Shown piece after piece: positions 1 to 64,000 of a DNA stretch of 64,000 bases. The stretch is from Kordiimonas sp. (GTDB lineage Bacteria > Pseudomonadota > Alphaproteobacteria > Sphingomonadales > Emcibacteraceae). Both the position numbers and the translations under genes were made by a program. How positions within the stretch are numbered: position 1 is the stretch's first letter; the number at the start of each line of letters is the position of its first letter. The notes beneath the pieces are model-generated. The model worked only from the letters and a program-made list of their open reading frames with translations, made no database searches and was not told the DNA's origin. The stretch is from contig PADB01000010.1 of NCBI GenBank assembly GCA_002700365.1, forward strand, positions 668,504 to 732,503, written 5' to 3'.

Positions 1-300
1 TGATTGACTAATTCGTATATTCTAATAATAGTATCTTATGCTATCGTTCGATTCGTTAACAAGGGCTAAAAATAATTTTTTTTACATAAAAATCAGCAAG
101 ATAATAATTTAAAGGACTTTTTAATATATCGTTGGATATAACCAACCGACAAAAAATAACACTGCATTTAATCCATAAGATGTACTTTATCTCCAAAAGG
201 CATGGAATAATTTGCAGTCACAAAAATATAAGGCAGTATTTACACTATTGATTCGTTTCTGGATGTAACAACCAGATCAAGGGGGAGAAAGGACAGCGTC
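1..300. other. AT-rich upstream region, no gene seen
   Basis: No coding frame with a credible ribosome binding site is visible here. The stretch is clearly richer in A and T than the genes and leads into a plus-strand regulator, so it probably carries that gene's promoter. A TTAA-N7-TAAA element (56-70) and a TTAA-N8-TTAA element (about 112-127) resemble CtrA boxes but each breaks the rule by one base or one spacer position. A Shine-Dalgarno sequence (gggggagaaagg) lies at about 281-292. Confidence 0.5.
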
Positions 301-999
301 ATGCAGGTCCTGTTTATATGTGATTACGCGTTATGTTACCCGGGCCTTCGTCAGTTGCTTGATGACCTGGACGATGACGTCTCTTTGACCACTGTGACGA
401 ATATAGACGATGCGGAACTGCCTCTTGCGAACAATAGCTTCGATCTTATCATTTCCATTTTTGACCCGGTTTGCAGTTTTCAAAAAGCCAATTGCGCGAC
501 TGAACAGGACATTCAACATTGCCTGGAGCAGGCGGGCGACGTCAGCCTGCTTCGTGAACAGGCCAAGGGCGCTCCTGTTATACTATTCACCTTCCGCGAA
601 AGTGTACATCTGGCCCGCAAAGTGATGGCAAATGGGGCGGCGGCATATATCCCGTTATCATCCAGTCGGGATGTCATGTTAAATGCCCTGCGCCTTGTGC
701 TGGCAGGGGGGCGTTATATCCCGCCAGAATTATTAAGTGGTCGTTGGTCAGAACAGGACAGTCAGCAGCAAATTGTTATCACCACCGCACAACACGAGGA
801 AGATGACCACATTCTGACACCGCGGCAACGTGATGTACTGAATTGCATGGCCGAAAGAAAATCAAATAAGGTCATTGCCCGGGAACTAAATGTCACCGAA
901 GGCACCGTGAAAGTGCATGTCGCCGCCATTCTCAAGGCCCTTAAAGCGGAAAACCGCACCCATGCTGTCTTACTCGCCAACCAACAAAACCTAACCTAA
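301..999 (+). CDS. LuxR/NarL-type regulator with degenerate receiver domain
   Basis: A 232-residue protein with the NarL/FixJ layout. Residues about 1-135 form a CheY-like receiver fold and residues about 172-228 a LuxR helix-turn-helix (LTPRQRDVL, then KVIARELNVTEGTVKVHV). The receiver looks unable to accept phosphate in the usual way: the acidic pair near residue 8 is reduced to one Asp, the beta-3 end reads DLIISIFDP with Ile53 where the acceptor Asp is expected, and the conserved Lys of the GYLLK-like motif is replaced (AAYIPL). Asp55 is a possible shifted acceptor. The start is supported by GGGGGAGAAAGG just upstream. No cognate kinase lies nearby. The family binds DNA as dimers; the target is unknown. 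Confidence 0.85.
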   Translation: MQVLFICDYALCYPGLRQLLDDLDDDVSLTTVTNIDDAELPLANNSFDLIISIFDPVCSFQKANCATEQDIQHCLEQAGDVSLLREQAKGAPVILFTFRESVHLARKVMANGAAAYIPLSSSRDVMLNALRLVLAGGRYIPPELLSGRWSEQDSQQQIVITTAQHEEDDHILTPRQRDVLNCMAERKSNKVIARELNVTEGTVKVHVAAILKALKAENRTHAVLLANQQNLT

Positions 1000-1100
1000 T
1001 ACCTTGTATAGCCCCCTGCCAGATTAGAGCAAATAACCGCCCATGGTTTGTTTGCTGCAGGATGTATTCTTTATCACCAACATGATAAACTTGAAACGAC

Positions 1101-2456
1101 ATGGAAGATATTATCCTTTATAAACAGCTTGGTATGGCTACTCTCTGCGGCCTGCTCGTTGGTATGGGGCGCTCTTGGAGCCGGGAAAGACTTTCACAAA
1201 ACACCCCTGCTCGCCCTGGGCACCCTGGACGAGCAGAAAAAAGCACAAAGGACATCGCAGAAGGCTGGGCAGGGATACGAACTTTCACACTGATCGGCCT
1301 TTTCGGTGGCCTTGCCGCACTGGTCAGCCTTTATACCGCGCAATGGGTTGCTGGTGTATTACTCGCAACATTTATCCTGCTGATGGCCGTAGTATACTTT
1401 CGCTTTGCGAGCAAACGTCGTGATTGGGGGACCACCACGCTTATTGCAGCATTGATTACCTTTGCGTTGGGTATTTTATCGTTTCATATAGATCTGGTGG
1501 TTATCGCCAGCATAACAGCCCTAATGGTCGTGATACTGGAAACAAAACAATGGCAACATAAAACACTGACAAAAATACAGGCCAGCGAATTTTCCGCATT
1601 CCTCAAACTTCTGGTGCTTGCCATCATTCTCCTGCCCCTTCTGCCCAATCAGGGATACGGGCCGGGCCATGTCCTGAATCCACAGGAAATTGGCCTGATG
1701 GTTGCGATCATATCAGCGATCACCTTTTTTGGACATTTCGCCATCCGCATTTTCGGGACCCGCACCGGACCACTACTTATGGGCGTTTTCGGCGGCCTGG
1801 CCTCTTCCACCGCCCTCACCGTATCCGCAGCACGCATTGCACGCCATCATCCTGCTTTATCGCGGGCCTTGGCTGGTGGCATTTCCATGGCAATAGCTGT
1901 CATGCTTCTCAGGACAACCATCCTTCTCAGCATTATCAGTCTGCCTCTGATGACGGCTCTCCTGCCTGTCTTTATCGGTGGCATCGCTGCCAGCCTTATC
2001 TTGGCGGTCATCCTTTATTATCTCAGCCCCGCCCCAACAACCAATAATACAGCGGGCCCGACATTGGAAATAAGCCCGCCATCAGACATGGCCACAGCTC
2101 TGGAGTTTGGGATTATTCTGGCTTTGGTTTTATTGCTCTCTTACTATGCCAGTCATTATTTTGGGGATACAGGACTTTATGCGGTTGCGGTCATTTCCGG
2201 CTTTGTTGATGTCGATGCTGTCACCATTACCGCCGCACGTATGAGCGGGCAATTGGCCCCTGCCCATAATCTTATTCAGAACATCAACCCCTTTTACATT
2301 AGCATTTTGCTCGCGATCACCGCCAACAACTTCACTAAATTAGCGATCAGCCTAACCCTTGGTGGACGGGGTATTGCAAAATGGGTGGCCTGTATCATTA
2401 CCGTACTGATCACCGGGATGCTACTTGGGCATTTACTTGGGCATCTACTGGCTTAG
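1101..2456 (+). CDS. MgtC/SapB family membrane protein with DUF4010 domain
   Basis: A 451-residue, strongly hydrophobic protein with about ten or more membrane segments. The N-terminal part carries the MgtC/SapB signature in diverged form (LLVGMGRSWSRE, then AGIRTFTLIGLFGGLAAL); the C-terminal half matches DUF4010 (MGVFGGLASSTALTVSAAR; GFVDVDAVTI). Proteins of this two-domain type are widespread inner-membrane proteins of uncertain function; an Mg-related role is carried over from MgtC and unproven here. An insertion of about 25 residues separates the two halves of the MgtC signature. The start codon has only a weak upstream purine run, so the N-terminus is less sure. The 3' end overlaps the convergent permease gene by 12 bp. 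Confidence 0.85.
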   Translation: MEDIILYKQLGMATLCGLLVGMGRSWSRERLSQNTPARPGHPGRAEKSTKDIAEGWAGIRTFTLIGLFGGLAALVSLYTAQWVAGVLLATFILLMAVVYFRFASKRRDWGTTTLIAALITFALGILSFHIDLVVIASITALMVVILETKQWQHKTLTKIQASEFSAFLKLLVLAIILLPLLPNQGYGPGHVLNPQEIGLMVAIISAITFFGHFAIRIFGTRTGPLLMGVFGGLASSTALTVSAARIARHHPALSRALAGGISMAIAVMLLRTTILLSIISLPLMTALLPVFIGGIAASLILAVILYYLSPAPTTNNTAGPTLEISPPSDMATALEFGIILALVLLLSYYASHYFGDTGLYAVAVISGFVDVDAVTITAARMSGQLAPAHNLIQNINPFYISILLAITANNFTKLAISLTLGGRGIAKWVACIITVLITGMLLGHLLGHLLA

Positions 2457-3689
2457 AAATCCCGCGTACATAACTAATTGGTATGTCGCTAGTCCCCCAC
2501 AAGCAACAACGCCTAATAACGGCACCCATAGCGGGAAATGGATAATACCCCTGACGGATGATTGTTTTCTTTTCACCGCCAGCAAAGACAGATTAACCAT
2601 CATAAACACCAGCAGCAGACAAAGGGACGTCACTTCTGCCAGCCGGACCAACGGCACAAACAAGGCCAACAGACAGATAATCAAGCCCAACCCCACCGTT
2701 GCCCGCACCGGTGTTTGCGTCAATGGTGAAACAGCCCCGATGGCCGCTGGAAGCCACCCTCGCTTGCTCAATCCATAGACAATACGCGATGCCATTACGA
2801 TTTGTATCAGGCCACCATCAATGACCGCCAACATGCTAATCACACTAATCCAGTGAGCAGGCCGCCCGCTCATCTGTTCATAAAGCAGGGCTATTGGTGC
2901 CCCGCTTTCCGCCAAAACATCTCGCGGTAACGATAGCACGGCAATCAGAATAATGACCGTATACAACAATGTCGTCAGTATCAGGGTCGCCAGAATAGCC
3001 CGCGGCATGTTTCGCCGCACATCCTGTGTTTCTTCCGCGACATTAACCAGGTCCTCAAAACCAATAAAGGCATAGAACGCTAACACGGCCCCGGCGGCGA
3101 TACCCATCATATCCCCTCCTCCCCAAGACGGAAGAAGTTCGGGCCACCGCGTCCCTACCGTTGCCAGATTTTCCGCCCCAGCCCAAATAACCACGCCTAA
3201 GCCCACTAGGGTTAAACAGGTCACCCCCACGGCCACTGATACGGACTGTTTAATCCCCCAGCACGCAATCAGTGTCAAAAAGGCCGCCACGGCACAGATA
3301 ATCACTTCAGATGGCCAAGCGATAAAGGTCTGGAAATAACCTACAAACCCCTTAATGATCGTCGCACAGGATACAACACCCGATATCATGACCACCCCCC
3401 CGACCAACCGTGCCAGTGCTACACGCCCAAATCCACGGAAAACATAAACAGCCTCCCCCGCGCTTTCCGGGAAACGAGCAGACATTTCCGCAAAAGAACA
3501 CGCCGTTAGCCCCGCCAGCACCCCGGCCAGCAGGAACGATAAAGGGGCCTGCATTCCAGCAACGCCCGCGACCTTACCCACCAGCACAAAAATACCAGCC
3601 CCGACTGTCGTACCAAAACCGTAAAAAATGATATATGGAAGCGACAATGATCGTGCCAACGGCACCTTTGATGAGATCTCCTGTGTCAT
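2445..3689 (-). CDS. APC-family amino acid permease
   Basis: A 414-residue integral membrane protein with about 12 hydrophobic segments. The first carries the unwound-helix motif of APC transporters (FGTTVGAGIFVLVGKVAG), followed by SFLLAGVLAGLTACSFAEM and the middle-segment signature AFYAFIGFEDLVNVAEETQDVRRNMP. This places it in the amino acid/polyamine/organocation superfamily, closest in look to the uncharacterised YhdG-like or cationic amino acid branch; the substrate cannot be read from sequence. The ATG is preceded by a strong AAGGAGG. It stands alone on the minus strand and ends 12 bp inside the convergent MgtC-like gene. Confidence 0.88.
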   Translation of the reverse strand: MTQEISSKVPLARSLSLPYIIFYGFGTTVGAGIFVLVGKVAGVAGMQAPLSFLLAGVLAGLTACSFAEMSARFPESAGEAVYVFRGFGRVALARLVGGVVMISGVVSCATIIKGFVGYFQTFIAWPSEVIICAVAAFLTLIACWGIKQSVSVAVGVTCLTLVGLGVVIWAGAENLATVGTRWPELLPSWGGGDMMGIAAGAVLAFYAFIGFEDLVNVAEETQDVRRNMPRAILATLILTTLLYTVIILIAVLSLPRDVLAESGAPIALLYEQMSGRPAHWISVISMLAVIDGGLIQIVMASRIVYGLSKRGWLPAAIGAVSPLTQTPVRATVGLGLIICLLALFVPLVRLAEVTSLCLLLVFMMVNLSLLAVKRKQSSVRGIIHFPLWVPLLGVVACGGLATYQLVMYAGFLSQ

Positions 3690-3756
3690 CCATGTGCCTC
3701 CTTTTCCATCTTTTTGACGACGTTCTTACATGGCCTTTAAAGGGCTGGCTGCATCA

Positions 3757-3790
3757 ATAAAAAAGGGCAGCGATCACGCACTGCCCTTCT
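3757..3790 (-). terminator. Rho-independent terminator
   Basis: A perfect 8-bp stem (AAGGGCAG / CTGCCCTT, 3781-3788 and 3763-3770) with a 10-nt loop is followed on the minus strand by TTTTATT. It lies 46 bp past the stop of the AsmA-like gene and before the permease. Confidence 0.85.
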
Positions 3791-3835
3791 TATTGTTAAT
3801 CTTTCATAATGTGGTTACAAGACCCCAACTCGCTC

Positions 3836-4636
3836 CTAGCGGAACACATCTTTCAATGCCCCCCCAAGGCCTTTACCAACCTTATCAATACCGCCTTGCA
3901 AGGCATCACCCGCGCCCGCGCCGCCATCTTGCAACAGCTTACCCGCATCCCCCAGGCCATCGCCGACCAGGCCCTTGATCTGACTGGTGCTCAGCACTTT
4001 TGTCACTGACGTCATCACAGCCCCGAGAATTTGTTGCGCGGCTTCTGCTGCGGTCGCCCCACCGCTTTTGCGGCCAATGTCCTGCAGATGAAGATCTGGC
4101 AGTGTTAATCCAGCCCCTTTACCGCCCAAGGCCGACATTTTCACATCCACTTTGGTATCATTGATATAAACATGATCGATAATAACTTTTTTAGCCGGGG
4201 CCTGTTCTTCCGTGGCCGCTGCGCCTGTCATGGCTGCAGTCCGTTTTTCTATTTCCTTTTGTAGAACCTGAATGTTTGAACCGCCCTTACCCAGCTCATA
4301 CACCAATTCAGCTGCATCAATATTGATACTTTCGATATGAATAACATCCGAAAACAAGGAAGAAACATCCAGTTCCATCGCGGCCTTTCCAATTTTGAAG
4401 GCATGATCGGATTTGAACCCTTCCGGGTTGCCGATCACTAAACCCTCCAGCGCGGCACTGCCCCCGAGTAGGGAAACATCTGCAGCTTTCAGGTCAACGC
4501 GACTACCCGTGACCTGCGGCCCGCCTTTGACAACGGCTTGCTGAATAATGGTTCCTGATTGTCCCGCGACCACGGCACCCACAATCACCAAGGCGACAAT
4601 AATTACGCCCAGAATAATCAAAAACTTTTTCATCAT
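3836..4636 (-). CDS. Periplasmic AsmA/DUF748-like protein
   Basis: A 266-residue protein with one N-terminal membrane anchor (residues about 4-24) and a beta-rich body with AsmA/DUF748 features: a VDLKAADVSLLGGSAALEGLVIGNPEGF segment resembles the repeated strands of that superfamily, whose larger members bridge the periplasm or shape the outer membrane. The C-terminal 60 residues are Gly-rich (DGLGDAGKLLQDGGAGAGDALQGG in two short blocks) and probably flexible. The first two codons are both ATG; GGGGAAG stands directly before them and suits the second better. A terminator follows. The exact role is unknown. Confidence 0.7.
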   Translation of the reverse strand: MMKKFLIILGVIIVALVIVGAVVAGQSGTIIQQAVVKGGPQVTGSRVDLKAADVSLLGGSAALEGLVIGNPEGFKSDHAFKIGKAAMELDVSSLFSDVIHIESINIDAAELVYELGKGGSNIQVLQKEIEKRTAAMTGAAATEEQAPAKKVIIDHVYINDTKVDVKMSALGGKGAGLTLPDLHLQDIGRKSGGATAAEAAQQILGAVMTSVTKVLSTSQIKGLVGDGLGDAGKLLQDGGAGAGDALQGGIDKVGKGLGGALKDVFR

Positions 4637-4800
4637 CTTCCCCTTGATATCAATCTTGTCTTCGTATCCTGTTCACCCGCTCGCCGATAAACAGCACCGT
4701 AATTATGGCTATAGTGTGAGCAAGAACGCCCTGAAAAGCAATTGAAAGATATATGTCATCACAAGAGCACCCACCGGCATAGTCGAGAAGATTGGTCTCA

Positions 4801-5211
4801 CTATCTACTACGGCCGCGCAGTTTCTCCAGACTTCTTAGCCCCCCCAGACCCAGCATCGCCATCACCAGTTCCAACAGATGATCCGTCATAATCATGGGA
4901 ACATCTATGGCCAAACGCCCGACGGCAATAATCCATTGCGCTACAGGATGACCAACAAAGGCCCAGAACAACCCGATACCACACACCCAACCTATAAATG
5001 GTCGCCACCCGGCGACAAAAACTGACCGGTGACTGGCCTCTATCTTTGTAATCTCCGCCTGGAGGATCGTCGGATGCTGGCGAATTTTTTCCATGATAGC
5101 CGCCGCTTGTGCCCGCTCACTGTCGGACGTGAATAATTGGTCAAAAACCGCCCCTAACGCCGAAACCGCATCAATGGCAGGGCCACCTATAACCCGTGAT
5201 AATAAACCCAT
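4801..5211 (-). CDS. GTA-type holin (3TM holin, PF11351-like)
   Basis: A 136-residue small membrane protein with three hydrophobic segments: WRPFIGWVCGIGLFWAFV, a middle AQWIIAVGRLAIDVPMIM segment, and LLELVMAMLGLGGL. The arginine-tryptophan entry to the first segment (GWRPFIGW) is typical of the 3TM holin family first described for gene transfer agent release. Such holins form lesions in the inner membrane that let an endolysin reach the cell wall. The start is taken at the ATG after GGGAG, 4 bp past the stop of the endolysin gene; a longer in-frame reading would overlap that gene wholly and is not used. Order in transcription: DUF6456-like, endolysin, holin. Confidence 0.78.
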   Translation of the reverse strand: MGLLSRVIGGPAIDAVSALGAVFDQLFTSDSERAQAAAIMEKIRQHPTILQAEITKIEASHRSVFVAGWRPFIGWVCGIGLFWAFVGHPVAQWIIAVGRLAIDVPMIMTDHLLELVMAMLGLGGLRSLEKLRGRSR

Positions 5212-5215
5212 GATC

Positions 5216-5695
5216 TCATTCTCCCGCCTGAGCATTTCCCATCTGAACATTTTCCGGTGCCCAAGGTCGATATGTCTGTCCATCAAACTGCAATATCTGC
5301 TGTCTATTCTGACCCGGCACATAAGAACAATGAATCCAGCCTTGCTTCTTTTCAGGATATTCAAGGATTAACTGGTCAAAAACCAAATGCTGACTGATCC
5401 AGCCGGCCACTTCATGCGCTGCCACCCCCGGCACGCGGAAGTCTACAGCTTGTCCTTGGCAATGCTGTGAATATAAACTCCCCCCCAGATAACGGTTTAG
5501 ACGCGGCGACCTGTAGCCACTACTGGGGGAAAAGGGTTGTTTGAACGCCGCACGCACAGGTTCCAGTATATGCGTTGCCACATGGCCTAAAGCCTTAATA
5601 TGCACTGGCCGGGGTTGGTTCGGCCAGCCCTTACGCAGGGCTGTCATGCTCCATGTCATTTCTGCCAGAGTAAAATGTGGGGAAAGCTGCGTCAT
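5216..5695 (-). CDS. M15-type peptidase, probable endolysin
   Basis: A 159-residue protein without a signal peptide, matching the Peptidase_M15_3 family of D-Ala-D-Ala type metallopeptidases used as phage and GTA endolysins. Visible features: SSGYRSPRLN (residues 58-67), the zinc motif HCQGQAVDF with His78 and Asp85, and WIHCS with His122 as third ligand; Glu112 or Glu115 could be the catalytic base. The family cleaves peptide cross-links of peptidoglycan. The lack of an export signal fits release through the holin encoded 4 bp downstream. Its ATG overlaps the upstream stop codon as ATGA, implying translational coupling. Confidence 0.8.
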   Translation of the reverse strand: MTQLSPHFTLAEMTWSMTALRKGWPNQPRPVHIKALGHVATHILEPVRAAFKQPFSPSSGYRSPRLNRYLGGSLYSQHCQGQAVDFRVPGVAAHEVAGWISQHLVFDQLILEYPEKKQGWIHCSYVPGQNRQQILQFDGQTYRPWAPENVQMGNAQAGE

Positions 5696-6546
5696 TTTAT
5701 GCCACGACCCTGTCGATGTTGAAGAGCCCGGCGTAATGCACAATATAATTCCAGACCATCATAAAGATGGCTTTTTGCCCATCCCTTACGATGTCGCCAT
5801 TCCCGGTCTACCTGTGACAATGGCCGCTCGTCGACCAACATTTCCAATAAAGGGGTAAGCAACATGCCTTCCCGCTTTAACGCCTGCACCCATTTATCAT
5901 AGGCCTGTTTCAATAAAATATCGTGATCAAATTCCCCCTGCGGGGTCGTCCGCCCCCCTTGTACAATTATACGATCCGGGCGTGAAACCCGCATACTGAC
6001 ATCTTCGGTAATTGTTTGAAAAGCACGGACAATATCCCGGGCCGCCCCTATATGTTCCTGACGCAGATCCCCGCGCGCCAATAACCCTTTTAATAAATCT
6101 GTGCGGCGTGAACGTTGCCGTACCCCGGTTCTCGACCCGGCAACCTTGTGCTCATTCGTATTTTTATGACACCTGGCCCGCTTTTTAGTGGAATGCCCCC
6201 GCGATGTGACTGCAATAATGCGCCCATCATCATTTGCCGCATCCTTGTCCCCCGCCCGTGGCCCCTCACCTGCATTGTGGTGCTTCCTTTGCCGCGCTAC
6301 TATTGCGGACGCGGCCTCCTGCTCATCTCTTTTGTCGCTTTCGGTGATGTTCCCTGATGTGATCTGCGATATTGGCGCAGCACTTCCCCCTTTAACCGCC
6401 CCTTGAGCTGCCCGTTGAGCTGTCCGTTGAGCTGTCCGTTGAGCTGTCCGTTGAGCTGTCCGTTGAGCTGTCCCTGTAACCGCATGAAAAACTTTGCCCG
6501 TAACAACAGTCTTTTGTGACGTTCTGTGTTGCATAATGTGTGTCAT
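5692..6546 (-). CDS. Basic protein with TAQR repeats and DUF6456-like C-terminus
   Basis: A 284-residue protein heading the lysis cassette. Residues about 25-46 are a run of TAQR tetrapeptides encoded by a 12-bp tandem repeat, followed by a low-complexity basic stretch rich in Arg, Lys and Asp (to about residue 160). The last 120 residues (YDKWVQALKREGMLLTPLLE; LSQVDREWRHRKGWAKSHLY) resemble DUF6456, an alphaproteobacterial domain of unknown function found with helix-turn-helix proteins; I hold this match at moderate confidence. AAAGGGGG abuts the first ATG and is 12 nt before a second (residue 5), so either start is possible. Its stop overlaps the endolysin ATG. A DNA-binding role is an inference from charge only. 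Confidence 0.6.
   Translation of the reverse strand: MTHIMQHRTSQKTVVTGKVFHAVTGTAQRTAQRTAQRTAQRTAQRAAQGAVKGGSAAPISQITSGNITESDKRDEQEAASAIVARQRKHHNAGEGPRAGDKDAANDDGRIIAVTSRGHSTKKRARCHKNTNEHKVAGSRTGVRQRSRRTDLLKGLLARGDLRQEHIGAARDIVRAFQTITEDVSMRVSRPDRIIVQGGRTTPQGEFDHDILLKQAYDKWVQALKREGMLLTPLLEMLVDERPLSQVDREWRHRKGWAKSHLYDGLELYCALRRALQHRQGRGIK
6402..6473. repeat. 12-bp tandem repeat, five perfect units plus one diverged
   Basis: The unit GTTGAGCTGTCC occurs five times without a mismatch at 6414-6473, preceded by a diverged copy (CTTGAGCTGCCC, 6402-6413). Each unit encodes TAQR on the minus strand, and because 12 is divisible by three, copy-number change would keep the reading frame. This is a typical slippage-prone minisatellite. 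Confidence 0.95.
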
Positions 6547-6560
6547 CCCCCTTTTGAATT

Positions 6561-6591
6561 CCTATTATCGCCTATTATAGGCATATATAGG
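6561..6591. promoter_or_regulatory. Operator-like element before the lysis cassette
   Basis: Three successive 10-bp blocks (CCTATTATCG, CCTATTATAG, GCATATATAG) lie 15-44 bp upstream of the cassette's first ATG. Within them GCCTAT-T-ATAGGC (6570-6582) is a perfect inverted repeat with a single central base. The 10-bp spacing puts the blocks on one face of the helix. A repressor or activator site is inferred; the protein is unknown. Confidence 0.45.
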
Positions 6592-6820
6592 AACAAAACA
6601 AGAACAAATGACCCGTATGATATTACCTATGCTTTTCTGCTACATAGTTGCACCGCCTCATAATCACGATATACTGTGCCTCATTGCATATCTTCCGGCC
6701 CTACAGCGTGGCAGGACATGCAAGTCGAGTTCATCAAAAACGGCGTGGTCACAATATGCCATCTGAAAAAAGAACTGCCCATACTGCCGTTTAACCCTAT
6801 TGATTCTGGAAAGATAACGC

Positions 6821-7879
6821 ATGTCAGCCCTCGCCTATGCCAGTAGTTTTGGAATTGCGGCTCTTTCGGTTCTTGTTCTGGTTCTGGGCCGCGATATGCT
6901 TGTGCCGCTGGCTATTGCCATTGTCATCTGGTACTTAATCAATGCTCTTTCCGATGCACTCCGTAAAATTTCTATTTCCGGTCGCAGACTTCCCGCTAAA
7001 TTGAGTTTTGCGCTTTCTTTGGTCATAATGATCATTGCACTGGCCGGCATTTCCGAAATGATTAGCCAGAATATTGCCGCCGTACGTGATGCGGCCCCAA
7101 CGTATCAGGAAAATTTTCAAGTCCTGGCCCATCGTCTATTGCTTTTTCTGGGATTTGATAGCCAGCTGAATTTCGCACAACTCATTGACCAAATAGATGT
7201 AGCCCCCTTTATCACCAATATCGCTAGCACCTTAGCCAATATCGCGGGCAATGCAGGCCTGATTATCATTTACGTGCTGTTTCTTATTTTGGAACAAAAC
7301 AGTTTTGACCATAAATTACAGGCCCTGTTCCCAGATTCTGAACGCCTGAAAACCGTCCGTGAATTATTGGCCGATATTGGCGAAAAAATCGAAGTCTATG
7401 TCTGGATCAAAACACTCGTCAGCATTCTTACCGGCGTTGTGGCCTACACTATTTTGAAAATGGTAGGGGTGGATTATGCCAGTTTCTGGGCCTTTATCAC
7501 ATTTCTATTGAATTTTATTCCGACTGTGGGATCCATGTTGGCGGTTATTTTCCCCGCCATACTATCATTGGTGCAGTTTGACACTTTAACACCGTTTTTT
7601 ATCGTTCTTATCTGCCTCAGCAGTATCCAATTCGTGATCGGCAATGTGTTAGAGCCCCGTCTGATGGGTAACTCCCTAAACCTCAGCCCGCTGGTCGTTA
7701 TTCTGTCATTGGTTTTATGGGGGAATATATGGGGAATAGTAGGAATGTTTCTGAGCGTTCCGGTGACCGTGATACTGATGATCGTAATGGCCCATTTCCC
7801 GCGCACACGGCCGTTTGCCATCCTGTTATCTCAGGACGGTCTGGTCAAATCCATTCCCATCGATCAGGTGAAAAAGTAA
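6821..7879 (+). CDS. AI-2E family transporter (PerM-type)
   Basis: A 352-residue polytopic inner-membrane protein with about seven or eight hydrophobic segments. It shows the family's layout: two N-terminal helices (LSVLVLVLGRDMLVPLAIAI), a soluble central loop, and the C-terminal signature region (FLLNFIPTVGSMLAVIFPAIL; NVLEPRLMGNSLNLSPLVVILSL, given here as two pieces of one block; WGIVGMFLSVPVTVILMI). Members export small molecules or sodium; the AI-2 export role was shown for TqsA only and should not be assumed. GGAAAG precedes the ATG by 8 nt. The gene stands between the lysis cassette and a convergent ArsR regulator. Confidence 0.88.
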   Translation: MSALAYASSFGIAALSVLVLVLGRDMLVPLAIAIVIWYLINALSDALRKISISGRRLPAKLSFALSLVIMIIALAGISEMISQNIAAVRDAAPTYQENFQVLAHRLLLFLGFDSQLNFAQLIDQIDVAPFITNIASTLANIAGNAGLIIIYVLFLILEQNSFDHKLQALFPDSERLKTVRELLADIGEKIEVYVWIKTLVSILTGVVAYTILKMVGVDYASFWAFITFLLNFIPTVGSMLAVIFPAILSLVQFDTLTPFFIVLICLSSIQFVIGNVLEPRLMGNSLNLSPLVVILSLVLWGNIWGIVGMFLSVPVTVILMIVMAHFPRTRPFAILLSQDGLVKSIPIDQVKK

Positions 7880-7880
7880 C

Positions 7881-8198
7881 TTACCCTTTGCAGAAGATAT
7901 CGTACAACTCATGGATAAGTTGTGCGACGCGGCCATCATTAATACGATAAAAAATTTGCTGGCTTTCACGGCGTGTCGCCACAAGCCCTTCTGCGCGCAT
8001 CCGGCTCAAATGCTGTGACAACGCAGATTGCGAAATATCCAGTTCCTTTTCCAGTGCGCTAACGCACATTTCGCCGCCGACAAGGTGGCATAAAATCATT
8101 AATCGGTTGGCATTAGAAAGTGTCTTCAGAAAGTCCGCCGCTTCCAAGGCATTCTTATGAACAAGGTCTATATTCATGGCAACCAAATTATCCATCAC
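7881..8198 (-). CDS. ArsR-family regulator, BigR/SqrR-like sulfide sensor
   Basis: A 105-residue winged-helix regulator of the ArsR family (LKTLSNANRLMILCHL; recognition helix ISQSALSQHLSRMRAEGLV; wing RRESQQIFYRI). It has no CxC metal site of the ArsR/SmtB type. Cys37 and Cys103 are 66 residues apart, the same spacing as the redox pair in SqrR (Cys41/Cys107) and BigR (Cys42/Cys108), which form a sulfur bridge on exposure to persulfide and release DNA. Cys45 is a third cysteine. This argues for a reactive-sulfur sensor. It is not next to a sulfide:quinone reductase or persulfide dioxygenase gene, so its targets may be elsewhere. The first two codons are both Met; the RBS is weak. A CtrA-type box lies 54 bp upstream. 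Confidence 0.82.
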   Translation of the reverse strand: MMDNLVAMNIDLVHKNALEAADFLKTLSNANRLMILCHLVGGEMCVSALEKELDISQSALSQHLSRMRAEGLVATRRESQQIFYRINDGRVAQLIHELYDIFCKG

Positions 8199-8251
8199 CG
8201 CCCCCCTAATTCTCTTTGCATATATCTTATTATATACGTGCTAAGCTCATC

Positions 8252-8266
8252 TTAATCTTTTGTTAA
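8252..8266 (-). promoter_or_regulatory. CtrA-type box upstream of the ArsR gene
   Basis: TTAATCTTTTGTTAA is a perfect TTAA-N7-TTAA element, the binding pattern of the alphaproteobacterial cell-cycle regulator CtrA. It lies 54-68 bp before the ArsR-family start codon and differs from the box before carD at one position of fifteen. Function is inferred from the motif alone. Confidence 0.45.
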
Positions 8267-8408
8267 ATCAGTGTATACTGATTTTTATTCTCAAGAAAAT
8301 GAAAAAAACCGCTATAAGGACTGCGACACAGCTTTACTGTGTTAGAAACGCCCGGCACTCTAATTCTTCTGCCCCGCTTCGTATAGCCATTGCCCTGTAA
8401 ACGGGGCC

Positions 8409-9314
8409 CTATAAACGGCGCGCATTTAAGGCCAGTGCGACCTTTGACATAGGTGGGCGTTCCAATTGTGCACAAATATAACGACCCGCTGCTAACAGGG
8501 CCGCCATATCCACTCCCGTCTCAATTCCCAGGCCCTCACAAAGATAGACCATATCTTCCGTTGCCATATTACCGCTTGCCCCTTTTGCGAACGGGCAGCC
8601 CCCCAATCCCGCAACAGAACTGTCAAAAACCCTTATCCCCATTTGTAATCCTGCAAAAGCATTGGCTATAGCCTGCCCATAGGTATCGTGTAAGTGTAGT
8701 GCAATATTTTCAACCGGAATTGCACTCCCCACCGCCTCGACAAGATTCTGCACCTGCAGTGCCGTGCCCACGCCAACGGTATCCCCCAGGCTCACTTCAT
8801 AGCACCCCATTTCAAATAATTGTTTCGCCAACGGCACGACCTGCGCTGGCACAACATCCCCTGCATACGGGCAACCAAGAACACATGAGACATAACCGCG
8901 CACGCGTACACCCCCCGCCCGCGCGGCCGCAACAACCGGCTCTAGACGCTGAAAGCTTTCCCCAATACTGCAATTGATATTTTTTTGGCTAAACTCTTCT
9001 GTTGCAGACACAAACACACCGACTTCATCGGCGCGCGCACGCAATGCCCCTTCAAGCCCGCGCATGTTCGGCACCAAAGCACTATATGAAACATCGGCTT
9101 TTCGTGTAATGCCCTCCATAACCTCCCCATGATCTGCCATTTGCGGCACCCATTTCGGCGATACGAAACTGGTCACATCGATATCGCGCAGTCCCGCTGC
9201 GACCAATCGTTCAATAAAGTCAATCTTCACAGCTGTTGGAACGATTTCCGGCTCATTCTGCAGACCATCCCGCGGCCCGACTTCGTACAACCGCACGGAT
9301 TTAGGAAAATGCAT
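8409..9314 (-). CDS. mvaB: Hydroxymethylglutaryl-CoA lyase
   Basis: A 301-residue DRE-TIM metallolyase that splits HMG-CoA into acetyl-CoA and acetoacetate, the last step of leucine breakdown. Visible family features: VGPRDGLQNE at residues 12-21 with the metal-binding Asp, VTSFVSPKWVPQMAD, YVSCVLGCPYAG, LHLHDTYGQ with two metal-ligand His, and the signature GLGGCPFAKGASGN containing the catalytic Cys. Length is normal. The gene stands alone rather than in a liu operon and is divergent from a LysR regulator 215 bp away, which may control it. The LiuR-like regulator of this window is 42 kb away. Confidence 0.95.
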   Translation of the reverse strand: MHFPKSVRLYEVGPRDGLQNEPEIVPTAVKIDFIERLVAAGLRDIDVTSFVSPKWVPQMADHGEVMEGITRKADVSYSALVPNMRGLEGALRARADEVGVFVSATEEFSQKNINCSIGESFQRLEPVVAAARAGGVRVRGYVSCVLGCPYAGDVVPAQVVPLAKQLFEMGCYEVSLGDTVGVGTALQVQNLVEAVGSAIPVENIALHLHDTYGQAIANAFAGLQMGIRVFDSSVAGLGGCPFAKGASGNMATEDMVYLCEGLGIETGVDMAALLAAGRYICAQLERPPMSKVALALNARRL

Positions 9315-9496
9315 TTTTCATCCTTTAAAAAATGTTCGCCTCTTCTATCAGGACCTCTCCGGCAACAAAACGAACACGCACAATATTATGCCGATTAATA
9401 ATTATACCCCACAAATCATTCTTCCTCACCCCCACATGAAAGAGCAACTGAAAAAGACAAGACAATCCTTTGACACCATCCTTATTATTGATATTG

Positions 9497-9537
9497 TCTA
9501 TTATAGAATTTTATTAATAGAATTTTTCTATGATAGA
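9497..9537 (+). promoter_or_regulatory. Repeated TCTAT/ATAGA half-sites over the LysR start
   Basis: Two perfect inverted repeats, TCTATTATAGA (9497-9507) and TCTATGATAGA (9527-9537), have centres exactly 30 bp apart, about three helical turns. A further ATAGAA-TTT-TTCTAT repeat links them (9517-9531). The downstream site covers the ATG of the LysR gene, as expected for autorepression. The operator role is an inference from symmetry and position. Confidence 0.5.
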
Positions 9538-10441
9538 GATATATCAACTACATTATTTTTTGGCGACAGCTGAAACTCAGAATTTTACAAAGGCTGCCCG
9601 GCAGTGCCAGGTGACCCAGCCCACATTATCTGCGGGCATCCGTAAGCTGGAATTGGCATTAGGCGCACGATTATTTGATCGTAATGCCAAATCAACTACC
9701 CTCACAGCCGCAGGCCAAAAGTTTATCCCCCGCGCCCAAACAATTTTACGGCAATGCCAACAGGCCCTTCATGAACTCAACACAGATGCGGCGGATGATA
9801 AAAACACACACGAACCTGGCGGCACTCTGCGTCTGGGCCTGCTTTTCACCATCCCCGGTAATCATGCGCAAAAAATACTACAGGGCTTTTCTCATTTATA
9901 TCCCACCCTTCGTGTTGAACTTTTTGACGGTCATCACAGGGATATTCTGACCCGGATCGAAAACGGCGGGCTAGATATCGCCCTGACGCTGATAGACAAC
10001 ACCGCATCAGCAAAATTCCAATGCACACCCCTTTACCACGAAGCCTATAGCCTTTTTCTTTCCGCCCAGCATCCACGTGCCGCCTCCGACCCGATGACCG
10101 CAGAAGACCTCGTATCAGAACCCGCCTTGCTTCGTCCCTATTGCGAGATCATAAATGAAACCCAGCGTTTCTTCGCCGACAGGCAAATAACACCACCCCT
10201 TGCCTATCGCTGTACATCTGATGAAAGGGCCGCAGCTATGGTCCTGGCGGGGATTGGTTTTGCTATTATGCCCCACAGCTATCGCCAGCCAGGCCTGAAA
10301 ACTGTGGGACTAAGTGGCTTTAATTATTCGCGCCAAATTGGTCTTATCCGCCCGCAACGCCCCCAATCCCGCATCCCCCGCGCGAATGAAGCATTGTTAG
10401 GCGCCTTCGAACACTATACAAAGGCGCTGTATACAAAATAA
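9530..10441 (+). CDS. LysR-family transcriptional regulator
   Basis: A 303-residue LysR-type regulator. The N-terminal winged helix is canonical (MIEIYQLHYFLATAE, TKAARQCQVTQPTLSAGIRKLE), and the remainder forms the two-lobed effector-binding domain starting near residue 95 (GTLRLGLLFTI). Alignment with the family fixes the start at the first ATG, although no Shine-Dalgarno sequence precedes it and an AT-only inverted repeat covers it, which suggests weak or autoregulated expression. Upstream is the divergent HMG-CoA lyase gene; downstream are two AEC transporters in the same direction, which are reasonable targets. The inducer is unknown. Confidence 0.9.
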   Translation: MIEIYQLHYFLATAETQNFTKAARQCQVTQPTLSAGIRKLELALGARLFDRNAKSTTLTAAGQKFIPRAQTILRQCQQALHELNTDAADDKNTHEPGGTLRLGLLFTIPGNHAQKILQGFSHLYPTLRVELFDGHHRDILTRIENGGLDIALTLIDNTASAKFQCTPLYHEAYSLFLSAQHPRAASDPMTAEDLVSEPALLRPYCEIINETQRFFADRQITPPLAYRCTSDERAAAMVLAGIGFAIMPHSYRQPGLKTVGLSGFNYSRQIGLIRPQRPQSRIPRANEALLGAFEHYTKALYTK

Positions 10442-10520
10442 AGATGACATCCTGTTCATTTAGATTGTCATTTTCCTGTCGCACAATATCCAATTTTGTG
10501 CCTAAAACTGAGTATTTAGC

Positions 10521-11408
10521 ATGTTGCTTGAACTGCTAACGGTGATTGCGCCAGTTTTTATTTGTGTTGCCCTGGGGTATGGCTGGGTGCGACAAGGCAA
10601 CCCGTTTCCTGGTCACTTTATTTCCAATATGAATATGAACGTCTCAGTACCCTGCATGGTCTTTGCCGGTTTGTTCAAACTGGATGGTCAGTGGGCAGAA
10701 ATGGGCACCGTTATCATGGCTTCCGTATTGGCCATTGCCATTATGTTCGTGGCCAGCCTGCTTCTGGCCTTGGCATTTGGCCGCCTTAGCCGCGGCTACC
10801 TCATCGCCCTCAGCTCTACCAATTGTGGTAACATGGGACTGTCACTTTGCCTGTTTGCGTTTGGCGATGCCGGACTTGCCGTTGGCATCACCTATTTCGC
10901 CGTCAGCACTTTCTTGTTCTTTCCTCTCGCCAGTCTCATTGCCGAAGGCAATTTCCAGCTTTCCAAGTTGTTTAAAATTCCCATTATCTATGCCACCCTT
11001 TTCGCGGGGGGCTTTATGGCCATGGGCGTTGAACCGCCCCGCTGGCTTGCCAATACCACTACATTGATCGGCGGGATTGCCATTCCTACGATGTTACTGG
11101 CTTTGGGGTCATCCTTGGCACAGATCGAAGCGGGACAATCTTTACGTTTATTCATGCTTTCCCTTAGCCGTATGTTGCTGGGAACCGCTGTTGGCCTTGC
11201 GGTCACCTCCCTTTTTGGTCTCACGGGACTGACCAAAGGCGTTATCATTCTACAATGCAGTATGCCGATCGCGGTTTTTACCTATTTGCTGGCCGACCGT
11301 TATCATCGCCAACCCCGCGATGTGGCGACAATGGTCATGATGACCACCTTGATAAGCATCGGCTCTATCCCGCTGGTATTGGCCTTTGTCTTGGGAATGG
11401 AGGGATAA
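10521..11408 (+). CDS. AEC-family transporter (first of tandem pair)
   Basis: A 295-residue membrane protein of the auxin efflux carrier (AEC) family with about ten hydrophobic segments. Family features include the N-terminal VIAPVFICVALGYGW helix, NMNVSVPCMVFAGL, the NCGNMGLSLCLFAFG segment in the middle of the protein, and GGIAIPTMLLALGSSLA. Bacterial members move small organic acids such as malate, malonate or hydroxy acids; the substrate cannot be told. Its TAA stop directly abuts the ATG of a homologous gene (TAAATG), so the two are surely co-translated. It follows the LysR gene by 79 bp. Confidence 0.88.
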   Translation: MLLELLTVIAPVFICVALGYGWVRQGNPFPGHFISNMNMNVSVPCMVFAGLFKLDGQWAEMGTVIMASVLAIAIMFVASLLLALAFGRLSRGYLIALSSTNCGNMGLSLCLFAFGDAGLAVGITYFAVSTFLFFPLASLIAEGNFQLSKLFKIPIIYATLFAGGFMAMGVEPPRWLANTTTLIGGIAIPTMLLALGSSLAQIEAGQSLRLFMLSLSRMLLGTAVGLAVTSLFGLTGLTKGVIILQCSMPIAVFTYLLADRYHRQPRDVATMVMMTTLISIGSIPLVLAFVLGMEG

Positions 11409-12293
11409 ATGCTGGTCGAACTCATTACCATTATGTCACCCATTTTATTATGTGCGCTTGTCGGCTTTATCTGGGAAAAAAAGCTACAGGACTACCCGGC
11501 AGAATTCGTGACCCGTATTGGCATGACCATTACGATTCCCTGCCTGATATTTCATGGCCTCATTAGCGCTGATCTGGACATTACGACCCTGAAGACTGTG
11601 GGCCTGGTGGCCATTGCCTGTGTCTTTACCTGCATGGCCGGCGTCGCACTGGTAACGCACTTTTCCGGTCTTTCGCCCCGCCGCTACCTGCCGACCTTAT
11701 CTTTCGGCAATGCCGGCTTTCTTGGTATCCCCTTATGCTATTTTGCGTTTGGCAGTGATGCTGCCACATTGGCCATAGTTTTCTTTTTTGTCAGTGCCGT
11801 CATCCACATGACATTTGGCCCCGGCATTGCCAGCGGACATTTTCACCCGCGCCGTCTGCTAAAAACCCCGATTGTCATGGCCGTGGTCTGTGCCCTGCCG
11901 TTTCTCTTTCTCAACTTACCCAGTCCGCGCTGGCTGCTTAATACGACAAATTTATTGGGGCAGGCCGCCATTCCCATGATGTTGATGTCCTTAGGGGCCG
12001 CACTGGCTGATTTTCAGATTGATAGCCGGAAAAGACTGATCTGGCTTGCCCTGTTTCGTCTGTCTCTTGGGATAATTGTCGGATTTGGTTTTGTCTGGGC
12101 TTTTGGCCTTGATGGCCTGATCGCCAAAGTCGTGATTATCGAGGCCAGCCTTCCGGTCGCCATTATGAGCTATGCCATCGCCGAACAATATGACTTGGGC
12201 CATAAAGAAATGGCCGGTATTATCCTTGTCACGACATTAGCATCACTCATAACCATTCCAATAATACTCACAGTTCTGCAAATGCAATTTTAA
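11409..12293 (+). CDS. AEC-family transporter (second of tandem pair)
   Basis: A 294-residue paralogue of the preceding AEC transporter, collinear with it along the whole length: IMSPILLCALVGFIW, MTITIPCLIFHGL, FGNAGFLGIPLCYFAFG, GQAAIPMMLMSLGAALA and a C-terminal IIEASLPVAIMSYAIAEQY. The two proteins share the same motifs but differ in most residues, so the duplication is old. AEC carriers are not generally known as obligate two-subunit systems, yet zero spacing between the genes would favour equal synthesis and possibly a heterodimer. No recognisable terminator follows; bolA converges 11 bp later. Confidence 0.88.
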   Translation: MLVELITIMSPILLCALVGFIWEKKLQDYPAEFVTRIGMTITIPCLIFHGLISADLDITTLKTVGLVAIACVFTCMAGVALVTHFSGLSPRRYLPTLSFGNAGFLGIPLCYFAFGSDAATLAIVFFFVSAVIHMTFGPGIASGHFHPRRLLKTPIVMAVVCALPFLFLNLPSPRWLLNTTNLLGQAAIPMMLMSLGAALADFQIDSRKRLIWLALFRLSLGIIVGFGFVWAFGLDGLIAKVVIIEASLPVAIMSYAIAEQYDLGHKEMAGIILVTTLASLITIPIILTVLQMQF

Positions 12294-12304
12294 CAATACA
12301 TGGC

Positions 12305-12580
12305 CTAAGCCCCTGCTTCATCGGGGGTTTGGGTATGCAATGAAAGTGCATGTACCGGCCCCGCAAGTTCTTCCGCCAGCAGCTTGTATACCATTCGTTG
12401 TCGCGCCAACCGTGACTGGCCGGCAAAAGCATCCGCGATGATATGTATCTGAAAATGGCTTTCCCCGCCGTCAGGGGCCCCGCGATGACCTGCATGCTTA
12501 TGTGATTCATCGATCACGTCTAATCGCTGCGGTGATAAGCCTGCCGTAATTTTCTGCCGAATAGCTTCTGCAACTTTCAT
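12305..12580 (-). CDS. BolA-family protein
   Basis: A 91-residue BolA protein (class II KH-like fold). It has the signature ESHKHAGHRGAPDGGESHF with two conserved His in the loop region, the FAGQSRLARQRMVYKLLAEEL helix block (shown here as FAGQSRLARQRMVYKLL plus AEEL) and a terminal HALSLHTQTPDEA. BolA proteins pair with monothiol glutaredoxins in iron-sulfur cluster trafficking and can influence transcription and cell shape. Arrangement next to a divergent J-domain gene followed by cobS and cobT is common in Alphaproteobacteria. Convergent with the AEC genes. Confidence 0.93.
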   Translation of the reverse strand: MKVAEAIRQKITAGLSPQRLDVIDESHKHAGHRGAPDGGESHFQIHIIADAFAGQSRLARQRMVYKLLAEELAGPVHALSLHTQTPDEAGA

Positions 12581-12659
12581 TTATTTGCCCTTATTTTAAT
12601 CTTTTATAGTCCCTGTCTGATGGGGTATTCTTAAGTATATTTTCTATATTCATATTTTA

Positions 12660-13247
12660 TTGACTGTATATAGCGTGCCGCGCTCCACCGACAATATCAA
12701 GATCACACTAAACCTGAAATCGCAACCGTCATTAAAGGAATGCGATTGGCCCGGCTGTCAGCATCACGGCGAATTTCGCGCGCCACGTGATCGTCATCAT
12801 CTTACCGATTATCTCTGGTTCTGTAAGCCGCATATTCGTCTCTACAACAGCCAATGGGACTATTTCTCCGGCATGACAGCGCAACAGATATATGATCATC
12901 AAAAACGCGACCAATACTGGCATCGCACCACGTGGAAAATGGGCGAAGGCCCCGCAGCAGGCACCGCCCACATCGATGATACACATGATATTCTGAAGTC
13001 GCCATTATCGCCCGCACAACGCCACGGCCACGGACAATCTCCGCTAGACGAAAAAGATCTGCAGGCTTTAAAATATCTAAACCTTGACGCGGCGGCTTCT
13101 CTACACGACATAAAAGAAGCCTATAAAAAGCTTGCTAAAAAATATCACCCCGATACCAATGGAGGAAAGCGCAAGTATGAAAGCCGTTTTAAAAAAGTGA
13201 GCCTTGCTTACCAGCACCTCCGCATGCAAAAACACAAATTCTGCTAA
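12660..13247 (+). CDS. J-domain (DnaJ-like) protein
   Basis: A protein of about 195 residues. The N-terminal half holds a conserved alphaproteobacterial module with [37 protein letters not shown] and paired Cys that may bind zinc; the C-terminal 60 residues are a J domain ([20 protein letters not shown], then the HPD motif in YHPDTNGG). J domains stimulate Hsp70 (DnaK) ATPase. The start is uncertain: no ATG fits, and TTG (12660) or GTG (12675) must be used, both without a clear ribosome binding site. It immediately precedes cobS, a standard order in this class; a chaperone role for the chelatase is an inference. Confidence 0.82.
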
Positions 13248-13273
13248 CGACCCAACCTTTGAAAGAAAAATAT

Positions 13274-14263
13274 ATGGCTCTGCATGGTACATCCCCGGAT
13301 ACAGAAAATACATTACCTGACATAACAGTGAATGTACGGGATACTTTTGGTCTGGATATCGACATGGAGGTTCCTGCCTTTTCTGTTGCCAATGAACATG
13401 TGCCGGAACGGGATGAAAACTATCTTTTTGACCATAACACAACTCTTGCGATCCTTGCCGGCTTTGCCTATGACCGCCGGGTGATGATTCAGGGGTATCA
13501 CGGGACCGGAAAATCAACGCATATAGAACAAGTCGCCGCCCGATTAAACTGGCCTTGTGTGCGCGTTAATCTGGATAGCCATATCAGCCGTATCGACCTC
13601 GTCGGGCGCGATGCCATCGTCCTGCGGGACGGGGTTCAGGTCACAGAATTCAAAGAAGGTATCTTGCCCTGGGCACTACAAAACCCTGTTGCGCTGGTTT
13701 TTGATGAATATGACGCCGGGCGCCCGGATGTGATGTTTGTCATCCAGCGGGTATTGGAAGTCGCCGGGAAATTAACTTTGCTGGATCAAAACAGAGTCAT
13801 TCGTCCGCATCCCGCATTCAGACTTTTTGCCACGTCAAACACCATCGGACTGGGCGATACCAGCGGCCTTTACCACGGGACGCAGCAAATCAATCAGGGA
13901 CAAATGGACCGCTGGAACATTGTCACAACGCTCAACTATCTGGATCATGATACCGAAGAAAAGATCATGCTCGCGAAAATGCCCGGATTTGACACGGATG
14001 AGGGCCGCAAAGTAATCGCCCAAATGGTGCAGGTCGCAGACTTAAGCCGCAATGGTTTTATCAACGGCGATATTTCCACAGTCATGTCACCGCGCACCGT
14101 TTTAACCTGGGCGCAAAATACGGAAATATTCTCCAATCCGGCTTTCGCTTTTCAGGTCACATTCCTCAACAAATGTGATGAGCTGGAACGGCCTATCGTC
14201 GCCGAATATTTCCAGCGCGCCTTTGGTATAGAACTACCGGAATCTCCACTAGTCACCGCCTAA
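13274..14263 (+). CDS. cobS: Cobaltochelatase AAA+ subunit CobS
   Basis: A 329-residue MoxR-type AAA+ ATPase. Walker A is GYHGTGKST (about residues 74-82), Walker [12 protein letters not shown] (about 139-149), followed by [21 protein letters not shown]. With CobT it forms the chaperone-like ring that drives cobalt insertion into hydrogenobyrinic acid diamide by CobN in aerobic B12 synthesis. The start is taken at the ATG after GAAAGA rather than at an upstream TTG. CobT follows 10 bp later. CobN is not in the window, so use in B12 synthesis is expected but not shown here. Confidence 0.9.
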
Positions 14264-14273
14264 CTGAAACAGG

Positions 14274-16139
14274 ATGGCTGCTGTGGCATCTGAAAAAAAG
14301 AAGCATGATCTCTTTAAGCAAATGGTGGGCTCCACCGTTCGGGCCATGTCGGCAACCCCCGATATGGAGGTCACATTTCGCCCCACAGAACATCCGCGCG
14401 CCGAAGCGCAGAAAGCTGTCTTACCGCTCCCGGCTCTGGATTTACCGGAAGAAGACGTGGCCCGCATCAGAGGCATGGGCGATAGCCTCGCTCTAAAGAA
14501 AAGATACCATGACCCCCAGCTCCATGAAAAATTCCGCCCGCGCGGACAGGTGGCCCGCGCCGTTTTCGATGCTATCGAAAACGCACGGGTAGACGCCATA
14601 GGGGCACGGAAGATGGCGGGCGTTTTCGATAATATCACAGAAATGCATCGCCAACATTACGCGGCGAACGTCTTAACCCCAACAACCGAAATGGACCCCG
14701 GACAAATCAGCGACATTGTCGGCCTGATCGTCTGGCAACGATTGACCGGCGCGCAGGTGCCCGAAGGAAGCCAGGCTGCCGTTGAAGCATTGCAGCCCTG
14801 GATAGAAGATAAAATCGGCCCCGCACTGGATCAGGTAGAACAAGAATTACAAACCCAGGAAGCCGTTGCCGCCCTCAGTCGCAAGATGATCGCAGACTTG
14901 GGCCTGGAAGACGATACAACCGCACCTGAGGATGACGACCCCCTCAGCGGCGAGCAGGATAATGAAAACCCTGACGATGATAACAGCGACAATCAAGACG
15001 ACAGTCAGGAACAAGACGACCAAAGTGATGATGGTCTCTCCGACGAAATGGATATGTCAGAGACCGAAGAGGATGAGACCACACAGGGCCGCAGTGTTGA
15101 AATGACACCGGAAGAACTACTGGATGCCATGCAAGATGCTCTTGAGGACCAGGATGCACTACCCCCGCGACCAAATGACCCGCAGCATGGATTAGACACA
15201 GATCACTATAAATCTTTCACCACGGAATTTGATGAAACTGTCACGGCCGAAGAATTATGCGATGCCGCCGAATTAACCTTCCTACGCAAAACGCTGGATC
15301 AACAACTGGAACATCTGCAAGGAGTCGTGGCGAAATTAGCCAATCGTCTGCAACGCATGCTCATGGCACAACAGGTGCGCTCCTGGGAGTTTGATCTTGA
15401 AGAAGGCCTTTTAGATTCAGGCCGGCTCAGCCGTGTTGTAACCAACCCGACCCATCCCCTGTCCTTCAAACTGGAAACAGAAACCGACTTTAAAGACACA
15501 ATTGTCACATTACTGATTGATAATTCCGGTTCCATGCGCGGACGCCCGATTACCATTGCCGCCATGTCTGCCGACGTTCTGGCGCGCACTCTGGAACGTT
15601 GTGGTGTTAAAGTGGAAATACTGGGCTTTACCACCCGCGCCTGGAAAGGCGGTAAATCCCGTGGACAATGGCTGGATGAAGGTAAGCCATCTCATCCCGG
15701 CAGATTAAATGACCTGCGGCATATTATATACAAAACAGCAGATGCTCCCCTGCGCAGGACTCGCGACAATCTTGGCCTGATGCTAAAAGAAGGGCTATTA
15801 AAAGAAAACATTGACGGTGAAGCCCTGCTATGGGCCCACAGCCGTCTGATGGTACGTCCTGAAGAACGTCGAATTCTCATGGTTATTTCTGACGGTGCCC
15901 CTGTTGATGACAGCACGCTTTCAACCAATACAGGCACCTATCTGGAACAGCATCTTCGTAATGTCATTCAATGGATCGAAAACCGGTCCCCTGTCGAATT
16001 GGTTGCCATCGGTATTGGACATGATGTCACACGCTACTATAAACGTGCTGTGACCATTATGGACGCAGAACAATTGGGCGGCGCGATTATGGATCAACTG
16101 GCCTTATTATTTGACGAAACCCACAAACACAAACGTTAA
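14274..16139 (+). CDS. cobT: Cobaltochelatase subunit CobT (VWA domain)
   Basis: A 621-residue protein. The N-terminal half is helical and conserved in CobT; residues about 210-275 are an extremely acidic linker (Asp, Glu, Asn, Gln runs); the C-terminal part is a von Willebrand A domain with the MIDAS motif [10 protein letters not shown] near residues 413-422 and a late SDGAPVDDS loop supplying a further metal-site residue. CobT stacks with CobS into a two-tier ring. GAAACAGG just before the ATG is only a modest ribosome binding site. Length is normal for the family. The gene is in operon with cobS, and a TetR gene converges downstream. Confidence 0.92.
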
Positions 16140-16163
16140 CATCAACATGCAGGGTGAATGACC

Positions 16164-16721
16164 CTACATGGACCGCACCCATGCCTTAAGTTGCATAATT
16201 TGTCGCCGCAAAACCTGTGGGTCATCCAGCGCATCGGCCAACAATGTCACACCGTGAACAGCACCAATCAGACGATGGGATAAATCAAAGCGTTCATCAA
16301 CCATTCCCATCATATTAAACTGGTCCACAACCCAGTCTAATTCTTCCTGCACCAGCTGACGGGCCGCCTGCGTCAAGGCACCCTCGTCATATTGCACATC
16401 CTGTAGCAGTCCGGCCAGAAAGGACCCCCTCACAACCTGCCCGGCCCCGGCTTCCACAAAACTGTCCATAAACAAAGATAGCCTTTGACGCGGGTTTTCT
16501 CCCGGTCCCAATGCCGCGAGGAAATGGCGTTGTTCTTTCTGCAAAGCCGATAAGACTGCCAGCCATAACGCATCCCGATCTGTGTAATCGGCTTTGATGG
16601 TGTCCGGGGTCGTCTTTAAGTCCTTGGCAATATCCTCAATCACCACAGCCCGCAAACCACCGTTGCGGGCCCGCAATAAAGCGGTCTCCAATATCGTTTT
16701 CTTGCTCACTTCCGCTGCCAT
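16164..16721 (-). CDS. TetR-family transcriptional regulator
   Basis: A 185-residue TetR-type regulator. The N-terminal helix-turn-helix is recognisable though diverged (TILETALLRARNGGLRAVVIEDIAKDLKTT in two pieces; DTIKADYTDRDALWLAVLSAL), and the C-terminal ligand domain includes FLAGLLQDVQYDEGALT. The start is taken at the ATG that follows AGAAAGG by 7 nt; a longer reading adds 30 residues without family resemblance. The gene is convergent with cobT and divergent from the phytase-like esterase gene about 150 bp away, a possible target. The effector is unknown. Confidence 0.82.
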   Translation of the reverse strand: MAAEVSKKTILETALLRARNGGLRAVVIEDIAKDLKTTPDTIKADYTDRDALWLAVLSALQKEQRHFLAALGPGENPRQRLSLFMDSFVEAGAGQVVRGSFLAGLLQDVQYDEGALTQAARQLVQEELDWVVDQFNMMGMVDERFDLSHRLIGAVHGVTLLADALDDPQVLRRQIMQLKAWVRSM

Positions 16722-16868
16722 GGTCGGGCCTTTCTGCTCACATTCCCTAAACCATATCATAACCGCCCTGTTGCGCAAAAGAATCCACAACACGGCCTTG
16801 CAGTCCGGCAAGCCACCCCCTATCGTCTGATTGCATCATGACCGTCTGTTCTATACAGTCACCATGTA

Positions 16869-17981
16869 ATGATGAATTGGTGTAAATTAGCAACCCGGTT
16901 GACCTTTCCGCAGCTTGTGAAGCCGCGGCAGGCTATGTTTGCATCGCTCTGCCTTGCCCTATGCACAACATTTGCGGTCGTTGCGCTGACCTATGACAGC
17001 ATCAGTGCGTCCCAAATAAAAACCGTCTCTTTTACCGCAAGCCCCTTACCTCTTCATTATCATAAAAACAATGTACAGACCGTTGGGCAGTTAACCTATT
17101 TAGGGGGGCTGAAAATCAACAGTTCTGATGCGGATATGGGGGGGCTTTCCAGCCTTGACATTAGTGCTGATGGAAAAACTTTACTGGCCGTAACGGATCG
17201 GGGGTACTGGTGGCAGGCAGAAGTCGTCTATCTGGGGCAACGACTGCACGGATTAAAAAATATGCTGATGGCTCCTTTGCGTGACGAAAGCGGAGCTGCG
17301 CTACTCACAAAGTCGCGGCAGGATGCCGAGGCTGTCGCCGCCTATGGCACCAATGGCGGTTATATTGTCAGCTTCGAAGGACAGCACCGTCTGCGCTATT
17401 ATCAGGCCAATGCCACCGCCCCTTACCGGTCTTTAATGGAAAGTCCCGGCCAGGAAATCACCTTTATCCCCCCCGAATTCGATGAGACATTACAACATCT
17501 TCCCAATAATAAAGGATTAGAAGCCATCACGCCCTTAAAAGATGGTCGGCTCCTTGTTCTCAGCGAGGGGGCTTCCCTCACCGGGGCAGGGGAAGACAAT
17601 GTGAAGGGATGGCTAATCGGCTGGGGGCGAGCCCATTCCCTCACCTATCAGGTCAGTGAGGGTTATAAGCCCACGGATATGGCGACCTTACCGAATGGTG
17701 ATATTCTTGTGCTGGAACGTCATTTTTCCCTCTCCCGTGGCGCGGCGGCCCGTTTGCGCCGCATTAAGGCATGGGATGTCCATCCCGGTGCGCAGTTAAA
17801 AGGGGAGCTACTGGCCCAACTTTCCTATCCGCTAAATGTCGATAATATGGAAGGACTGGCAGTCCGGCAGAACCCAGCGGGAAACACACTGATATACATC
17901 TTATCTGACAATAATTTCAACGCGATCCAGCGGACGCTGTTAATGATGTTCCGTCTGGAAGATACCCCGACAAGTCCCTAA
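16869..17981 (+). CDS. Esterase-like protein of the phytase-like family (PF13449)
   Basis: A 370-residue exported protein: an N-terminal hydrophobic segment at about residues 22-42 acts as signal or anchor, followed by a beta-propeller-like body with LTYLGGLKINSSDADMGGLS, SLDISADGKTLLAVTDRG, NKGLEAITPLKDGRLLVLSEG and NMEGLAVRQNP, all typical of the phytase-like or esterase-like family. The catalytic activity is not established for this branch. It occupies the usual alphaproteobacterial position between the cobST and rpmB loci. Two adjacent ATG codons are available at the start and no strong ribosome binding site is seen. Confidence 0.82.
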   Translation: MMNWCKLATRLTFPQLVKPRQAMFASLCLALCTTFAVVALTYDSISASQIKTVSFTASPLPLHYHKNNVQTVGQLTYLGGLKINSSDADMGGLSSLDISADGKTLLAVTDRGYWWQAEVVYLGQRLHGLKNMLMAPLRDESGAALLTKSRQDAEAVAAYGTNGGYIVSFEGQHRLRYYQANATAPYRSLMESPGQEITFIPPEFDETLQHLPNNKGLEAITPLKDGRLLVLSEGASLTGAGEDNVKGWLIGWGRAHSLTYQVSEGYKPTDMATLPNGDILVLERHFSLSRGAAARLRRIKAWDVHPGAQLKGELLAQLSYPLNVDNMEGLAVRQNPAGNTLIYILSDNNFNAIQRTLLMMFRLEDTPTSP

Positions 17982-18001
17982 TTTTTCCGCATTTCAAACA
18001 C

Positions 18002-18037
18002 AAAAAAAGCCGCCGATAAACAGCGACTTTTTTAAAA
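18002..18037 (-). terminator. Rho-independent terminator of rpmB
   Basis: On the minus strand AGTCGC and GCGGCT pair (one G-U) around a 9-nt loop and are followed by seven T. It starts 20 bp after the rpmB stop. The A-rich other side (TTTTTTAAAA on the plus strand) may let it also serve the convergent esterase gene. Confidence 0.8.
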
Positions 18038-18053
18038 TTCAAGAAACAGACGA

Positions 18054-18338
18054 TTACGCGGCTGTTTTAGAGGCGATCAATTTCTTCAAACGACGCGCTT
18101 TCAAAGACAGTGCTTCTGCCCGTGATTTCAGCAAAAAGTTATCCAGACCGCCATTATGTTCAACAGAACGCAAGGCCGCCGCAGAAATCCGTAAGCGTAC
18201 AGTTTGGTTCAGGGCATCACTCACCAGTGACACATTATTCAGGTTTGGCAAGTAACGACGACGCGTCTTATTTTGCGCGTGGCTCACATTATTGCCTGTC
18301 ATGACGGCTTTACCGGTCAGTTCACATACCCGTGACAT
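18054..18338 (-). CDS. rpmB: 50S ribosomal protein L28
   Basis: A 94-residue protein with the L28 pattern: [56 protein letters not shown] and a Lys-rich C-terminus. L28 is a small protein of the large ribosomal subunit near the exit region. The CxxC-zinc form is absent here (only one Cys), as usual for the class. It is monocistronic with its own terminator. The 134-bp upstream gap, to the meaB stop, holds its promoter, which I cannot place exactly. Confidence 0.97.
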
Positions 18339-18472
18339 GGCATATCCTTGTCTACTTAATTTCTATGGGTCTACTTCATCTCTGTATCAGGGCCAATCCC
18401 ACAAATGATCCACGAATGAATCATCGACAGCCCCAAAGCTGGATGGCGGTATACGCCACACGTCCCATGGCG

Positions 18473-19462
18473 TCAAGTTTTATAAGCCCGGCTTTGTAAA
18501 AAATCCGCCATTAATGCCCTTGCTGCCGCTGTTGGTGGCGTTTCCCCCGCCCGCACCTGCGCTTCATGCTGTTCAATCATACCCGACAGACGTTCATGAA
18601 ATTGTTGGTGCAACTGTTCATCAATTTCCGACCACATCCACGAAACCGCCTGCAGCGCACGATTCTGTTCGAATGTCCCCGCTGTCGTCACTGCCTGTTG
18701 ATAATCACATATTTTCTGCCAGATATCTTCTAGCCCCATATGATTTAAGGCCGATGCCAAAGTGACAGCCGGCGTCCAGCAGGAAGCCTTGGGCCGCATC
18801 AAATGAAGGGCCGCTGTATACTCATTGGCTGCCCGCTGGGCTGCCGCGGCCAAATCACCATCCGCCTTATTGACGATCACCAGATCCGCCAACTCCATAA
18901 TGCCGCGCTTGATACCCTGCAGCTCATCCCCGCCGCCGGGGGACAATAACAATAAAAACATATCGACCATATCCGCCACTGCGGTTTCACTTTGACCAAC
19001 ACCAACTGTTTCCACCATGATGATGTCGTATCCCGCGGCTTCGGCCATTAGCATTGCTTCACGGGTTCGCCGCGCTACGCCACCCAATGTCCCCCCAGAC
19101 GGAGAAGGCCGGATAAAAGCCTGCGGGTCACGGCTCAATTTTTCCATACGGGTCTTATCTCCCAGTATGGAGCCACCCGTACGGACGGATGTCGGATCTA
19201 CCGCCAGAACCGCGACCTTATGGCCCAGTCCCGTCAGGTAACAACCGAAAGCTTCAATAAATGTGGACTTGCCAACCCCCGGCGTTCCCGTAAAACCCAG
19301 CCGGATTGATCGTCCGGTATGAGGCAATATGGATGACAATAATTTCTGGGCCGCGTCCTGATGGTCGGACCGCGTAGACTCTGTCAGGGTAATGGCCTGC
19401 GCCAACGCCCGCCGCTGTCCCGCAAGAATACCCTTTGCTAATGTCTCTACCGCTGTCATCAC
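18473..19462 (-). CDS. meaB: Methylmalonyl-CoA mutase-associated GTPase MeaB
   Basis: A 329-residue G3E-family GTPase. P-loop GTPGVGKST at residues 59-67, AVDPTSVRTGGSILGDKTRM, the ETVGVGQSE switch region and the NKAD base-recognition motif are all intact. MeaB protects methylmalonyl-CoA mutase from inactivation and gates delivery of adenosylcobalamin; the mutase gene is 1.9 kb upstream on the same strand, with a SulP transporter gene in between. Two ATG codons are adjacent at the start. Length and motifs are normal for the family. Confidence 0.95.
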   Translation of the reverse strand: MMTAVETLAKGILAGQRRALAQAITLTESTRSDHQDAAQKLLSSILPHTGRSIRLGFTGTPGVGKSTFIEAFGCYLTGLGHKVAVLAVDPTSVRTGGSILGDKTRMEKLSRDPQAFIRPSPSGGTLGGVARRTREAMLMAEAAGYDIIMVETVGVGQSETAVADMVDMFLLLLSPGGGDELQGIKRGIMELADLVIVNKADGDLAAAAQRAANEYTAALHLMRPKASCWTPAVTLASALNHMGLEDIWQKICDYQQAVTTAGTFEQNRALQAVSWMWSEIDEQLHQQFHERLSGMIEQHEAQVRAGETPPTAAARALMADFLQSRAYKT

Positions 19463-19560
19463 ATTGTCCTGTTCAAACGGGTTCCCCCACTTTTTAGCCT
19501 AACAACGCCAACAACACAACGGCACACAAAAAGCGCATATCATCCAGAAACAATAGGCGG

Positions 19561-21153
19561 CTAATTTTGTTTTTCTGGCAGTAGTTCATCATAATCCACC
19601 GCAATTTCATATTGTGGATCATCCAAAACAGAAACATCCATAAGATGCGATGTCCGGCCCAGAAGCAGACGACAATCCTCGCTCAGGTGTTGCAAATGTA
19701 TGACTTTACCGGCATCCGTATAACTTTCCGCCAGACTTTTTATCGCCTTCAGGCCCGAATGATCCCACACCCGGGACTCTTTAAAGTCAATATACACTTC
19801 ATCGGGATCATTGGCAGGGTCAAACAATGCCGTAAAGCTCGTCACAGACCCAAAAAATAACGGTCCATAAAGGGAATAAACCTTGCTCCCGTCGTCAGTG
19901 ATGAAGGTACGGGCATCAATGCGCTTCGCTGATTGCCACGCAAAAACCAATGCCGAGACAATCACACCGATCACCACGGCCACGGCCAAATCGCTAATGA
20001 CCGTTACCGCCGTCACCAACACCAGCACAAAGGCATCGTGTCGGGGAATATGTCTTAAAATACGGAAACTGCGCCACGCAAAAGTGCCGATCACGACCAT
20101 AAACATCACCCCAACCAAAGCCGCCAATGGAATTTGTTCAATCAATGATGACGCGAAGAGGATAAAGGCCAGCAAGGACAAGGCCGCAGTAATACCGGAA
20201 AGCCGCATCCGCCCACCGGATTTCACATTAATCATGCTTTGCCCGATCATCGCGCAGCCTCCCATACCGCCGAAAAACCCTGTTACGGTATTGGCCACAC
20301 CCTGCGCCAGACATTCGCGGCTGGCGCCACCTTTGGTGCCGGTCATTTCCGCCACCAAATTCAATGTCAGCAGACTTTCAATCAGGCCAATTGCGGCCAG
20401 AATAATGGCATAAGGCAGTATGATCTGAAATGTTTCCAGCGTCAGCGGCACCATCGGAATATGAAAATCAGGCAACCCCCCGGCAATAGACGCCAAATCT
20501 CCAACCCGGGGCACGTCCATATCCAAACCGATCACCAATAAAGTGACAATACCAATCGCCGCCAATGGGGCCGGAATAATCTTTGTTATTCGGGGAATAA
20601 AATGAATGGCTGCCATTGTTAATACAACCAACCCCAACATCACCGCCAATGGCATTCCAGTCATCCATGTCTGCCCGCCCGCACCATCAGAAACTTTAAA
20701 TTGCCCAAGCTGTGCCAGAAAAATCACAATCGCCAGACCGTTCACAAAGCCCAACATCACCGGATACGGGATCATGCGGATAAACTTGCCCCACCGCAAC
20801 AGACCGACACTAATCTGTATCAGGCCCATCAACACCACCGTGGCAAACAAATATTCCACACCATGGTCAACCACCAATGACACCATCACCACGGCTAAAG
20901 CCCCGGTAGCCCCGGAAATCATGCCTGGTCGCCCGCCAAACACGGCCGTAATCAGCCCCACAATAAAAGCAGAATATAGCCCCACCAATGGATGCACATG
21001 CGCCACAAAGGCAAAAGCCACAGCTTCAGGAACTAGGGCTAATGCCACCGTCAGTCCTGATAAAATTTCTGTTTTATACTGTGCGATATTATGGCCGGAA
21101 GGGGCGTTTTCGGTGCCAACTGGCCCCGCGCCTACGTTATTTTTCTGATCCAC
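19561..21153 (-). CDS. SulP-family anion transporter with STAS domain
   Basis: A 530-residue transporter: about 10-14 hydrophobic segments in residues 30-410 (LSGLTVALALVPEAVAFAF in the first; ATGALAVVMVSLVVDHG; GFFGGMGGCAMIGQSMINV) followed by a cytoplasmic STAS domain (VYIDFKESRVWDHSGLKAI near residues 450-470). SulP proteins carry sulfate, bicarbonate, or dicarboxylates; the substrate cannot be assigned. The start codon is GTG with AGGG upstream. The gene sits between scpA and meaB on the same strand, 178 bp after the mutase and 98 bp before the GTPase, so they may be partly co-transcribed. Confidence 0.88.
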   Translation of the reverse strand: MDQKNNVGAGPVGTENAPSGHNIAQYKTEILSGLTVALALVPEAVAFAFVAHVHPLVGLYSAFIVGLITAVFGGRPGMISGATGALAVVMVSLVVDHGVEYLFATVVLMGLIQISVGLLRWGKFIRMIPYPVMLGFVNGLAIVIFLAQLGQFKVSDGAGGQTWMTGMPLAVMLGLVVLTMAAIHFIPRITKIIPAPLAAIGIVTLLVIGLDMDVPRVGDLASIAGGLPDFHIPMVPLTLETFQIILPYAIILAAIGLIESLLTLNLVAEMTGTKGGASRECLAQGVANTVTGFFGGMGGCAMIGQSMINVKSGGRMRLSGITAALSLLAFILFASSLIEQIPLAALVGVMFMVVIGTFAWRSFRILRHIPRHDAFVLVLVTAVTVISDLAVAVVIGVIVSALVFAWQSAKRIDARTFITDDGSKVYSLYGPLFFGSVTSFTALFDPANDPDEVYIDFKESRVWDHSGLKAIKSLAESYTDAGKVIHLQHLSEDCRLLLGRTSHLMDVSVLDDPQYEIAVDYDELLPEKQN

Positions 21154-21331
21154 GTGACTACCCTGAAAAGTTGTGCTGTCTGTGCCCGGCTTTTTTCATT
21201 AAAGCGACACTCATGGCGCGCAGCCTACTTCATCACACGCTGCACCGCAACATTGCTTTATGTTTTACCTATTAGTCAGAAGCTTAAGACACGTGTTATG
21301 AGGTAATTTCAAACACAAGGTCCGGCCCTCT

Positions 21332-23470
21332 TTATGCGGAAAGCTGTGCCTCCAGCTTGTCCAGCACCTCATCTGCCGCCGTTGGAATATGGGTACCCGG
21401 CCCAAAAATCGCCGCAGCCCCGGCCGCTTTCAATGCGCCGTAATCCTGCTGTGGGATAACACCGCCGCAAATGATCATGATGTCGTCAGCCCCTTCGGCT
21501 TTTAAGGCTGCGGACAAGGCGGGGACCAAGGTTTTATGTCCCGCCGCGAGACTGGACACGCCGATTACATGCACATCATTTTCGATAGCTTGGCGCGCCG
21601 CCTCTTCCGGGGTCTGGAACAGAGGCCCAACATCCACATCAAAGCCCAGGTCGGCAAAGGCAGTCGCAATAATCTTGGCCCCGCGATCATGGCCATCCTG
21701 CCCCATCTTCACCACAAGCATACGCGGGCGGCGCCCTTGTTGCGCGGCAAACTCATCGATGCGCTTCTGGATGGCGGCAAAACCTTCATCACCCTCATAA
21801 GCCGCACCATAAACGCCCGAAATTGACTTTACTTCTGCCTTATGGCGACCAAATACCTTTTCCATGGCGTCTGAAATTTCTCCTAATGAGGCCCGCGCAC
21901 GGGCCGCATCTATGGCCGCAGCCAATAAATTTCCGTCTGACTGTGCCGCCGCTGTAACAGCGTCCAGTGCGGCCTGACATGCCGCTTCATCGCGTTCTGC
22001 ACGCATTTTTATCAGTCGCGCAATCTGCGCCTCACGTACAGCGGCATTGTCGACATCCAGAATATCAAGAGGCTCTTCCTGCGCCAATGGATATTTATTC
22101 ACACCCACCACGACCTCTTCCCCGCGATCGATACGGGCCTGTTTCCGGGCGGCGGCTTCCTCAATTTTTAATTTGGGCAGCCCCGCTTCAACAGCCTTGG
22201 TCATGCCGCCCATCTCCTCAATTTCCTGAATTAACGACCAGGCGCCGTCCACCAATTCATGGGTCAGACTTTCGACATAATATGACCCTCCCAAAGGGTC
22301 TACTACATTGCAAAGGCCGGTTTCCTCTTGCAGGACCAATTGTGTATTGCGTGCAATACGGGCAGAAAAATCAGTGGGCAGCGCGATGGCCTCATCCAGC
22401 GCATTGGTATGTAAAGACTGCGTGCCTCCTAAGGCGGCGGCCATCGCTTCTACAGTGGTGCGGATCACATTATTGTATGGGTCTTTCTCTGTCAGCGAAA
22501 CACCCGATGTCTGACAATGGGTGCGCAACATCATGGATTTGGGATTCTTTGCCCCAAGGCTTTGCATAATCTGCGCCCATAAAGTACGTGCGGCGCGCAA
22601 CTTTGCCACTTCCATGAAAAAGTTCATGCCAATCGCAAAGAAAAAGCTTAACCGCGGCGCAAAGGCATCAATATCCATACCCCGCGATTGGGCGGCGCGA
22701 ACATATTCCATTCCATCCGCCAACGTAAAGGCCAGCTCTTGTAGCTGCGTTGCCCCGGCTTCCTGCATATGATAACCGGAAATGGAAATAGAATTGAACT
22801 TCGGCATATGCGCTGAAGTATAGGCGATAATATCCGCAATAATCCGCATACTCGGCTGTGGCGGATAAATATAAGTATTGCGCACCATAAATTCTTTCAG
22901 AATGTCATTCTGAATGGTCCCCGCCAATTGTTCCTGTGCAACGCCCTGTTCTTCTGCTGCAACAATATAAAATGCCATACAGGGAATCACGGCCCCGTTC
23001 ATCGTCATCGACACAGACATCTGGTCCAGTGGAATACCATCGAACAGAATTTTCGCATCTTCCACACTGTCTATGGCAACACCCGCTTTGCCCACATCAC
23101 CAACAACACGGGGATGATCTGAATCATACCCTCTATGGGTTGCCAGATCGAAAGCCACTGACAGCCCCTTCTGTCCTGCCGCCAGATTACGCCGATAAAA
23201 AGCATTTGATTCTTCTGCTGTGGAAAAACCGGCATATTGCCGCACTGTCCAGGGGCGCCCGGCATACATCGTTGCCTTCACCCCCCGGGTATAGGGGAAA
23301 AACCCTGGCAATCCCCCCTCCGGTAATGCGGACGTATCCGCCGATGTATAGAGCGGCTTTACAACGATCCCCTCCGGGGTCTCCCAGGCCAAATCCGCAG
23401 GGTTACGACCGCGAAGCTCCTGACGCGCCAATTCTTGCCAATCTGTTATTGTCTTTTGCTCTGCCGTCAT
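21332..23470 (-). CDS. scpA: Methylmalonyl-CoA mutase (single-chain, B12-dependent)
   Basis: A 712-residue mutase that interconverts methylmalonyl-CoA and succinyl-CoA. The N-terminal TIM barrel shows [21 protein letters not shown] in part, [20 protein letters not shown] and the [16 protein letters not shown] block; the C-terminal B12 domain carries the base-off motif GQDGHDRG (about residues 590-597) with the cobalt-ligand His, then SSLAAGH and CGGVIP. It is the homodimer-type large chain, complete in one gene. The start is the ATG after GGAAGAG; an upstream in-frame reading adds 19 unrelated residues. It completes propionyl-CoA breakdown, and MeaB is encoded downstream. Propionyl-CoA carboxylase and the epimerase are not in the window. 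Confidence 0.96.
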
Positions 23471-23663
23471 CGTGGCTCTTCCACTGTTACTGAATTTACC
23501 TGAAAATCTATGTGACCTGCCGCGCATTGCAGACCGGCGATCACGCCATAGAATGAAATATCAACACCGGGAATATCTGCTGTTCTCGGGCTTCAGTATG
23601 AACGGCGCGACCAACACTGTCAATTATATGTTACTCGTGAGTATCATAACTTTGGTCGTAGTC

Positions 23664-24068
23664 CTAGGCCTGTTTCAATTCGATCACATTCCCGTCAGGG
23701 TCCTGTATATACAGCGACATTCCATAACCCGTGGCCCCAAATCTCTTTCCGGTCCCTAAAAATATTTTCACATCATGGGCCGCCAGGTGGGCCTGCAAGG
23801 CGTCCTCATCCCAGTCATGGACCCGCAAACAAAAATGATCCAGATTGATCCCCTGTCGCGCCCGTGGGGGCAGCCCGCCCGTCTTGCCCAACGGTCCCGC
23901 CACATCCACCAAATCAATCAAATGCTCACCCGCCTGCAAATGCACCAGCCCTAATTCCGGCACTTCGCGCACGATTGGGCAACCTAACACCTGATGATAG
24001 AAACGTTGTAATTTCGCTACATCACTGCTGCGCAATACAATATGGTCCAATCCCGCCAGTTTAATCAT
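23664..24068 (-). CDS. VOC-family (glyoxalase-like) protein
   Basis: A 134-residue vicinal oxygen chelate protein made of two beta-alpha-beta-beta-beta modules: LDHIVLRSSDVAKLQRFYHQ at the start, INLDHFCLRV at the second module and DPDGNVIELKQ at the end. His9, the His of LDHFCL and the Glu of VIEL are the likely metal ligands. Members include glyoxalase I, dioxygenases and resistance proteins; the DPDGNVIEL ending is closer to those than to methylmalonyl-CoA epimerase. It precedes scpA on the same strand with a gap of 193 bp, so co-regulation is possible but unproven. Confidence 0.85.
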   Translation of the reverse strand: MIKLAGLDHIVLRSSDVAKLQRFYHQVLGCPIVREVPELGLVHLQAGEHLIDLVDVAGPLGKTGGLPPRARQGINLDHFCLRVHDWDEDALQAHLAAHDVKIFLGTGKRFGATGYGMSLYIQDPDGNVIELKQA

Positions 24069-24194
24069 TCTTCGCCTCCTTTATGGTTAAACACGGTCAA
24101 TAACCCCGTGACCATTTCACCTGATATATATCCTGAAACATTATATCATTAAGACCAAGACAACAGACGCCATTAATGCTAATCAGGCCTTATT

Positions 24195-27100
24195 ATGACC
24201 GCGCCCGGCAAGACAGTCTCCACCCACGCTATTGACACGTCCTCACGCGTCAAAGCCGTTTTGGGCCCGACAAATACCGGAAAGACGCATCTTGCTGTTG
24301 AACGCATGCTTTCCCATTCCAGCGGCATGATCGGTCTGCCCTTACGATTACTGGCCCGTGAAATCTACGACCGCATTGTTGAATTGCGCGGACCACATGC
24401 CGTGGCGTTGATTACAGGCGAAGAAAAAATCTCCCCTAAAAACGCCCCCTACTATGTCTGCACTGTCGAAGCCATGCCCATGAACCGCTCTGTGGCTTTT
24501 CTCGCCATTGACGAAGTTCAGCTTTGTGCTGACCTTGACCGGGGCCATGTTTTTACAGACCGTCTGTTAAGAGCGCGCGGGCGCGAAGAAACAATGTTCC
24601 TTGGGGCAGAAACTATCCGCCCCCTTATTGAACAATTAGTCCCTGACGCAGAATTTACCACCCGGCCGCGTTTTTCGACCCTGCAATATGTAGGCGCACG
24701 CAAATTATCACGACTGCCCCGTCGATCTGCACTGGTCGGTTTCTCCGCGCAGGATGTCTACGGATATGCCGAATTATTACGCCGACATAAAGGGGGGGTC
24801 GCGATCGTGATGGGGGCCCTCAGCCCGCGCACCCGCAATGCACAGGTGGAACTGTATCAAAATGGTGATGTTGACTATATCGTTGCCACAGATGCTATTG
24901 GCATGGGCCTGAACATGGATATCAACCATGTCTGCTTTTCCGCAAAGCGCAAATTTGATGGCCATCGTGTTCGTGACCTGTCGGCGGCGGAACTCGGCCA
25001 GATCGCCGGACGGGCCGGACGCCATATGAACAACGGCAGCTTCGGGGCCCTGTGGGATCGCTTTGGTACTGATGGATTCCCTCTGGAATTGGCCAATATG
25101 ATCGAACAGCACCAATTCGCACCCCTCACTGTTTTACAATGGCGTAATAGCTTTTTAGATTTCAGTCATAGTTCAGCCCTGATTCGCTCTTTAGAAGCCG
25201 CCCCCCACCGCCCGGGGCTCACCCGCGCACTAGAAGCTGAAGATCTATATGTTTTAAAGAAACTGGTCGCCCGCGAAGATATACGCCAACGATTACGTGG
25301 CCCGGCCGCACTGAAGCTATTATGGGAAGTCTGTCAAATTCCCGACTTCAGAAAAAGCTCTATCGATGCCCACAGCCAATTGATTCACAATATATTTCAA
25401 TATATTAGCGGCATTTCTGGGCGTCTCCCCCATAAATGGATCGCCGCGCAAATCACACCCTATGATCACACGGAAGGGGATATAGATACCCTGTCCAATC
25501 GCATTGCACATATTCGTACTTGGACGTATATTGCCAACCGGTCAGGGTGGCTTGAACAGGGAAAATACTGGCAAGAACGCACAAGAGAGATTGAAGACCG
25601 CCTGTCAGATGCGTTACATGAACGTTTAATACAGCGGTTTGTCGACCGACGTACGTCGGTCCTGATGAGAGAATTGCGCCAAAAGGGTACATTAATGGCA
25701 AGTGTGGAAAAAGACGGCAGCGTGTCTGTCGAAGGACATTACATCGGTCAGCTTGACGGGTTCCAGTTTCAGGAAGATCCCGCCGCCTATGGCGAAGACA
25801 GCAAAACACTCCGTCAGGCCGCGGAAAAAGTTCTGAGCGGTGAAATCACCGCCCGTGCACTGGCACTATCCAAAGCTGCAGATAATGACATCACGCTCAA
25901 TATTGCGGATAATATTTGCGATAGCAGTCTGTGCTGGCAAGGACGACCTCTGGCCCGTCTGGCAAAAGGACCTGATGCGCTACACCCTAAAATTGTCATC
26001 GCCCCAACGCCGCTCCTTCAGGGGGATAACTACCAACTGGTGCAAGCCCGTCTTGACCAGTGGCTCACAGACCATATCAATAAGCTACTGTCTCCCATGC
26101 TGGCCTTACAAGATGCCGCCAATGGCTCCAAAGACGAAGAGGGCCAAAGCAAAATTAGCGGTCTCGCCCGCGGCATCGCCTTTCAAATGGTGGAAAAAAT
26201 GGGAACGGTTCCCCGTCGTCTGATTGCCGAACAGTTTAAGGATGTCGATAAAGAAGGCCGCTTCCAACTAAAGAAGCTGGGGGTTTGGTTAGGGGCAACC
26301 AGTTTATATGTCCCGGCACTGTTAAAACCTCACGCCGCGCAATTACGCCTGCTGCTCTGGGCAGTTTATAATGAGAAACATCGCCTGCCAACGCCGCCTG
26401 CCGCCGGATTATGTACCGTCAAGATTGACAGCAAAGCCCCGCGCGCCTTTTATGAAGTTTCAGGTTATCGTGTCGTCGGTGAAAATGGCGTTCGGCTGGA
26501 TATGCTGGAAAGACTGGCAAATACAGCGCGCGAGATTGCACAGCACGGCCCCTTTGAACCGAATGCCGACTTGATGTCACTTGTGGGATGTTCCGGCACT
26601 GACTTTGAAGAAATCATGCGTTATCTTGGTTATCGCCTGAAAGACTTCAAACCGGAAGAAGCCGCAAAAATACAAGCGGAACGCGCTGAAAAGGTGGCCA
26701 AAGAAACCGCCGCGAAAGACGCGAAAACACCCGATAAAGTAGAAGAAAATTTAGAAGAAAAGCCTGCTTTAGATAAGAGTGCAACCGACACGCCGGCGGA
26801 AGAAAAAGCACCTCAGGAAACTACATCAGAAGAAACAAAGCCGGAAGATGCAGTGACCAAAGACGCGGGGAACGAAGGCACTACGACAGAAGATACCCCC
26901 CCTTCAGCATCCCAGAAAAACACTTCCGAAGACGAAACAGAAGATGCCGCCACTATCATACAGATGTTTGTACGCACCCCGCCACGCCGCCATCGCGGCA
27001 CAAAAGGGGCTGGAAACCGTGGCCGTAGCAAGCCTCACAGCACACAAGACGGAAAAACGGATGCAAAAGCCAAAGGCGACAAGCCTGCAAAAGCTCGCAG

Positions 27101-27212
27101 AAGTCACAAACCGCACCCCAAACGCACCCGTAAACCGGAACCGCAGATTGACGCAGATTCACCTTTTGCCGTCTTGCAAGACCTGAAACGTAGCATGGGG
27201 AACAAAAAATAG
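24195..27212 (+). CDS. SUV3-like superfamily 2 RNA helicase with disordered tail
   Basis: A 1005-residue helicase. Motif I is GPTNTGKT (residues 24-31), motif II AIDEVQ (about 104), with the first-domain signature GMIGLPLRLLAREIYDR, and motif VI QIAGRAGRH (about 268-276). This layout is that of the mitochondrial SUV3 group, found widely in Alphaproteobacteria. Residues about 820-920 are a Glu, Lys, Thr, Ala-rich acidic stretch, and about 930-990 a basic Arg, Lys, His-rich tail, which probably contacts RNA. The downstream S4-domain gene follows 47 bp later in a conserved order, suggesting joint work on RNA or ribosomes. The start ATG lacks a strong ribosome binding site. Confidence 0.9.
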   Translation: MTAPGKTVSTHAIDTSSRVKAVLGPTNTGKTHLAVERMLSHSSGMIGLPLRLLAREIYDRIVELRGPHAVALITGEEKISPKNAPYYVCTVEAMPMNRSVAFLAIDEVQLCADLDRGHVFTDRLLRARGREETMFLGAETIRPLIEQLVPDAEFTTRPRFSTLQYVGARKLSRLPRRSALVGFSAQDVYGYAELLRRHKGGVAIVMGALSPRTRNAQVELYQNGDVDYIVATDAIGMGLNMDINHVCFSAKRKFDGHRVRDLSAAELGQIAGRAGRHMNNGSFGALWDRFGTDGFPLELANMIEQHQFAPLTVLQWRNSFLDFSHSSALIRSLEAAPHRPGLTRALEAEDLYVLKKLVAREDIRQRLRGPAALKLLWEVCQIPDFRKSSIDAHSQLIHNIFQYISGISGRLPHKWIAAQITPYDHTEGDIDTLSNRIAHIRTWTYIANRSGWLEQGKYWQERTREIEDRLSDALHERLIQRFVDRRTSVLMRELRQKGTLMASVEKDGSVSVEGHYIGQLDGFQFQEDPAAYGEDSKTLRQAAEKVLSGEITARALALSKAADNDITLNIADNICDSSLCWQGRPLARLAKGPDALHPKIVIAPTPLLQGDNYQLVQARLDQWLTDHINKLLSPMLALQDAANGSKDEEGQSKISGLARGIAFQMVEKMGTVPRRLIAEQFKDVDKEGRFQLKKLGVWLGATSLYVPALLKPHAAQLRLLLWAVYNEKHRLPTPPAAGLCTVKIDSKAPRAFYEVSGYRVVGENGVRLDMLERLANTAREIAQHGPFEPNADLMSLVGCSGTDFEEIMRYLGYRLKDFKPEEAAKIQAERAEKVAKETAAKDAKTPDKVEENLEEKPALDKSATDTPAEEKAPQETTSEETKPEDAVTKDAGNEGTTTEDTPPSASQKNTSEDETEDAATIIQMFVRTPPRRHRGTKGAGNRGRSKPHSTQDGKTDAKAKGDKPAKARRSHKPHPKRTRKPEPQIDADSPFAVLQDLKRSMGNKK

Positions 27213-27259
27213 TCCCACCCCCGTCCGAAAAAAGTGCTGAAAACATTAAAGATCCGGAA

Positions 27260-27649
27260 GTGGGCCCGATACGTCTGGATAAATGGCTGTGGTATGCACG
27301 TTTCTACAAAACACGCACGTTGGCCAGTGCCCAGTGTCGCGCCCGTAAAGTAAGACTGAACGGGAACATCACCAACAAAGCCAACACGCCGGTGACAATC
27401 GGAGATGTGCTTACTTTCCCGCAGGGTCACCATTTGCGCATTGTCCGGATCACAGCAATCGGTACACGACGCGGTCCCGCAACAGAAGCTCAAAAGTTAT
27501 ATGAAGATATGACCCCGGCCCCCGTCACGGAAAGCAGACCGGAAAAAGCCCCTGTGGCCCCACGCTTGCCCGGCTCCGGACGACCAACAAAAGCAGAACG
27601 TCGCGCGTTAGACCGCCTTACTAATCCCTTTGATGACGAAAAGGCATAA
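27260..27649 (+). CDS. S4-domain RNA-binding protein (Hsp15-like)
   Basis: A 129-residue protein with an N-terminal S4 domain: IRLDKWLWYARFYKTRTLA, CRARKVRLNGN, KANTPVTIGDVLTF. The S4 fold binds structured RNA; the Hsp15 group binds free 50S subunits carrying nascent chains. The C-terminal 45 residues are Pro, Arg and Lys-rich and look unstructured. The start is a GTG, the only fitting initiation codon, without a strong ribosome binding site. It lies just downstream of the SUV3-like helicase gene, a neighbourhood preserved in many Alphaproteobacteria. Confidence 0.88.
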   Translation: MGPIRLDKWLWYARFYKTRTLASAQCRARKVRLNGNITNKANTPVTIGDVLTFPQGHHLRIVRITAIGTRRGPATEAQKLYEDMTPAPVTESRPEKAPVAPRLPGSGRPTKAERRALDRLTNPFDDEKA

Positions 27650-27682
27650 AAAGCTCTCCAAAACAGATAATTTTATCTTTTC

Positions 27683-27697
27683 TTAAAACGCTTTTAA
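27683..27697 (+). promoter_or_regulatory. CtrA-type box, also an inverted repeat
   Basis: TTAAAACGCTTTTAA fits TTAA-N7-TTAA exactly. With one more base on each side it forms a perfect inverted repeat, CTTAAAA-CGC-TTTTAAG (27682-27698). It lies 34 bp past the S4 gene and 115 bp before the retropepsin-like gene, so it could be a CtrA site or a weak hairpin; no T tract follows. Confidence 0.35.
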
Positions 27698-27811
27698 GCT
27701 GCCCTGACCATACTGTATCCCGCAATCACGATCATTTGTCACCCCGTCCCACTATGGTTGTTCAAAACCATTATGTCCGGTGCGGTCACAACTAAAAATG
27801 GGGATTTTTAG

Positions 27812-28318
27812 ATGTCTCAACCGTTACAAATACTGATTCTAGGGGTCATTGTCGCTGTCGGCGTGGGATATTGGTCAAAAGATTTTACCGCAGACGGCGG
27901 GGTCAAAGCCGAAACACAAAAACGCGCCGCTCATTATCACCGACTTGTAGATGCTGTTATTATTCCCCAACACCGTGACGGTCATTATTGGATAGAAGCC
28001 GACGTCAACGGTGAAACCGTCGTTTTCATGATTGACACGGGCGCATCCCATGTCGCCCTCAGTCATAAGGATGCACAGCGCATCGGACTTAACCCCGATC
28101 ATCTAGACTATAATCTTCTGTACCGCACAGCAAATGGCAACACCCATAAAGCCGCCGTAACGTTGGATGATATCGACATCGGACCTATTAGTGTCAGCAC
28201 CATACGCGCCTCAGTCGCCCAACCGGGGCGTCAGGCCATTTCTCTTCTGGGCATGAATTTCCTAAATCGCCTTTCCGGATTCGAATTCCGCGATAAGGAA
28301 CTTATTTTACATCCATAA
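27812..28318 (+). CDS. Retropepsin-like aspartic protease (TIGR02281 type)
   Basis: A 168-residue membrane-anchored protein. Residues about 5-20 form an N-terminal membrane segment; the rest is a retropepsin-like domain with the active-site motif FMIDTGASHVALS (Asp at about 75) and the flap and terminal features ITLLGMNFL-like SLLGMNFLNRL. One domain per chain implies a dimeric enzyme in the periplasm. The physiological substrate of this alphaproteobacterial clan AA group is not known. GGGG eight bases before the ATG supports the start. Confidence 0.88.
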   Translation: MSQPLQILILGVIVAVGVGYWSKDFTADGGVKAETQKRAAHYHRLVDAVIIPQHRDGHYWIEADVNGETVVFMIDTGASHVALSHKDAQRIGLNPDHLDYNLLYRTANGNTHKAAVTLDDIDIGPISVSTIRASVAQPGRQAISLLGMNFLNRLSGFEFRDKELILHP

Positions 28319-28650
28319 TTCCCGTTCTTCTAAGACGAAAACGCTATTACTGACGCTCGTTCATTCTCAAAAGCCGATATCCCCGATCAATAGCGGGCGG
28401 ATATGGCATCGCGTAATGGCATCGCGTACATGTCTCTCTACTCTCTACCTTGCTGATGCGCCAGACACACCTGACACCCCTGAGCCCCCTCTGGGAACTT
28501 GTCTGTGCGACCATCACGACATATATACGCTTAAGGGTCGCTGCTTACGGGCCAGACCACAGAAACCAGGCCACAGGAAAACGCGTTTTGCCTTATCAGT
28601 TCGCACAGTGAAACTCAGTGCTCTGCTACACGTGAATACGGAGATATCCA
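28319..28650. other. 332-bp gap without a recognisable gene
   Basis: No open frame here has a credible start and family resemblance. The only structure seen is a perfect 13-bp tandem duplication at 28403-28428. The end of the gap holds the ribosome binding site GGAG of the TerB-like gene. It does not show the hallmark sequences of RNase P RNA, tmRNA or a tRNA; a small RNA cannot be excluded. Confidence 0.4.
28403..28428. repeat. Perfect 13-bp tandem duplication
   Basis: ATGGCATCGCGTA occurs twice in direct succession (28403-28415 and 28416-28428) in non-coding DNA. It looks like a recent slippage duplication. Confidence 0.9.
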
Positions 28651-29115
28651 ATGCTCAAGAAACTCATTGACCTGTTCGTCACCGAAAATCCAGCAGAGGG
28701 CAGCGCCCCACCGGATAAAGAAGTTGCCGCAGCGGCATTAATGGTGGAAGCGGCCCTGATGGACGGACAGATGGACAGTGATGAAGAACAAACTATCCGG
28801 CGGCTCCTGCAGGCGCATTTTGATCTCTCACCCGCCGATTGCGCCCTCATCTTTAAACAAGCCAAAGAGGCTCAGGCCGATACCAATCACCTTCTGCGTT
28901 TTACCCGGCTGGTAAAAGACCATTTTACACCGGAAGAGCGCATCGACATCATGCAAATGCTATGGCAAGTCGCCTATGCCGATGGAGAAATTCATCACTA
29001 TGAAAGCAATTTGATGCGCCGTATTGCCGGGTTAATCTATGTCTCTGACCGGGACAATGGTCAAGCACGTAAGCGAGCAGCTAATGCTCTCAGCACAGCA
29101 GATGATGCTTCATGA
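28651..29115 (+). CDS. TerB-like protein (tellurite resistance TerB family)
   Basis: A 154-residue acidic, all-helical protein. The two repeated segments AAAALMVEAALMDGQMDSDEE and IDIMQMLWQVAYADGEIHHYE (each given as the core of a longer helix) carry the A-x-D-G-x-h-x-x-x-E pattern of TerB/DjlA-type metal-binding helices, with an EERIDIM helix between. Most chromosomal single TerB proteins have no proven tellurite function. GGAG lies 8 nt before the ATG. No ter operon partners are present nearby. Confidence 0.85.
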   Translation: MLKKLIDLFVTENPAEGSAPPDKEVAAAALMVEAALMDGQMDSDEEQTIRRLLQAHFDLSPADCALIFKQAKEAQADTNHLLRFTRLVKDHFTPEERIDIMQMLWQVAYADGEIHHYESNLMRRIAGLIYVSDRDNGQARKRAANALSTADDAS

Positions 29116-29211
29116 TAAAACCGCCTGTCCAAAAACCTTTTCTTAAGGTATAAATGGAATAACAATACAGGATAAAAAAGTAGAGAGCCGCGCAGGAAAA
29201 ATTAGTTGTTT

Positions 29212-29223
29212 AATCAATTGATT
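29212..29223. promoter_or_regulatory. 12-bp palindrome upstream of fdxA
   Basis: AATCAATTGATT is a perfect palindrome 106 bp before the fdxA start in an AT-rich stretch. It may be an operator for fdxA. It is not a match to the FNR consensus TTGAT-N4-ATCAA, and no regulator is assigned. Confidence 0.3.
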
Positions 29224-29328
29224 TAGCTTGCACTGATAAATAACTTGCGATATGCAGGATTTTATCAAGAAAAACCATATCCGTTGATAACAAATCCCTC
29301 TGGGAAATAATAGGTTGAGGAGATCTTC

Positions 29329-29664
29329 ATGACCTATGTCGTGACCGAAGCGTGCATTAACTGTAAATTTACTGACTGCGTAGATGTCTGTCCTGTTGAC
29401 TGCTTCTACGAAGGCGAAAACTTTCTGGCTATTAACCCTGACGAGTGCATTGACTGTGGCGTTTGCGAACCTGAATGCCCTGCCGAAGCTATCCTGCCTG
29501 ACACCGAAGATGGCATGGAGCAATGGGTTGAGCTGAACGCGAAATATGCGGCAATCTGGCCAAATATTACACAGCAGATCGATGCAATGCCCGGTGCCGA
29601 AGAAGCCAAAGCTGAAACAGGAAAACTTGCCAAGCTGTCTGAAAAGCCAGGGGCTGGTAACTAG
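29329..29664 (+). CDS. fdxA: Seven-iron ferredoxin FdxA
   Basis: A 111-residue ferredoxin of the 7Fe-8S (3Fe-4S plus 4Fe-4S) type. Cys at 9, 12, 17, 21 and 25, then 40, 43, 46 and 50 ([13 protein letters not shown]) give the expected cluster pattern, in which the substitution in the first motif favours a three-iron cluster. The C-terminal 50 residues are the alphaproteobacterial FdxA extension ([16 protein letters not shown]). It moves single electrons to unknown partners. GAGGAG precedes the ATG by 8 nt. Its place just before carD is conserved in the class; terminator hairpins separate the two. Confidence 0.96.
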
Positions 29665-29755
29665 TCTGTTTTATCGCCTTAAGGCTGTGCTTTAAGGATC
29701 TCATGATATCTTCAGCGATGGTCGCTCAACAGCATCATCGCGTAAGAAACATATA

Positions 29756-29802
29756 AACACCCTGCTCTGGCACTATATCTTGTGTCAGGGGGGTGTTTTT
29801 TT
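29756..29802 (+). terminator. Rho-independent terminator of fdxA
   Basis: ACACCC (29757-29762) pairs with GGGTGT (29791-29796), with an inner GGCAC/GTGTC pairing, and TTTTTT follows. It lies 92 bp past the fdxA stop. Confidence 0.75.
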
Positions 29803-29815
29803 GTGAATTTTATGT

Positions 29816-29937
29816 TATAATTAAAGACGTATATGGGACTGGGGACATGACAGATGGCATGAACCAGCCCGTATTTTTTATAGCCCCAGACGAATAAAGT
29901 CACATGCCGCACATGAACGGCAGGGGTGTTTTTGTGT
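29816..29937 (+). other. Two further hairpins after a TATAAT, possible small transcript
   Basis: A TATAAT at 29816-29821 is followed by a bulged hairpin (29835-29870; CTGG/CCAG and CATG/CATG pairs) with GTATTTTTTA behind it, and by TGCCG-N8-CGGCA (29905-29922) with TTTTT behind it. Together with the fdxA terminator this makes three terminator-like structures in 180 bp. They may only stop leftover transcription before carD, or could mark a short RNA of about 50-110 nt. Confidence 0.3.
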
Positions 29938-29948
29938 TTCTCAGGGTT

Positions 29949-29963
29949 TTAACCTTTTGTTAA
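29949..29963 (+). promoter_or_regulatory. CtrA-type box upstream of carD
   Basis: TTAACCTTTTGTTAA matches TTAA-N7-TTAA exactly and ends 63 bp before the carD start codon. Fourteen of its fifteen bases agree with the box before the BigR-like gene at 8252. The gap between fdxA and carD (29665-30026) otherwise holds the hairpins listed separately. Confidence 0.5.
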
Positions 29964-30026
29964 GACTTTATTTTTCAGGTGCAGCCACTAACTGCGCTTG
30001 TAGTGAAGACAGGCGAGAAAAATAAT

Positions 30027-30527
30027 ATGGCAAAAATAAAAAATCAATTTGTGACGGGCGATCACATCGTTTATCCGAAACATGGCGTAGGGCAAATCAT
30101 GTCCATCGAAACGCAGGAAATTTCTGGTCTACAACTGGAACTCTTCGTTATTCGTTTTGAAAATGAGCGCATGACATTGCGTCTGCCTACCAATAAAGCA
30201 GAATCTTCAGGGATGCGGCGCCTTTCTAATCAAGCGACCATGGATCAAGCTCTCACTACTTTAAAAGGTAAGGCCCGCATTAAACGCACAATGTGGAGCC
30301 GCCGTGCCCAGGAATATGAGGCCAAAATTAATTCCGGCAGCCTCGTCTCCATTGCCGAAGTCGTGCGTGACTTGTTCCGTAAAGAAGAACAACCCGAACA
30401 ATCCTACAGCGAACGGCAAATTTATGAAGAGGCACTAGGCCGGCTGGCTCGTGAAGTTGCTGCGGTTGAAGACATTCTCGAAGATGAAGCGATTAAAAAA
30501 TTAGAAGCTGTCCTCAAAGCTGCATAA
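30027..30527 (+). CDS. CarD/CdnL-family transcription regulator
   Basis: A 166-residue CarD-type protein. The N-terminal RNA polymerase interaction domain is clear (FVTGDHIVYPKHGVGQIMSIE; LELFVIRFENERMTLRLPTNKA, both shown as overlapping cores), and the C-terminal half is the helical DNA-contacting domain (WSRRAQEYEAKINSGSL, EVVRDLFRKEEQPEQSYSER). CdnL stabilises open promoter complexes, particularly at rRNA promoters, by binding the beta subunit. The start is the ATG at 30027; an upstream GTG (29979) adds 16 residues without support. A CtrA-type box lies upstream and a terminator downstream. Confidence 0.95.
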   Translation: MAKIKNQFVTGDHIVYPKHGVGQIMSIETQEISGLQLELFVIRFENERMTLRLPTNKAESSGMRRLSNQATMDQALTTLKGKARIKRTMWSRRAQEYEAKINSGSLVSIAEVVRDLFRKEEQPEQSYSERQIYEEALGRLAREVAAVEDILEDEAIKKLEAVLKAA

Positions 30528-30548
30528 TTTTGTCGCAATATGTTCTTA

Positions 30549-30577
30549 AAAGGGAAGCATCCATGATGCTTCCCTTT
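30549..30577 (+). terminator. Hairpin terminator of carD
   Basis: AAAGGGAAGCATC and GATGCTTCCCTTT form a perfect 13-bp stem with a CAT loop, 21 bp after the carD stop. The following T run is only three bases, so termination may be partial. Confidence 0.7.
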
Positions 30578-30618
30578 CCGCATTGGCAACCTGAAACAAT
30601 GATTACTGACGTTCCTTC

Positions 30619-31446
30619 ATGATGCAAACCGCCTTATCTGAACTCAACCCCGACCGCTTTGCCACCATAAAAGGGGCGAATAGAGTCTGGGCCATCGGTG
30701 CAATTCACGGCGCAGCAGATAAACTGCGTGCCTTGCATCAGCACCTCTTCGACCGTTTTGCCGAAGGGGATCGTCTGGTTTATCTGGGGAATTACATGGG
30801 GGCAAAGGGTGACATCATCGCCACCCTGAACGAATTATTACGTGCGCGGCGACGATTGCTGGCTGGCCCGCCTCCCCTTAACCCTGAAGACATCGTTTTC
30901 CTGCGCGGTGCACAGGAAGAAATGTGGAATAAATTGCTGCAACTTCAATTTGCGCCCAGCCCGGCCGAAATTATTGACTGGATGCTGGACCACGGTATGG
31001 ACAGCACCATCGAAGCCTATGGCACCAAGGCCCATGTCGCCCGCAATATTGCCCGCGAAGTCACGATGGCCATCACCCATTGGACCAATGGACTACGCCA
31101 GAATATGCAAACACACCCTGGTCATCGTGAGTTATTAATGCATTTACGCCGCGCAGCCTTTACCCGTGACGGACAACTTTTATTTGTCCATGCCTCTATT
31201 GACCCCACACGCACCTTAGATCAACAGGCTGACCGTTTCTGGTGGGACAATGGACAATTCGAAGATATCCGCACACCTTATCAAAACTTCCGTAAGGTCA
31301 TTCGCGGCTACGATCATGGCTGCCATGGCCTACAGTTGAATAACGCCTATACCGCGACCATAGACGGGGGCTGTGGTCGGGGCGGCTCATTAAATGCGGT
31401 TTGTTTCGGCAAAGACGGTGAAATTCTGGACCAGATCACAACATAG
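30619..31446 (+). CDS. Metallophosphoesterase-like protein lacking metal ligands
   Basis: A 275-residue protein with the overall plan of PPP-type serine/threonine phosphatases but broken active-site motifs. Where GDIHG is expected it has GAIHG (residues 27-31), GDYIDRG is replaced by GNYMGAKG, GNHE by RGAQEE, while the late His in FVHASID is kept. Most metal-binding Asp, Asn and His are therefore gone, so phosphatase activity is unlikely. The rest of the fold (WMLDHGMDSTIEAYG, FRKVIRGYDHG) is well preserved. I recall similar degenerate proteins next to carD in related bacteria, which would mean a selected non-catalytic role, but that is memory and inference, not shown here. Confidence 0.75.
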   Translation: MMQTALSELNPDRFATIKGANRVWAIGAIHGAADKLRALHQHLFDRFAEGDRLVYLGNYMGAKGDIIATLNELLRARRRLLAGPPPLNPEDIVFLRGAQEEMWNKLLQLQFAPSPAEIIDWMLDHGMDSTIEAYGTKAHVARNIAREVTMAITHWTNGLRQNMQTHPGHRELLMHLRRAAFTRDGQLLFVHASIDPTRTLDQQADRFWWDNGQFEDIRTPYQNFRKVIRGYDHGCHGLQLNNAYTATIDGGCGRGGSLNAVCFGKDGEILDQITT

Positions 31447-31512
31447 CTTCGCCATATCAGGAGACCATCACCATTAGCCCGCAGCAGTTACTGCCAATGA
31501 ATTCACCTCTCC

Positions 31513-33051
31513 CTATTTTTCTTCCACAACCAGTTTAACTTTTTGCCCCGCCTTCAATATGCTGCGCTCTGACAAGCCGTTCAGCGTCAAAAAACGTTCC
31601 AGCTTATATTTATCAAAGGCCATATATCGCGCCAGTGACGTTGGTGTGTCCCCCCGCTGGACCGTCGCAATTTTTATACGCAAAGGTTTCACATCATCCG
31701 CTTCATCTGTAGTCAATTTTCGGAAACTATACGTCAAACGCTTCATATCATCCCCCAGACTTGCCTGTAGTGCTTCCGGCACGATCATAAAGAAATGATA
31801 GGCTTTCTCAGGGCTATACTGCACCGCCAGTAATCGCACTAAAACATTGCCCTGTTTGCTTTGCCCTATGGCCACACCCGTCAGTGCCGTCATCCCGTTG
31901 ATGTCGACCTGTTGCATCTCCTGCGCCGTGGCTTTACCCCCGGTATATTTCTGCCAGACAGATGAAAAATATGCCGCTAGTGCATTATTTTGTGATGACA
32001 GATCCCCGCCCGAAAAAGCAAAAGCGGCACCAGCGGCAGGCCCCGTCCCCTGCCCCACAACCATTTCGGACGTATTCAACAGCAGGAAATTTTCCGGTGC
32101 TGTAAACGTCAACCGTAACGGCCCATGCCAAAACATTCGGCCACGGATAAAGCCTTGCGCGGGATCATCGCCATATAACATTCCATCAATCGCCTGCAAA
32201 TAGGCATCACGGTGGCGTGGTTTACCCCCTTGGGAGATGCCCGTTTTGGCGGCAGCCGCATCGGCCCGCGCCGATCGGTCTGCGGTATTCGGGTGTGTGG
32301 AGAAAAATTCAGGAGGACGACTGCTCTTTTCGCGCTTTGCAATCAGATCCTGCAACGCATCCTGACGTTGAAGGCTGTCGAGCATATCTGCCGCCGCATA
32401 GGGGTCATAGCCTGTGCGGCTCATATAACGCACCCCTAACTTGTCTGATTGATATTCCTGATCGCGGGAATAGCCCAAAAGATAGAGTTGCCCGCCATAA
32501 TTTAGGGCCTCTGCCACTTGTGCATTGCCAATAGCGGCACCCGCCACCCCGGCAAGCAGACCTGTAAATATCTGTTGATTATAACGTTTGGCGGTATGCC
32601 GCGCCGTCACATGGCCGATTTCATGACCTAACACAGAAGCCATTTCCGCTTCATCATTAAACAAGGCCAGAATTCCCCGGGTCACATAGATATAACCGCC
32701 CGGCAAAGCAAAGGCGTTGACAATTGGCGTATTCAGAACCGTAAAGGTAAACGGCTGGTCCTTCATTTCCGAATTTGCCGCCAAACGCCCCCCAATAGCG
32801 GCAACATAACCGCCAATCTTATCATTTTCATAAACCCCGCCCTGTTCCGCCATAACTTGCGGGTGAGCCTGCTGGCCTAAGGCTTGCTCCTGTGCCGGGG
32901 ACATAAAGGGGGTGAATTCCTGTTTACCCGTTGCCGGGTTTGTCGTCATACACGCCGGCAATAACAACGTTAAGGCCAAAACGCCCCACACCCGCTGTCG
33001 CAGGGTCTTTATTGCAAAGAGTCCGTTATTTTTCACTATATCTAAGGTCAT
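31513..33051 (-). CDS. M48-family metalloprotease lipoprotein with LysM-like end
   Basis: A 512-residue protein. A signal peptide ends in the lipobox LLPAC (Cys34), so it is probably a lipoprotein. The M48 domain has HEIGHVTARH (His143, Glu144, His147) and a downstream SRDQEYQSDKLG segment providing the third zinc ligand. The last 50 residues (VQRGDTPTSLARYM, LNGLSERSILKAGQKV) resemble a LysM peptidoglycan-binding module. The plan recalls BepA/LoiP-like periplasmic proteases that guard outer-membrane assembly. GGAGGGG precedes the chosen ATG; the longer reading from 33075 lacks this. The first 26 bp overlap the end of the thermonuclease gene, implying coupling. Confidence 0.88.
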   Translation of the reverse strand: MTLDIVKNNGLFAIKTLRQRVWGVLALTLLLPACMTTNPATGKQEFTPFMSPAQEQALGQQAHPQVMAEQGGVYENDKIGGYVAAIGGRLAANSEMKDQPFTFTVLNTPIVNAFALPGGYIYVTRGILALFNDEAEMASVLGHEIGHVTARHTAKRYNQQIFTGLLAGVAGAAIGNAQVAEALNYGGQLYLLGYSRDQEYQSDKLGVRYMSRTGYDPYAAADMLDSLQRQDALQDLIAKREKSSRPPEFFSTHPNTADRSARADAAAAKTGISQGGKPRHRDAYLQAIDGMLYGDDPAQGFIRGRMFWHGPLRLTFTAPENFLLLNTSEMVVGQGTGPAAGAAFAFSGGDLSSQNNALAAYFSSVWQKYTGGKATAQEMQQVDINGMTALTGVAIGQSKQGNVLVRLLAVQYSPEKAYHFFMIVPEALQASLGDDMKRLTYSFRKLTTDEADDVKPLRIKIATVQRGDTPTSLARYMAFDKYKLERFLTLNGLSERSILKAGQKVKLVVEEK

Positions 33052-33916
33052 CAGTCCCCTCCTGACCGCCCCCAATATCTACAGGGCGTATTGCCAGCTG
33101 CTCTGGATGTGTGATGATAATCATAGGGCCATTTTCCTGTCGAAGCCAGCCCCGCACCTCAACATTTTCACCTTGCAAAGCCATTAAGTCCACGTTCTCC
33201 CGCTCAAAAAGCCGCCGGGCACGCGCACCCACTTTAATCGTGAAATCATCACGCCAGTTATCCCCGAAGTTCAGATATACATCCCCCCGCACCCGCGCCA
33301 CAGACTTCACGCGGCCCCACACCAATTGAAAGGCATTGATATATGTCGCGGCATCAATATGGGACCGCGGCTGATAATAGGGCAAAGCCCATATACCGCG
33401 CCCGGCCGTCCGGGCCTCGCTTTCCACCCGCAACATTGCCGTCACCGCAGCCCTGTTATCGGCAAAACTATAGACCCGCGCCATTCCCCGGCCCAGCATC
33501 TCTCCTTGCACCCACGCCCCGTCTGTCACCCGCCGCATATGGGCCAACAGCCGACCATGGCGGTCCGTATCGCGGCCGCCGATGTATAATTGCATGCGTT
33601 CTTCCACGACCAATGCTGCCAAGGCCGTCTTTGCAGCCATCGCCATGGGCCAGGCACGGAATCCTTTACGGCCTAAGGGCAGTTTCGGGGCCTGAATCCC
33701 AACCAGGCGCAGCTGGCGACCGTCTGTGAGCACCACGGTATCGCCATCAATAACGTCCTTGACGCTCACTATCTCCCCCGCGCGCAGTTGTGACGCAAAC
33801 AAAGAATCCTCTTTACCAACGGCAACGTCACTTAATGACATTGATAAACTAGCCACGACAAGGCCGAGAGTGGCCTGCCCAAATTTACGCCACACGGGCA
33901 ATAAAAATATCCCCAT
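33026..33916 (-). CDS. Secreted thermonuclease (SNase) family protein
   Basis: A 296-residue protein with an N-terminal signal or anchor segment (residues about 10-36) and a staphylococcal-nuclease domain: VKDVIDGDTVVLTDGRQLRLVGIQAPK holds the calcium-binding Asp (given as one continuous region, residues about 53-79), then GRDTDRHGRLLAH with an active Arg, and LGRGMARVYSF. A C-terminal OB-like extension ends with RGWLRQENGPMIIITHPEQL. It probably degrades nucleic acid in the periplasm or outside, but activity needs proof. ATG at 33916 and TTG at 33922 are both possible starts. The following M48 gene overlaps by 26 bp. Confidence 0.85.
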   Translation of the reverse strand: MGIFLLPVWRKFGQATLGLVVASLSMSLSDVAVGKEDSLFASQLRAGEIVSVKDVIDGDTVVLTDGRQLRLVGIQAPKLPLGRKGFRAWPMAMAAKTALAALVVEERMQLYIGGRDTDRHGRLLAHMRRVTDGAWVQGEMLGRGMARVYSFADNRAAVTAMLRVESEARTAGRGIWALPYYQPRSHIDAATYINAFQLVWGRVKSVARVRGDVYLNFGDNWRDDFTIKVGARARRLFERENVDLMALQGENVEVRGWLRQENGPMIIITHPEQLAIRPVDIGGGQEGTDDLRYSEK

Positions 33917-33974
33917 ACCCAAAATTTCGTTCGCCTTGTTAGGTCCTAATATGATTCAGGCGGCCAGGACTACA

Positions 33975-34586
33975 CTAATCCAACATGCACTCTGTTACTT
34001 TATAATAAACCCGGACCCATACCCAATTACCAGACTGGTTCGTTGTCGTAATCTCTGCCCCCACCGTTTTCCCAGATTGTATTAATTCCCAAATTGCCTG
34101 ATTTGAATCCCGTGAAATATAACCCACTTTCTCACCTGAGATAAAAGAGGCCTTAACAGCATAAGGGTCATGAGGATTTTCAAGCTCAGCAGTTAAAATT
34201 AGCCCTCTGCCAAGGGTAAAGTCCTTTGCTTGATAATTTTGTCTACAATACTGTAGGCCGACTAATTTGACTTCATCGAACAGCCTCCACTGTTCCAAGA
34301 AAACATCTTCGGGAAAAACGGATCCTAGATAGTTTGGACTCTCAAAATTCCTTTCCCTCTTTGCATAATCAGTCGTAAAAAAAGCAACGCATTTATTTTC
34401 AAGAACAGCGTCCCTTAGTTCCTCGTATGAATTAATCAAAAAAACATTCCGTTCACATTTAAAACAAAACCGAATGTCTTCCTTCTCTGTTCTTTCCAAT
34501 TCCGACCATTGCTGCGTACATTGAAAATGCAAAGGACAGTTTTGCATGATTGTTGTTGATTGGGCATCATCAAACCGCTCTACCAT
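33975..34586 (-). CDS. HIRAN-domain protein with N-terminal Cys-rich motif
   Basis: A 203-residue cytoplasmic protein. Residues about 14-60 hold paired cysteines (NCPLHFQCTQQWSELERT, then RFCFKCERNVFLINS and ENKCVAFF) that look like a small zinc-binding unit. The C-terminal 95 residues match a HIRAN domain (GLILTAELENPHDPYAVKA, GEKVGYISRDSN), a module that in HLTF binds 3' DNA ends and which in bacteria often stands alone. The reading frame is supported by AGAGGAGC before the ATG. Base composition is visibly more AT-rich than in the neighbours, and it lies as a single gene, so it may have been acquired. A DNA-damage role is inference. Confidence 0.72.
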   Translation of the reverse strand: MVERFDDAQSTTIMQNCPLHFQCTQQWSELERTEKEDIRFCFKCERNVFLINSYEELRDAVLENKCVAFFTTDYAKRERNFESPNYLGSVFPEDVFLEQWRLFDEVKLVGLQYCRQNYQAKDFTLGRGLILTAELENPHDPYAVKASFISGEKVGYISRDSNQAIWELIQSGKTVGAEITTTNQSGNWVWVRVYYKVTECMLD

Positions 34587-34605
34587 TCTGAAGCTCCTCT
34601 CTATA

Positions 34606-35277
34606 TTAAGACGCCCTACACCGTTCCATAAAATCAAGTGTCCGTTGCCAGGCCAAGGTCGCGGCCTCCCTATCATACCCGTCTGACGCAGGATTATTAA
34701 AGGCATGCCCGGCCGCAGGATAAATATGAAACTCACCTTGCGGATTTGCCGCTTTAATCTTTTCAACATCCTCCATGGACACCAGAAAATCTTTTCCGCC
34801 GTGATGATGCAACATCGGACAGCGCGGCGTCTCATCCAACAGGCCAAGGGTTCTCGTACCGTAATAAGACACCCCGCCTGTCAGCGGAAGGTGATGACAC
34901 GCCTTATAGGCCACTGATCCCCCCCAACAATACCCCACTGCAAACAACGCAGTGGGACCCAGGCCGCCCATCACCGCCCGCAGGTCTTCCATGACAACAT
35001 CCAGGTCCATATTGTAGGCCAGGTCACGGGCCTGCACGAATTGCGACCGGTCAAAGACACACCCCGGCTGATGGCGATCATATAAATGTGGCAGCACTGC
35101 TAAATAACCCGCCTGCGCATATTGTTCGGCAACCTCGCGTAGATGGGCGGTAATGCCAAAAATTTCCTGCAGAATAATAACGGCAGCTTTCGCCTCTTGC
35201 TCTGGTCTGGCTAATGTTACCTGCAGCACATGGCCATCTTCTGCCCGACAGGTTTTATCTTCCCAAATAATCTTCAT
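34606..35277 (-). CDS. Dienelactone hydrolase family protein
   Basis: A 223-residue alpha/beta hydrolase. The nucleophile motif is GYCWGG with Cys, followed by Asp in HHGGKDFLV and His in AAGHAFNN, giving the Cys-Asp-His triad typical of dienelactone hydrolases; the N-terminal VIILQEIFGITAHLREVAEQY block is also characteristic. These enzymes open lactone rings in chlorocatechol breakdown, but many homologues have other ester substrates. No aromatic degradation genes are near. The ATG follows GGGAGG by 3-4 nt; an earlier TTG is less likely. Confidence 0.9.
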   Translation of the reverse strand: MKIIWEDKTCRAEDGHVLQVTLARPEQEAKAAVIILQEIFGITAHLREVAEQYAQAGYLAVLPHLYDRHQPGCVFDRSQFVQARDLAYNMDLDVVMEDLRAVMGGLGPTALFAVGYCWGGSVAYKACHHLPLTGGVSYYGTRTLGLLDETPRCPMLHHHGGKDFLVSMEDVEKIKAANPQGEFHIYPAAGHAFNNPASDGYDREAATLAWQRTLDFMERCRAS

Positions 35278-35448
35278 TACCCTCCCTTTCAAACGATATC
35301 CACCGCATGTTGATCATAACCATACCCTCTCGCCATGCAATCAGGCAAAGGCTATATCAATCGTTGTCTAATGGACCACAATCGGCATACACTTTCTTCG
35401 GGATATCTCCTTGGAACCGCATACTCTTACACAAAAAAGGATGACAGA

Positions 35449-36009
35449 ATGGACACAATAGATTACGGCCCGCTCACCCCACTTATCGGAACATGGACCG
35501 GGGATAAGGGAATGGATGTTGCCCCCGAACCCGATGGCCCTGAAAACACGCCTTATTATGAAACGATCACTTTCGATGCTATTGGTGATGTCACCAATGC
35601 GGGAAAGCAAACATTAGCCGTTCTCTATTACCGTCAGATCGTCACCCGTAAGGAAGACAATGCTGTCTTTCATGATGAATGTGGGTACTGGACATGGGAT
35701 GCCGCCACGGGCACGGTCACCCATTCGCTGTCTATTCCCCGTGCCGTGACATTGCTGGCAGGCGGGGAATATAAAGGTGAGACAACAGCGGACGGCCGTA
35801 CAGTCTTAGATGTCGCGGCCAATCTGGGTGATGAACACTGGGGTATCGTCCAATCCCCCTTCATGCGGAAAAACGCCACAACAACAGCCTTTAGCCACCA
35901 CATCGAAGTGGGCGATGGCAAGCTCAGCTACCACGAAACCACGACGTTAGATATTTACGGCAAAATATTTGAACATACCGATGGCAATGAATTAACCCGT
36001 GTTGAGTAA
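35449..36009 (+). CDS. Nitrobindin/FABP-like heme-binding beta-barrel protein
   Basis: A 186-residue protein with the FABP-like (nitrobindin, THAP4 C-terminal) pattern: LTPLIGTWTGDKGMD near the start, YYETITFDAIGDVTNAGKQTLAVLYYR (continuous strand region), and alternating strands to the end (LSYHETTTLDIYGK, HTDGNELTRV). Nitrobindins hold ferric heme and handle nitrate or peroxynitrite; heme binding is not certain here. GGATGACAG precedes the chosen ATG; a longer frame upstream adds 38 residues with no resemblance. It is convergent with nhaA. Confidence 0.8.
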   Translation: MDTIDYGPLTPLIGTWTGDKGMDVAPEPDGPENTPYYETITFDAIGDVTNAGKQTLAVLYYRQIVTRKEDNAVFHDECGYWTWDAATGTVTHSLSIPRAVTLLAGGEYKGETTADGRTVLDVAANLGDEHWGIVQSPFMRKNATTTAFSHHIEVGDGKLSYHETTTLDIYGKIFEHTDGNELTRVE

Positions 36010-36068
36010 TTGCCCTGTCGCAGCGCGGCCTGCCGCACAGCCAGATATAGTTTTGATCTGGCCTCGCA

Positions 36069-37286
36069 TCAGGCCGCTGCTGTTTTCCGCAAAACCCGCT
36101 TCAGGACAATAAAGCCCCATACACCTGATATCAGCGACCCCAGCAGAATACCCAGCCGTTCATCAAAAATCATGTTCACACCGGTTTCTTCGAAAGCCAG
36201 CGACCCGATAAACAAGCTCATGGTGAAGCCGATACCGCACAATATGGATGTCCCGTATAACGTGGACCAGGTCATCCCCTTTGGCATATTCGCCCATCCC
36301 AACTTGATGCTCAGCCAGCACAGGCTGAAAATACCGATCTGATTTCCTAAAAACAGCCCCAAAGCAATCCCTAACGGCACCGGATGCAAAATATGATCGA
36401 TCGTCACTTCGCCCAACGGCAGACCCGCATTACAGAAAGCAAAAAACGGTAAAATTAAAAAGGCCACAACGGCATGCAGGTCATGCTCCAGCTCTTTCAA
36501 AGGGGACCCGTGGGATCCTTCCGCATTTTTGTGACGCATGGGGATAAACATGGCCAGTACTACCCCCGCCAATGTGGCGTGCACCCCTGATTTCAAAAGG
36601 GCAACCCACATCACAAGCCCCACAACCAGATAGACACTTTTTTCCATGACACCCTGACGGTTCAACATATACAAAACGGCGACACAACCCGCCCCGATCA
36701 GTAATGCGGTCATGGAAATCTGGCTGGTATAGAAAAAGGCAATAATTAAGATCGCCCCGATATCATCAAAAATCGCCACCGTCGTCAAAAAGACCTTCAG
36801 CGATGTGGGCACACGCGGGCCCAACAGACTTAACACACCCAGAGCAAAGGCAATATCCGTCGCCGCCGGGATCGCCCAGCCCTGTATCGCAACCGGATCG
36901 TCATAATTCAGAAAAGCATATATTAATGCCGGGACGGCCATACCCCCCGCAGCCCCCACCATGGGCAAGGCGACCTTGCTGGGGCTGGCCAGTTCCCCTT
37001 CCATAAATTCCCGTTTAAGTTCCAAACCGACAAAAAGGAAGAACAATGCCATCAGGCCATCATTAACCCACAACAATAACGGCTTATCAATATTTAAGGC
37101 CCCGATCCGCACCGCGACGGGAGTATCAATCAATAAATTATAATAGGAACTTAGTGGTGAATTCGCGAGAATAATGGCCAGAATAGTTGCCAGCATCAAC
37201 AAAATGCCGCTGGCACTTTCCCACTTCAAAAAATCGGCTAGAAATGTACCGATCTGCACAGGGGGGGTATTATTATTCTGACTCAT
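36069..37286 (-). CDS. nhaA: Na+/H+ antiporter NhaA
   Basis: A 405-residue NhaA antiporter with about 12 membrane segments. Key stretches are intact: LKREFMEGEL after helix II, AIPAATDIAFALGVLSLLG and TVAIFDDIGAILIIAFF, the latter two bearing the Asp residues of the ion-binding site in the crossed helices IV and V region. It exchanges two protons for one sodium at high pH, consistent with a salt-exposed habitat. The gene is monocistronic. The ribosome binding site is weak (AGTCGAGAAAGAAG upstream). Confidence 0.96.
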   Translation of the reverse strand: MSQNNNTPPVQIGTFLADFLKWESASGILLMLATILAIILANSPLSSYYNLLIDTPVAVRIGALNIDKPLLLWVNDGLMALFFLFVGLELKREFMEGELASPSKVALPMVGAAGGMAVPALIYAFLNYDDPVAIQGWAIPAATDIAFALGVLSLLGPRVPTSLKVFLTTVAIFDDIGAILIIAFFYTSQISMTALLIGAGCVAVLYMLNRQGVMEKSVYLVVGLVMWVALLKSGVHATLAGVVLAMFIPMRHKNAEGSHGSPLKELEHDLHAVVAFLILPFFAFCNAGLPLGEVTIDHILHPVPLGIALGLFLGNQIGIFSLCWLSIKLGWANMPKGMTWSTLYGTSILCGIGFTMSLFIGSLAFEETGVNMIFDERLGILLGSLISGVWGFIVLKRVLRKTAAA

Positions 37287-37394
37287 TCTTCTTTCTCGAC
37301 TTATCCTTTAGTGCGCCGCAATATGCTATTTACAACAAGTAGTGTCCTGCCAGCTTTTATCAAGATGATGTTGCCTTTTTTCATCCTCTTTTGA

Positions 37395-37925
37395 TTAATA
37401 TTCGTAGGTACCGCGAATAGGATAGTCTTTGGCGCGAATACGGGCCATTGCCGGCACCAGCACATCAAGGTCCGGGCGCACAAACGGGCCATTCGAAATA
37501 TCTACGACCTGAACATTGCCTTCCTCATTAATAATAAACAAGCCGGGCTCCGGAAAGGGGTGATCTGTTTCTTCCGGACTGCGCGGATGGGAGATATATA
37601 ATCCCAATGCCTTCATCTGCGCGACCGTCAGGCCATAATGCAGCGCAAAATTTACATCCAGCTTTTCACAATGTGCCTGGAGCTGCTCGGCACTGTCTGC
37701 CGTCACCGCAACAACGTCTACCCCGGCCTCCCGCAACTCATCCCGCTTGGTCGCAAGTTTATTAAGGTACCTTGTACATAAAGGACAATGCTGGCCGCGA
37801 TAAACCACCACCATTTTCCAATCCGTGCCCGGCTCACAAAGGGTAATGTCCACATCTTCCGCATCCAGACTATTCACACGCATTTGCGGAAAAGGGCTTC
37901 CGGCCGCTATTTTTTCAGGCATCAT
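37395..37925 (-). CDS. Peroxiredoxin-like (AhpC/TSA fold) protein
   Basis: A 176-residue thioredoxin-fold protein of the AhpC-TSA/redoxin group. The catalytic region is VVVYRGQHCPLCTRYLNKL with Cys47 and Cys50 in a CxxC arrangement, where classic peroxiredoxins have one PVCT Cys. Later VDVVAVTADSAEQ and GLFIINEEGNV fit the family. It probably reduces peroxides or serves as a disulfide reductase; the partner is unknown. GAAGGAG precedes two adjacent ATG codons. It follows the quinone reductase gene by 29 bp on the same strand, so both may be one oxidative-stress operon. Confidence 0.85.
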   Translation of the reverse strand: MMPEKIAAGSPFPQMRVNSLDAEDVDITLCEPGTDWKMVVVYRGQHCPLCTRYLNKLATKRDELREAGVDVVAVTADSAEQLQAHCEKLDVNFALHYGLTVAQMKALGLYISHPRSPEETDHPFPEPGLFIINEEGNVQVVDISNGPFVRPDLDVLVPAMARIRAKDYPIRGTYEY

Positions 37926-37954
37926 AATTCTCCTTCATGACATGTGCTAACAGT

Positions 37955-38926
37955 TTATACCATCAGTACGCTGGCACCAGTTGTCTTTCTACTTTCCAGA
38001 TCTGCATGGGCGCGGCTTGCTTCTCGCAAAGGATAGCGTTGCTGAATATTCACAGGCACCGCCCGTGTCCGCACAGCCTGAAACAACTCGTTACAGGCCC
38101 GTTCCAACTCGCGTCTTTGCATGAAATAATCTGTCATCATAGGCCGGATCAGCGTGATAGAGCCTTTCCGCATTAATGTTAAGGGCGAAACAGGCGGGAC
38201 CGGACCTGTTGCATTTCCAAATGTGACCATAGTTCCACGCAGTGCTAAACAGTCTAAGGATATATCAAAACTATCCTTTCCCAAACTGTCATATACCACA
38301 GGCACGCCGTCTCCATCTGTCAACTCCCTCACGGAAGCCACGATATCATCTTCGCCAAACACCAGTACTTCAGCACAGCCATATTCACGGGCGACGTCTA
38401 TTTTTTCTTCCGATCCCACAACACCGATTACCCGCGCGCCCAGGGCTCTCGCCCACGGACAGGCCAAGCTGCCCAACCCCCCTGCAGCAGCATAAAACAA
38501 AATCGTATCCCCCGGCCTGATCGCATAAATTTGCCGGAGCAGCATATGTGCGGTCAGACCCTTTAACATCAAAACCGCCGCCATTTCATCGGTAATATCA
38601 TCCGGTATTTTCACGACCTGATCGGCGGGCATCACCCGCACCCCCACATAGGCCCCACCAGTGCGCGTATACGCCACACGGTCACCAACGGCTATGTGGT
38701 TCACCCCCTCACCCACTGCATCAACAACGCCTGCGGCTTCTGACCCAACGATACCGGGCAATTCCATGGGGTAAAGCCCTTTACGCATATAGGTATCAAT
38801 CATATTCAGGCCTACAACCGTTTGCACCATACGAATTTCGCCGGGACCGGGACGACCTACCTGAATATCATCTTCCACAAAGACTGACGGGCCGCCATAT
38901 TCATGAACACGCATGGCCATCACCAT
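37955..38926 (-). CDS. NADPH:quinone oxidoreductase (zeta-crystallin type)
   Basis: A 323-residue medium-chain reductase without catalytic zinc. Features: RVHEYGGPSVFVEDDIQV, GLNMIDTYMRKGLYPMELP (part of the YIDTYHRSGLY-type motif), IVGSEAAGVVDAVG, and the NADPH loop FYAAAGGLGSLACPWARALGA, here AAAGGLGS with Gly as expected. Such QOR enzymes reduce quinones in one-electron steps. AAAAGGAG lies just before the ATG. It precedes a peroxiredoxin-like gene on the same strand. Confidence 0.9.
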   Translation of the reverse strand: MVMAMRVHEYGGPSVFVEDDIQVGRPGPGEIRMVQTVVGLNMIDTYMRKGLYPMELPGIVGSEAAGVVDAVGEGVNHIAVGDRVAYTRTGGAYVGVRVMPADQVVKIPDDITDEMAAVLMLKGLTAHMLLRQIYAIRPGDTILFYAAAGGLGSLACPWARALGARVIGVVGSEEKIDVAREYGCAEVLVFGEDDIVASVRELTDGDGVPVVYDSLGKDSFDISLDCLALRGTMVTFGNATGPVPPVSPLTLMRKGSITLIRPMMTDYFMQRRELERACNELFQAVRTRAVPVNIQQRYPLREASRAHADLESRKTTGASVLMV

Positions 38927-39072
38927 ATCTTTCTCCTTTTTGTTATGTCGTACATTATGCCCCCATGTCGTATCATTTCTTGCAAAAGTCTAATAAGGCA
39001 GGTTAGCTATTCTTTATAGCTGAAGTTGCCCTTTGCGATCAAAGAAACTCCTGATATTAAAATACACGGCTT

Positions 39073-40095
39073 ATGTTCATGACACATCTTAACCTTGCGA
39101 TAGAACACTGGCCTCTGCATAGCCCATTTACCATTGCACGAGGCACAAAAACGGCTGCTGATGTGATTGTAGCAACCTTGACCGATCAACAAGGCCTCAT
39201 CGGTCGGGGCGAAGCTGTACCTTATGGTCATTACGGCGAAAGTACAGACTCTGTCTACGCCCAAATCATGGCTGTACGGGATCAGATAGAACGTCCCATG
39301 ACACCGCAAGAACTTCACCAACGTAACACATTGCCTCCAGGGGCCGGCCGTGCGGCTGTTGACGCCGCCTTATGGGACCTGCACGCCCGCCAAACTAACC
39401 TGCCCGTCTGGCGGCACACACGTCAACAACCCCCACACACGTACCCCACGGCCTATACTTTATCGCTGGGCTCCCCCGCGCAAATGGCAACGGTGGCAGA
39501 ACGCGTTTCTACCTATCCATTATTAAAATTAAAGCTGGGTGGGGATAATGATATCGCATGCGTTACGGCTGTGCGCAACGCGGCCCCGGATTGCCGCCTG
39601 ATTGTAGATGTTAATGAAGGCTGGAGTCTGGAACAGCTTAACGACTATGCCCCTCGTATGGCTGATCTTGGTGTCGAATTACTGGAGCAGCCCCTTCCGC
39701 CTGCACAGGATACAGCCCTGGATGGATATTGTGGTGCCGTTCCTCTATGTGCGGATGAAAGCTTCCATCACAGTGATGACTTTGCCACTCTATCCGCCGC
39801 TTATGGGTATATTAATATCAAGATGGAAAAAACCGGTGGCCTCACCGAAGCCCTGCGCTGCGCAGAACAGGCCGAAAGCATGGGGCTTAAACTGATGGTA
39901 GGTTGCATGGTCGCCACATCTTTGGCCATGGCCCCGGCTTTTTTACTGGCCGGGCGGGCAGAATATATTGATCTTGACGGGCCCTTGTTACTGAGAAACG
40001 ATCGCCCGGAAGGTTTCGTCTATCATCATGGCTATATGTCTTGGCCGCCTCACTCCCCCAAACACACACCCTTATGGGGATATGCATCAGATTAG
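39073..40095 (+). CDS. Enolase-superfamily dipeptide epimerase
   Basis: A 340-residue member of the mandelate racemase/enolase superfamily in the L-Ala-D/L-Glu epimerase subgroup. The second-domain residues are present: KLKLGG (general base Lys pair), DVNEGW and LEQPL and ADESFH for the metal site, and NIKMEKTGG with the opposite Lys; a late DLDGPLLL matches the dipeptide-specificity loop. It probably epimerises murein-derived dipeptides such as L-Ala-D-Glu for recycling; other dipeptides are possible. The start has two candidate ATG codons (39073, 39079) and a weak ribosome binding site. It is convergent with the M24 peptidase gene 8 bp away. Confidence 0.88.
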   Translation: MFMTHLNLAIEHWPLHSPFTIARGTKTAADVIVATLTDQQGLIGRGEAVPYGHYGESTDSVYAQIMAVRDQIERPMTPQELHQRNTLPPGAGRAAVDAALWDLHARQTNLPVWRHTRQQPPHTYPTAYTLSLGSPAQMATVAERVSTYPLLKLKLGGDNDIACVTAVRNAAPDCRLIVDVNEGWSLEQLNDYAPRMADLGVELLEQPLPPAQDTALDGYCGAVPLCADESFHHSDDFATLSAAYGYINIKMEKTGGLTEALRCAEQAESMGLKLMVGCMVATSLAMAPAFLLAGRAEYIDLDGPLLLRNDRPEGFVYHHGYMSWPPHSPKHTPLWGYASD

Positions 40096-40102
40096 AATAG
40101 CA

Positions 40103-41896
40103 CTAATCCGGTTGCAAAGCGCGGGTCGCGTCCTCCAGCCAGCTGGCATCCTTGCCACTTAAATGCGGCATCAATGTCTGCCGGACACGATTGTGATAAA
40201 TATTCAACCAGGTCACCTCAGCCACAGTCAGTAACTGCACGTCAATAAGCCGCAGATCAATGGGGGCCAACGTCAACGTCTCAAAAGCCAGCATTGCGCG
40301 TTCCTGGCCGGTCACCTGACTATTGACCACCCGCACCAGATTTTCGATACGAATGCCATAGGCCCCCGCTTTGTAATAGCCCGGTTCATTGGATAAAATC
40401 ATTCCCGGCTGCAAGGCCACCCCAAACGATCTCGCAGAAATACTTTGCGGTCCTTCATGCACCGACAGATATTGGCCAACGCCATGGCCTGTACCATGGT
40501 CAAAATCAAGTCCTACGTCCCACAGCGGCTTTCGGGCCAACACATCCAGATGTGCCCCGGCGCGTCCCTGAGGAAAGCGTGCCTGTGCCAACGCAATATG
40601 TCCCTTTAAAACCCGCGTAAAACGATCACGCTGTTCACGGTTGGGTTGCCCTATGGCAATTGTTCGCGTCACATCAGTGGTACCATCCAGATACTGCCCG
40701 CCTGAATCCAGAAGAAAGAGATCCCCATCTTCCAGCATGCGGCTGCTGTCCTCCGTTACCCGGTAATGCACAATTGCACCATTTGGCCCGGCCCCGGCAA
40801 TAGTATCAAAACTGCTGTCCATAAATAACGGCTGCTTCGCACGGAAGATATCCACCTGGCGGGCGGCGGTCATCTCATCAATCTGATCGCTAGCGACATT
40901 TTCGTCCAGCCAGCATAAAAACTGACATAACGCCACCCCATCGCGAATATGGGCCTGACGAATGCCGGTCAATTCTGTTTCATTTTTACAGGCCTTTGCC
41001 AGTTGGCACGGATCATCCCCCCGGATGATTTTTGCCCCTGCGTGGTCCAACGCATCAAAAACAGCCGCCGGGCTTAATTTCGCATCAACCATAACGGCAT
41101 GAGTTGCCCCCACCTGGCGTAAGGCCTCTGTAAAATCTGCCTTTGGTAAAACTGTCACCTCTGGCCCTAAATGGCCCCGCAGATTTTCATCCAGTTTCTG
41201 ATCGTCTATATATAATCGGAGCGTGCCATCGCTGGATAACAATGCAAACGCCTGCACAATGGGCGTATGCGGACTGTCAGTTCCGCGAATATTCAACAGC
41301 CAGGCAATACTATCCAGTGCCGTCAACACCAATAAATCCGCCCCGGCGGCTTTTATCATCGCCGCCATACGGGCACGTTTATGAATGGATTCTTCGCCAC
41401 TATAAACCAAATCATGAATATGAGCCGGGCCATCGGGCGCAGCTGGCCGGTCCTGCCATATTGCATCAACAAGATTATCATCCACCGCGACCAGTTCAAT
41501 ATCATGGCGCGCAAGCATTTCACGGGCATGTTCCAGCCACACCACGTTGTGCAACCACGGATCATAACCGATCCGCTGCCCGGCCACCGCATGACGGCCG
41601 ATCCAGTCTTCAACCGGATTATCATGCGATTTTTGCAATGAGAAACGGTTAGCGTCTACCTGTTGGCGGGCCTGAAGGGTATAACGCCCATCTACAAAGA
41701 GTGCTGCCGCATCGTTCAGGACCACGGCCACACCCGCTGAACCGTCAAAACCGGTTATCCACGCCAACCTTTCAGCACAGGCCGGCGTGTATTCACTATT
41801 GTGTTCATCCGCATGGGGAATAATAAAACCGGACAGCCCCCCACGGTCCATTTCAGCGCGTAATCTGCGCAGACGTTCCTGATATAATGTACCCAT
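40103..41896 (-). CDS. M24-family aminopeptidase P (Xaa-Pro aminopeptidase)
   Basis: A 597-residue three-domain aminopeptidase P of the long eukaryote-like type (XPNPEP1 class): creatinase-N domain (MDRGGLSGFIIPHADEH, WITGFDGSAGVAVVL), a second related domain, and a C-terminal pita-bread metallopeptidase domain with LDSGGQYLDGTTDVTRT (two metal Asp), HGTGHGVGQYL (His) and LSNEPGYY (Glu). It removes an N-terminal residue before proline. The start lacks a strong ribosome binding site, but the gene begins 12 bp after bioA, so it is translated from the bio transcript. A link to biotin is not evident. Confidence 0.93.
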   Translation of the reverse strand: MGTLYQERLRRLRAEMDRGGLSGFIIPHADEHNSEYTPACAERLAWITGFDGSAGVAVVLNDAAALFVDGRYTLQARQQVDANRFSLQKSHDNPVEDWIGRHAVAGQRIGYDPWLHNVVWLEHAREMLARHDIELVAVDDNLVDAIWQDRPAAPDGPAHIHDLVYSGEESIHKRARMAAMIKAAGADLLVLTALDSIAWLLNIRGTDSPHTPIVQAFALLSSDGTLRLYIDDQKLDENLRGHLGPEVTVLPKADFTEALRQVGATHAVMVDAKLSPAAVFDALDHAGAKIIRGDDPCQLAKACKNETELTGIRQAHIRDGVALCQFLCWLDENVASDQIDEMTAARQVDIFRAKQPLFMDSSFDTIAGAGPNGAIVHYRVTEDSSRMLEDGDLFLLDSGGQYLDGTTDVTRTIAIGQPNREQRDRFTRVLKGHIALAQARFPQGRAGAHLDVLARKPLWDVGLDFDHGTGHGVGQYLSVHEGPQSISARSFGVALQPGMILSNEPGYYKAGAYGIRIENLVRVVNSQVTGQERAMLAFETLTLAPIDLRLIDVQLLTVAEVTWLNIYHNRVRQTLMPHLSGKDASWLEDATRALQPD

Positions 41897-41908
41897 ATAA
41901 CTTTAAAT

Positions 41909-43216
41909 CTATTCTGCCGACCCAGTCATTGATTCGGTCAGCATAGTATCAATAGCTTGTGTCAATTTGGCAAGCTCATCCGGCGCAATTGTAAAAGAAG
42001 GCGTCAGATAAATAACATTGCCAAAAGGCCGCAACCACACACCTTCACGGGTAAAACATTCCTGCATTTTCTGTCGATCAGGAAGCGCCGTCATTTCGAT
42101 GACCGCCACGGCCCCCTTTACCCGGACATCCACCACATTCGGATAATGACGAAAATGCGAAAAAGACTGCCCCAAATGTTGTTCTATACGCCTCACCTGT
42201 TCTAATCGCGGTTCTTCTGCAAATAAATCCAGTGACGCATTCGCCGCTGCACAGGCCAACGGGTTCGCCATATATGTAGGGCCATGCATAAAGGCCTTGT
42301 CTGCATCCTCTGAAAGGAAGGCATCATATACCTTCTTGCCGGCAACTGTTGCCGCCATCGGGGCCATCCCCCCACTCAAGGCCTTGCCCAGACAAATGAT
42401 ATCCGGAACGATATCTGCCTGCTCACACGCAAACATCGTACCCGTACGTCCGAACCCTGTGAATATTTCATCGGCGATCAATAAAACATCATGGGCAGAA
42501 CATATCCGGGCAACCCGCTGCAAAACATCAAGCCCATGAAACTTCATGCCCCCGGCACCCTGTATCAGCGGCTCAATCAACACGGCAGCTATTTCATTTT
42601 TCTTCTCTGCCAATAATTGATCTAGTGCTGCCGCCTGCTCTGTCGTCACGGGCAAGTCTACTAGGTATTGGTCTTCAAGATAATCACCAAAGGCCTGATG
42701 CATCCCATCATCGGTATCGCCTACGGCCATGGTCGCGGTCGTATCGCCGTGATAACCGGCACGAAAACTGACAAAGCGATTATGGCCTTTAATGCCCTGA
42801 TTGGTCCAATATTGCACCGCCATTTTTAAGGCGATTTCCACAGCCACAGAACCAGATTCTGAAAAGAAAACATGATCCAGGTCCCCCGGTAGCAAGTCCG
42901 CCAATCTTTTTGCTAATCGCAAAGCCGGTTCATGTACCAAACCGCCAAACATGACATGGGACATCTGGCTTAATTGCTGCACTATTTTTTTCTGCATGCG
43001 CGGATCATTATAGCCGTGACAGGCTGTCCACCACGAAGCAATACCATCCACCAATTCCCGCCCATCGGCCAAAGTCAGCGTCTGGCCGCGCGTTTCCTTA
43101 ACCGGCAATGCCTTTGCGGCTGTCTGCATTTGTGTGTAGGGCAGCCAGACATGGTCATAGCCCTCCCTGTACCAGTCAGGCAGATTTTCCGATGAGTCTG
43201 ACATTTCCTGAGACAT
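41909..43216 (-). CDS. bioA: Adenosylmethionine-8-amino-7-oxononanoate aminotransferase BioA
   Basis: A 435-residue class III aminotransferase that converts KAPA to DAPA in biotin synthesis, using S-adenosylmethionine or Lys as amino donor. Family marks: HVWLPYTQM and DGIASWWTACHGY near the start (BioA-specific WLPYTQ), FFSESGSVAVEIALKMA, LIADEIFTGFGRTG and the PLP Lys in CLGKALSGGMAP; HGPTYMANPLAC closes the active site. It begins 5 bp after bioB and precedes the M24 peptidase by 12 bp. Confidence 0.97.
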   Translation of the reverse strand: MSQEMSDSSENLPDWYREGYDHVWLPYTQMQTAAKALPVKETRGQTLTLADGRELVDGIASWWTACHGYNDPRMQKKIVQQLSQMSHVMFGGLVHEPALRLAKRLADLLPGDLDHVFFSESGSVAVEIALKMAVQYWTNQGIKGHNRFVSFRAGYHGDTTATMAVGDTDDGMHQAFGDYLEDQYLVDLPVTTEQAAALDQLLAEKKNEIAAVLIEPLIQGAGGMKFHGLDVLQRVARICSAHDVLLIADEIFTGFGRTGTMFACEQADIVPDIICLGKALSGGMAPMAATVAGKKVYDAFLSEDADKAFMHGPTYMANPLACAAANASLDLFAEEPRLEQVRRIEQHLGQSFSHFRHYPNVVDVRVKGAVAVIEMTALPDRQKMQECFTREGVWLRPFGNVIYLTPSFTIAPDELAKLTQAIDTMLTESMTGSAE

Positions 43217-43221
43217 TAAAA

Positions 43222-44349
43222 TTAATCTGCCGCCATTTCATCCAGAGAAAGCGGTGCCATTCCCAAACGGTCTAATAAGGCGCGGTCATTGTTGCTGGCC
43301 GGGTTCGGTGTTGTCAACAGCTTCTCACCATAAAACATGCTATTGGCCCCGGCCATAAAACACATGGCCTGAATTTCTTCGCTCATTTCTTCACGACCTG
43401 CAGACAGGCGAATATAAGAGCCAGGCATCACAATACGCGCAACCGCAATGGTGCGGATAAAATCAAATGGGTCCAGTTTTTCTGCACCGTCTAACGGGGT
43501 ACCTTCCACCTGCACCAACTGATTGATCGGCACACTTTGTGGGTGTGGTGACATATTCGCCAATGTTTGTAACATCCCGGCGCGGTCCATCAGCTTCTCA
43601 CCCATACCGATAATACCACCGCTACAGACGTTCAATCCTGCGTCCTGCACCACACCAAGCGTGTCAAGACGATCCTGATACTGACGTGTCGTGATAATTT
43701 CCTGATAATATTCTTCGGAACTGTCCACATTATGATTGTAATAATCCAGCCCCGCATCCTTTAACTGTTGCGCCTGATCCGGTGATAACATGCCCAATGT
43801 CACACATGTCTCCATGCCCAGATCTTTGACCTGGCGGACCATTTCGCACACGGTCTCTAAATCTCTTTCCTTCGGCGCCCGCCATGCCGCCCCCATACAA
43901 TAACGTGTCGCCCCCGCCTCACGGGCCTTTTTCGCCGCTGTCACAACCGCTTCAATTTCCATCAATTTGGATGCATCCACATCGGTTTGATATCGGGATG
44001 ACTGCGGACAATACGCGCAATCCTCCGGACAACCGCCTGTTTTAATGCTACACAACTGACTTAATTGAATACGGTTTGGGTTAAAATGTGCACGATGGAT
44101 TTCCTGGGCCCGGAACATAAGATCCATAAAGGGCAAATCATAAAGGGCTAAAATCTCTTTACGGGTCCAATTATGACGAAAGCCGTCTTCATACACGCCG
44201 GACGTGGTATCTATATCGACATCAGAGCGAACATGGGAATTCGCCCCCGCCTCGGGTGTTATGTCAACGGCGACTTCACCCGATAGCTTTCCGTCATCTG
44301 CAGTGATCGTGTTATCCATGATTGTCATATTATTGATACCCTTTGTCAT
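43222..44349 (-). CDS. bioB: Biotin synthase BioB with long N-terminal extension
   Basis: A 375-residue radical SAM enzyme that inserts sulfur into dethiobiotin. The 4Fe-4S motif is CPEDCAYC (Cys107, 111, 114), followed by the 2Fe-2S ligand segments ([31 protein letters not shown]) and the late RLSAGREEM with the Arg ligand. Compared with E. coli BioB the iron-sulfur motif is displaced by about 54 residues because of an acidic N-terminal extension (Asp, Thr, Val-rich) before the [15 protein letters not shown] start of the barrel. ATG at 44349 follows AGAAAAGG; a second ATG seven codons later also has GGG upstream. First gene of the bioB-bioA operon. Confidence 0.96.
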
Positions 44350-44660
44350 GATACCTTTTCTGGACCTGAGAGGCACGTGTCGTGCTTAACGTTTCTATGT
44401 TTCCAGTCGGTAACTTAAGTGCCACAAATTCGCTTAGTCCCCCGATAAAGTCAAGCTTTGCGCGCCTTATACTTACTGGTTTAGCATTGCCGGAGCCATA
44501 TCAAAAGCCCAATTTTTTCTTGCGGTCTGATCTACTATACCCCATTTATGGTGGACGGCCTGCGATAACAAGATACAACAAAGTGTATTTTTGCCATCAC
44601 GAATGATGATTGCAGTGCTGCCTCTTTTACGGGGCCACATATGATTGCCGGATAATTCTT
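44350..44660. promoter_or_regulatory. Divergent promoter region of the biotin operons
   Basis: This 311-bp gap separates bioB (leftward) from bioF (rightward) and must hold both promoters. I looked for the alphaproteobacterial BioR box (TTATMKATAA) and for a BirA-type TTGTAAAC inverted repeat and saw neither. No other gene or hairpin stands out; several ATG-less short frames have no ribosome binding site. Confidence 0.55.
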
Positions 44661-45830
44661 ATGTCTTCATTGGATGATTTTGCCCGCCATAAAGTTCAGT
44701 CCCTAAAGACAAAAGGGCTGCAACGACAAATACAGACAACCGAAAGACGGGACCTGGCCTGTGCCCGACAGGATGGCCATGACCTGATTTCTTTTTGTGA
44801 TAATGATTATCTGAATTTCACCCACCACCCCTATATCAAGGAAAAAGCAAAAAACGCCATTGACCGCTATGGTACTGGCGCAGGGGCCTCACGGCTGATT
44901 ACGGGTAGCCATCCTTTATATAACGAACTGGAACAACGGCTGGCACGCCTCAAGGGGACCGAGGCCTGCGTTATTTTTGGCAGCGGGTATCTGACCAATA
45001 TTGGTGTTATTCCAACCCTTATTGGGCCGGGTGATCTTATGCTCGCAGATGAACTCAGCCATAATTGCCTGATGGCCGGCGGACAACTCAGCCGCGCGGC
45101 TGTTAAGACTTTTTCTCATAACGATATGACCAACCTGGAAGCACAACTGGCGACGGACAGGGCAAACTATCGGCATTGTTTAATTGTCACCGATGGTGTG
45201 TTCAGCATGGATGGCGATTTGGCACCTATTACACAACTCGCCCGTCTTGCAGAACAATATGATGCCTGGCTAATGACCGATGATGCCCATGGTATCGGCA
45301 TTATGGGCCAGGGGCGCGGCAGTAACTTCACAAAGACCGATACCGTAACCGTCCCCCTGCAAATGGGGACCCTGTCAAAGGCCATTGGTAGTTATGGGGG
45401 CTATCTCTGTGCCAGTCAGGCGGTCATTGACTTGATACAAACTCGCGCCCGAAGCCTGATCTATACCACCGGTTTACCCCCGGCGGTCATCGCGAGCAGC
45501 CTTGCGGCTCTGGACATTATTGAACAGGACCCCGACTATTGCGCTCGCCCTATGAAAAACGCCGCCTTGTTCTGCCATCTCATGGGCCTTCCTGCCCCGC
45601 AAAGCTGTATTGTTCCGCTGTTAATCGGTGACACAAACCGCACGATGCAATATGCGACAGCTCTTCGTGAGGAAGGCTTTTTGGTTTCCGGCATACGCCC
45701 CCCCACAGTGCCAGAAGGAACAGCACGTCTGCGTATAACTTTTTCTGCCGCCCACAGTGACGATCATATTCATGCGCTGGTGAATGCCTTGCGCACTTTG
45801 GGCCTTGGGCAACAGGACAATGCATTATGA
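44661..45830 (+). CDS. bioF: 8-amino-7-oxononanoate synthase BioF
   Basis: A 389-residue alpha-oxoamine synthase that joins pimeloyl thioester and L-alanine to KAPA. Marks: ISFCDNDYLNFTHHP, RYGTGAGASRLITGSHPLY, the DDAHGIGIMG loop and the PLP Lys in QMGTLSKAIGSYGG. Starting at the ATG at 44661 gives a normal length; an upstream TTG would add 17 unrelated residues. The last codons overlap bioD as ATGA, so the two are translationally coupled. It is divergent from bioB across a 311-bp shared promoter region. Confidence 0.96.
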   Translation: MSSLDDFARHKVQSLKTKGLQRQIQTTERRDLACARQDGHDLISFCDNDYLNFTHHPYIKEKAKNAIDRYGTGAGASRLITGSHPLYNELEQRLARLKGTEACVIFGSGYLTNIGVIPTLIGPGDLMLADELSHNCLMAGGQLSRAAVKTFSHNDMTNLEAQLATDRANYRHCLIVTDGVFSMDGDLAPITQLARLAEQYDAWLMTDDAHGIGIMGQGRGSNFTKTDTVTVPLQMGTLSKAIGSYGGYLCASQAVIDLIQTRARSLIYTTGLPPAVIASSLAALDIIEQDPDYCARPMKNAALFCHLMGLPAPQSCIVPLLIGDTNRTMQYATALREEGFLVSGIRPPTVPEGTARLRITFSAAHSDDHIHALVNALRTLGLGQQDNAL

Positions 45831-46555
45831 CCGCAATGGATAAATTACGAAACAGTAACGGTTTGTTTATAACCGCCACAGGAACAGATGTTGGAAAGAC
45901 CTATGTCACCACATTGCTTATCCGTCAGTTACGCGCCCAACAAAGGCAGGTTCTCGCCTTAAAACCCATTCTCAGCGGCCTTGCCAACCTGCCCATTGAC
46001 CACAGCGATACCGCACGTCTGCTTTCCGCGATGGGAGACGACATTACCCCCGACACACAAAAGGCGATCACGCCATGGACCTTTCAACGGCCGCTGTCCC
46101 CCGATATGGCGGCACGGATGGAAGGCACCGATGAAATCGACTTCAACGCCCTTATCCATTTTTGTCAGGACCAACTCTATAGCCATCAAGGTACAGTCCT
46201 CATCGAAGGTGTCGGCGGTGTTATGGTGCCCATAAATACAAAAATGGTTGTAGCTGACTGGATCGCCGCACTTCATATACCTGCCCTTCTGGTGACGAGC
46301 AGCCGTCTGGGGACCTTAAGTCATACATTAACCGCCGTTGAATGTTTGAAATCCCGTGGGATCCCTCTGCACGGCATTATCTTGAGTGAAGCGGCAGAAG
46401 AGACCATTCCCCTTGAAGAAACCCACACCAGTCTGACGAACTTTCTGCCTGATGTCCCGATACGCTGCCTACACCGATCACCGCTTTCTGCCGATGACCA
46501 TATCCAGCCGGACCTGACAGATCTCTTATTGGCCTCACCGCCTTTGCCCAAATAG
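45827..46555 (+). CDS. bioD: Dethiobiotin synthetase BioD
   Basis: A 242-residue P-loop ATPase that closes the ureido ring of dethiobiotin from DAPA and carbon dioxide. P-loop GTDVGKT (residues 19-25), KPILSGL with the DAPA-contact Lys and VLIEGVGGVMVPI confirm it. Its ATG overlaps the bioF stop by four bases. With bioA, bioB and bioF it completes the pathway from pimeloyl thioester to biotin; pimeloyl-forming genes (bioC, bioH, bioZ or similar) are absent from this window. Confidence 0.95.
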   Translation: MTAMDKLRNSNGLFITATGTDVGKTYVTTLLIRQLRAQQRQVLALKPILSGLANLPIDHSDTARLLSAMGDDITPDTQKAITPWTFQRPLSPDMAARMEGTDEIDFNALIHFCQDQLYSHQGTVLIEGVGGVMVPINTKMVVADWIAALHIPALLVTSSRLGTLSHTLTAVECLKSRGIPLHGIILSEAAEETIPLEETHTSLTNFLPDVPIRCLHRSPLSADDHIQPDLTDLLLASPPLPK

Positions 46556-46856
46556 CCATTGCCCAAACAGTATTGGCCTCATCGCTCTGTGAAACCTGCT
46601 CTTTACATACCGTTGAATAATTGTTTCTTGGTTTCTTCTCCAGTGGGCACCTGCTTCAGCAGGAAAAATCGGCCCAGCGGCAATTATCCCCTCGGATCGA
46701 CCGAAAATTTCAGACCTACATCAAACGCGATAATTACAAATTATGTAATAATTTCTATATAAATCAATGTGTTAAAAACGATTTAATCTTAGCCACTGTG
46801 AATGCCTTTGCTGGCATATTCCTTGCTCCTTTATCCCATGAGATGGAGGCACCCTT
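46556..46856. other. 301-bp gap holding the promoter of the orphan gene
   Basis: No gene is recognisable. The right half is AT-rich (46730-46790) and contains a CtrA-type box; the last bases carry GGAGG before the orphan gene. The left half has no terminator hairpin for bioD that I can see. Confidence 0.45.
46772..46786 (+). promoter_or_regulatory. CtrA-type box upstream of the orphan 120-residue gene
   Basis: TTAAAAACGATTTAA matches TTAA-N7-TTAA exactly and ends 70 bp before the ATG at 46857. It is one of four such boxes found in gaps of this window. CtrA control is inferred from the motif only. Confidence 0.45.
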
Positions 46857-47219
46857 ATGACCCTGACAGTAAAAAGAGCAGTACCACACGACCAGAGAGC
46901 GGCAAAACATCCCGCTATTTCCCCGCGTGAGGAGGCGCTCACAGCTTTTGACGACCTGTTTTCGCTGATGCGACAAATGCAGGCCTACGGCGACAACCCA
47001 GCACCATATTTTGACATGGTGGCGAACCAGCTTATCCATCATCTTGGGGAAGAGGCATTGGCCTTCGCACAGCTAAACCAGCTAAAGGCGGCACCACAAC
47101 ATGATGCAGAAAGTCATTATATATGGGATCAGCTCTGTCAAATTATCACGCAGATCTTATATACTCAGGAGAGACGTCCCGAAAAAAATCTTGATTTTCC
47201 GGTATTGATGACTCAATAA
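46857..47219 (+). CDS. Hypothetical 120-residue protein
   Basis: I do not recognise the family. The frame is very likely real: GGAGG stands 7 nt before the ATG, a CtrA-type box lies upstream and two hairpins, the second a textbook terminator, follow. The protein is soluble, mostly helical by appearance (EEALTAFDDLFSLMRQMQAY; FDMVANQLIHHLGEEALAFA), with a basic start and His-rich patches, and has no signal peptide, Cys pair or membrane segment. Being monocistronic with strong signals at both ends, it may be independently regulated. Confidence 0.7.
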   Translation: MTLTVKRAVPHDQRAAKHPAISPREEALTAFDDLFSLMRQMQAYGDNPAPYFDMVANQLIHHLGEEALAFAQLNQLKAAPQHDAESHYIWDQLCQIITQILYTQERRPEKNLDFPVLMTQ

Positions 47220-47255
47220 TAGCTGATGGACGGGCGTGACGGGACGAAATCCCTC

Positions 47256-47280
47256 GAAGAACCGTGATATACGGTTCTTC
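47256..47280 (+). other. Perfect 10-bp hairpin without T tract
   Basis: GAAGAACCGT-gatat-ACGGTTCTTC is a perfect 10-bp stem with a 5-nt loop, 37 bp past the orphan gene's stop. It is followed by TTCTGCC, not a T run, so it may stabilise the 3' end or belong to a small RNA ending at the next hairpin. Confidence 0.7.
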
Positions 47281-47293
47281 TTCTGCCTGACTG

Positions 47294-47331
47294 CCTCGGT
47301 GCTGCTCCAGAGAGTACACCGAGGTTTTTTT
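47294..47331 (+). terminator. Strong Rho-independent terminator
   Basis: CCTCGGTG (47294-47301) pairs perfectly with CACCGAGG (47317-47324), followed by seven T. It ends the transcript of the orphan 120-residue gene. Confidence 0.9.
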
Positions 47332-47384
47332 CTGCCCTTTATAGCTGGCATCAACAGTCTGCCAACATCTACGGCATTATCAAT

Positions 47385-48164
47385 TTAGCCGATTTCTCCC
47401 AGCCACGGGAAAGTCTCCAGCAAATAGAACCCCAGATTCTGAAGAACGCCCGCAAACATCGCGCCACCTGTCAGCAATAGCAACAGGCCCAGTGATAATT
47501 CCACCACCCGCATATAACGCCGGGCCCGCTGCATAAACCGCATAAATGGATTAATGGCCATTGCCGCCAATAAAAAAGGAATGCCAAGCCCCAGAGAATA
47601 AACAACCAGCAATAATACACCCTGACCAAATTGCTGTTGATTGGCCGCCAGTGTTAAAATTGTCCCGAGAACAGGCCCAATACATGGCGTCCAGCCAAAG
47701 GCAAAAGCCAGCCCGATCACATATGCCCCAACCAGACCGTGGGAAGTATCCGTTGTTTGAAATCGCAATTCCCGGTCTAGGAACTTGAACCGCAATACAC
47801 CTATAAAATGTAACCCTAAGAGCATAATAACCAGCCCAGCGACCTTAGAAAAAATATCCAAATTCTTCACCAGAATCTGGCTTAGGCTGCTGGCCCCGGC
47901 CCCTAGCATGACAAAAACAGTGGAAAACCCCAACACAAAGGCCAACGCCGGTAACACGGGGCGCACAGGGACCCTGATGGCACTTGCATCCGACGCAGAG
48001 CCGACCTCCGCTACCTCTTCCCCATGGCTCCCGCACAATTGGGCTAATGACGCACCGGATAAAAAACACAGGTAAGCAGGAACCAAAGGTAAGACGCACG
48101 GAGACAGGAAGCTGAGCATACCTCCCCCGAAAGCCACGAACAGAGAAATATCACTGCCGTTCAT
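47385..48164 (-). CDS. ccdA: CcdA/DsbD-type thiol electron transporter
   Basis: A 259-residue membrane protein with about six hydrophobic segments of the CcdA (DsbD beta-domain) family. The redox Cys pair is in GGMLSFLSPCVLPLVPAYL and AFAFGWTPCIGPVLG, both flanked by the conserved prolines. CcdA passes reducing power from cytoplasmic thioredoxin to periplasmic thiol proteins such as cytochrome c maturation factors. The loop after helix 1 holds an extra acidic/hydroxyl-rich insert with one Cys (about residues 43-65). The TIGR02186 and TauE genes are upstream on the same strand with a 44-bp gap. Confidence 0.92.
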   Translation of the reverse strand: MNGSDISLFVAFGGGMLSFLSPCVLPLVPAYLCFLSGASLAQLCGSHGEEVAEVGSASDASAIRVPVRPVLPALAFVLGFSTVFVMLGAGASSLSQILVKNLDIFSKVAGLVIMLLGLHFIGVLRFKFLDRELRFQTTDTSHGLVGAYVIGLAFAFGWTPCIGPVLGTILTLAANQQQFGQGVLLLVVYSLGLGIPFLLAAMAINPFMRFMQRARRYMRVVELSLGLLLLLTGGAMFAGVLQNLGFYLLETFPWLGEIG

Positions 48165-48208
48165 TTATCACCTTCAATCCTGAAAAACCGCTGTCATAGG
48201 TTGTCATA

Positions 48209-49018
48209 CTATGACCGCTGCGACACCATACCGGCAACCCACCCCGCAAACAACGCCACAAATACCGCAATAATACCGTATAATGCCGGGGTGCGATGGG
48301 CAAACTCATAGACAAAACGTTCAATTCCCCGCTTATCTACCAATAACGGTGTGGACTGCGATAAAATCATTTCACCACCACGGATCAGATAAACCACCAC
48401 CTGATAATTGCCAACAGGCACGTTCGCCGGAAACAGCAGTCGGGAACGGAACAGGGCCTCTTCCATGATGCTTACAGTTCCGCTGCTCTGGGTATACAAT
48501 CCCTTTGCCTGCATATTACGCAGCAGGCCTGCGGTGTAGTCAGCCGCCACCCCCTCTTCGTCCGGTCCGTCCTGTAAGCCAAAATCCAGATAATCCAGAC
48601 CAATTTGATAGTCCCGTAACTGTTCCGCCGACAAAATATCACGCAAAGGACGTGTGGAAGAAACTGCATAAAATGCCGGGGCCTGATGGACATCCCTGGC
48701 TTTAGCGTTCACCCAGATCAGGCTGAATTTTTCCTTTTTACGAACGACAAAGTCCTGACGCGGGCTTTCGACCACAACAATAATGTCATAGCTTTCTCCC
48801 TCTATACGGATACCATGCCCTCCGTCCGCTTGTGGAATTTCTATATCCAACGCCCCAAAAATCAACAATTCCTTGCCAGAAAATCTCGAGGTAATCTCAA
48901 TCACATCGTCAGACAAATCAGCAACGACACGCTCCGCACGCGCAGGTAATGCCCAACAAACGACAATGATAATCAGCAAGGCAGGGAGGCTGTTAAATAG
49001 GATAGGTCGCCGCACCAT
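48209..49018 (-). CDS. TIGR02186 (Alph_Pro_TM) membrane protein
   Basis: A 269-residue protein with a signal peptide (residues about 8-28, cleavage near ALPARAE), a large periplasmic beta-rich domain (VVADLSDDVIEITSRFSGKELLIFGA; IIVVVESPRQDFVVRKKEKF) and one C-terminal membrane helix (YGIIAVFVALFAGWVAGMV). This is the TIGR02186/PF09608 family, essentially confined to Alphaproteobacteria and of unknown function. Its ATG overlaps the stop of the TauE/SafE gene (TAATG), and that pairing recurs in the class, so it probably works with the transporter. I infer a periplasmic partner subunit. Confidence 0.9.
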   Translation of the reverse strand: MVRRPILFNSLPALLIIIVVCWALPARAERVVADLSDDVIEITSRFSGKELLIFGALDIEIPQADGGHGIRIEGESYDIIVVVESPRQDFVVRKKEKFSLIWVNAKARDVHQAPAFYAVSSTRPLRDILSAEQLRDYQIGLDYLDFGLQDGPDEEGVAADYTAGLLRNMQAKGLYTQSSGTVSIMEEALFRSRLLFPANVPVGNYQVVVYLIRGGEMILSQSTPLLVDKRGIERFVYEFAHRTPALYGIIAVFVALFAGWVAGMVSQRS

Positions 49019-49947
49019 TAATGCTCCCCTCCTCGCCCAATAGGATAAACACTGAATAATTCTGAAGGCTGCACCACCAGATCAAATGCCATCTTCGCAC
49101 ACACGACCAGGACTAATAATGCCAATAAGATCCGCAGTTGCTCGCCGCGCAATTTCAGCCCTACTCTTGCGCCGACCTGTGCCCCAATGACGGCACCAAT
49201 CAATAAAATAACGGCCAGAACCACATCTACAGTCTGGGTATTGATCGAATGCAATATTGTCACACTGGACGTGACAAACGTAATCTGAAACAACGACGTG
49301 CCGATCACAACATTGGTCGGCATATTCAACAGATAAATCATGGCGGGCACCATGATAAATCCACCACCAACCCCCATAATAGCCGCGAGCACCCCCACCA
49401 AAGCTCCAATTGCCAGCGGCAAAAGGACGCTGATATATAATTTTGATTTGCGAAAGCGCATCTTAAACGGCAGCGCATCAACCCAGCTACGCTGGCGGCG
49501 CCCTACCTTGGGTGCGACACCTTTTGCATTGCGGATCATCGCCCCGACACTTTCGATGAACATCATCGACCCAACACCGCCCAAAAACACTACATAGGCT
49601 AGCGAAATCATCAAATCCACCTGCCCCAGGGCTTTCAGTATTGTAAATAACCACGCCCCGAAAAAGGATCCCAGGGCCCCGCCGACAATAAGCACAGTTC
49701 CCATTTTGAAATCCACACCCCCGCGCCGACTATGCGCAAGCGCACCGGAGACCGATGCGGCTGTAATCTGGTTGGCCTCACTGGCCACCGCAACAGCGGG
49801 CGGCACACCTGCAAAGATCAACAGAGGCGTCATCAAAAAGCCCCCGCCAACACCGAACATACCCGATAAAAAACCAACACCCCCACCCATGGCGAGTAAC
49901 GCAAATATGTTTATCGAAATCTCGGCAATCGGCAGATAAATCTGCAT
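49018..49947 (-). CDS. TauE/SafE family sulfite/organosulfonate exporter-like protein
   Basis: A 309-residue membrane protein with about eight helices in two repeats. The two repeat signatures are GVGFLSGMFGVGGGFLMTPLLIF and GVLAAIMGVGGGFIMVPAMIY (each GxxGxGGGxxxxP), typical of TauE/SafE carriers that export sulfite, sulfoacetate or related anions. A basic loop in the middle (GRRQRSWVDALPFKMRFRKSK) faces the cytoplasm. It is first of a run TauE, TIGR02186, ccdA on the minus strand. The substrate is unknown; sulfur export is suggested by family and by neighbouring thiol genes. Confidence 0.9.
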   Translation of the reverse strand: MQIYLPIAEISINIFALLAMGGGVGFLSGMFGVGGGFLMTPLLIFAGVPPAVAVASEANQITAASVSGALAHSRRGGVDFKMGTVLIVGGALGSFFGAWLFTILKALGQVDLMISLAYVVFLGGVGSMMFIESVGAMIRNAKGVAPKVGRRQRSWVDALPFKMRFRKSKLYISVLLPLAIGALVGVLAAIMGVGGGFIMVPAMIYLLNMPTNVVIGTSLFQITFVTSSVTILHSINTQTVDVVLAVILLIGAVIGAQVGARVGLKLRGEQLRILLALLVLVVCAKMAFDLVVQPSELFSVYPIGRGGEH

Positions 49948-50168
49948 CAGACAGGTACACTCTAATATCTGGAATAGGACTTTCCCAGATGTATCAGAAT
50001 GTCAGGGGGAAAGCTAACCTATTTCGACAAAAATTTGTCATACGGCACAGCATTTATACAGAGCATTACAGACTTAGAAGTCATCACGACTCCATGAGAA
50101 CACCAGTAAGGATCCACGTCATCTTACCATCGCCGTAAAGGTTATTATTTAGCAATACAGTCCCAATG

Positions 50169-50197
50169 TTGATGTTTACGTTAACGTAAACTATACT
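50169..50197 (+). promoter_or_regulatory. Promoter with LiuR-like palindrome in its spacer
   Basis: GTTTACGTTAACGTAAAC (50174-50191) is an 18-bp perfect palindrome. It fills the 17-bp spacer between TTGATG (-35 like, 50169-50174) and TATACT (-10 like, 50192-50197), with one base of overlap. MerR-family regulators bind precisely such spacers, and an ACGT-N-ACGT-type palindrome is in line with what is known for LiuR. The expected transcript start near 50204 is only about three bases before the ATG, so the mRNA may be leaderless. Confidence 0.75.
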
Positions 50198-50206
50198 AAG
50201 TTCTCA

Positions 50207-50644
50207 ATGAACAACACAAAACAACATACTGCCAAAAGCTACAGCATTTCCGATCTCGCCCGTGAATTTGGGGTAACAACGCGCACGCTGCGGCATTACG
50301 AAGACCAACATCTTCTCAGCCCCCAACGTGAAGGGCAGAACAGAATTTACTCCCCTCGTGATCATGCCCGTCTCACCTGGATTTTGCGCGGGCGGCGTGT
50401 AGGCTTTAGCCTGAAAGAGATTGCTGAGGTTCTCGATCTCTATGACCAGGGAGGCGACAAAGTAGAGCGAAAACGCGAACAAAGCCGTCTAGCCCTACAA
50501 GCCTGTGAGGACAGAATTACACAATTAGACCGCAAAAAAGAAGATATTGAGACAACCCTACAAGAACTGGAAAAATTAGCCGACACCCTCAGGAACTGGA
50601 TGCAGCAGAACGCATCTCCTGATAATATAGAAGATGAAATCTAA
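50207..50644 (+). CDS. MerR-family regulator, LiuR-like
   Basis: A 145-residue MerR-type regulator: helix-turn-helix YSISDLAREFGVTTRTLRHYEDQHLLSP, wing RIYSPRDHARLTWILRGRRVGFSL (continuous region, residues about 46-70), and a long C-terminal coiled coil (KREQSRLALQACEDRITQLD). There is no Cys for metal or redox sensing. LiuR-type members in proteobacteria control branched-chain amino acid and fatty acid catabolism; the acyl-CoA dehydrogenase, thiolase and FadB-like genes that follow agree with this. No Shine-Dalgarno sequence precedes the ATG, in keeping with a leaderless transcript. It likely regulates its own operon through the palindrome described. Confidence 0.88.
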   Translation: MNNTKQHTAKSYSISDLAREFGVTTRTLRHYEDQHLLSPQREGQNRIYSPRDHARLTWILRGRRVGFSLKEIAEVLDLYDQGGDKVERKREQSRLALQACEDRITQLDRKKEDIETTLQELEKLADTLRNWMQQNASPDNIEDEI

Positions 50645-50753
50645 TAACCACAGGATCACCGTATAAGACAATAAACGCAGCGTAACGCGTACAACACAGC
50701 GTAGATGAGGGACACCACGGCACCAGACTGATAACCACGAAGAGGTCATAATA

Positions 50754-52544
50754 ATGCCAAGCTATGTTGCACCTATACAGGACTATCGTTTTCTTTTGCA
50801 TCACGTTATCAAAATGCAAGATCACACCGACCTGCCCCCCTATCAGGAAGCCACCCCTGACCTGATCGATGCCATTTTGGAAGAGGCCGGTAAAATCAGC
50901 ACGGAACTTCTTCACCCCCTCAATCAATCCGGTGATGCACAAGGATGTCGTCTCGACGGCGATCAGGTTCTCACGCCTGATGGGTTCAAAGACGCCTATA
51001 GAACATATTGTCAGGGCGGTTGGCTTAGTCTGGTCGGCAATCCGGAATATGGAGGGCAGGGGTTGCCCCGTATATTGGGTTTGGCTGTAGACGAATTGGC
51101 GGTAAGTGCCAATTGGGGGCTGGCGATGTATGCAGGCCTGACAAATGGGGCAGCAGCGGCTATTGATGTCTGGGGAACAGATATCCAGAAACAGGCCTAT
51201 CTGCCCCGGATGCTAAGTGGTGATTGGGCCGGCACCATGAACCTGACAGAACCCCATTGTGGTACAGATTTGGGTCTTATTCGTACCAAGGCCGAACCCG
51301 CGGAAGATGGCAGCTACCGCCTGACAGGAACAAAGATATTTATTTCGGCAGGGGACCATGACCTTACGGAAAATATTATTCATTTGGTCTTGGCCCGTGT
51401 GCCGGGAGGACCGGAAGGTGTCAAAGGCATTAGCCTGTTCATTGTCCCCAAAATCCTGATTAAAGACGATGGCACGCTGGGTGAACGCAATGCTGTCTCC
51501 TGCGGGGCATTGGAACACAAAATGGGCATTCATTCCAATGCCACTTGCGTGATGAATTATGATGGGGCAACAGGCTATCTTCTCGGGGATTTACATGAAG
51601 GTATGCGCGCCATGTTCACCATGATGAACGAAGCACGCCTTGGTGTGGCCGTGCAGGGGCTGGCCATCGCAGAAATCGCACAGCAAAATGCCGCCACCTA
51701 TGCCCGCGACCGCCTCCAGGGGCGTGCCCTCACAGGACCGAAAGCCCCCGACAAAGCCGCAGATCCTATTATCGTTCACCCGGATGTGCGACGAAACCTT
51801 ATGCTGAATCGCGCGTTTATCGAAGGTGCCCGCGCCCTTGTTATGTGGACGGGGCTTCAGGTCGACCTGTCCCATTCCCACCCGGACGAAGACCGCCGAA
51901 AGGGCGCACTGGATTTTGTGGCCTTACTCACACCTGTGTTAAAATCCTATCTCACAGACGAAGGATTTCAGGCGACAAGCCGCGCTCTGCAATGTTTTGG
52001 CGGGCATGGTTATATCCGTGAATGGGGCATGGAACAGTTTATGCGTGATGCCCGGATCGCCCCTATCTACGAAGGGACAAACGGGATTCAGGCCATGGAC
52101 CTGATCGGCCGCAAACTGCCTGCCGATAACGGCCGGGCCATTCGTGCTTATTTTGCCCTGATACAACAGGCAATAGATGACATCCCTGAGGACGATCGTC
52201 TGAAAAATTATGCGGCCTCCTTGGAACAAGCAAAGGAGGCCTTACAGAAGGCCAGCCTCTGGCTCATGGAGCATGCCATGAAAAACCCCGACCATGCTGG
52301 CGGTGCCGCGCAAAATTACCTGAACCTTATGGCCTTAAATGCTTTGGGGCATATGTGGTTATTAATGGCCAAGGAAGCATATTCACACCTCCAGCTGAAC
52401 GATGGCGATGCAGACTTCATGCACAATAAACTGAAAACAGCGGATTTCTTCTTTGCCCATATCCTGCCGGATAGTCAGGCGTATTTAGCAAAGATCACCG
52501 CCGGAGCCGATAGCATCATGGCATTGGAGGCTGAGGCCTTCTAG
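50754..52544 (+). CDS. Acyl-CoA dehydrogenase (FadE/DmdC-like, long form)
   Basis: A 596-residue acyl-CoA dehydrogenase of the long type with an extra C-terminal domain. Features: MPSYVAPIQDYRFLLHHV at the start, the FAD/substrate motif MNLTEPHCGTDLGLIRTKA, FISAGDHDL, ALQCFGGHGYIREWGMEQFM and the catalytic Glu in YEGTNGIQAMDLIGRKL. Related enzymes include FadE5 and DmdC, the latter acting on methylmercaptopropionyl-CoA; sequence alone does not tell which acyl chain is used. GAGG precedes the ATG. It follows the MerR gene by 109 bp and leads a thiolase and FadB-like gene, completing beta-oxidation. Confidence 0.93.
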   Translation: MPSYVAPIQDYRFLLHHVIKMQDHTDLPPYQEATPDLIDAILEEAGKISTELLHPLNQSGDAQGCRLDGDQVLTPDGFKDAYRTYCQGGWLSLVGNPEYGGQGLPRILGLAVDELAVSANWGLAMYAGLTNGAAAAIDVWGTDIQKQAYLPRMLSGDWAGTMNLTEPHCGTDLGLIRTKAEPAEDGSYRLTGTKIFISAGDHDLTENIIHLVLARVPGGPEGVKGISLFIVPKILIKDDGTLGERNAVSCGALEHKMGIHSNATCVMNYDGATGYLLGDLHEGMRAMFTMMNEARLGVAVQGLAIAEIAQQNAATYARDRLQGRALTGPKAPDKAADPIIVHPDVRRNLMLNRAFIEGARALVMWTGLQVDLSHSHPDEDRRKGALDFVALLTPVLKSYLTDEGFQATSRALQCFGGHGYIREWGMEQFMRDARIAPIYEGTNGIQAMDLIGRKLPADNGRAIRAYFALIQQAIDDIPEDDRLKNYAASLEQAKEALQKASLWLMEHAMKNPDHAGGAAQNYLNLMALNALGHMWLLMAKEAYSHLQLNDGDADFMHNKLKTADFFFAHILPDSQAYLAKITAGADSIMALEAEAF

Positions 52545-52609
52545 AACACCTGATACGAAGACAGTGCTGCGCAGATAAGAAAATACATAGATCAACAAAG
52601 AAAGATCAC

Positions 52610-53818
52610 ATGATGGCCACAGCCTATATATATGACGCCTTACGCAGTCCCCGCGGACGCGGTAAATCTGACGGTGCTTTACATAGCGTCACGCCCATCG
52701 ACCTACTGACGCAAACCTTTACCGCCGTAAAAGAACGCAATCACCTGCTTGAAGACTGTCTGGATGATGTTATCACTGGCTGCGTCACAGGCGTGGGGGA
52801 GCAGGGCGGAAATATGGGACGTTTTGCCGCCTTAAAAGCCGGGCTAGGGCAATCCGTTCCCGGTGTTCACATTAACCGTTTCTGCGCATCCGGCCTGGTC
52901 GCGGTAAACTATGCTGCCTGTCGTATCATTGCGGATATGGCTGATTTAATCATCGCGGCTGGCGTGGAATCCATGTCGCGGGTGCCCATGGGATATGACG
53001 GGGCGGCCGCCTTTTCCGACCCCGCTGTTGCCGGACCGCTGGGTTTCGTCCCCCAAGGCATCAGTGCCGACCTTATTGCCACGAAATACGGGTTTACCCG
53101 TGAACAATGTGATGCGCTGGCGGTAGAAAGTCAGAAGCGTGCGAAAGCCGCATGGGACGCTGGTTATTTTGAAAAATCCATTGTGCCTATAAAGGATCCC
53201 CTTAACCTGACCCTTCTGGATCACGATGAACATATGCGCCCTGACGTCACTTTAGACAGCCTTAGTGCGCTAAAGCCGTCTTTTGTTGAAATGGGCGCAT
53301 TGGGATTTGACAGTGTCGCTCTACAAAAATATCCAGACCTAGAATTTATCAACCATATTCACCACCCAGGCAATGCCAGCGGCATCGTCGACGGGGCCGC
53401 AGCCCTATTGATAGGAAACCGTGAAAGCGGCGACAAACTCGGCCTTACCCCGCGGGCGCGGATCACCAGTTTCGCCGATCATGGCTCCGAACCGACCATC
53501 ATGTTAACAGGGCCTGCGGAAGCCGCAAAAAAGGCATTGGCCCGTGCCAATATGACAAAAAATGACATTGATGTCTGGGAAGTGAACGAAGCCTTTTCAT
53601 CCGTTGTCCTGCGTTTCCTTCAGGAAATGGACATGGATGCAAGCCAGGTCAATGTCAACGGCGGCGCCATTGCCATGGGGCATCCTCTCGGGGCTACGGG
53701 GGCCATTATTCTGGGTACCGCACTGGATGAAATGGAACGATGCGGGGCATCAACTGCCCTTGCCACCCTTTGTGTTGCGGGTGGCATGGCCACCGCGACC
53801 ATTATTGAACGCGTCTAA
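52610..53818 (+). CDS. Acetyl-CoA acyltransferase (thiolase, FadA-like)
   Basis: A 402-residue thiolase. The nucleophilic Cys is in [15 protein letters not shown], the catalytic His in [18 protein letters not shown] and the second Cys in [14 protein letters not shown]. It splits 3-ketoacyl-CoA to acetyl-CoA and a shortened acyl-CoA, last step of each beta-oxidation round. Two ATG codons are adjacent at the start; AAAGA is the only purine run upstream. The gene sits between the acyl-CoA dehydrogenase (65 bp before) and the FadB-like gene (22 bp after), consistent with one operon. Confidence 0.94.
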
Positions 53819-53840
53819 GACGGCGGGGAAAGGACACAAC

Positions 53841-56018
53841 ATGACAATGACGGCCCCTAAAACCCAAAACTGGCGTCAGGATATTGATGCAGACGGCCTG
53901 ATGACTCTTATTCTGGATATTCCCGGCAAATCCATGAACGTGCTGAACCAGCAGGCCCTGGATGAATTAGACCAAATTATTCAATTTATCACCACGGAAC
54001 AATCCGTCCGCGGGGTCGTCCTGACAGCCGAAAAAGAAAGCGGCTTTGCCGCCGGGGCGGATCTAAACATGCTGCTAACACTGGGCCAACTGCTGAAAAA
54101 CAGCACTATGGAGGACGTTTTTCAACATGCCTTTCGCATGAATAAAATGTTCCGCACGCTGGAAACATGCGGAAAGCCTGTAGCCTGCGCCCTGAACGGC
54201 CTGACATTGGGCGGTGGACTGGAAATGGCCCTGGCCTGTCACTACCGGGTTGTCGCCGATAACCCCAAAATAAAACTGGGGTTGCCAGAAGTTCAGTTAG
54301 GCCTCCTGCCCGGGGCGGGAGGAACGCAACGGCTACCGCGCATTATGGGCGTGCAGATGGCCCTGACCTATTTATTACAGGGCCGTAATATGTCTCCGCA
54401 GGAAGCCTTGGGTTTTGGCGTAATCCATAAAATAGCCCCGCGTGAAGATATTGTGCGTGTGGCGAAAGCATGGATTCTGGACGGCGGCAGTCCTATACAG
54501 CCGTGGGATCAGAAAAAATTTAAAATTCCCGGCGGACAAGGGGCCTTTGACCCCAAAATCGTGCAAACCTTTGCCGGGGCAACGGCCATGGTTTCCAAAG
54601 AAACCAAAGGTAACTACCCTGCAGCCACAGACATTCTCTCCTGTGTTTATGAAGGCCACCAATTACCTATGGATCAGGCCATCGCCCTGGAAAGCAAGTA
54701 CTTCGTCAAACAGATTGCCGGGCCGGTCGCGCAAAATATGATCCGGACCCTATTTGTGAATAAACAAAAGGCCGATAAACTGGCCCATCGCCCTGAAAAA
54801 ATCCCCGCCACCCCCTGTCAGAAGCTCGGCATACTCGGGGCCGGTATGATGGGAGCCGGTATTGCATATGTTGCAGCCCGGGCAGGGATCGATTGTATCC
54901 TGCTCGACCAAACCATTGAAGCGGCAGAAAAGGGCAAAGCGTATAGTGTAAATCTTCTGGACAAGGCCGTAGCGCGTAAAAAAACCACAACAGAGAAAGC
55001 GGATGCGCTGCTCGCGCGTATACACCCCACAACAGCATATGAAGACCTGGAAGGATGTGACCTCGTCATCGAAGCTGTATTTGAAGATATTGACATCAAA
55101 GCAAATGTAACCGCCAGGACAGAGGCCGTTATTTCGCAAAATGCGATCTTTGCCTCTAACACCTCAACACTACCGATCACCGGTTTGGCCCGGGCCAGCC
55201 AACGGCCGGATCAATTTATCGGTCTGCATTTTTTCTCCCCCGTTGATAAAATGCCCCTGGTGGAAATTATTATGGGTAAGCAAACCAGCCCGGTCGCCCT
55301 TGCCAAGGCCATGGATTTTGTAAAACAGCTGCGCAAAACACCTATTGTTGTCAATGACAGTCGCGGCTTCTACACCACCCGTGCCTTTATGACATACCCC
55401 CTGGAAGCCTTCACCATGCTCGCCGAAGGTATTAACCCCGCCCTCATTGAAAACTGTGGCCTCTATGCCGGTATGGCCGTAGGACCCTTTGCGGTTGCGG
55501 ATGAAGTGAGCCTGGAACTATGCCATCATATTCTGGAGGCAACCCGTAAAGAACTTGGGGAAGCCTACCGGCCGGGGCCTGTAGATGATGTCATAAACTG
55601 TCTCTATGTCACCCATGGCCGTAAGGGAAAGAAAAATAATAAAGGCTTTTATGAATACCCCGCGGATGGACACAAATATTTATGGCCTGATCTCAGCCAG
55701 CATTTCCCTTTGGCAGACCAACAGCCCACCGCTGATGAAGTTCGTAAACGCCTGCTGTATCGTCAGACCTTAGAGGTTATCCGCTGTCTCGAAGAAGATG
55801 TAGTGACGCGACCCGAAGATGCAGATATAGGGGCCATCTTGGGCTGGGGCTTTGCTCCCTGGACCGGCGGCCCCCTCAGCATGGCAGATAATATAGGACT
55901 GGACAGATTTGTCGCGGAATGTGACCGCATGACAGCACTTTACGGTCCTGCCTATTCCCCGACACAACGACTGCGCGACATGGCAAAAGCCGGACAAACC
56001 TATTATCCGACCCCCTAA
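53841..56018 (+). CDS. FadB/FadJ-like enoyl-CoA hydratase / 3-hydroxyacyl-CoA dehydrogenase
   Basis: A 725-residue bifunctional enzyme. Residues about 1-190 are a crotonase fold with CALNGLTLGGGLEMALACHYRV (oxyanion hole) and GLLPGAGGTQRLPR (catalytic Glu region). Residues about 330-520 form the NAD-binding domain (LGILGAGMMGAGIAYVAARAG; NTSTLPITGLA; IGLHFFSPVDKMPLVEII with catalytic His) and the rest is the double C-terminal dehydrogenase domain. It hydrates enoyl-CoA and oxidises the hydroxyacyl-CoA. GGGGAAAGG precedes the ATG at 53841; a longer reading overlaps the thiolase gene and is discarded. Confidence 0.95.
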   Translation: MTMTAPKTQNWRQDIDADGLMTLILDIPGKSMNVLNQQALDELDQIIQFITTEQSVRGVVLTAEKESGFAAGADLNMLLTLGQLLKNSTMEDVFQHAFRMNKMFRTLETCGKPVACALNGLTLGGGLEMALACHYRVVADNPKIKLGLPEVQLGLLPGAGGTQRLPRIMGVQMALTYLLQGRNMSPQEALGFGVIHKIAPREDIVRVAKAWILDGGSPIQPWDQKKFKIPGGQGAFDPKIVQTFAGATAMVSKETKGNYPAATDILSCVYEGHQLPMDQAIALESKYFVKQIAGPVAQNMIRTLFVNKQKADKLAHRPEKIPATPCQKLGILGAGMMGAGIAYVAARAGIDCILLDQTIEAAEKGKAYSVNLLDKAVARKKTTTEKADALLARIHPTTAYEDLEGCDLVIEAVFEDIDIKANVTARTEAVISQNAIFASNTSTLPITGLARASQRPDQFIGLHFFSPVDKMPLVEIIMGKQTSPVALAKAMDFVKQLRKTPIVVNDSRGFYTTRAFMTYPLEAFTMLAEGINPALIENCGLYAGMAVGPFAVADEVSLELCHHILEATRKELGEAYRPGPVDDVINCLYVTHGRKGKKNNKGFYEYPADGHKYLWPDLSQHFPLADQQPTADEVRKRLLYRQTLEVIRCLEEDVVTRPEDADIGAILGWGFAPWTGGPLSMADNIGLDRFVAECDRMTALYGPAYSPTQRLRDMAKAGQTYYPTP

Positions 56019-56131
56019 GGTTCGCATAGAAACACAGCGCAAGAGGGAGAAGCATATCTGCAGCAGTTTTTTAATAGATCACTGTTGTCCTGACAGCAGG
56101 CTGACTGTAAACTCCGCTATTGATAATAACA

Positions 56132-56740
56132 ATGAGTTTCAGGGCCATGATAATATCCAGATTTATGAGGTTATCCGCAACCGTCATCCTGTTTTGTAAC
56201 CTGACCACTGTCGCCTGGGCAGACTGGCAATTAAATGCGGAACGTTCACACCTGTCTTTCGGGTCGGTCAAGAAAAACACCGCTGGGGAAGTGCATCATT
56301 TCCAACAATTATCTGGCTATGTTATGGACAGCGGCCAGTTTTCTCTCACCATTCCACTCCAGAGCATTGAAACATGGGTCGATATTAGAAATGAACGCAT
56401 GCTGGAACATTTATTCCAGGCTAAAAACTTTCCCGCGGCCGACATCAACGGCAAAATTGACATATCGGATTTGCAAAACATGGCCCCTTTAGAACAACGC
56501 ATGATTGATGCGCGGCTTACGTTAAAACTAGCCGGTGTTGAGCGACAATTAGACACAGAACTCATTGTTTTACGGCTTTCTGCCACTGACGTTTTAATCC
56601 TGCCCCATGAAATGATTATGTTGGACGCGGAACAGTATGGGCTTGTCCCGGGCATTAATAAATTGGCCCAACTGGCGGGTCTGTCCAGCATCAGCACCGC
56701 TGTCCCCGTGAGCTTTTATTTGACTTTCACCCGGCAATAA
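56132..56740 (+). CDS. YceI-family periplasmic protein
   Basis: A protein of about 202 residues with a signal peptide ending near TTVAWA, followed by the YceI lipocalin-like barrel: WQLNAERSHLSFGSVKKN, GQFSLTIPLQSIETWVDIRNERMLEHLF (central strands), TLKLAGVERQLDTELIV. YceI proteins bind isoprenoids or other long hydrophobic molecules in the periplasm. The start is uncertain: ATG at 56132, 56147 and 56165 are all in frame before the signal peptide and none has a strong ribosome binding site. It lies 113 bp after the FadB-like gene and 53 bp before a DUF481 gene, so the last two may be co-expressed. Confidence 0.82.
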   Translation: MSFRAMIISRFMRLSATVILFCNLTTVAWADWQLNAERSHLSFGSVKKNTAGEVHHFQQLSGYVMDSGQFSLTIPLQSIETWVDIRNERMLEHLFQAKNFPAADINGKIDISDLQNMAPLEQRMIDARLTLKLAGVERQLDTELIVLRLSATDVLILPHEMIMLDAEQYGLVPGINKLAQLAGLSSISTAVPVSFYLTFTRQ

Positions 56741-56793
56741 GTCACACCAACCTCAATTTCGTATTTTCATCTGTGATATTAAGGATGCTCTGT

Positions 56794-57762
56794 ATGTCAC
56801 GCTTGCTTATGTCCGCTGTTGTATTGGCGGCAACCCTGACATTCTCCCATATTGCTTCTGCGCAGGAAGCACCTTCTTCTTCTCTTAATCCTGTATTAAA
56901 GGCATTGTTACAACAGGCCGCCTCCCAGGACGATGGGCAACATCTGGAGGCCATGGCAAAAATGGCCATCGCGGCCTATCCTGAGGCCAAAGCGGCCATT
57001 CTGGCCGAAATAGAGTTGCTCACCAGCGCAGAAGACACCGATGAAGAGCCTCCAGCCCAACCGGCCACATCCGTTGCGAAAGTAGAAAAAACGCCCCCCG
57101 CCGTTGCGCCTTCATTCTGGCGCTTTAAAAGCTGGGATGGTGAACTGGATGTCAACGCCAATTATACCAGCGGCAATACCGATGAAAAAAGTTTTGGCAC
57201 CGCTGTAAAGCTCATCAATAACCGTCTGGACTGGCATCACCGGATCACAGCCTTTTTTGATATCAGCGAAAAGGATGGTGATAAAATCAAAGAAAAATTC
57301 GGTATCGGGTACAAAGCGGATTATGATCTGAGCAAGCGGTCCTTCCTGTCCGGTGTCACCAGCTATGAAAATGACAACTTTGGCCCCTTCCGCGAACGAT
57401 TTATTTTATCGTCCGGTTATGGCTATCGCCTTCTGACCGCGGATGACCTCACCTGGGATGTACAGGCTGGCCCCAACATCATGTTCACCAAAGACAATGG
57501 TGGTGGCTACCAAAGTGATTATAACGCCCAGGCCTCCAGCCTATTGCATTGGCAAATTGCTGAAAAAACCCATTTTGACAATGAAGTAAATGTCTTTATT
57601 GGTGGCCGAAATGTGGTCGACACGGAAACAGCCCTGAAGGTGCAAATTAATGGGGCGCTCCACAGTAAGCTGTCTTTCGGATTTCTCTACGATGATGATG
57701 CCCCCGCGGGCCGCAAAAAAACAGACAGCATCACCCGTCTTGGTGTGGGATATAATTTCTAG
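56794..57762 (+). CDS. DUF481 outer-membrane beta-barrel protein
   Basis: A 322-residue protein with a signal peptide (MSRLLMSAVVLAATLTFSHIASA, in the N-terminal 23 residues), a linker rich in Ala, Glu and Pro (to about 105), and a DUF481 barrel (WDGELDVNANYTSGNTDEKSFG; FGIGYKADYDLSKRSFLSG; SGYGYRL). The chain ends in Tyr-Asn-Phe (GVGYNF), the terminal aromatic of outer-membrane barrels recognised by BamA. E. coli YdiY-like homologues are acid- or salt-induced; function is otherwise unknown. The ATG at 56794 follows AAGG; two codons upstream are less likely. Confidence 0.85.
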   Translation: MSRLLMSAVVLAATLTFSHIASAQEAPSSSLNPVLKALLQQAASQDDGQHLEAMAKMAIAAYPEAKAAILAEIELLTSAEDTDEEPPAQPATSVAKVEKTPPAVAPSFWRFKSWDGELDVNANYTSGNTDEKSFGTAVKLINNRLDWHHRITAFFDISEKDGDKIKEKFGIGYKADYDLSKRSFLSGVTSYENDNFGPFRERFILSSGYGYRLLTADDLTWDVQAGPNIMFTKDNGGGYQSDYNAQASSLLHWQIAEKTHFDNEVNVFIGGRNVVDTETALKVQINGALHSKLSFGFLYDDDAPAGRKKTDSITRLGVGYNF

Positions 57763-57883
57763 GAAACGGCGCAAAAAGGATCACCCAACACAGCTCGCCT
57801 CACACCTAAGAAGTCAGCCTCTCGTTCCTGATCTATTTTGCCACCTCTGCCCCACATGACCTACCCACACTACTGGCCCCGCC

Positions 57884-58306
57884 TTACTGGCCAATAACAT
57901 GCACAGCTAACTGCCGCCGATGGGGCCGCGTGCGGTGTTCAAACAGGTAAATCCCCTGCCAGGTGCCCAGCTGCAGGGCTCGGTTATAAACCGGCAGGGA
58001 AAGCTGGCTTTGTGTCAATGCCGCACGGATGTGGGCGGGCATATCATCAAGGCCTTCCATATCATGTCGATAGACCCCCGGAGACTGCGGCACCAAACGG
58101 CGGAAAAAGTCCTGCAGATCCGCCTGTACGTCCGGGTCGGCGTTTTCCTGTATCACCAAAGACGCAGATGTATGTTGCACCAATACCGTCATTAGTCCTT
58201 CGGCTATATCCTGCTGCCTTAACCAATCGACCAATGACGCCGTGACGTCATATAATCCTTCCCCATTGCTTTGAATCTCAATCAGTCCGCTTGCCTGTCG
58301 CATCAT
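57884..58306 (-). CDS. YjbQ/UPF0047 family protein
   Basis: A 140-residue single-domain protein of the YjbQ (UPF0047) family with the marks VLVQHTSASLVIQENADPDV, DMPAHIRAALTQSQLSLPV and LGTWQGIYLFEHR near the C-terminus. Some members show weak thiamine-phosphate synthase activity; the physiological role is not agreed. Two ATG codons stand at the start after TAGGGCG, with better spacing for the second (58303). The upstream AcuI-like gene ends 12 bp before it on the same strand, so they may be co-transcribed. Confidence 0.9.
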   Translation of the reverse strand: MMRQASGLIEIQSNGEGLYDVTASLVDWLRQQDIAEGLMTVLVQHTSASLVIQENADPDVQADLQDFFRRLVPQSPGVYRHDMEGLDDMPAHIRAALTQSQLSLPVYNRALQLGTWQGIYLFEHRTRPHRRQLAVHVIGQ

Positions 58307-58318
58307 CGCCCTAAACCA

Positions 58319-59314
58319 TTACCTTTTTACATCAATAATCACCCGGCCATGGGTACGCCCCGCGACGATATCTTCCGCCCATTTTTGTATTTCGGAAAGC
58401 GGTGCAACATGGCTTACCTGCCTGAGCTTCTCCATATTCAATTCCGCCTCCAAATGTGCCCAGGCCTGTTGCCTGCGTGATGCAGGGCACATCACAGAAT
58501 CCACCCCGATTAAGGTGACGCCGCGGATAATAAAAGGATAGACGCTTGACGGCAAATCGGCTCCTCCCGCCAAACCGCAGGCCGCAACAGCCCCCCCATA
58601 TTTTAACTGGGCAATAATATTTGCCAGCGCCGTACCTCCCACCACATCAATTGCCCCCGCCCACCGTTCTTCCTGCAATGGCCCCGTGGCGGTTGCCAAC
58701 GCCTCCCGGTCAATGACGTCAGCCACCCCCAATGATACCAGATCGTCCTGTAAGGCAGCACGCCCTGTAGAGGCCACAACACGATAACCCCTTTGCGCCA
58801 ATAACATAACGGCTACTGACCCAACACCGCCTCCGGCCCCGGTCACAAGGATATCACCGTCATCCGGTTGGACACCCTGATCCGCAAGCGCCATGACGCA
58901 CAACATGGCTGTAAGGCCTGCGGTGCCAATTGCCATTGTCTCTGACAATTCAAAGCCCGCCGGGACTGGCGTCAAGTAAGCCGCCGGTAATCGCTGCATT
59001 TGGCTATAACCACCCCAATATTTCTCTGACAAGCCCCACCCCGTTGCTAAAACCCGGTCCCCGGGGGCATAAGCCGGATCACGACTTTCCAGAACTGTTC
59101 CGGCTAAATCTATTCCCGGCACCATAGGAAAGAGGCGCACAATGGGGGCTTTTCCTGTCACGGCCAGGCCGTCTTTGTAATTCAGCGAAGAATAGGCCAC
59201 ATCCACTAATACATCTTCATCCGGCAAGGCCCCCAAACTTAACGTTTCCAGTGCTGCGGTGGTACTCTTGTCTTCCTGTCGGCGAATAACAACGGCTTTA
59301 AAGTCTTCTGGCAT
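58319..59314 (-). CDS. AcuI-like acrylyl-CoA reductase (YhdH/YhfP family)
   Basis: A 331-residue medium-chain reductase of the YhdH/YhfP group: VDVAYSSLNYKDGLAVTGK, LFPMVPGIDLAGTV, the NADPH loop VTGAGGGVGSVAVMLL and CGLAGGADLPSSVYPFIIRG are typical of AcuI, which reduces acryloyl-CoA to propionyl-CoA. In marine Alphaproteobacteria AcuI detoxifies acrylate and works in DMSP and 3-hydroxypropionate use. Methylmalonyl-CoA mutase in this window could take the product onward. AGGAGG stands before the chosen ATG, ruling out a reading 42 residues longer. Substrate is inferred by family. Confidence 0.85.
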   Translation of the reverse strand: MPEDFKAVVIRRQEDKSTTAALETLSLGALPDEDVLVDVAYSSLNYKDGLAVTGKAPIVRLFPMVPGIDLAGTVLESRDPAYAPGDRVLATGWGLSEKYWGGYSQMQRLPAAYLTPVPAGFELSETMAIGTAGLTAMLCVMALADQGVQPDDGDILVTGAGGGVGSVAVMLLAQRGYRVVASTGRAALQDDLVSLGVADVIDREALATATGPLQEERWAGAIDVVGGTALANIIAQLKYGGAVAACGLAGGADLPSSVYPFIIRGVTLIGVDSVMCPASRRQQAWAHLEAELNMEKLRQVSHVAPLSEIQKWAEDIVAGRTHGRVIIDVKR

Positions 59315-59485
59315 GTGATCCTCCTGTTGCATTGATGGGAAAAGAGGAAACAGATCGTCCTGCTGACGGGGCATGCCGCAGGCACGCCCATGCCCGCACC
59401 TTCTTCTCCCTCTACGCTTCACACCCTCATCTACAAACAAACGCCAATTTAATTGCGATTATAGACATCGTAAACACAGGGACCG

Positions 59486-60103
59486 TCAGGGTCGATTGCC
59501 CATTAGTCTATATCGCCCGGCGCAGAACCGCCACAGACGCATCAGCAATAATCCCGCCAGAATCATCCCGTAGAGGCTCAACTCCATGCGGTCCCCTTTT
59601 ACCATTAGAAAACCATGCACCGGCACCAAAATAGCCAACCCATAAATCATGCGATGCAAACGCCGCCACAGTCGCCCTAAGCGCCACATCATTGCCTGCG
59701 TTGATGTAATACTCAGGATCATCATAATCACAGCGGCTATAGCCCCAATGGAAATCGCCGGGCGCTTCAGGATATCTTTGGTGATCACCGCCATGTCCAG
59801 ACCATAATCCAGGATAAAATAATTCAACAAATGCAGCATGGCGTAAAAAGCCGCATATAGCCCGGCCATACGTCTGTAAGAAAGCGCACTCCGCCACCCC
59901 GCCCACGAAAGCGGTGATAAACATAACGTCACGATCAAGATACGAATGGCCCACAATCCCGTATATTGCGTTATAAATTTCTGCGGATTGGCCGTCAGCT
60001 CATGGGGCAGGAAACTGAACCAGTGATACATCTGCCATCCCAACCACAATGCCGGGGTGGCCAGCAACACAAAAGCGATCTTTTTAAACAATGCTTTATG
60101 CAT
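59486..60103 (-). CDS. msrQ: Heme-binding membrane subunit MsrQ
   Basis: A 205-residue membrane protein with about six helices of the YedZ/MsrQ ferric reductase-like family. Conserved His lie in YAMLHLLNYF, RLHRMIYGL and LVPVHGFLM and ligate b-type heme. MsrQ passes electrons from the quinone pool or flavin reductase to MsrP in the periplasm. Its ATG overlaps the msrP stop codon by one base (TAATG), as is usual for the pair. Confidence 0.94.
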   Translation of the reverse strand: MHKALFKKIAFVLLATPALWLGWQMYHWFSFLPHELTANPQKFITQYTGLWAIRILIVTLCLSPLSWAGWRSALSYRRMAGLYAAFYAMLHLLNYFILDYGLDMAVITKDILKRPAISIGAIAAVIMMILSITSTQAMMWRLGRLWRRLHRMIYGLAILVPVHGFLMVKGDRMELSLYGMILAGLLLMRLWRFCAGRYRLMGNRP

Positions 60104-61065
60104 TAAAAATATTTTCTCAGGTTCATGCCTGAATATAAAGACGCCACATCCTCTCCATAACCGTTAAACATCAATGTTGGACGGCGGAAAAATTCACCAA
60201 TGCGTCTCTCTTTCGCTTGGCTCCATCGTGGATGATCCACTTCCGGGTTTACATTGGCATAAAATCCATATTCCCTTGGGGCAGACTTTTGCCAGCTATT
60301 TAACGGACGACGCCGGGTAAAACTGATACGCACAATAGATTTAATGCTCTTAAAGCCGTATTTCCATGGCACCACCAACCGCACAGGGGCCCCATTTTGC
60401 GGGCGTAACTCTTTGCCATACATCCCGACGGCCAATAACGCCAACGGATGGCGCGCCTCATCCATGCGCAACCCTTCCACATAGGGCCAGTCCAACACAC
60501 TGCTGCGCTGTCCTGGCATCTGTTGCGGATCATAAAGAGTTTCAAAGCGAATATATTTCGCTTTTGTTGTGGGAACAACACGGTCAATCACGGCGGCCAA
60601 TGGTATTCCAATCCAGGGGATGACCATGGACCAGGCCTCCACACAGCGCAGTCTGTATATACGTTCTTCTAATTGTGTTCTGTCGATCAGGTCATCTATA
60701 TCATAACGGCCCGGGCGTACCACATCACCGTCGACCTCAATCGTCCAGGGTGTCGTCCGTAATTTCTGTGCCTTCTCCGCCGCATCGCCTTTATCCGTGC
60801 CGAATTCATAAAAATTAGTATAGGTGGTCGCGGCCTCATACCGGGTATGTTGCTCGCGGGTGCTATAGATATTGGGGGCCGGGTCATACGTTAATGATGT
60901 CTCAGGCTTGATTGCCGCGTCTTGCGCAACCGCAGGAAACGGCAAAAAGCTCATCATTCCCAAAGCCGCCCCCGCCTTCATAAAATCACGTCTGTTAAGA
61001 TACAGTTCTTCTGGCGTTACAGCATTTTCCGATAAATGCCATGGCCGGTTTCTGTTAATCAACAT
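60103..61065 (-). CDS. msrP: Periplasmic methionine sulfoxide reductase MsrP (molybdopterin)
   Basis: A 320-residue molybdoenzyme with a twin-arginine signal ([16 protein letters not shown], Arg25-Arg26) for export in folded form. The molybdenum-ligand Cys is in [15 protein letters not shown] (Cys141), followed by [18 protein letters not shown] and [16 protein letters not shown]. MsrP repairs oxidised methionine in periplasmic proteins, with electrons from MsrQ, encoded next with a one-base overlap. No Moco genes lie in the window. Divergent from the ABC-F gene across about 240 bp; I see no unambiguous ribosome binding site before the ATG beyond AAGGAGATAAGG. Confidence 0.95.
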
Positions 61066-61303
61066 ATCGCCTTATCTCCTTACCCCCATTATCCTACCAG
61101 TAAGGATATAAGACGGCCATTAACGGCACATCACATTTTCGTTAACCGCAACAATGTGACCATCTGATTTCCGTCCACAATCTTCATCGTATATGACTTT
61201 CCATAACTTTTATCCCCTGCCGCACGTCAACCACTTGCCCCGTCAGGGCCGCTGCAGTAAAAACAGGCCACAGACTCCCGTTCATCACAGAGGATTTCAT
61301 CCC

Positions 61304-63148
61304 GTGGCACCGCCCCTCTTAACATTACAGGACACCTCACTGCGTTTTGGGGCAACGCCGTTGTTCGCCGATCTGGAATTGGCAATCCATGAAAATGACC
61401 GACTGTCATTAGTGGGACGGAATGGATCAGGCAAATCCACGCTGATGAAGGTGATCGCCGGACATGTTGAAACAGATAACGGCGATCGTTTCGTCCAACC
61501 CGGCACCCATATATGTTATCTGCCACAAGACCCCGACTTGTCCCCTTATGCCACTGTACACGATTATGTTGTTGATGGCTTACCGACCTCGCACGCGGGG
61601 GAAGATTACCGCGCTGAAATTATCTTGCAGGACATTGGACTGGACCCGGCCCTGCCGACCGCCACCCTGTCCGGCGGGGAAGGACGCCGCGCCGCCCTGG
61701 CCCGCGCACTCATCAGCGAAGCGGATATCCTCTTACTGGACGAACCAACAAACCATCTGGACATTGCCACCATTGAATGGTTGGAAGAACGGCTAAAGTC
61801 TTATCGTGGGGCACTGGTGCTGATCAGCCATGACCGCGCTTTCCTGAATAACCTGACCAATGCGACCTTCTGGCTGGACAGGGGACAGGTGCGTCGTCTG
61901 AACAAGGGTTTTTCCCATTTTGACGACTGGTCCGCGCAGATCCTGGAACAGGAGTCTGTAGAGACGGCAAAGCTTGATAAACTCATCGCCCAGGAAACCG
62001 ACTGGTCACATAAGGGTATTACCGCGCGCCGTAAACGCAATATGGGCCGCATGCGCCGCCTGTGGGAATTACGCGCCACCCGGGCCGAACTCATCACGCC
62101 CACCGGACAGGCAAAGCTAAGCACCGATAGCGGCGATATTTCCGGCAAGAAAGTCATCGAAGCCAAGTCTATTTGCAAGGCCTTTGATAAGCACGTCATC
62201 CTGAAAGACTTTTCCACACGCATCCTGCGCGGTGACCGGGTCGGCATTATCGGCCCGAATGGGGCCGGGAAATCCACTTTGCTGAAAATTCTCACCGGGG
62301 ACATGGCCCCTGACAGCGGTCATGTGCGTATTGGCACCAATCTCACACCCACTTATCTGGATCAGGCCCGCAGTCTACTGAAAGACGACAACACCGTCTG
62401 GGAGACCTTATCTGACGGATCAGATCACATTATGGTTCGGGGTCAACAACGCCATATTATTTCCTACCTAAAAGATTTTCTGTTTGATCCGGCCATGGCC
62501 AAAACCAATATTGGTGCTCTGTCGGGTGGTGAACGCAATCGCTTATTGCTGGCCAAAACACTGGCCCAGCCCACTAATTTCCTCATCCTGGACGAACCCA
62601 CCAATGATCTGGATATGGATACCCTTGATTTATTACAGGAAATGCTGGCGGATTATGATGGTACTTTACTGTTGGTCAGTCATGATCGGGACTTTCTGGA
62701 CCGGATCGTTACAACGACCATTGTCATGGAAGGCGATGGCCGGGTCACTGAATATGCGGGCGGCTATAGTGATTATCTGACCCAACGCGACAAAGGACAG
62801 GCCGCGCAGGACGATGCCCCTTCCTTAAAGGTTTCTGGCAACACAACCAAAAAGTCTGCACCACCAGCGGCACAGACACCCGGCACTGCGACCACACAGC
62901 CGCGCAAAAAGCTCAGCTATAAACATCAGCGCGCATTGGATATTCTACCCAAAGAAATAGATGCCCTGGAGGAAAAAATCCAAAAAGGCGAAGCCAAACT
63001 CAGTGAACCCGATTTTTACAACCGCGACCCAGACGGCTTCGCCCGCCTCAACACCCTTCTGGAAACCCTGCGCACCGAAAAAGATGCCAAGGAAGAAGAG
63101 TGGCTCGAAGCTGAAATGCTCCGCGAAGAAATTGAAAAGGGCGATTAA
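61304..63148 (+). CDS. ABC-F family ATPase (Uup-like)
   Basis: A 614-residue soluble protein with two ABC domains and no membrane segment. First Walker A GRNGSGKST (residues 38-46), signature LSGGEGRRAALARAL, Walker B LLLDEPTNHLD; second Walker A GPNGAGKST (317-325), signature LSGGERNRLLLAKTL, Walker B LILDEPTNDLD. The C-terminal 80 residues form a coiled coil (KEIDALEEKIQKGEAKLSEPD) typical of Uup, which acts on ribosomes or branched DNA. The start is the GTG (61304) after AGAGGA, where family resemblance begins (APPLLTLQD); the longer frame has no support. It is divergent from msrP and convergent with the lipoprotein gene. Confidence 0.92.
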   Translation: MAPPLLTLQDTSLRFGATPLFADLELAIHENDRLSLVGRNGSGKSTLMKVIAGHVETDNGDRFVQPGTHICYLPQDPDLSPYATVHDYVVDGLPTSHAGEDYRAEIILQDIGLDPALPTATLSGGEGRRAALARALISEADILLLDEPTNHLDIATIEWLEERLKSYRGALVLISHDRAFLNNLTNATFWLDRGQVRRLNKGFSHFDDWSAQILEQESVETAKLDKLIAQETDWSHKGITARRKRNMGRMRRLWELRATRAELITPTGQAKLSTDSGDISGKKVIEAKSICKAFDKHVILKDFSTRILRGDRVGIIGPNGAGKSTLLKILTGDMAPDSGHVRIGTNLTPTYLDQARSLLKDDNTVWETLSDGSDHIMVRGQQRHIISYLKDFLFDPAMAKTNIGALSGGERNRLLLAKTLAQPTNFLILDEPTNDLDMDTLDLLQEMLADYDGTLLLVSHDRDFLDRIVTTTIVMEGDGRVTEYAGGYSDYLTQRDKGQAAQDDAPSLKVSGNTTKKSAPPAAQTPGTATTQPRKKLSYKHQRALDILPKEIDALEEKIQKGEAKLSEPDFYNRDPDGFARLNTLLETLRTEKDAKEEEWLEAEMLREEIEKGD

Positions 63149-63188
63149 TCTCTCAACCGCCCCTCACTTAATCAATCAAAACCGTGGC

Positions 63189-63785
63189 TTACTGCACTGC
63201 ATCTACAACCGGTTGCGCATCTTCGGTCACAACCTCAGCGGCTTTTTCTTCCGCAGCATCCGCATCAGCATCGGCGACAACAGCCTCGGTCGTTTTATCC
63301 TCTGCAATCTCTTCTGTGCTGGAAACTTCCTCAGCCGCTTGTTCTGTAACTTCTTCTTGCTGTGCTGCCACGGGCTGGCTCAAGCCCGGCTTGTCCTGTC
63401 CCAATGGCACCATAGTAATGGTCAGGTAGCTGTCATATTTGTTGTCGGCACCGCTGGCAGAATCAATGGCCCAGCCAATGCCGCCACCCAGAACAATATT
63501 GCCCCAGGTAGAATCTTGCGTCTTAGATTTCAGAAAAGCTGTCGACTCATAAAAGCCATCCATGGTGCAGGACACATTGATATTATGCTTTGTCTTCTTG
63601 ATCGTAATGGTGTCTGGCGTAGTGACACGGGCCAGCAGTTTATCATTACGATTCAGCATACATTCCGCACCCTTTGGGTTAGAATCAATTGTCAGTTCCT
63701 GACTTGTGCCATCCACGACAGAGGCACACGCACTCAACAATATAAGTGATGAAAAAACAGAAAAAAAGCGGATGAATAATGTCAT
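63189..63785 (-). CDS. Lipoprotein with Ala/Glu/Val-rich C-terminus
   Basis: A 198-residue lipoprotein: signal peptide ending at LLSACAS (Cys about 19), a compact domain of about 120 residues with two Cys (KGAECMLNRNDK; NVSCTMDGFYES) and a GNIVLGGGIGWAIDSASG helix near residues 95-112, then a 55-residue low-complexity acidic tail rich in Ala, Glu, Val and Asp. The domain resembles translocated or phage-like peptidoglycan-associated lipoproteins in outline only; function is unknown. GGGGGA precedes two adjacent ATG codons, with proper spacing to the second (63785). Confidence 0.75.
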   Translation of the reverse strand: MTLFIRFFSVFSSLILLSACASVVDGTSQELTIDSNPKGAECMLNRNDKLLARVTTPDTITIKKTKHNINVSCTMDGFYESTAFLKSKTQDSTWGNIVLGGGIGWAIDSASGADNKYDSYLTITMVPLGQDKPGLSQPVAAQQEEVTEQAAEEVSSTEEIAEDKTTEAVVADADADAAEEKAAEVVTEDAQPVVDAVQ

Positions 63786-63920
63786 CATTTCCCCCAATAT
63801 ATTTTTATAACACCTCTCCCCCATGAAGAAGCATCACTGCACATTATGCTGCCCCCCATACCCCTGCAATGAATTTTTAATATATCTGTAAATTTTTATC
63901 TCAATGCAGTGTCGCACATA

Positions 63921-63954
63921 AAAAATGCTGCACTTATTGTGCGCAGCATTTTTT
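63921..63954. terminator. Bidirectional terminator-like hairpin
   Basis: AAAAATGCTGC (63921-63931) pairs with GCAGCATTTTT (63943-63953) around an 11-nt loop, with a T run on both strands. No gene of this window ends here on the plus strand, so it most likely terminates a minus-strand gene beyond the right edge. Confidence 0.7.
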
Positions 63955-64000
63955 GCAACATAAATGACCTAATGCCTTGCGCAGCCTTCTTATTTAATCC

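Follow-up and report, generated by a model that had tools for sequence, protein, structure and literature searches.

What does a lysis operon release when no particle genes lie beside it? In this Kordiimonas sp. chromosome a holin gene and an endolysin gene, headed by a third gene, stand between host genes, and an earlier note had taken them for a stand-alone lysis cassette of gene transfer agent (GTA) type. Cell lysis in GTA release and its timing relative to assembly have been described for two models, the Rhodobacter holin-endolysin pair and Caulobacter LypABC. We argue that the operon probably belongs to the chromosome by vertical inheritance and served the release of an RcGTA-like GTA, whose particle it has outlived in this genome. 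In related marine bacteria it would represent the self-lysis genes accompanying a tamed-virus particle that carries DNA between cells. Coordinates without other label are positions in the window, i.e. the whole 64-kb stretch of DNA that was analysed.

Layout and chromosomal setting of the operon

Reading of the ORFs gives the following order on the minus strand: a front gene (5692..6546, 284 aa, with a C-terminal domain conserved at about residues 147-278), an M15-type endolysin gene (5216..5695, 159 aa) and a GTA-type 3TM holin gene (4801..5211, 136 aa). ATGA is common to the front-gene stop and the endolysin start, and the holin start follows the endolysin stop after four bases, GATC. In Pfam, the holin matches GTA_holin_3TM (PF11351) with E 9.2e-16 and 58.9 bits against a cut-off of 24.8, being the sole match of this family in the whole genome, and the endolysin matches Peptidase_M15_3 (PF08291) with E 3.6e-19 and 69.3 bits against a cut-off of 23.2. 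The corresponding PHROGs families are phrog_3427 and phrog_894. No hydrophobic stretch resembling a signal peptide was found at the endolysin N-terminus. The earlier description of a GTA-type 3TM holin and a signal-less M15 endolysin, linked by an ATGA overlap and a 4-bp gap, is thus confirmed.

The operon is delimited by an AsmA/DUF748-like gene downstream (3836..4636, minus strand, below the Pfam cut-off), a conserved neighbour lying outside the operon function, and by a conserved divergent gene of an AI-2E family permease (6821..7879, plus strand, PF01594). Portal, terminase and capsid genes are absent from the vicinity of the operon, as had been noted before: the nearest portal gene, which is the only one in the genome, lies about 141 kb away in a prophage, as does the sole GTA-capsid match. 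Both in the window and in regions of eight relatives the operon is flanked by host genes, and the adjoining phage genes characteristic of a prophage cassette are missing.

Using the front protein as query (E<=0.01), 196 genomes of the order were searched and matches were retrieved from 38 of them. Among 30 loci fetched, all three genes are present in the locus of the window (L005) and in 16 relatives (L006-L021), which belong to the same family, Emcibacteraceae; in one of these (L016) the holin reading frame is split in two. Expressed by genus, the complete operon occurs in 17 of 19 genomes of g1, g2, g4 and g5 and in none of g3. Eight regions were read at 20 kb (L065-L072): the holin gene is directly followed by the AsmA-like gene in all of them, and the permease gene adjoins the front gene in seven, the exception being G008, where the permease gene is located on the opposite side at a distance of about 5 kb. 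The synteny check proposed in the earlier note therefore yielded a preserved place and, since the neighbours are fixed in relatives, the operon is a set chromosomal piece, inherited by descent, and not prophage debris. Identity between this genome and relatives amounts to 63-68% for the holin, 47-58% for the endolysin and 37-42% (over about 108-147 residues) for the front gene.

Elsewhere in the order, pairs of M15 endolysin and holin occur without the front gene in families f4 (L167), f2 (L171, L179) and f5 (L169, L177, L178); a large tail-like gene adjoins the pair in L169, and a further f4 locus (L168) contains the endolysin with a holin match beside it. The endolysin that accompanies the holin in f6 and f7 is of GH108 type (L181, L174). 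The type of endolysin thus varies by family, M15 in some and GH108 in others. For L167, L171, L179, L174 and L181, the pairs are chromosomal and phage genes were not seen nearby.

The front gene and the GafA and GafZ activators

The third gene had been labelled DUF6456-like and, at the same time, regarded as a stranger to the known GTA module. GafA homologues carry DUF6456 annotation according to the available text of PMC9638019 and PMC9765227. Taken as an HMM match, the label does not hold: searches of Pfam, PHROGs and NCBIfam with the front gene give nothing at E<=1, PF20057 (DUF6456) has no match at E<=1 anywhere in the genome of the window, and none of 19 front-gene homologues yields DUF6456 among its family matches. 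Because the PF20057 cut-off is not reached, we do not count the gene as a member of DUF6456.

As a statement of remote homology, the label fares better. The hhalign comparison of the 19 homologues with ten DUF6456 proteins of the class covers 118 columns with a score of 33.8 (E 3.9e-4, probability 35.6); after column shuffling (200 alignments) the maximum is 20.2 over 16 columns, and the reversed alignment scores 12.6. When 27 real families from these loci were compared with DUF6456, the front-gene family ranked first (23.7 over 123 columns), the maximum of the other 26 being 18.3. The structural model of the C-terminal domain is helical and has a pLDDT of 76.7, with low values at residues 1-17 and 56-74. 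Ranked against solved structures, it places sigma factor region 4 on top (best 2h27_D, Z 7.1, 69 residues); sigma factors occupy 19 of the first 21 rows, chain F of 9m9e being counted as one, and Z values below 8 are middling for a helical model. A sigma region 4-like HTH, as in GafZ and the C-terminal half of GafA, is accordingly predicted by the model for the C-terminal domain. In the viral library, the first Foldseek match comes from Roseobacter phage RDJL Phi 1 and is a DUF6456 protein (prob 1.00, E 0.061), and a second DUF6456 protein occupies rank 19; neither PDB nor the viral library gave a match at E<=0.001. Taken singly, none of these lines is significant (Foldseek E>0.06).

Judged on the alignment, its controls and the structure matches together, the front gene is quite likely a remote relative of the GafA-C/GafZ activators, and hence probably no stranger to the module. 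DUF6456 matches over the cut-off are lacking in all 32 genomes of the family while the Caulobacter control is positive, which would fit the front gene filling that role. As to the partner protein GafY, a DnaA domain IV-like protein, PF08299, a family of unproven sensitivity for it, gives a single match over the cut-off in nine of nine genomes; a second copy, and with it a GafY candidate, was not found by this model.

It appears unlikely that the gene has no kinship with GafA and GafZ and that the lysis pair was instead captured by an HTH regulator of independent origin. Such an origin would agree with the missing HMM matches, with the low hhalign probability (35.6) and with the setting of homologues outside the four genera, located after phage-type replication genes or by S24-type and tail completion genes; against it, the shuffle and family controls and the viral structure match single out the DUF6456 family. 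A search of IMG/VR with the front-gene alignment returned 268 pattern matches, none of which was confirmed, and tblastn detected neither the front protein of one relative in phage records nor that of the window in plasmids.

Two further settings of front-gene homologues were observed. In L024, L025 and L032 (families f2 and f7), the homologue immediately precedes a PF11367 tail completion gene and is also adjoined by a divergent S24-type gene. In genus g3 (L073-L075), it is located between a preceding DUF1376-type gene and a following membrane protein gene; this setting is similar in three genomes, with neither a GTA terminase nor a lysis pair.

GTA clusters and promoter elements

Eight portal regions of relatives (L098-L101, L103, L104, L106, L107) contain terminase, portal, protease, capsid and tail genes in order, with phage early genes missing from the 14-20 kb judged, and are thus RcGTA-like; two further ones, L102 and L105, are prophage-like. 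In Pfam terms, the G008 cluster comprises Terminase_6, Phage_portal, Peptidase_S78, Phage_capsid, a hub protein and a non-contractile tail sheath protein with DUF2460. Its terminase has matches in 15 of the 32 family genomes, all in g2 (1/1), g5 (1/1) and g4 (13/16); g3 (0/13) and the genome of the window have none, and the three g4 genomes without a match (G104, G075, G109) are 64-83% complete. Most relatives with the operon also carry an RcGTA-like head-tail cluster, and g3, in which PF11351 matches are confined to G015 and G084, has neither. Counted by genome, the co-occurrence of operon and GTA is strong; it comprises few independent events, with one genus devoid of both.

The genome of the window itself carries a headless GTA locus. 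The G008 tail sheath protein as query located a remnant at C3:146403-146615, within ORFs spanning C3:142440-147683 on the minus strand (C3:142440-148027 with the promoter; L124:7440-13027 in genome G000). The remnant encodes a 790-aa RcGTA g15-type protein (PF13550 and PF23666 Rcc01698_C), an NlpC/P60 protein, a tape-measure-like protein of 200 aa, a protein of 120 aa and a 254-aa in-frame chimera, in which the start of the sheath protein is fused to the end of the hub protein. Tail genes of RcGTA g11-g15 type are thus present, partly deleted (PF13550, PF23666 Rcc01698_C, NlpC/P60, BR0599). The genome has no terminase, portal or capsid gene of GTA type, the sole portal and GTA-capsid matches being those in the prophage. 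Compared with TerS promoter regions of relatives, the region upstream of the remnant beats 200 of 200 first-order Markov versions in six of six comparisons. Since promoter homology and tail genes survive, an internal deletion has left the promoter and the tail half; the head half is gone. A search of this genome for a GTA structural cluster, which the earlier note had called for, therefore finds the tail part of one and lacks its terminase, portal and capsid; the genome devoid of any GTA or prophage structural genes, which would have contradicted that note, is not what we see, as both the prophage and the tail remnant are present. An assembly gap as the cause of the missing head was rejected, for the contig continues through the locus with a single N at L124:13491, inside the neighbouring gene; a wrong assembly join is possible. 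Next to the promoter of the headless locus and divergent from it lies a KAP-family NTPase gene (L124:13269-14228, PF07693).

Upstream of the operon, a presumed sigma-70 promoter was delineated from the sequence on the minus strand (6574..6602), consisting of CTTGTT, a 17-base spacer and TATAAT. Its presumed -10 hexamer (6579..6574) is overlapped by the palindrome CCTATWATAGG (6571..6581), and its presumed -35 hexamer by a LexA-type box, GTTCTTGTTTTGTTC (6591..6605, minus strand). The palindrome has one match in the window and none in 100 shuffles. Alignment of 17 operon upstream regions reveals a common block composed of the promoter-like pair and CCTATWATAGG. Perfect palindromes (spacer 0-3) are found in 14 of the 17 operon promoters, compared with 0.27% of Markov versions per region, and perfect GTTCN7GTTC in nine, compared with 0.29%; in the other eight operons, all of g4, the LexA-type box is absent or damaged.

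GTTCN7GTTC is the Caulobacter SOS box as given in Table 1 of PMC9578287. The motif at the operon promoter, a candidate LexA-regulon site, is the single one in the window, where 1.26 would be expected by chance. A second copy of the 15-mer GTTCTTGTTTTGTTC, the only other one in 534 kb of this genome, precedes a gene of a Y-family polymerase (PF00817, E 7.2e-35), the longest reading frame of which opens just before the box, with a later ATG just after it. Genes of Y-family polymerases are often under SOS control. Another LexA-type box, GTTCTGTTTATGTTC, was observed at L190:9806-9820, 289 bases before a gene whose start resembles that of mraZ.

Because the 17 promoters are related by descent, loci elsewhere provide the stronger test of the palindrome. 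In 442,263 bases from 21 loci it occurs 14 times (spacer 0-3): six times at operon promoters, six times near GTA cluster starts, and singly at the remnant of the own GTA (L124:13027) and at window position 53404. The GTA loci concerned are L098, L099, L101, L104, L106 and L107, i.e. six of eight, the position in L106 being judged from the terminase as TerS was not called; at TerS of L100 and L103 the palindrome was not found. The 21-base form of the operon element gave mixed results upstream of TerS. The numbers of mononucleotide shuffles, out of 200, that equal or exceed the observed value are 0 for G101, 1 for G060, 3 for G036, 3 for G095, 9 for G008, 20 for G051, 24 for G021 and 173 for G069, where, for lack of a called TerS, the upstream region was defined from the terminase; in four of the eight GTA upstream regions this form is not notable. 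The spacer range of 0-3 was chosen after these results, which makes the palindrome form partly post hoc. LexA-type boxes were not found at TerS promoters, the box of L098 being situated inside a gene 1.4 kb off. The palindrome at window position 53404, CCTATTGATAGG, lies 200 bases before a FadB-like gene (53604-56018) and may be due to chance.

Fate of the operon in this genome

The interpretation as a stand-alone GTA-type release operon is thus well supported for the family, on the grounds of fixed place, co-occurrence with GTA and a common palindrome; it does not extend to present use in this genome. Since its own GTA cluster lacks the head half, the operon cannot now release particles from that cluster. 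Where the particle is complete, the front protein would act like the C-terminal half of GafA, or like GafZ, on its own promoter and on that of the GTA, and DNA damage would gate the operon through LexA where the predicted box is present. The holin would then open the inner membrane and the signal-less M15 peptidase would gain access to the wall, leading to lysis of the cell and escape of the particles.

Several of these features have parallels in known systems. As the earlier note had stated, and as the available text of PMC8601537 states, the R. capsulatus endolysin (rcc00555, named putative lysozyme in PMC3423380) and holin (rcc00556) genes lie away from the structural cluster, and GafA binds and induces the promoter of this separate lysis cassette (PMC6363796). 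The genes in the window are likewise apart from the GTA structural cluster; unlike those in R. capsulatus, as far as these sources describe it, they encode an endolysin of M15 peptidase type and are headed by a regulator-like gene. Caulobacter GafZ and the C-terminal half of Rhodobacter GafA (DUF6456) have, according to the part of PMC11150451 available, a sigma-like HTH, a role in GTA control and a palindromic element at the GTA promoter. The front gene resembles them in its predicted sigma-like HTH in the C-terminal domain, in its link to GTA and in the palindromic GTA-promoter element. It differs in failing the DUF6456 HMM and in being encoded with lysis genes, not beside GafY; moreover, the palindrome has a different sequence and is also found at the promoter of the front gene itself. 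LypABC of Caulobacter (PMC13236601) are, as here, genes devoted to lysis that lie outside the GTA cluster; they are switched on with it, but the available text presents them as CARD-NLR-like proteins, with no holin or endolysin. In Dinoroseobacter shibae, LexA sites are predicted at GTA-related promoters (PMC6473078); LexA is thus tied to GTA genes in both cases, there, by the same source, at the structural cluster and here at the release operon.

Separate RcGTA holin and endolysin genes, their control by GafA and effects of LexA on GTA are therefore already in print (PMC8601537, PMC3423380, PMC6363796, PMC6473078). In the literature surveyed, which covers subscription journals sparsely, we found no report of a regulator gene inside a GTA lysis operon, of a palindrome common to release operon and GTA cluster, or of a headless GTA together with an intact release operon; the order Emcibacterales serves there as a tree root. 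An operon with its own activator-like gene and an operator-like palindrome common to the cluster offers a compact system for testing how lysis is coupled to assembly, and the headless locus represents a natural experiment on the fate of a lethal release operon after loss of the particle.

A release operon that has outlived its particle is either a relic of recent loss or has been kept for SOS-linked lysis. It is quite possible that the operon was orphaned only lately, by deletion of the GTA head half, and that its decay is yet to come. The GTA promoter and tail ORFs, still open and recognisable, and the fusion of two tail genes by in-frame deletion agree with this, whereas nothing is missing from the front gene or the promoter elements, and a lethal lysis operon of no benefit would be expected to vanish quickly.

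Alternatively, the operon may serve a job of its own, independent of GTA, namely SOS-linked altruistic or programmed lysis under its own activator, liberating DNA, public goods or a resident prophage; we regard this as possible but rather doubtful. The head genes of the particle are lost, yet the three operon genes are open and the palindrome and LexA-type box perfect. Identity to relatives, divided by identity between genera, is 0.83 for the front gene, 0.97 for the endolysin and 0.87 for the holin, and thus does not fall below that of three host genes (0.90, 0.82, 0.84). The tail remnant, however, gives similar ratios (0.82, 0.85, 0.87 and, for a small gene, 1.13; the g15-type gene could not be rated), and the gene flanking it gives 0.70. 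The operon thus displays no sign of relaxed constraint, and neither does the tail remnant; as the latter is as little decayed as the operon, loss of the head may be too recent to show. The genus of the window is represented by one genome in the collection. In its widest form, the proposal would be that the operon, uncoupled from the particle, persists as a suicide-lysis switch that stands alone, is gated by SOS and has a GafZ-like activator of its own, while across Emcibacteraceae in general operon and GTA cluster are connected through one palindromic operator, so that one operon-encoded regulator sets off particle making and lysis together; this we put forward tentatively.

It is very improbable that the three genes are simply the lysis genes of a prophage, left as a relic or acting in trans for the one at C4:512-545 kb. 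Homologues of the holin are frequent in phages (47 phage records; 34-55% identity among 15 matches listed), one of them adjoins a peptidase M15A gene in phage MEP301, and the genome does carry a prophage. The latter, however, has its own M15 gene (C4:513615-514004), and the operon occupies one chromosomal place in relatives, between host genes and without adjoining structural genes, with the same place and order so far seen in strains without any prophage. Prophage origin of the operon in this genome was rejected on account of the host-gene flanks and the fixed place in relatives. The prophage itself (C4:512000-545000; L003, L004) contains portal, capsid and tail genes, a repressor-like gene and the M15 gene mentioned above.
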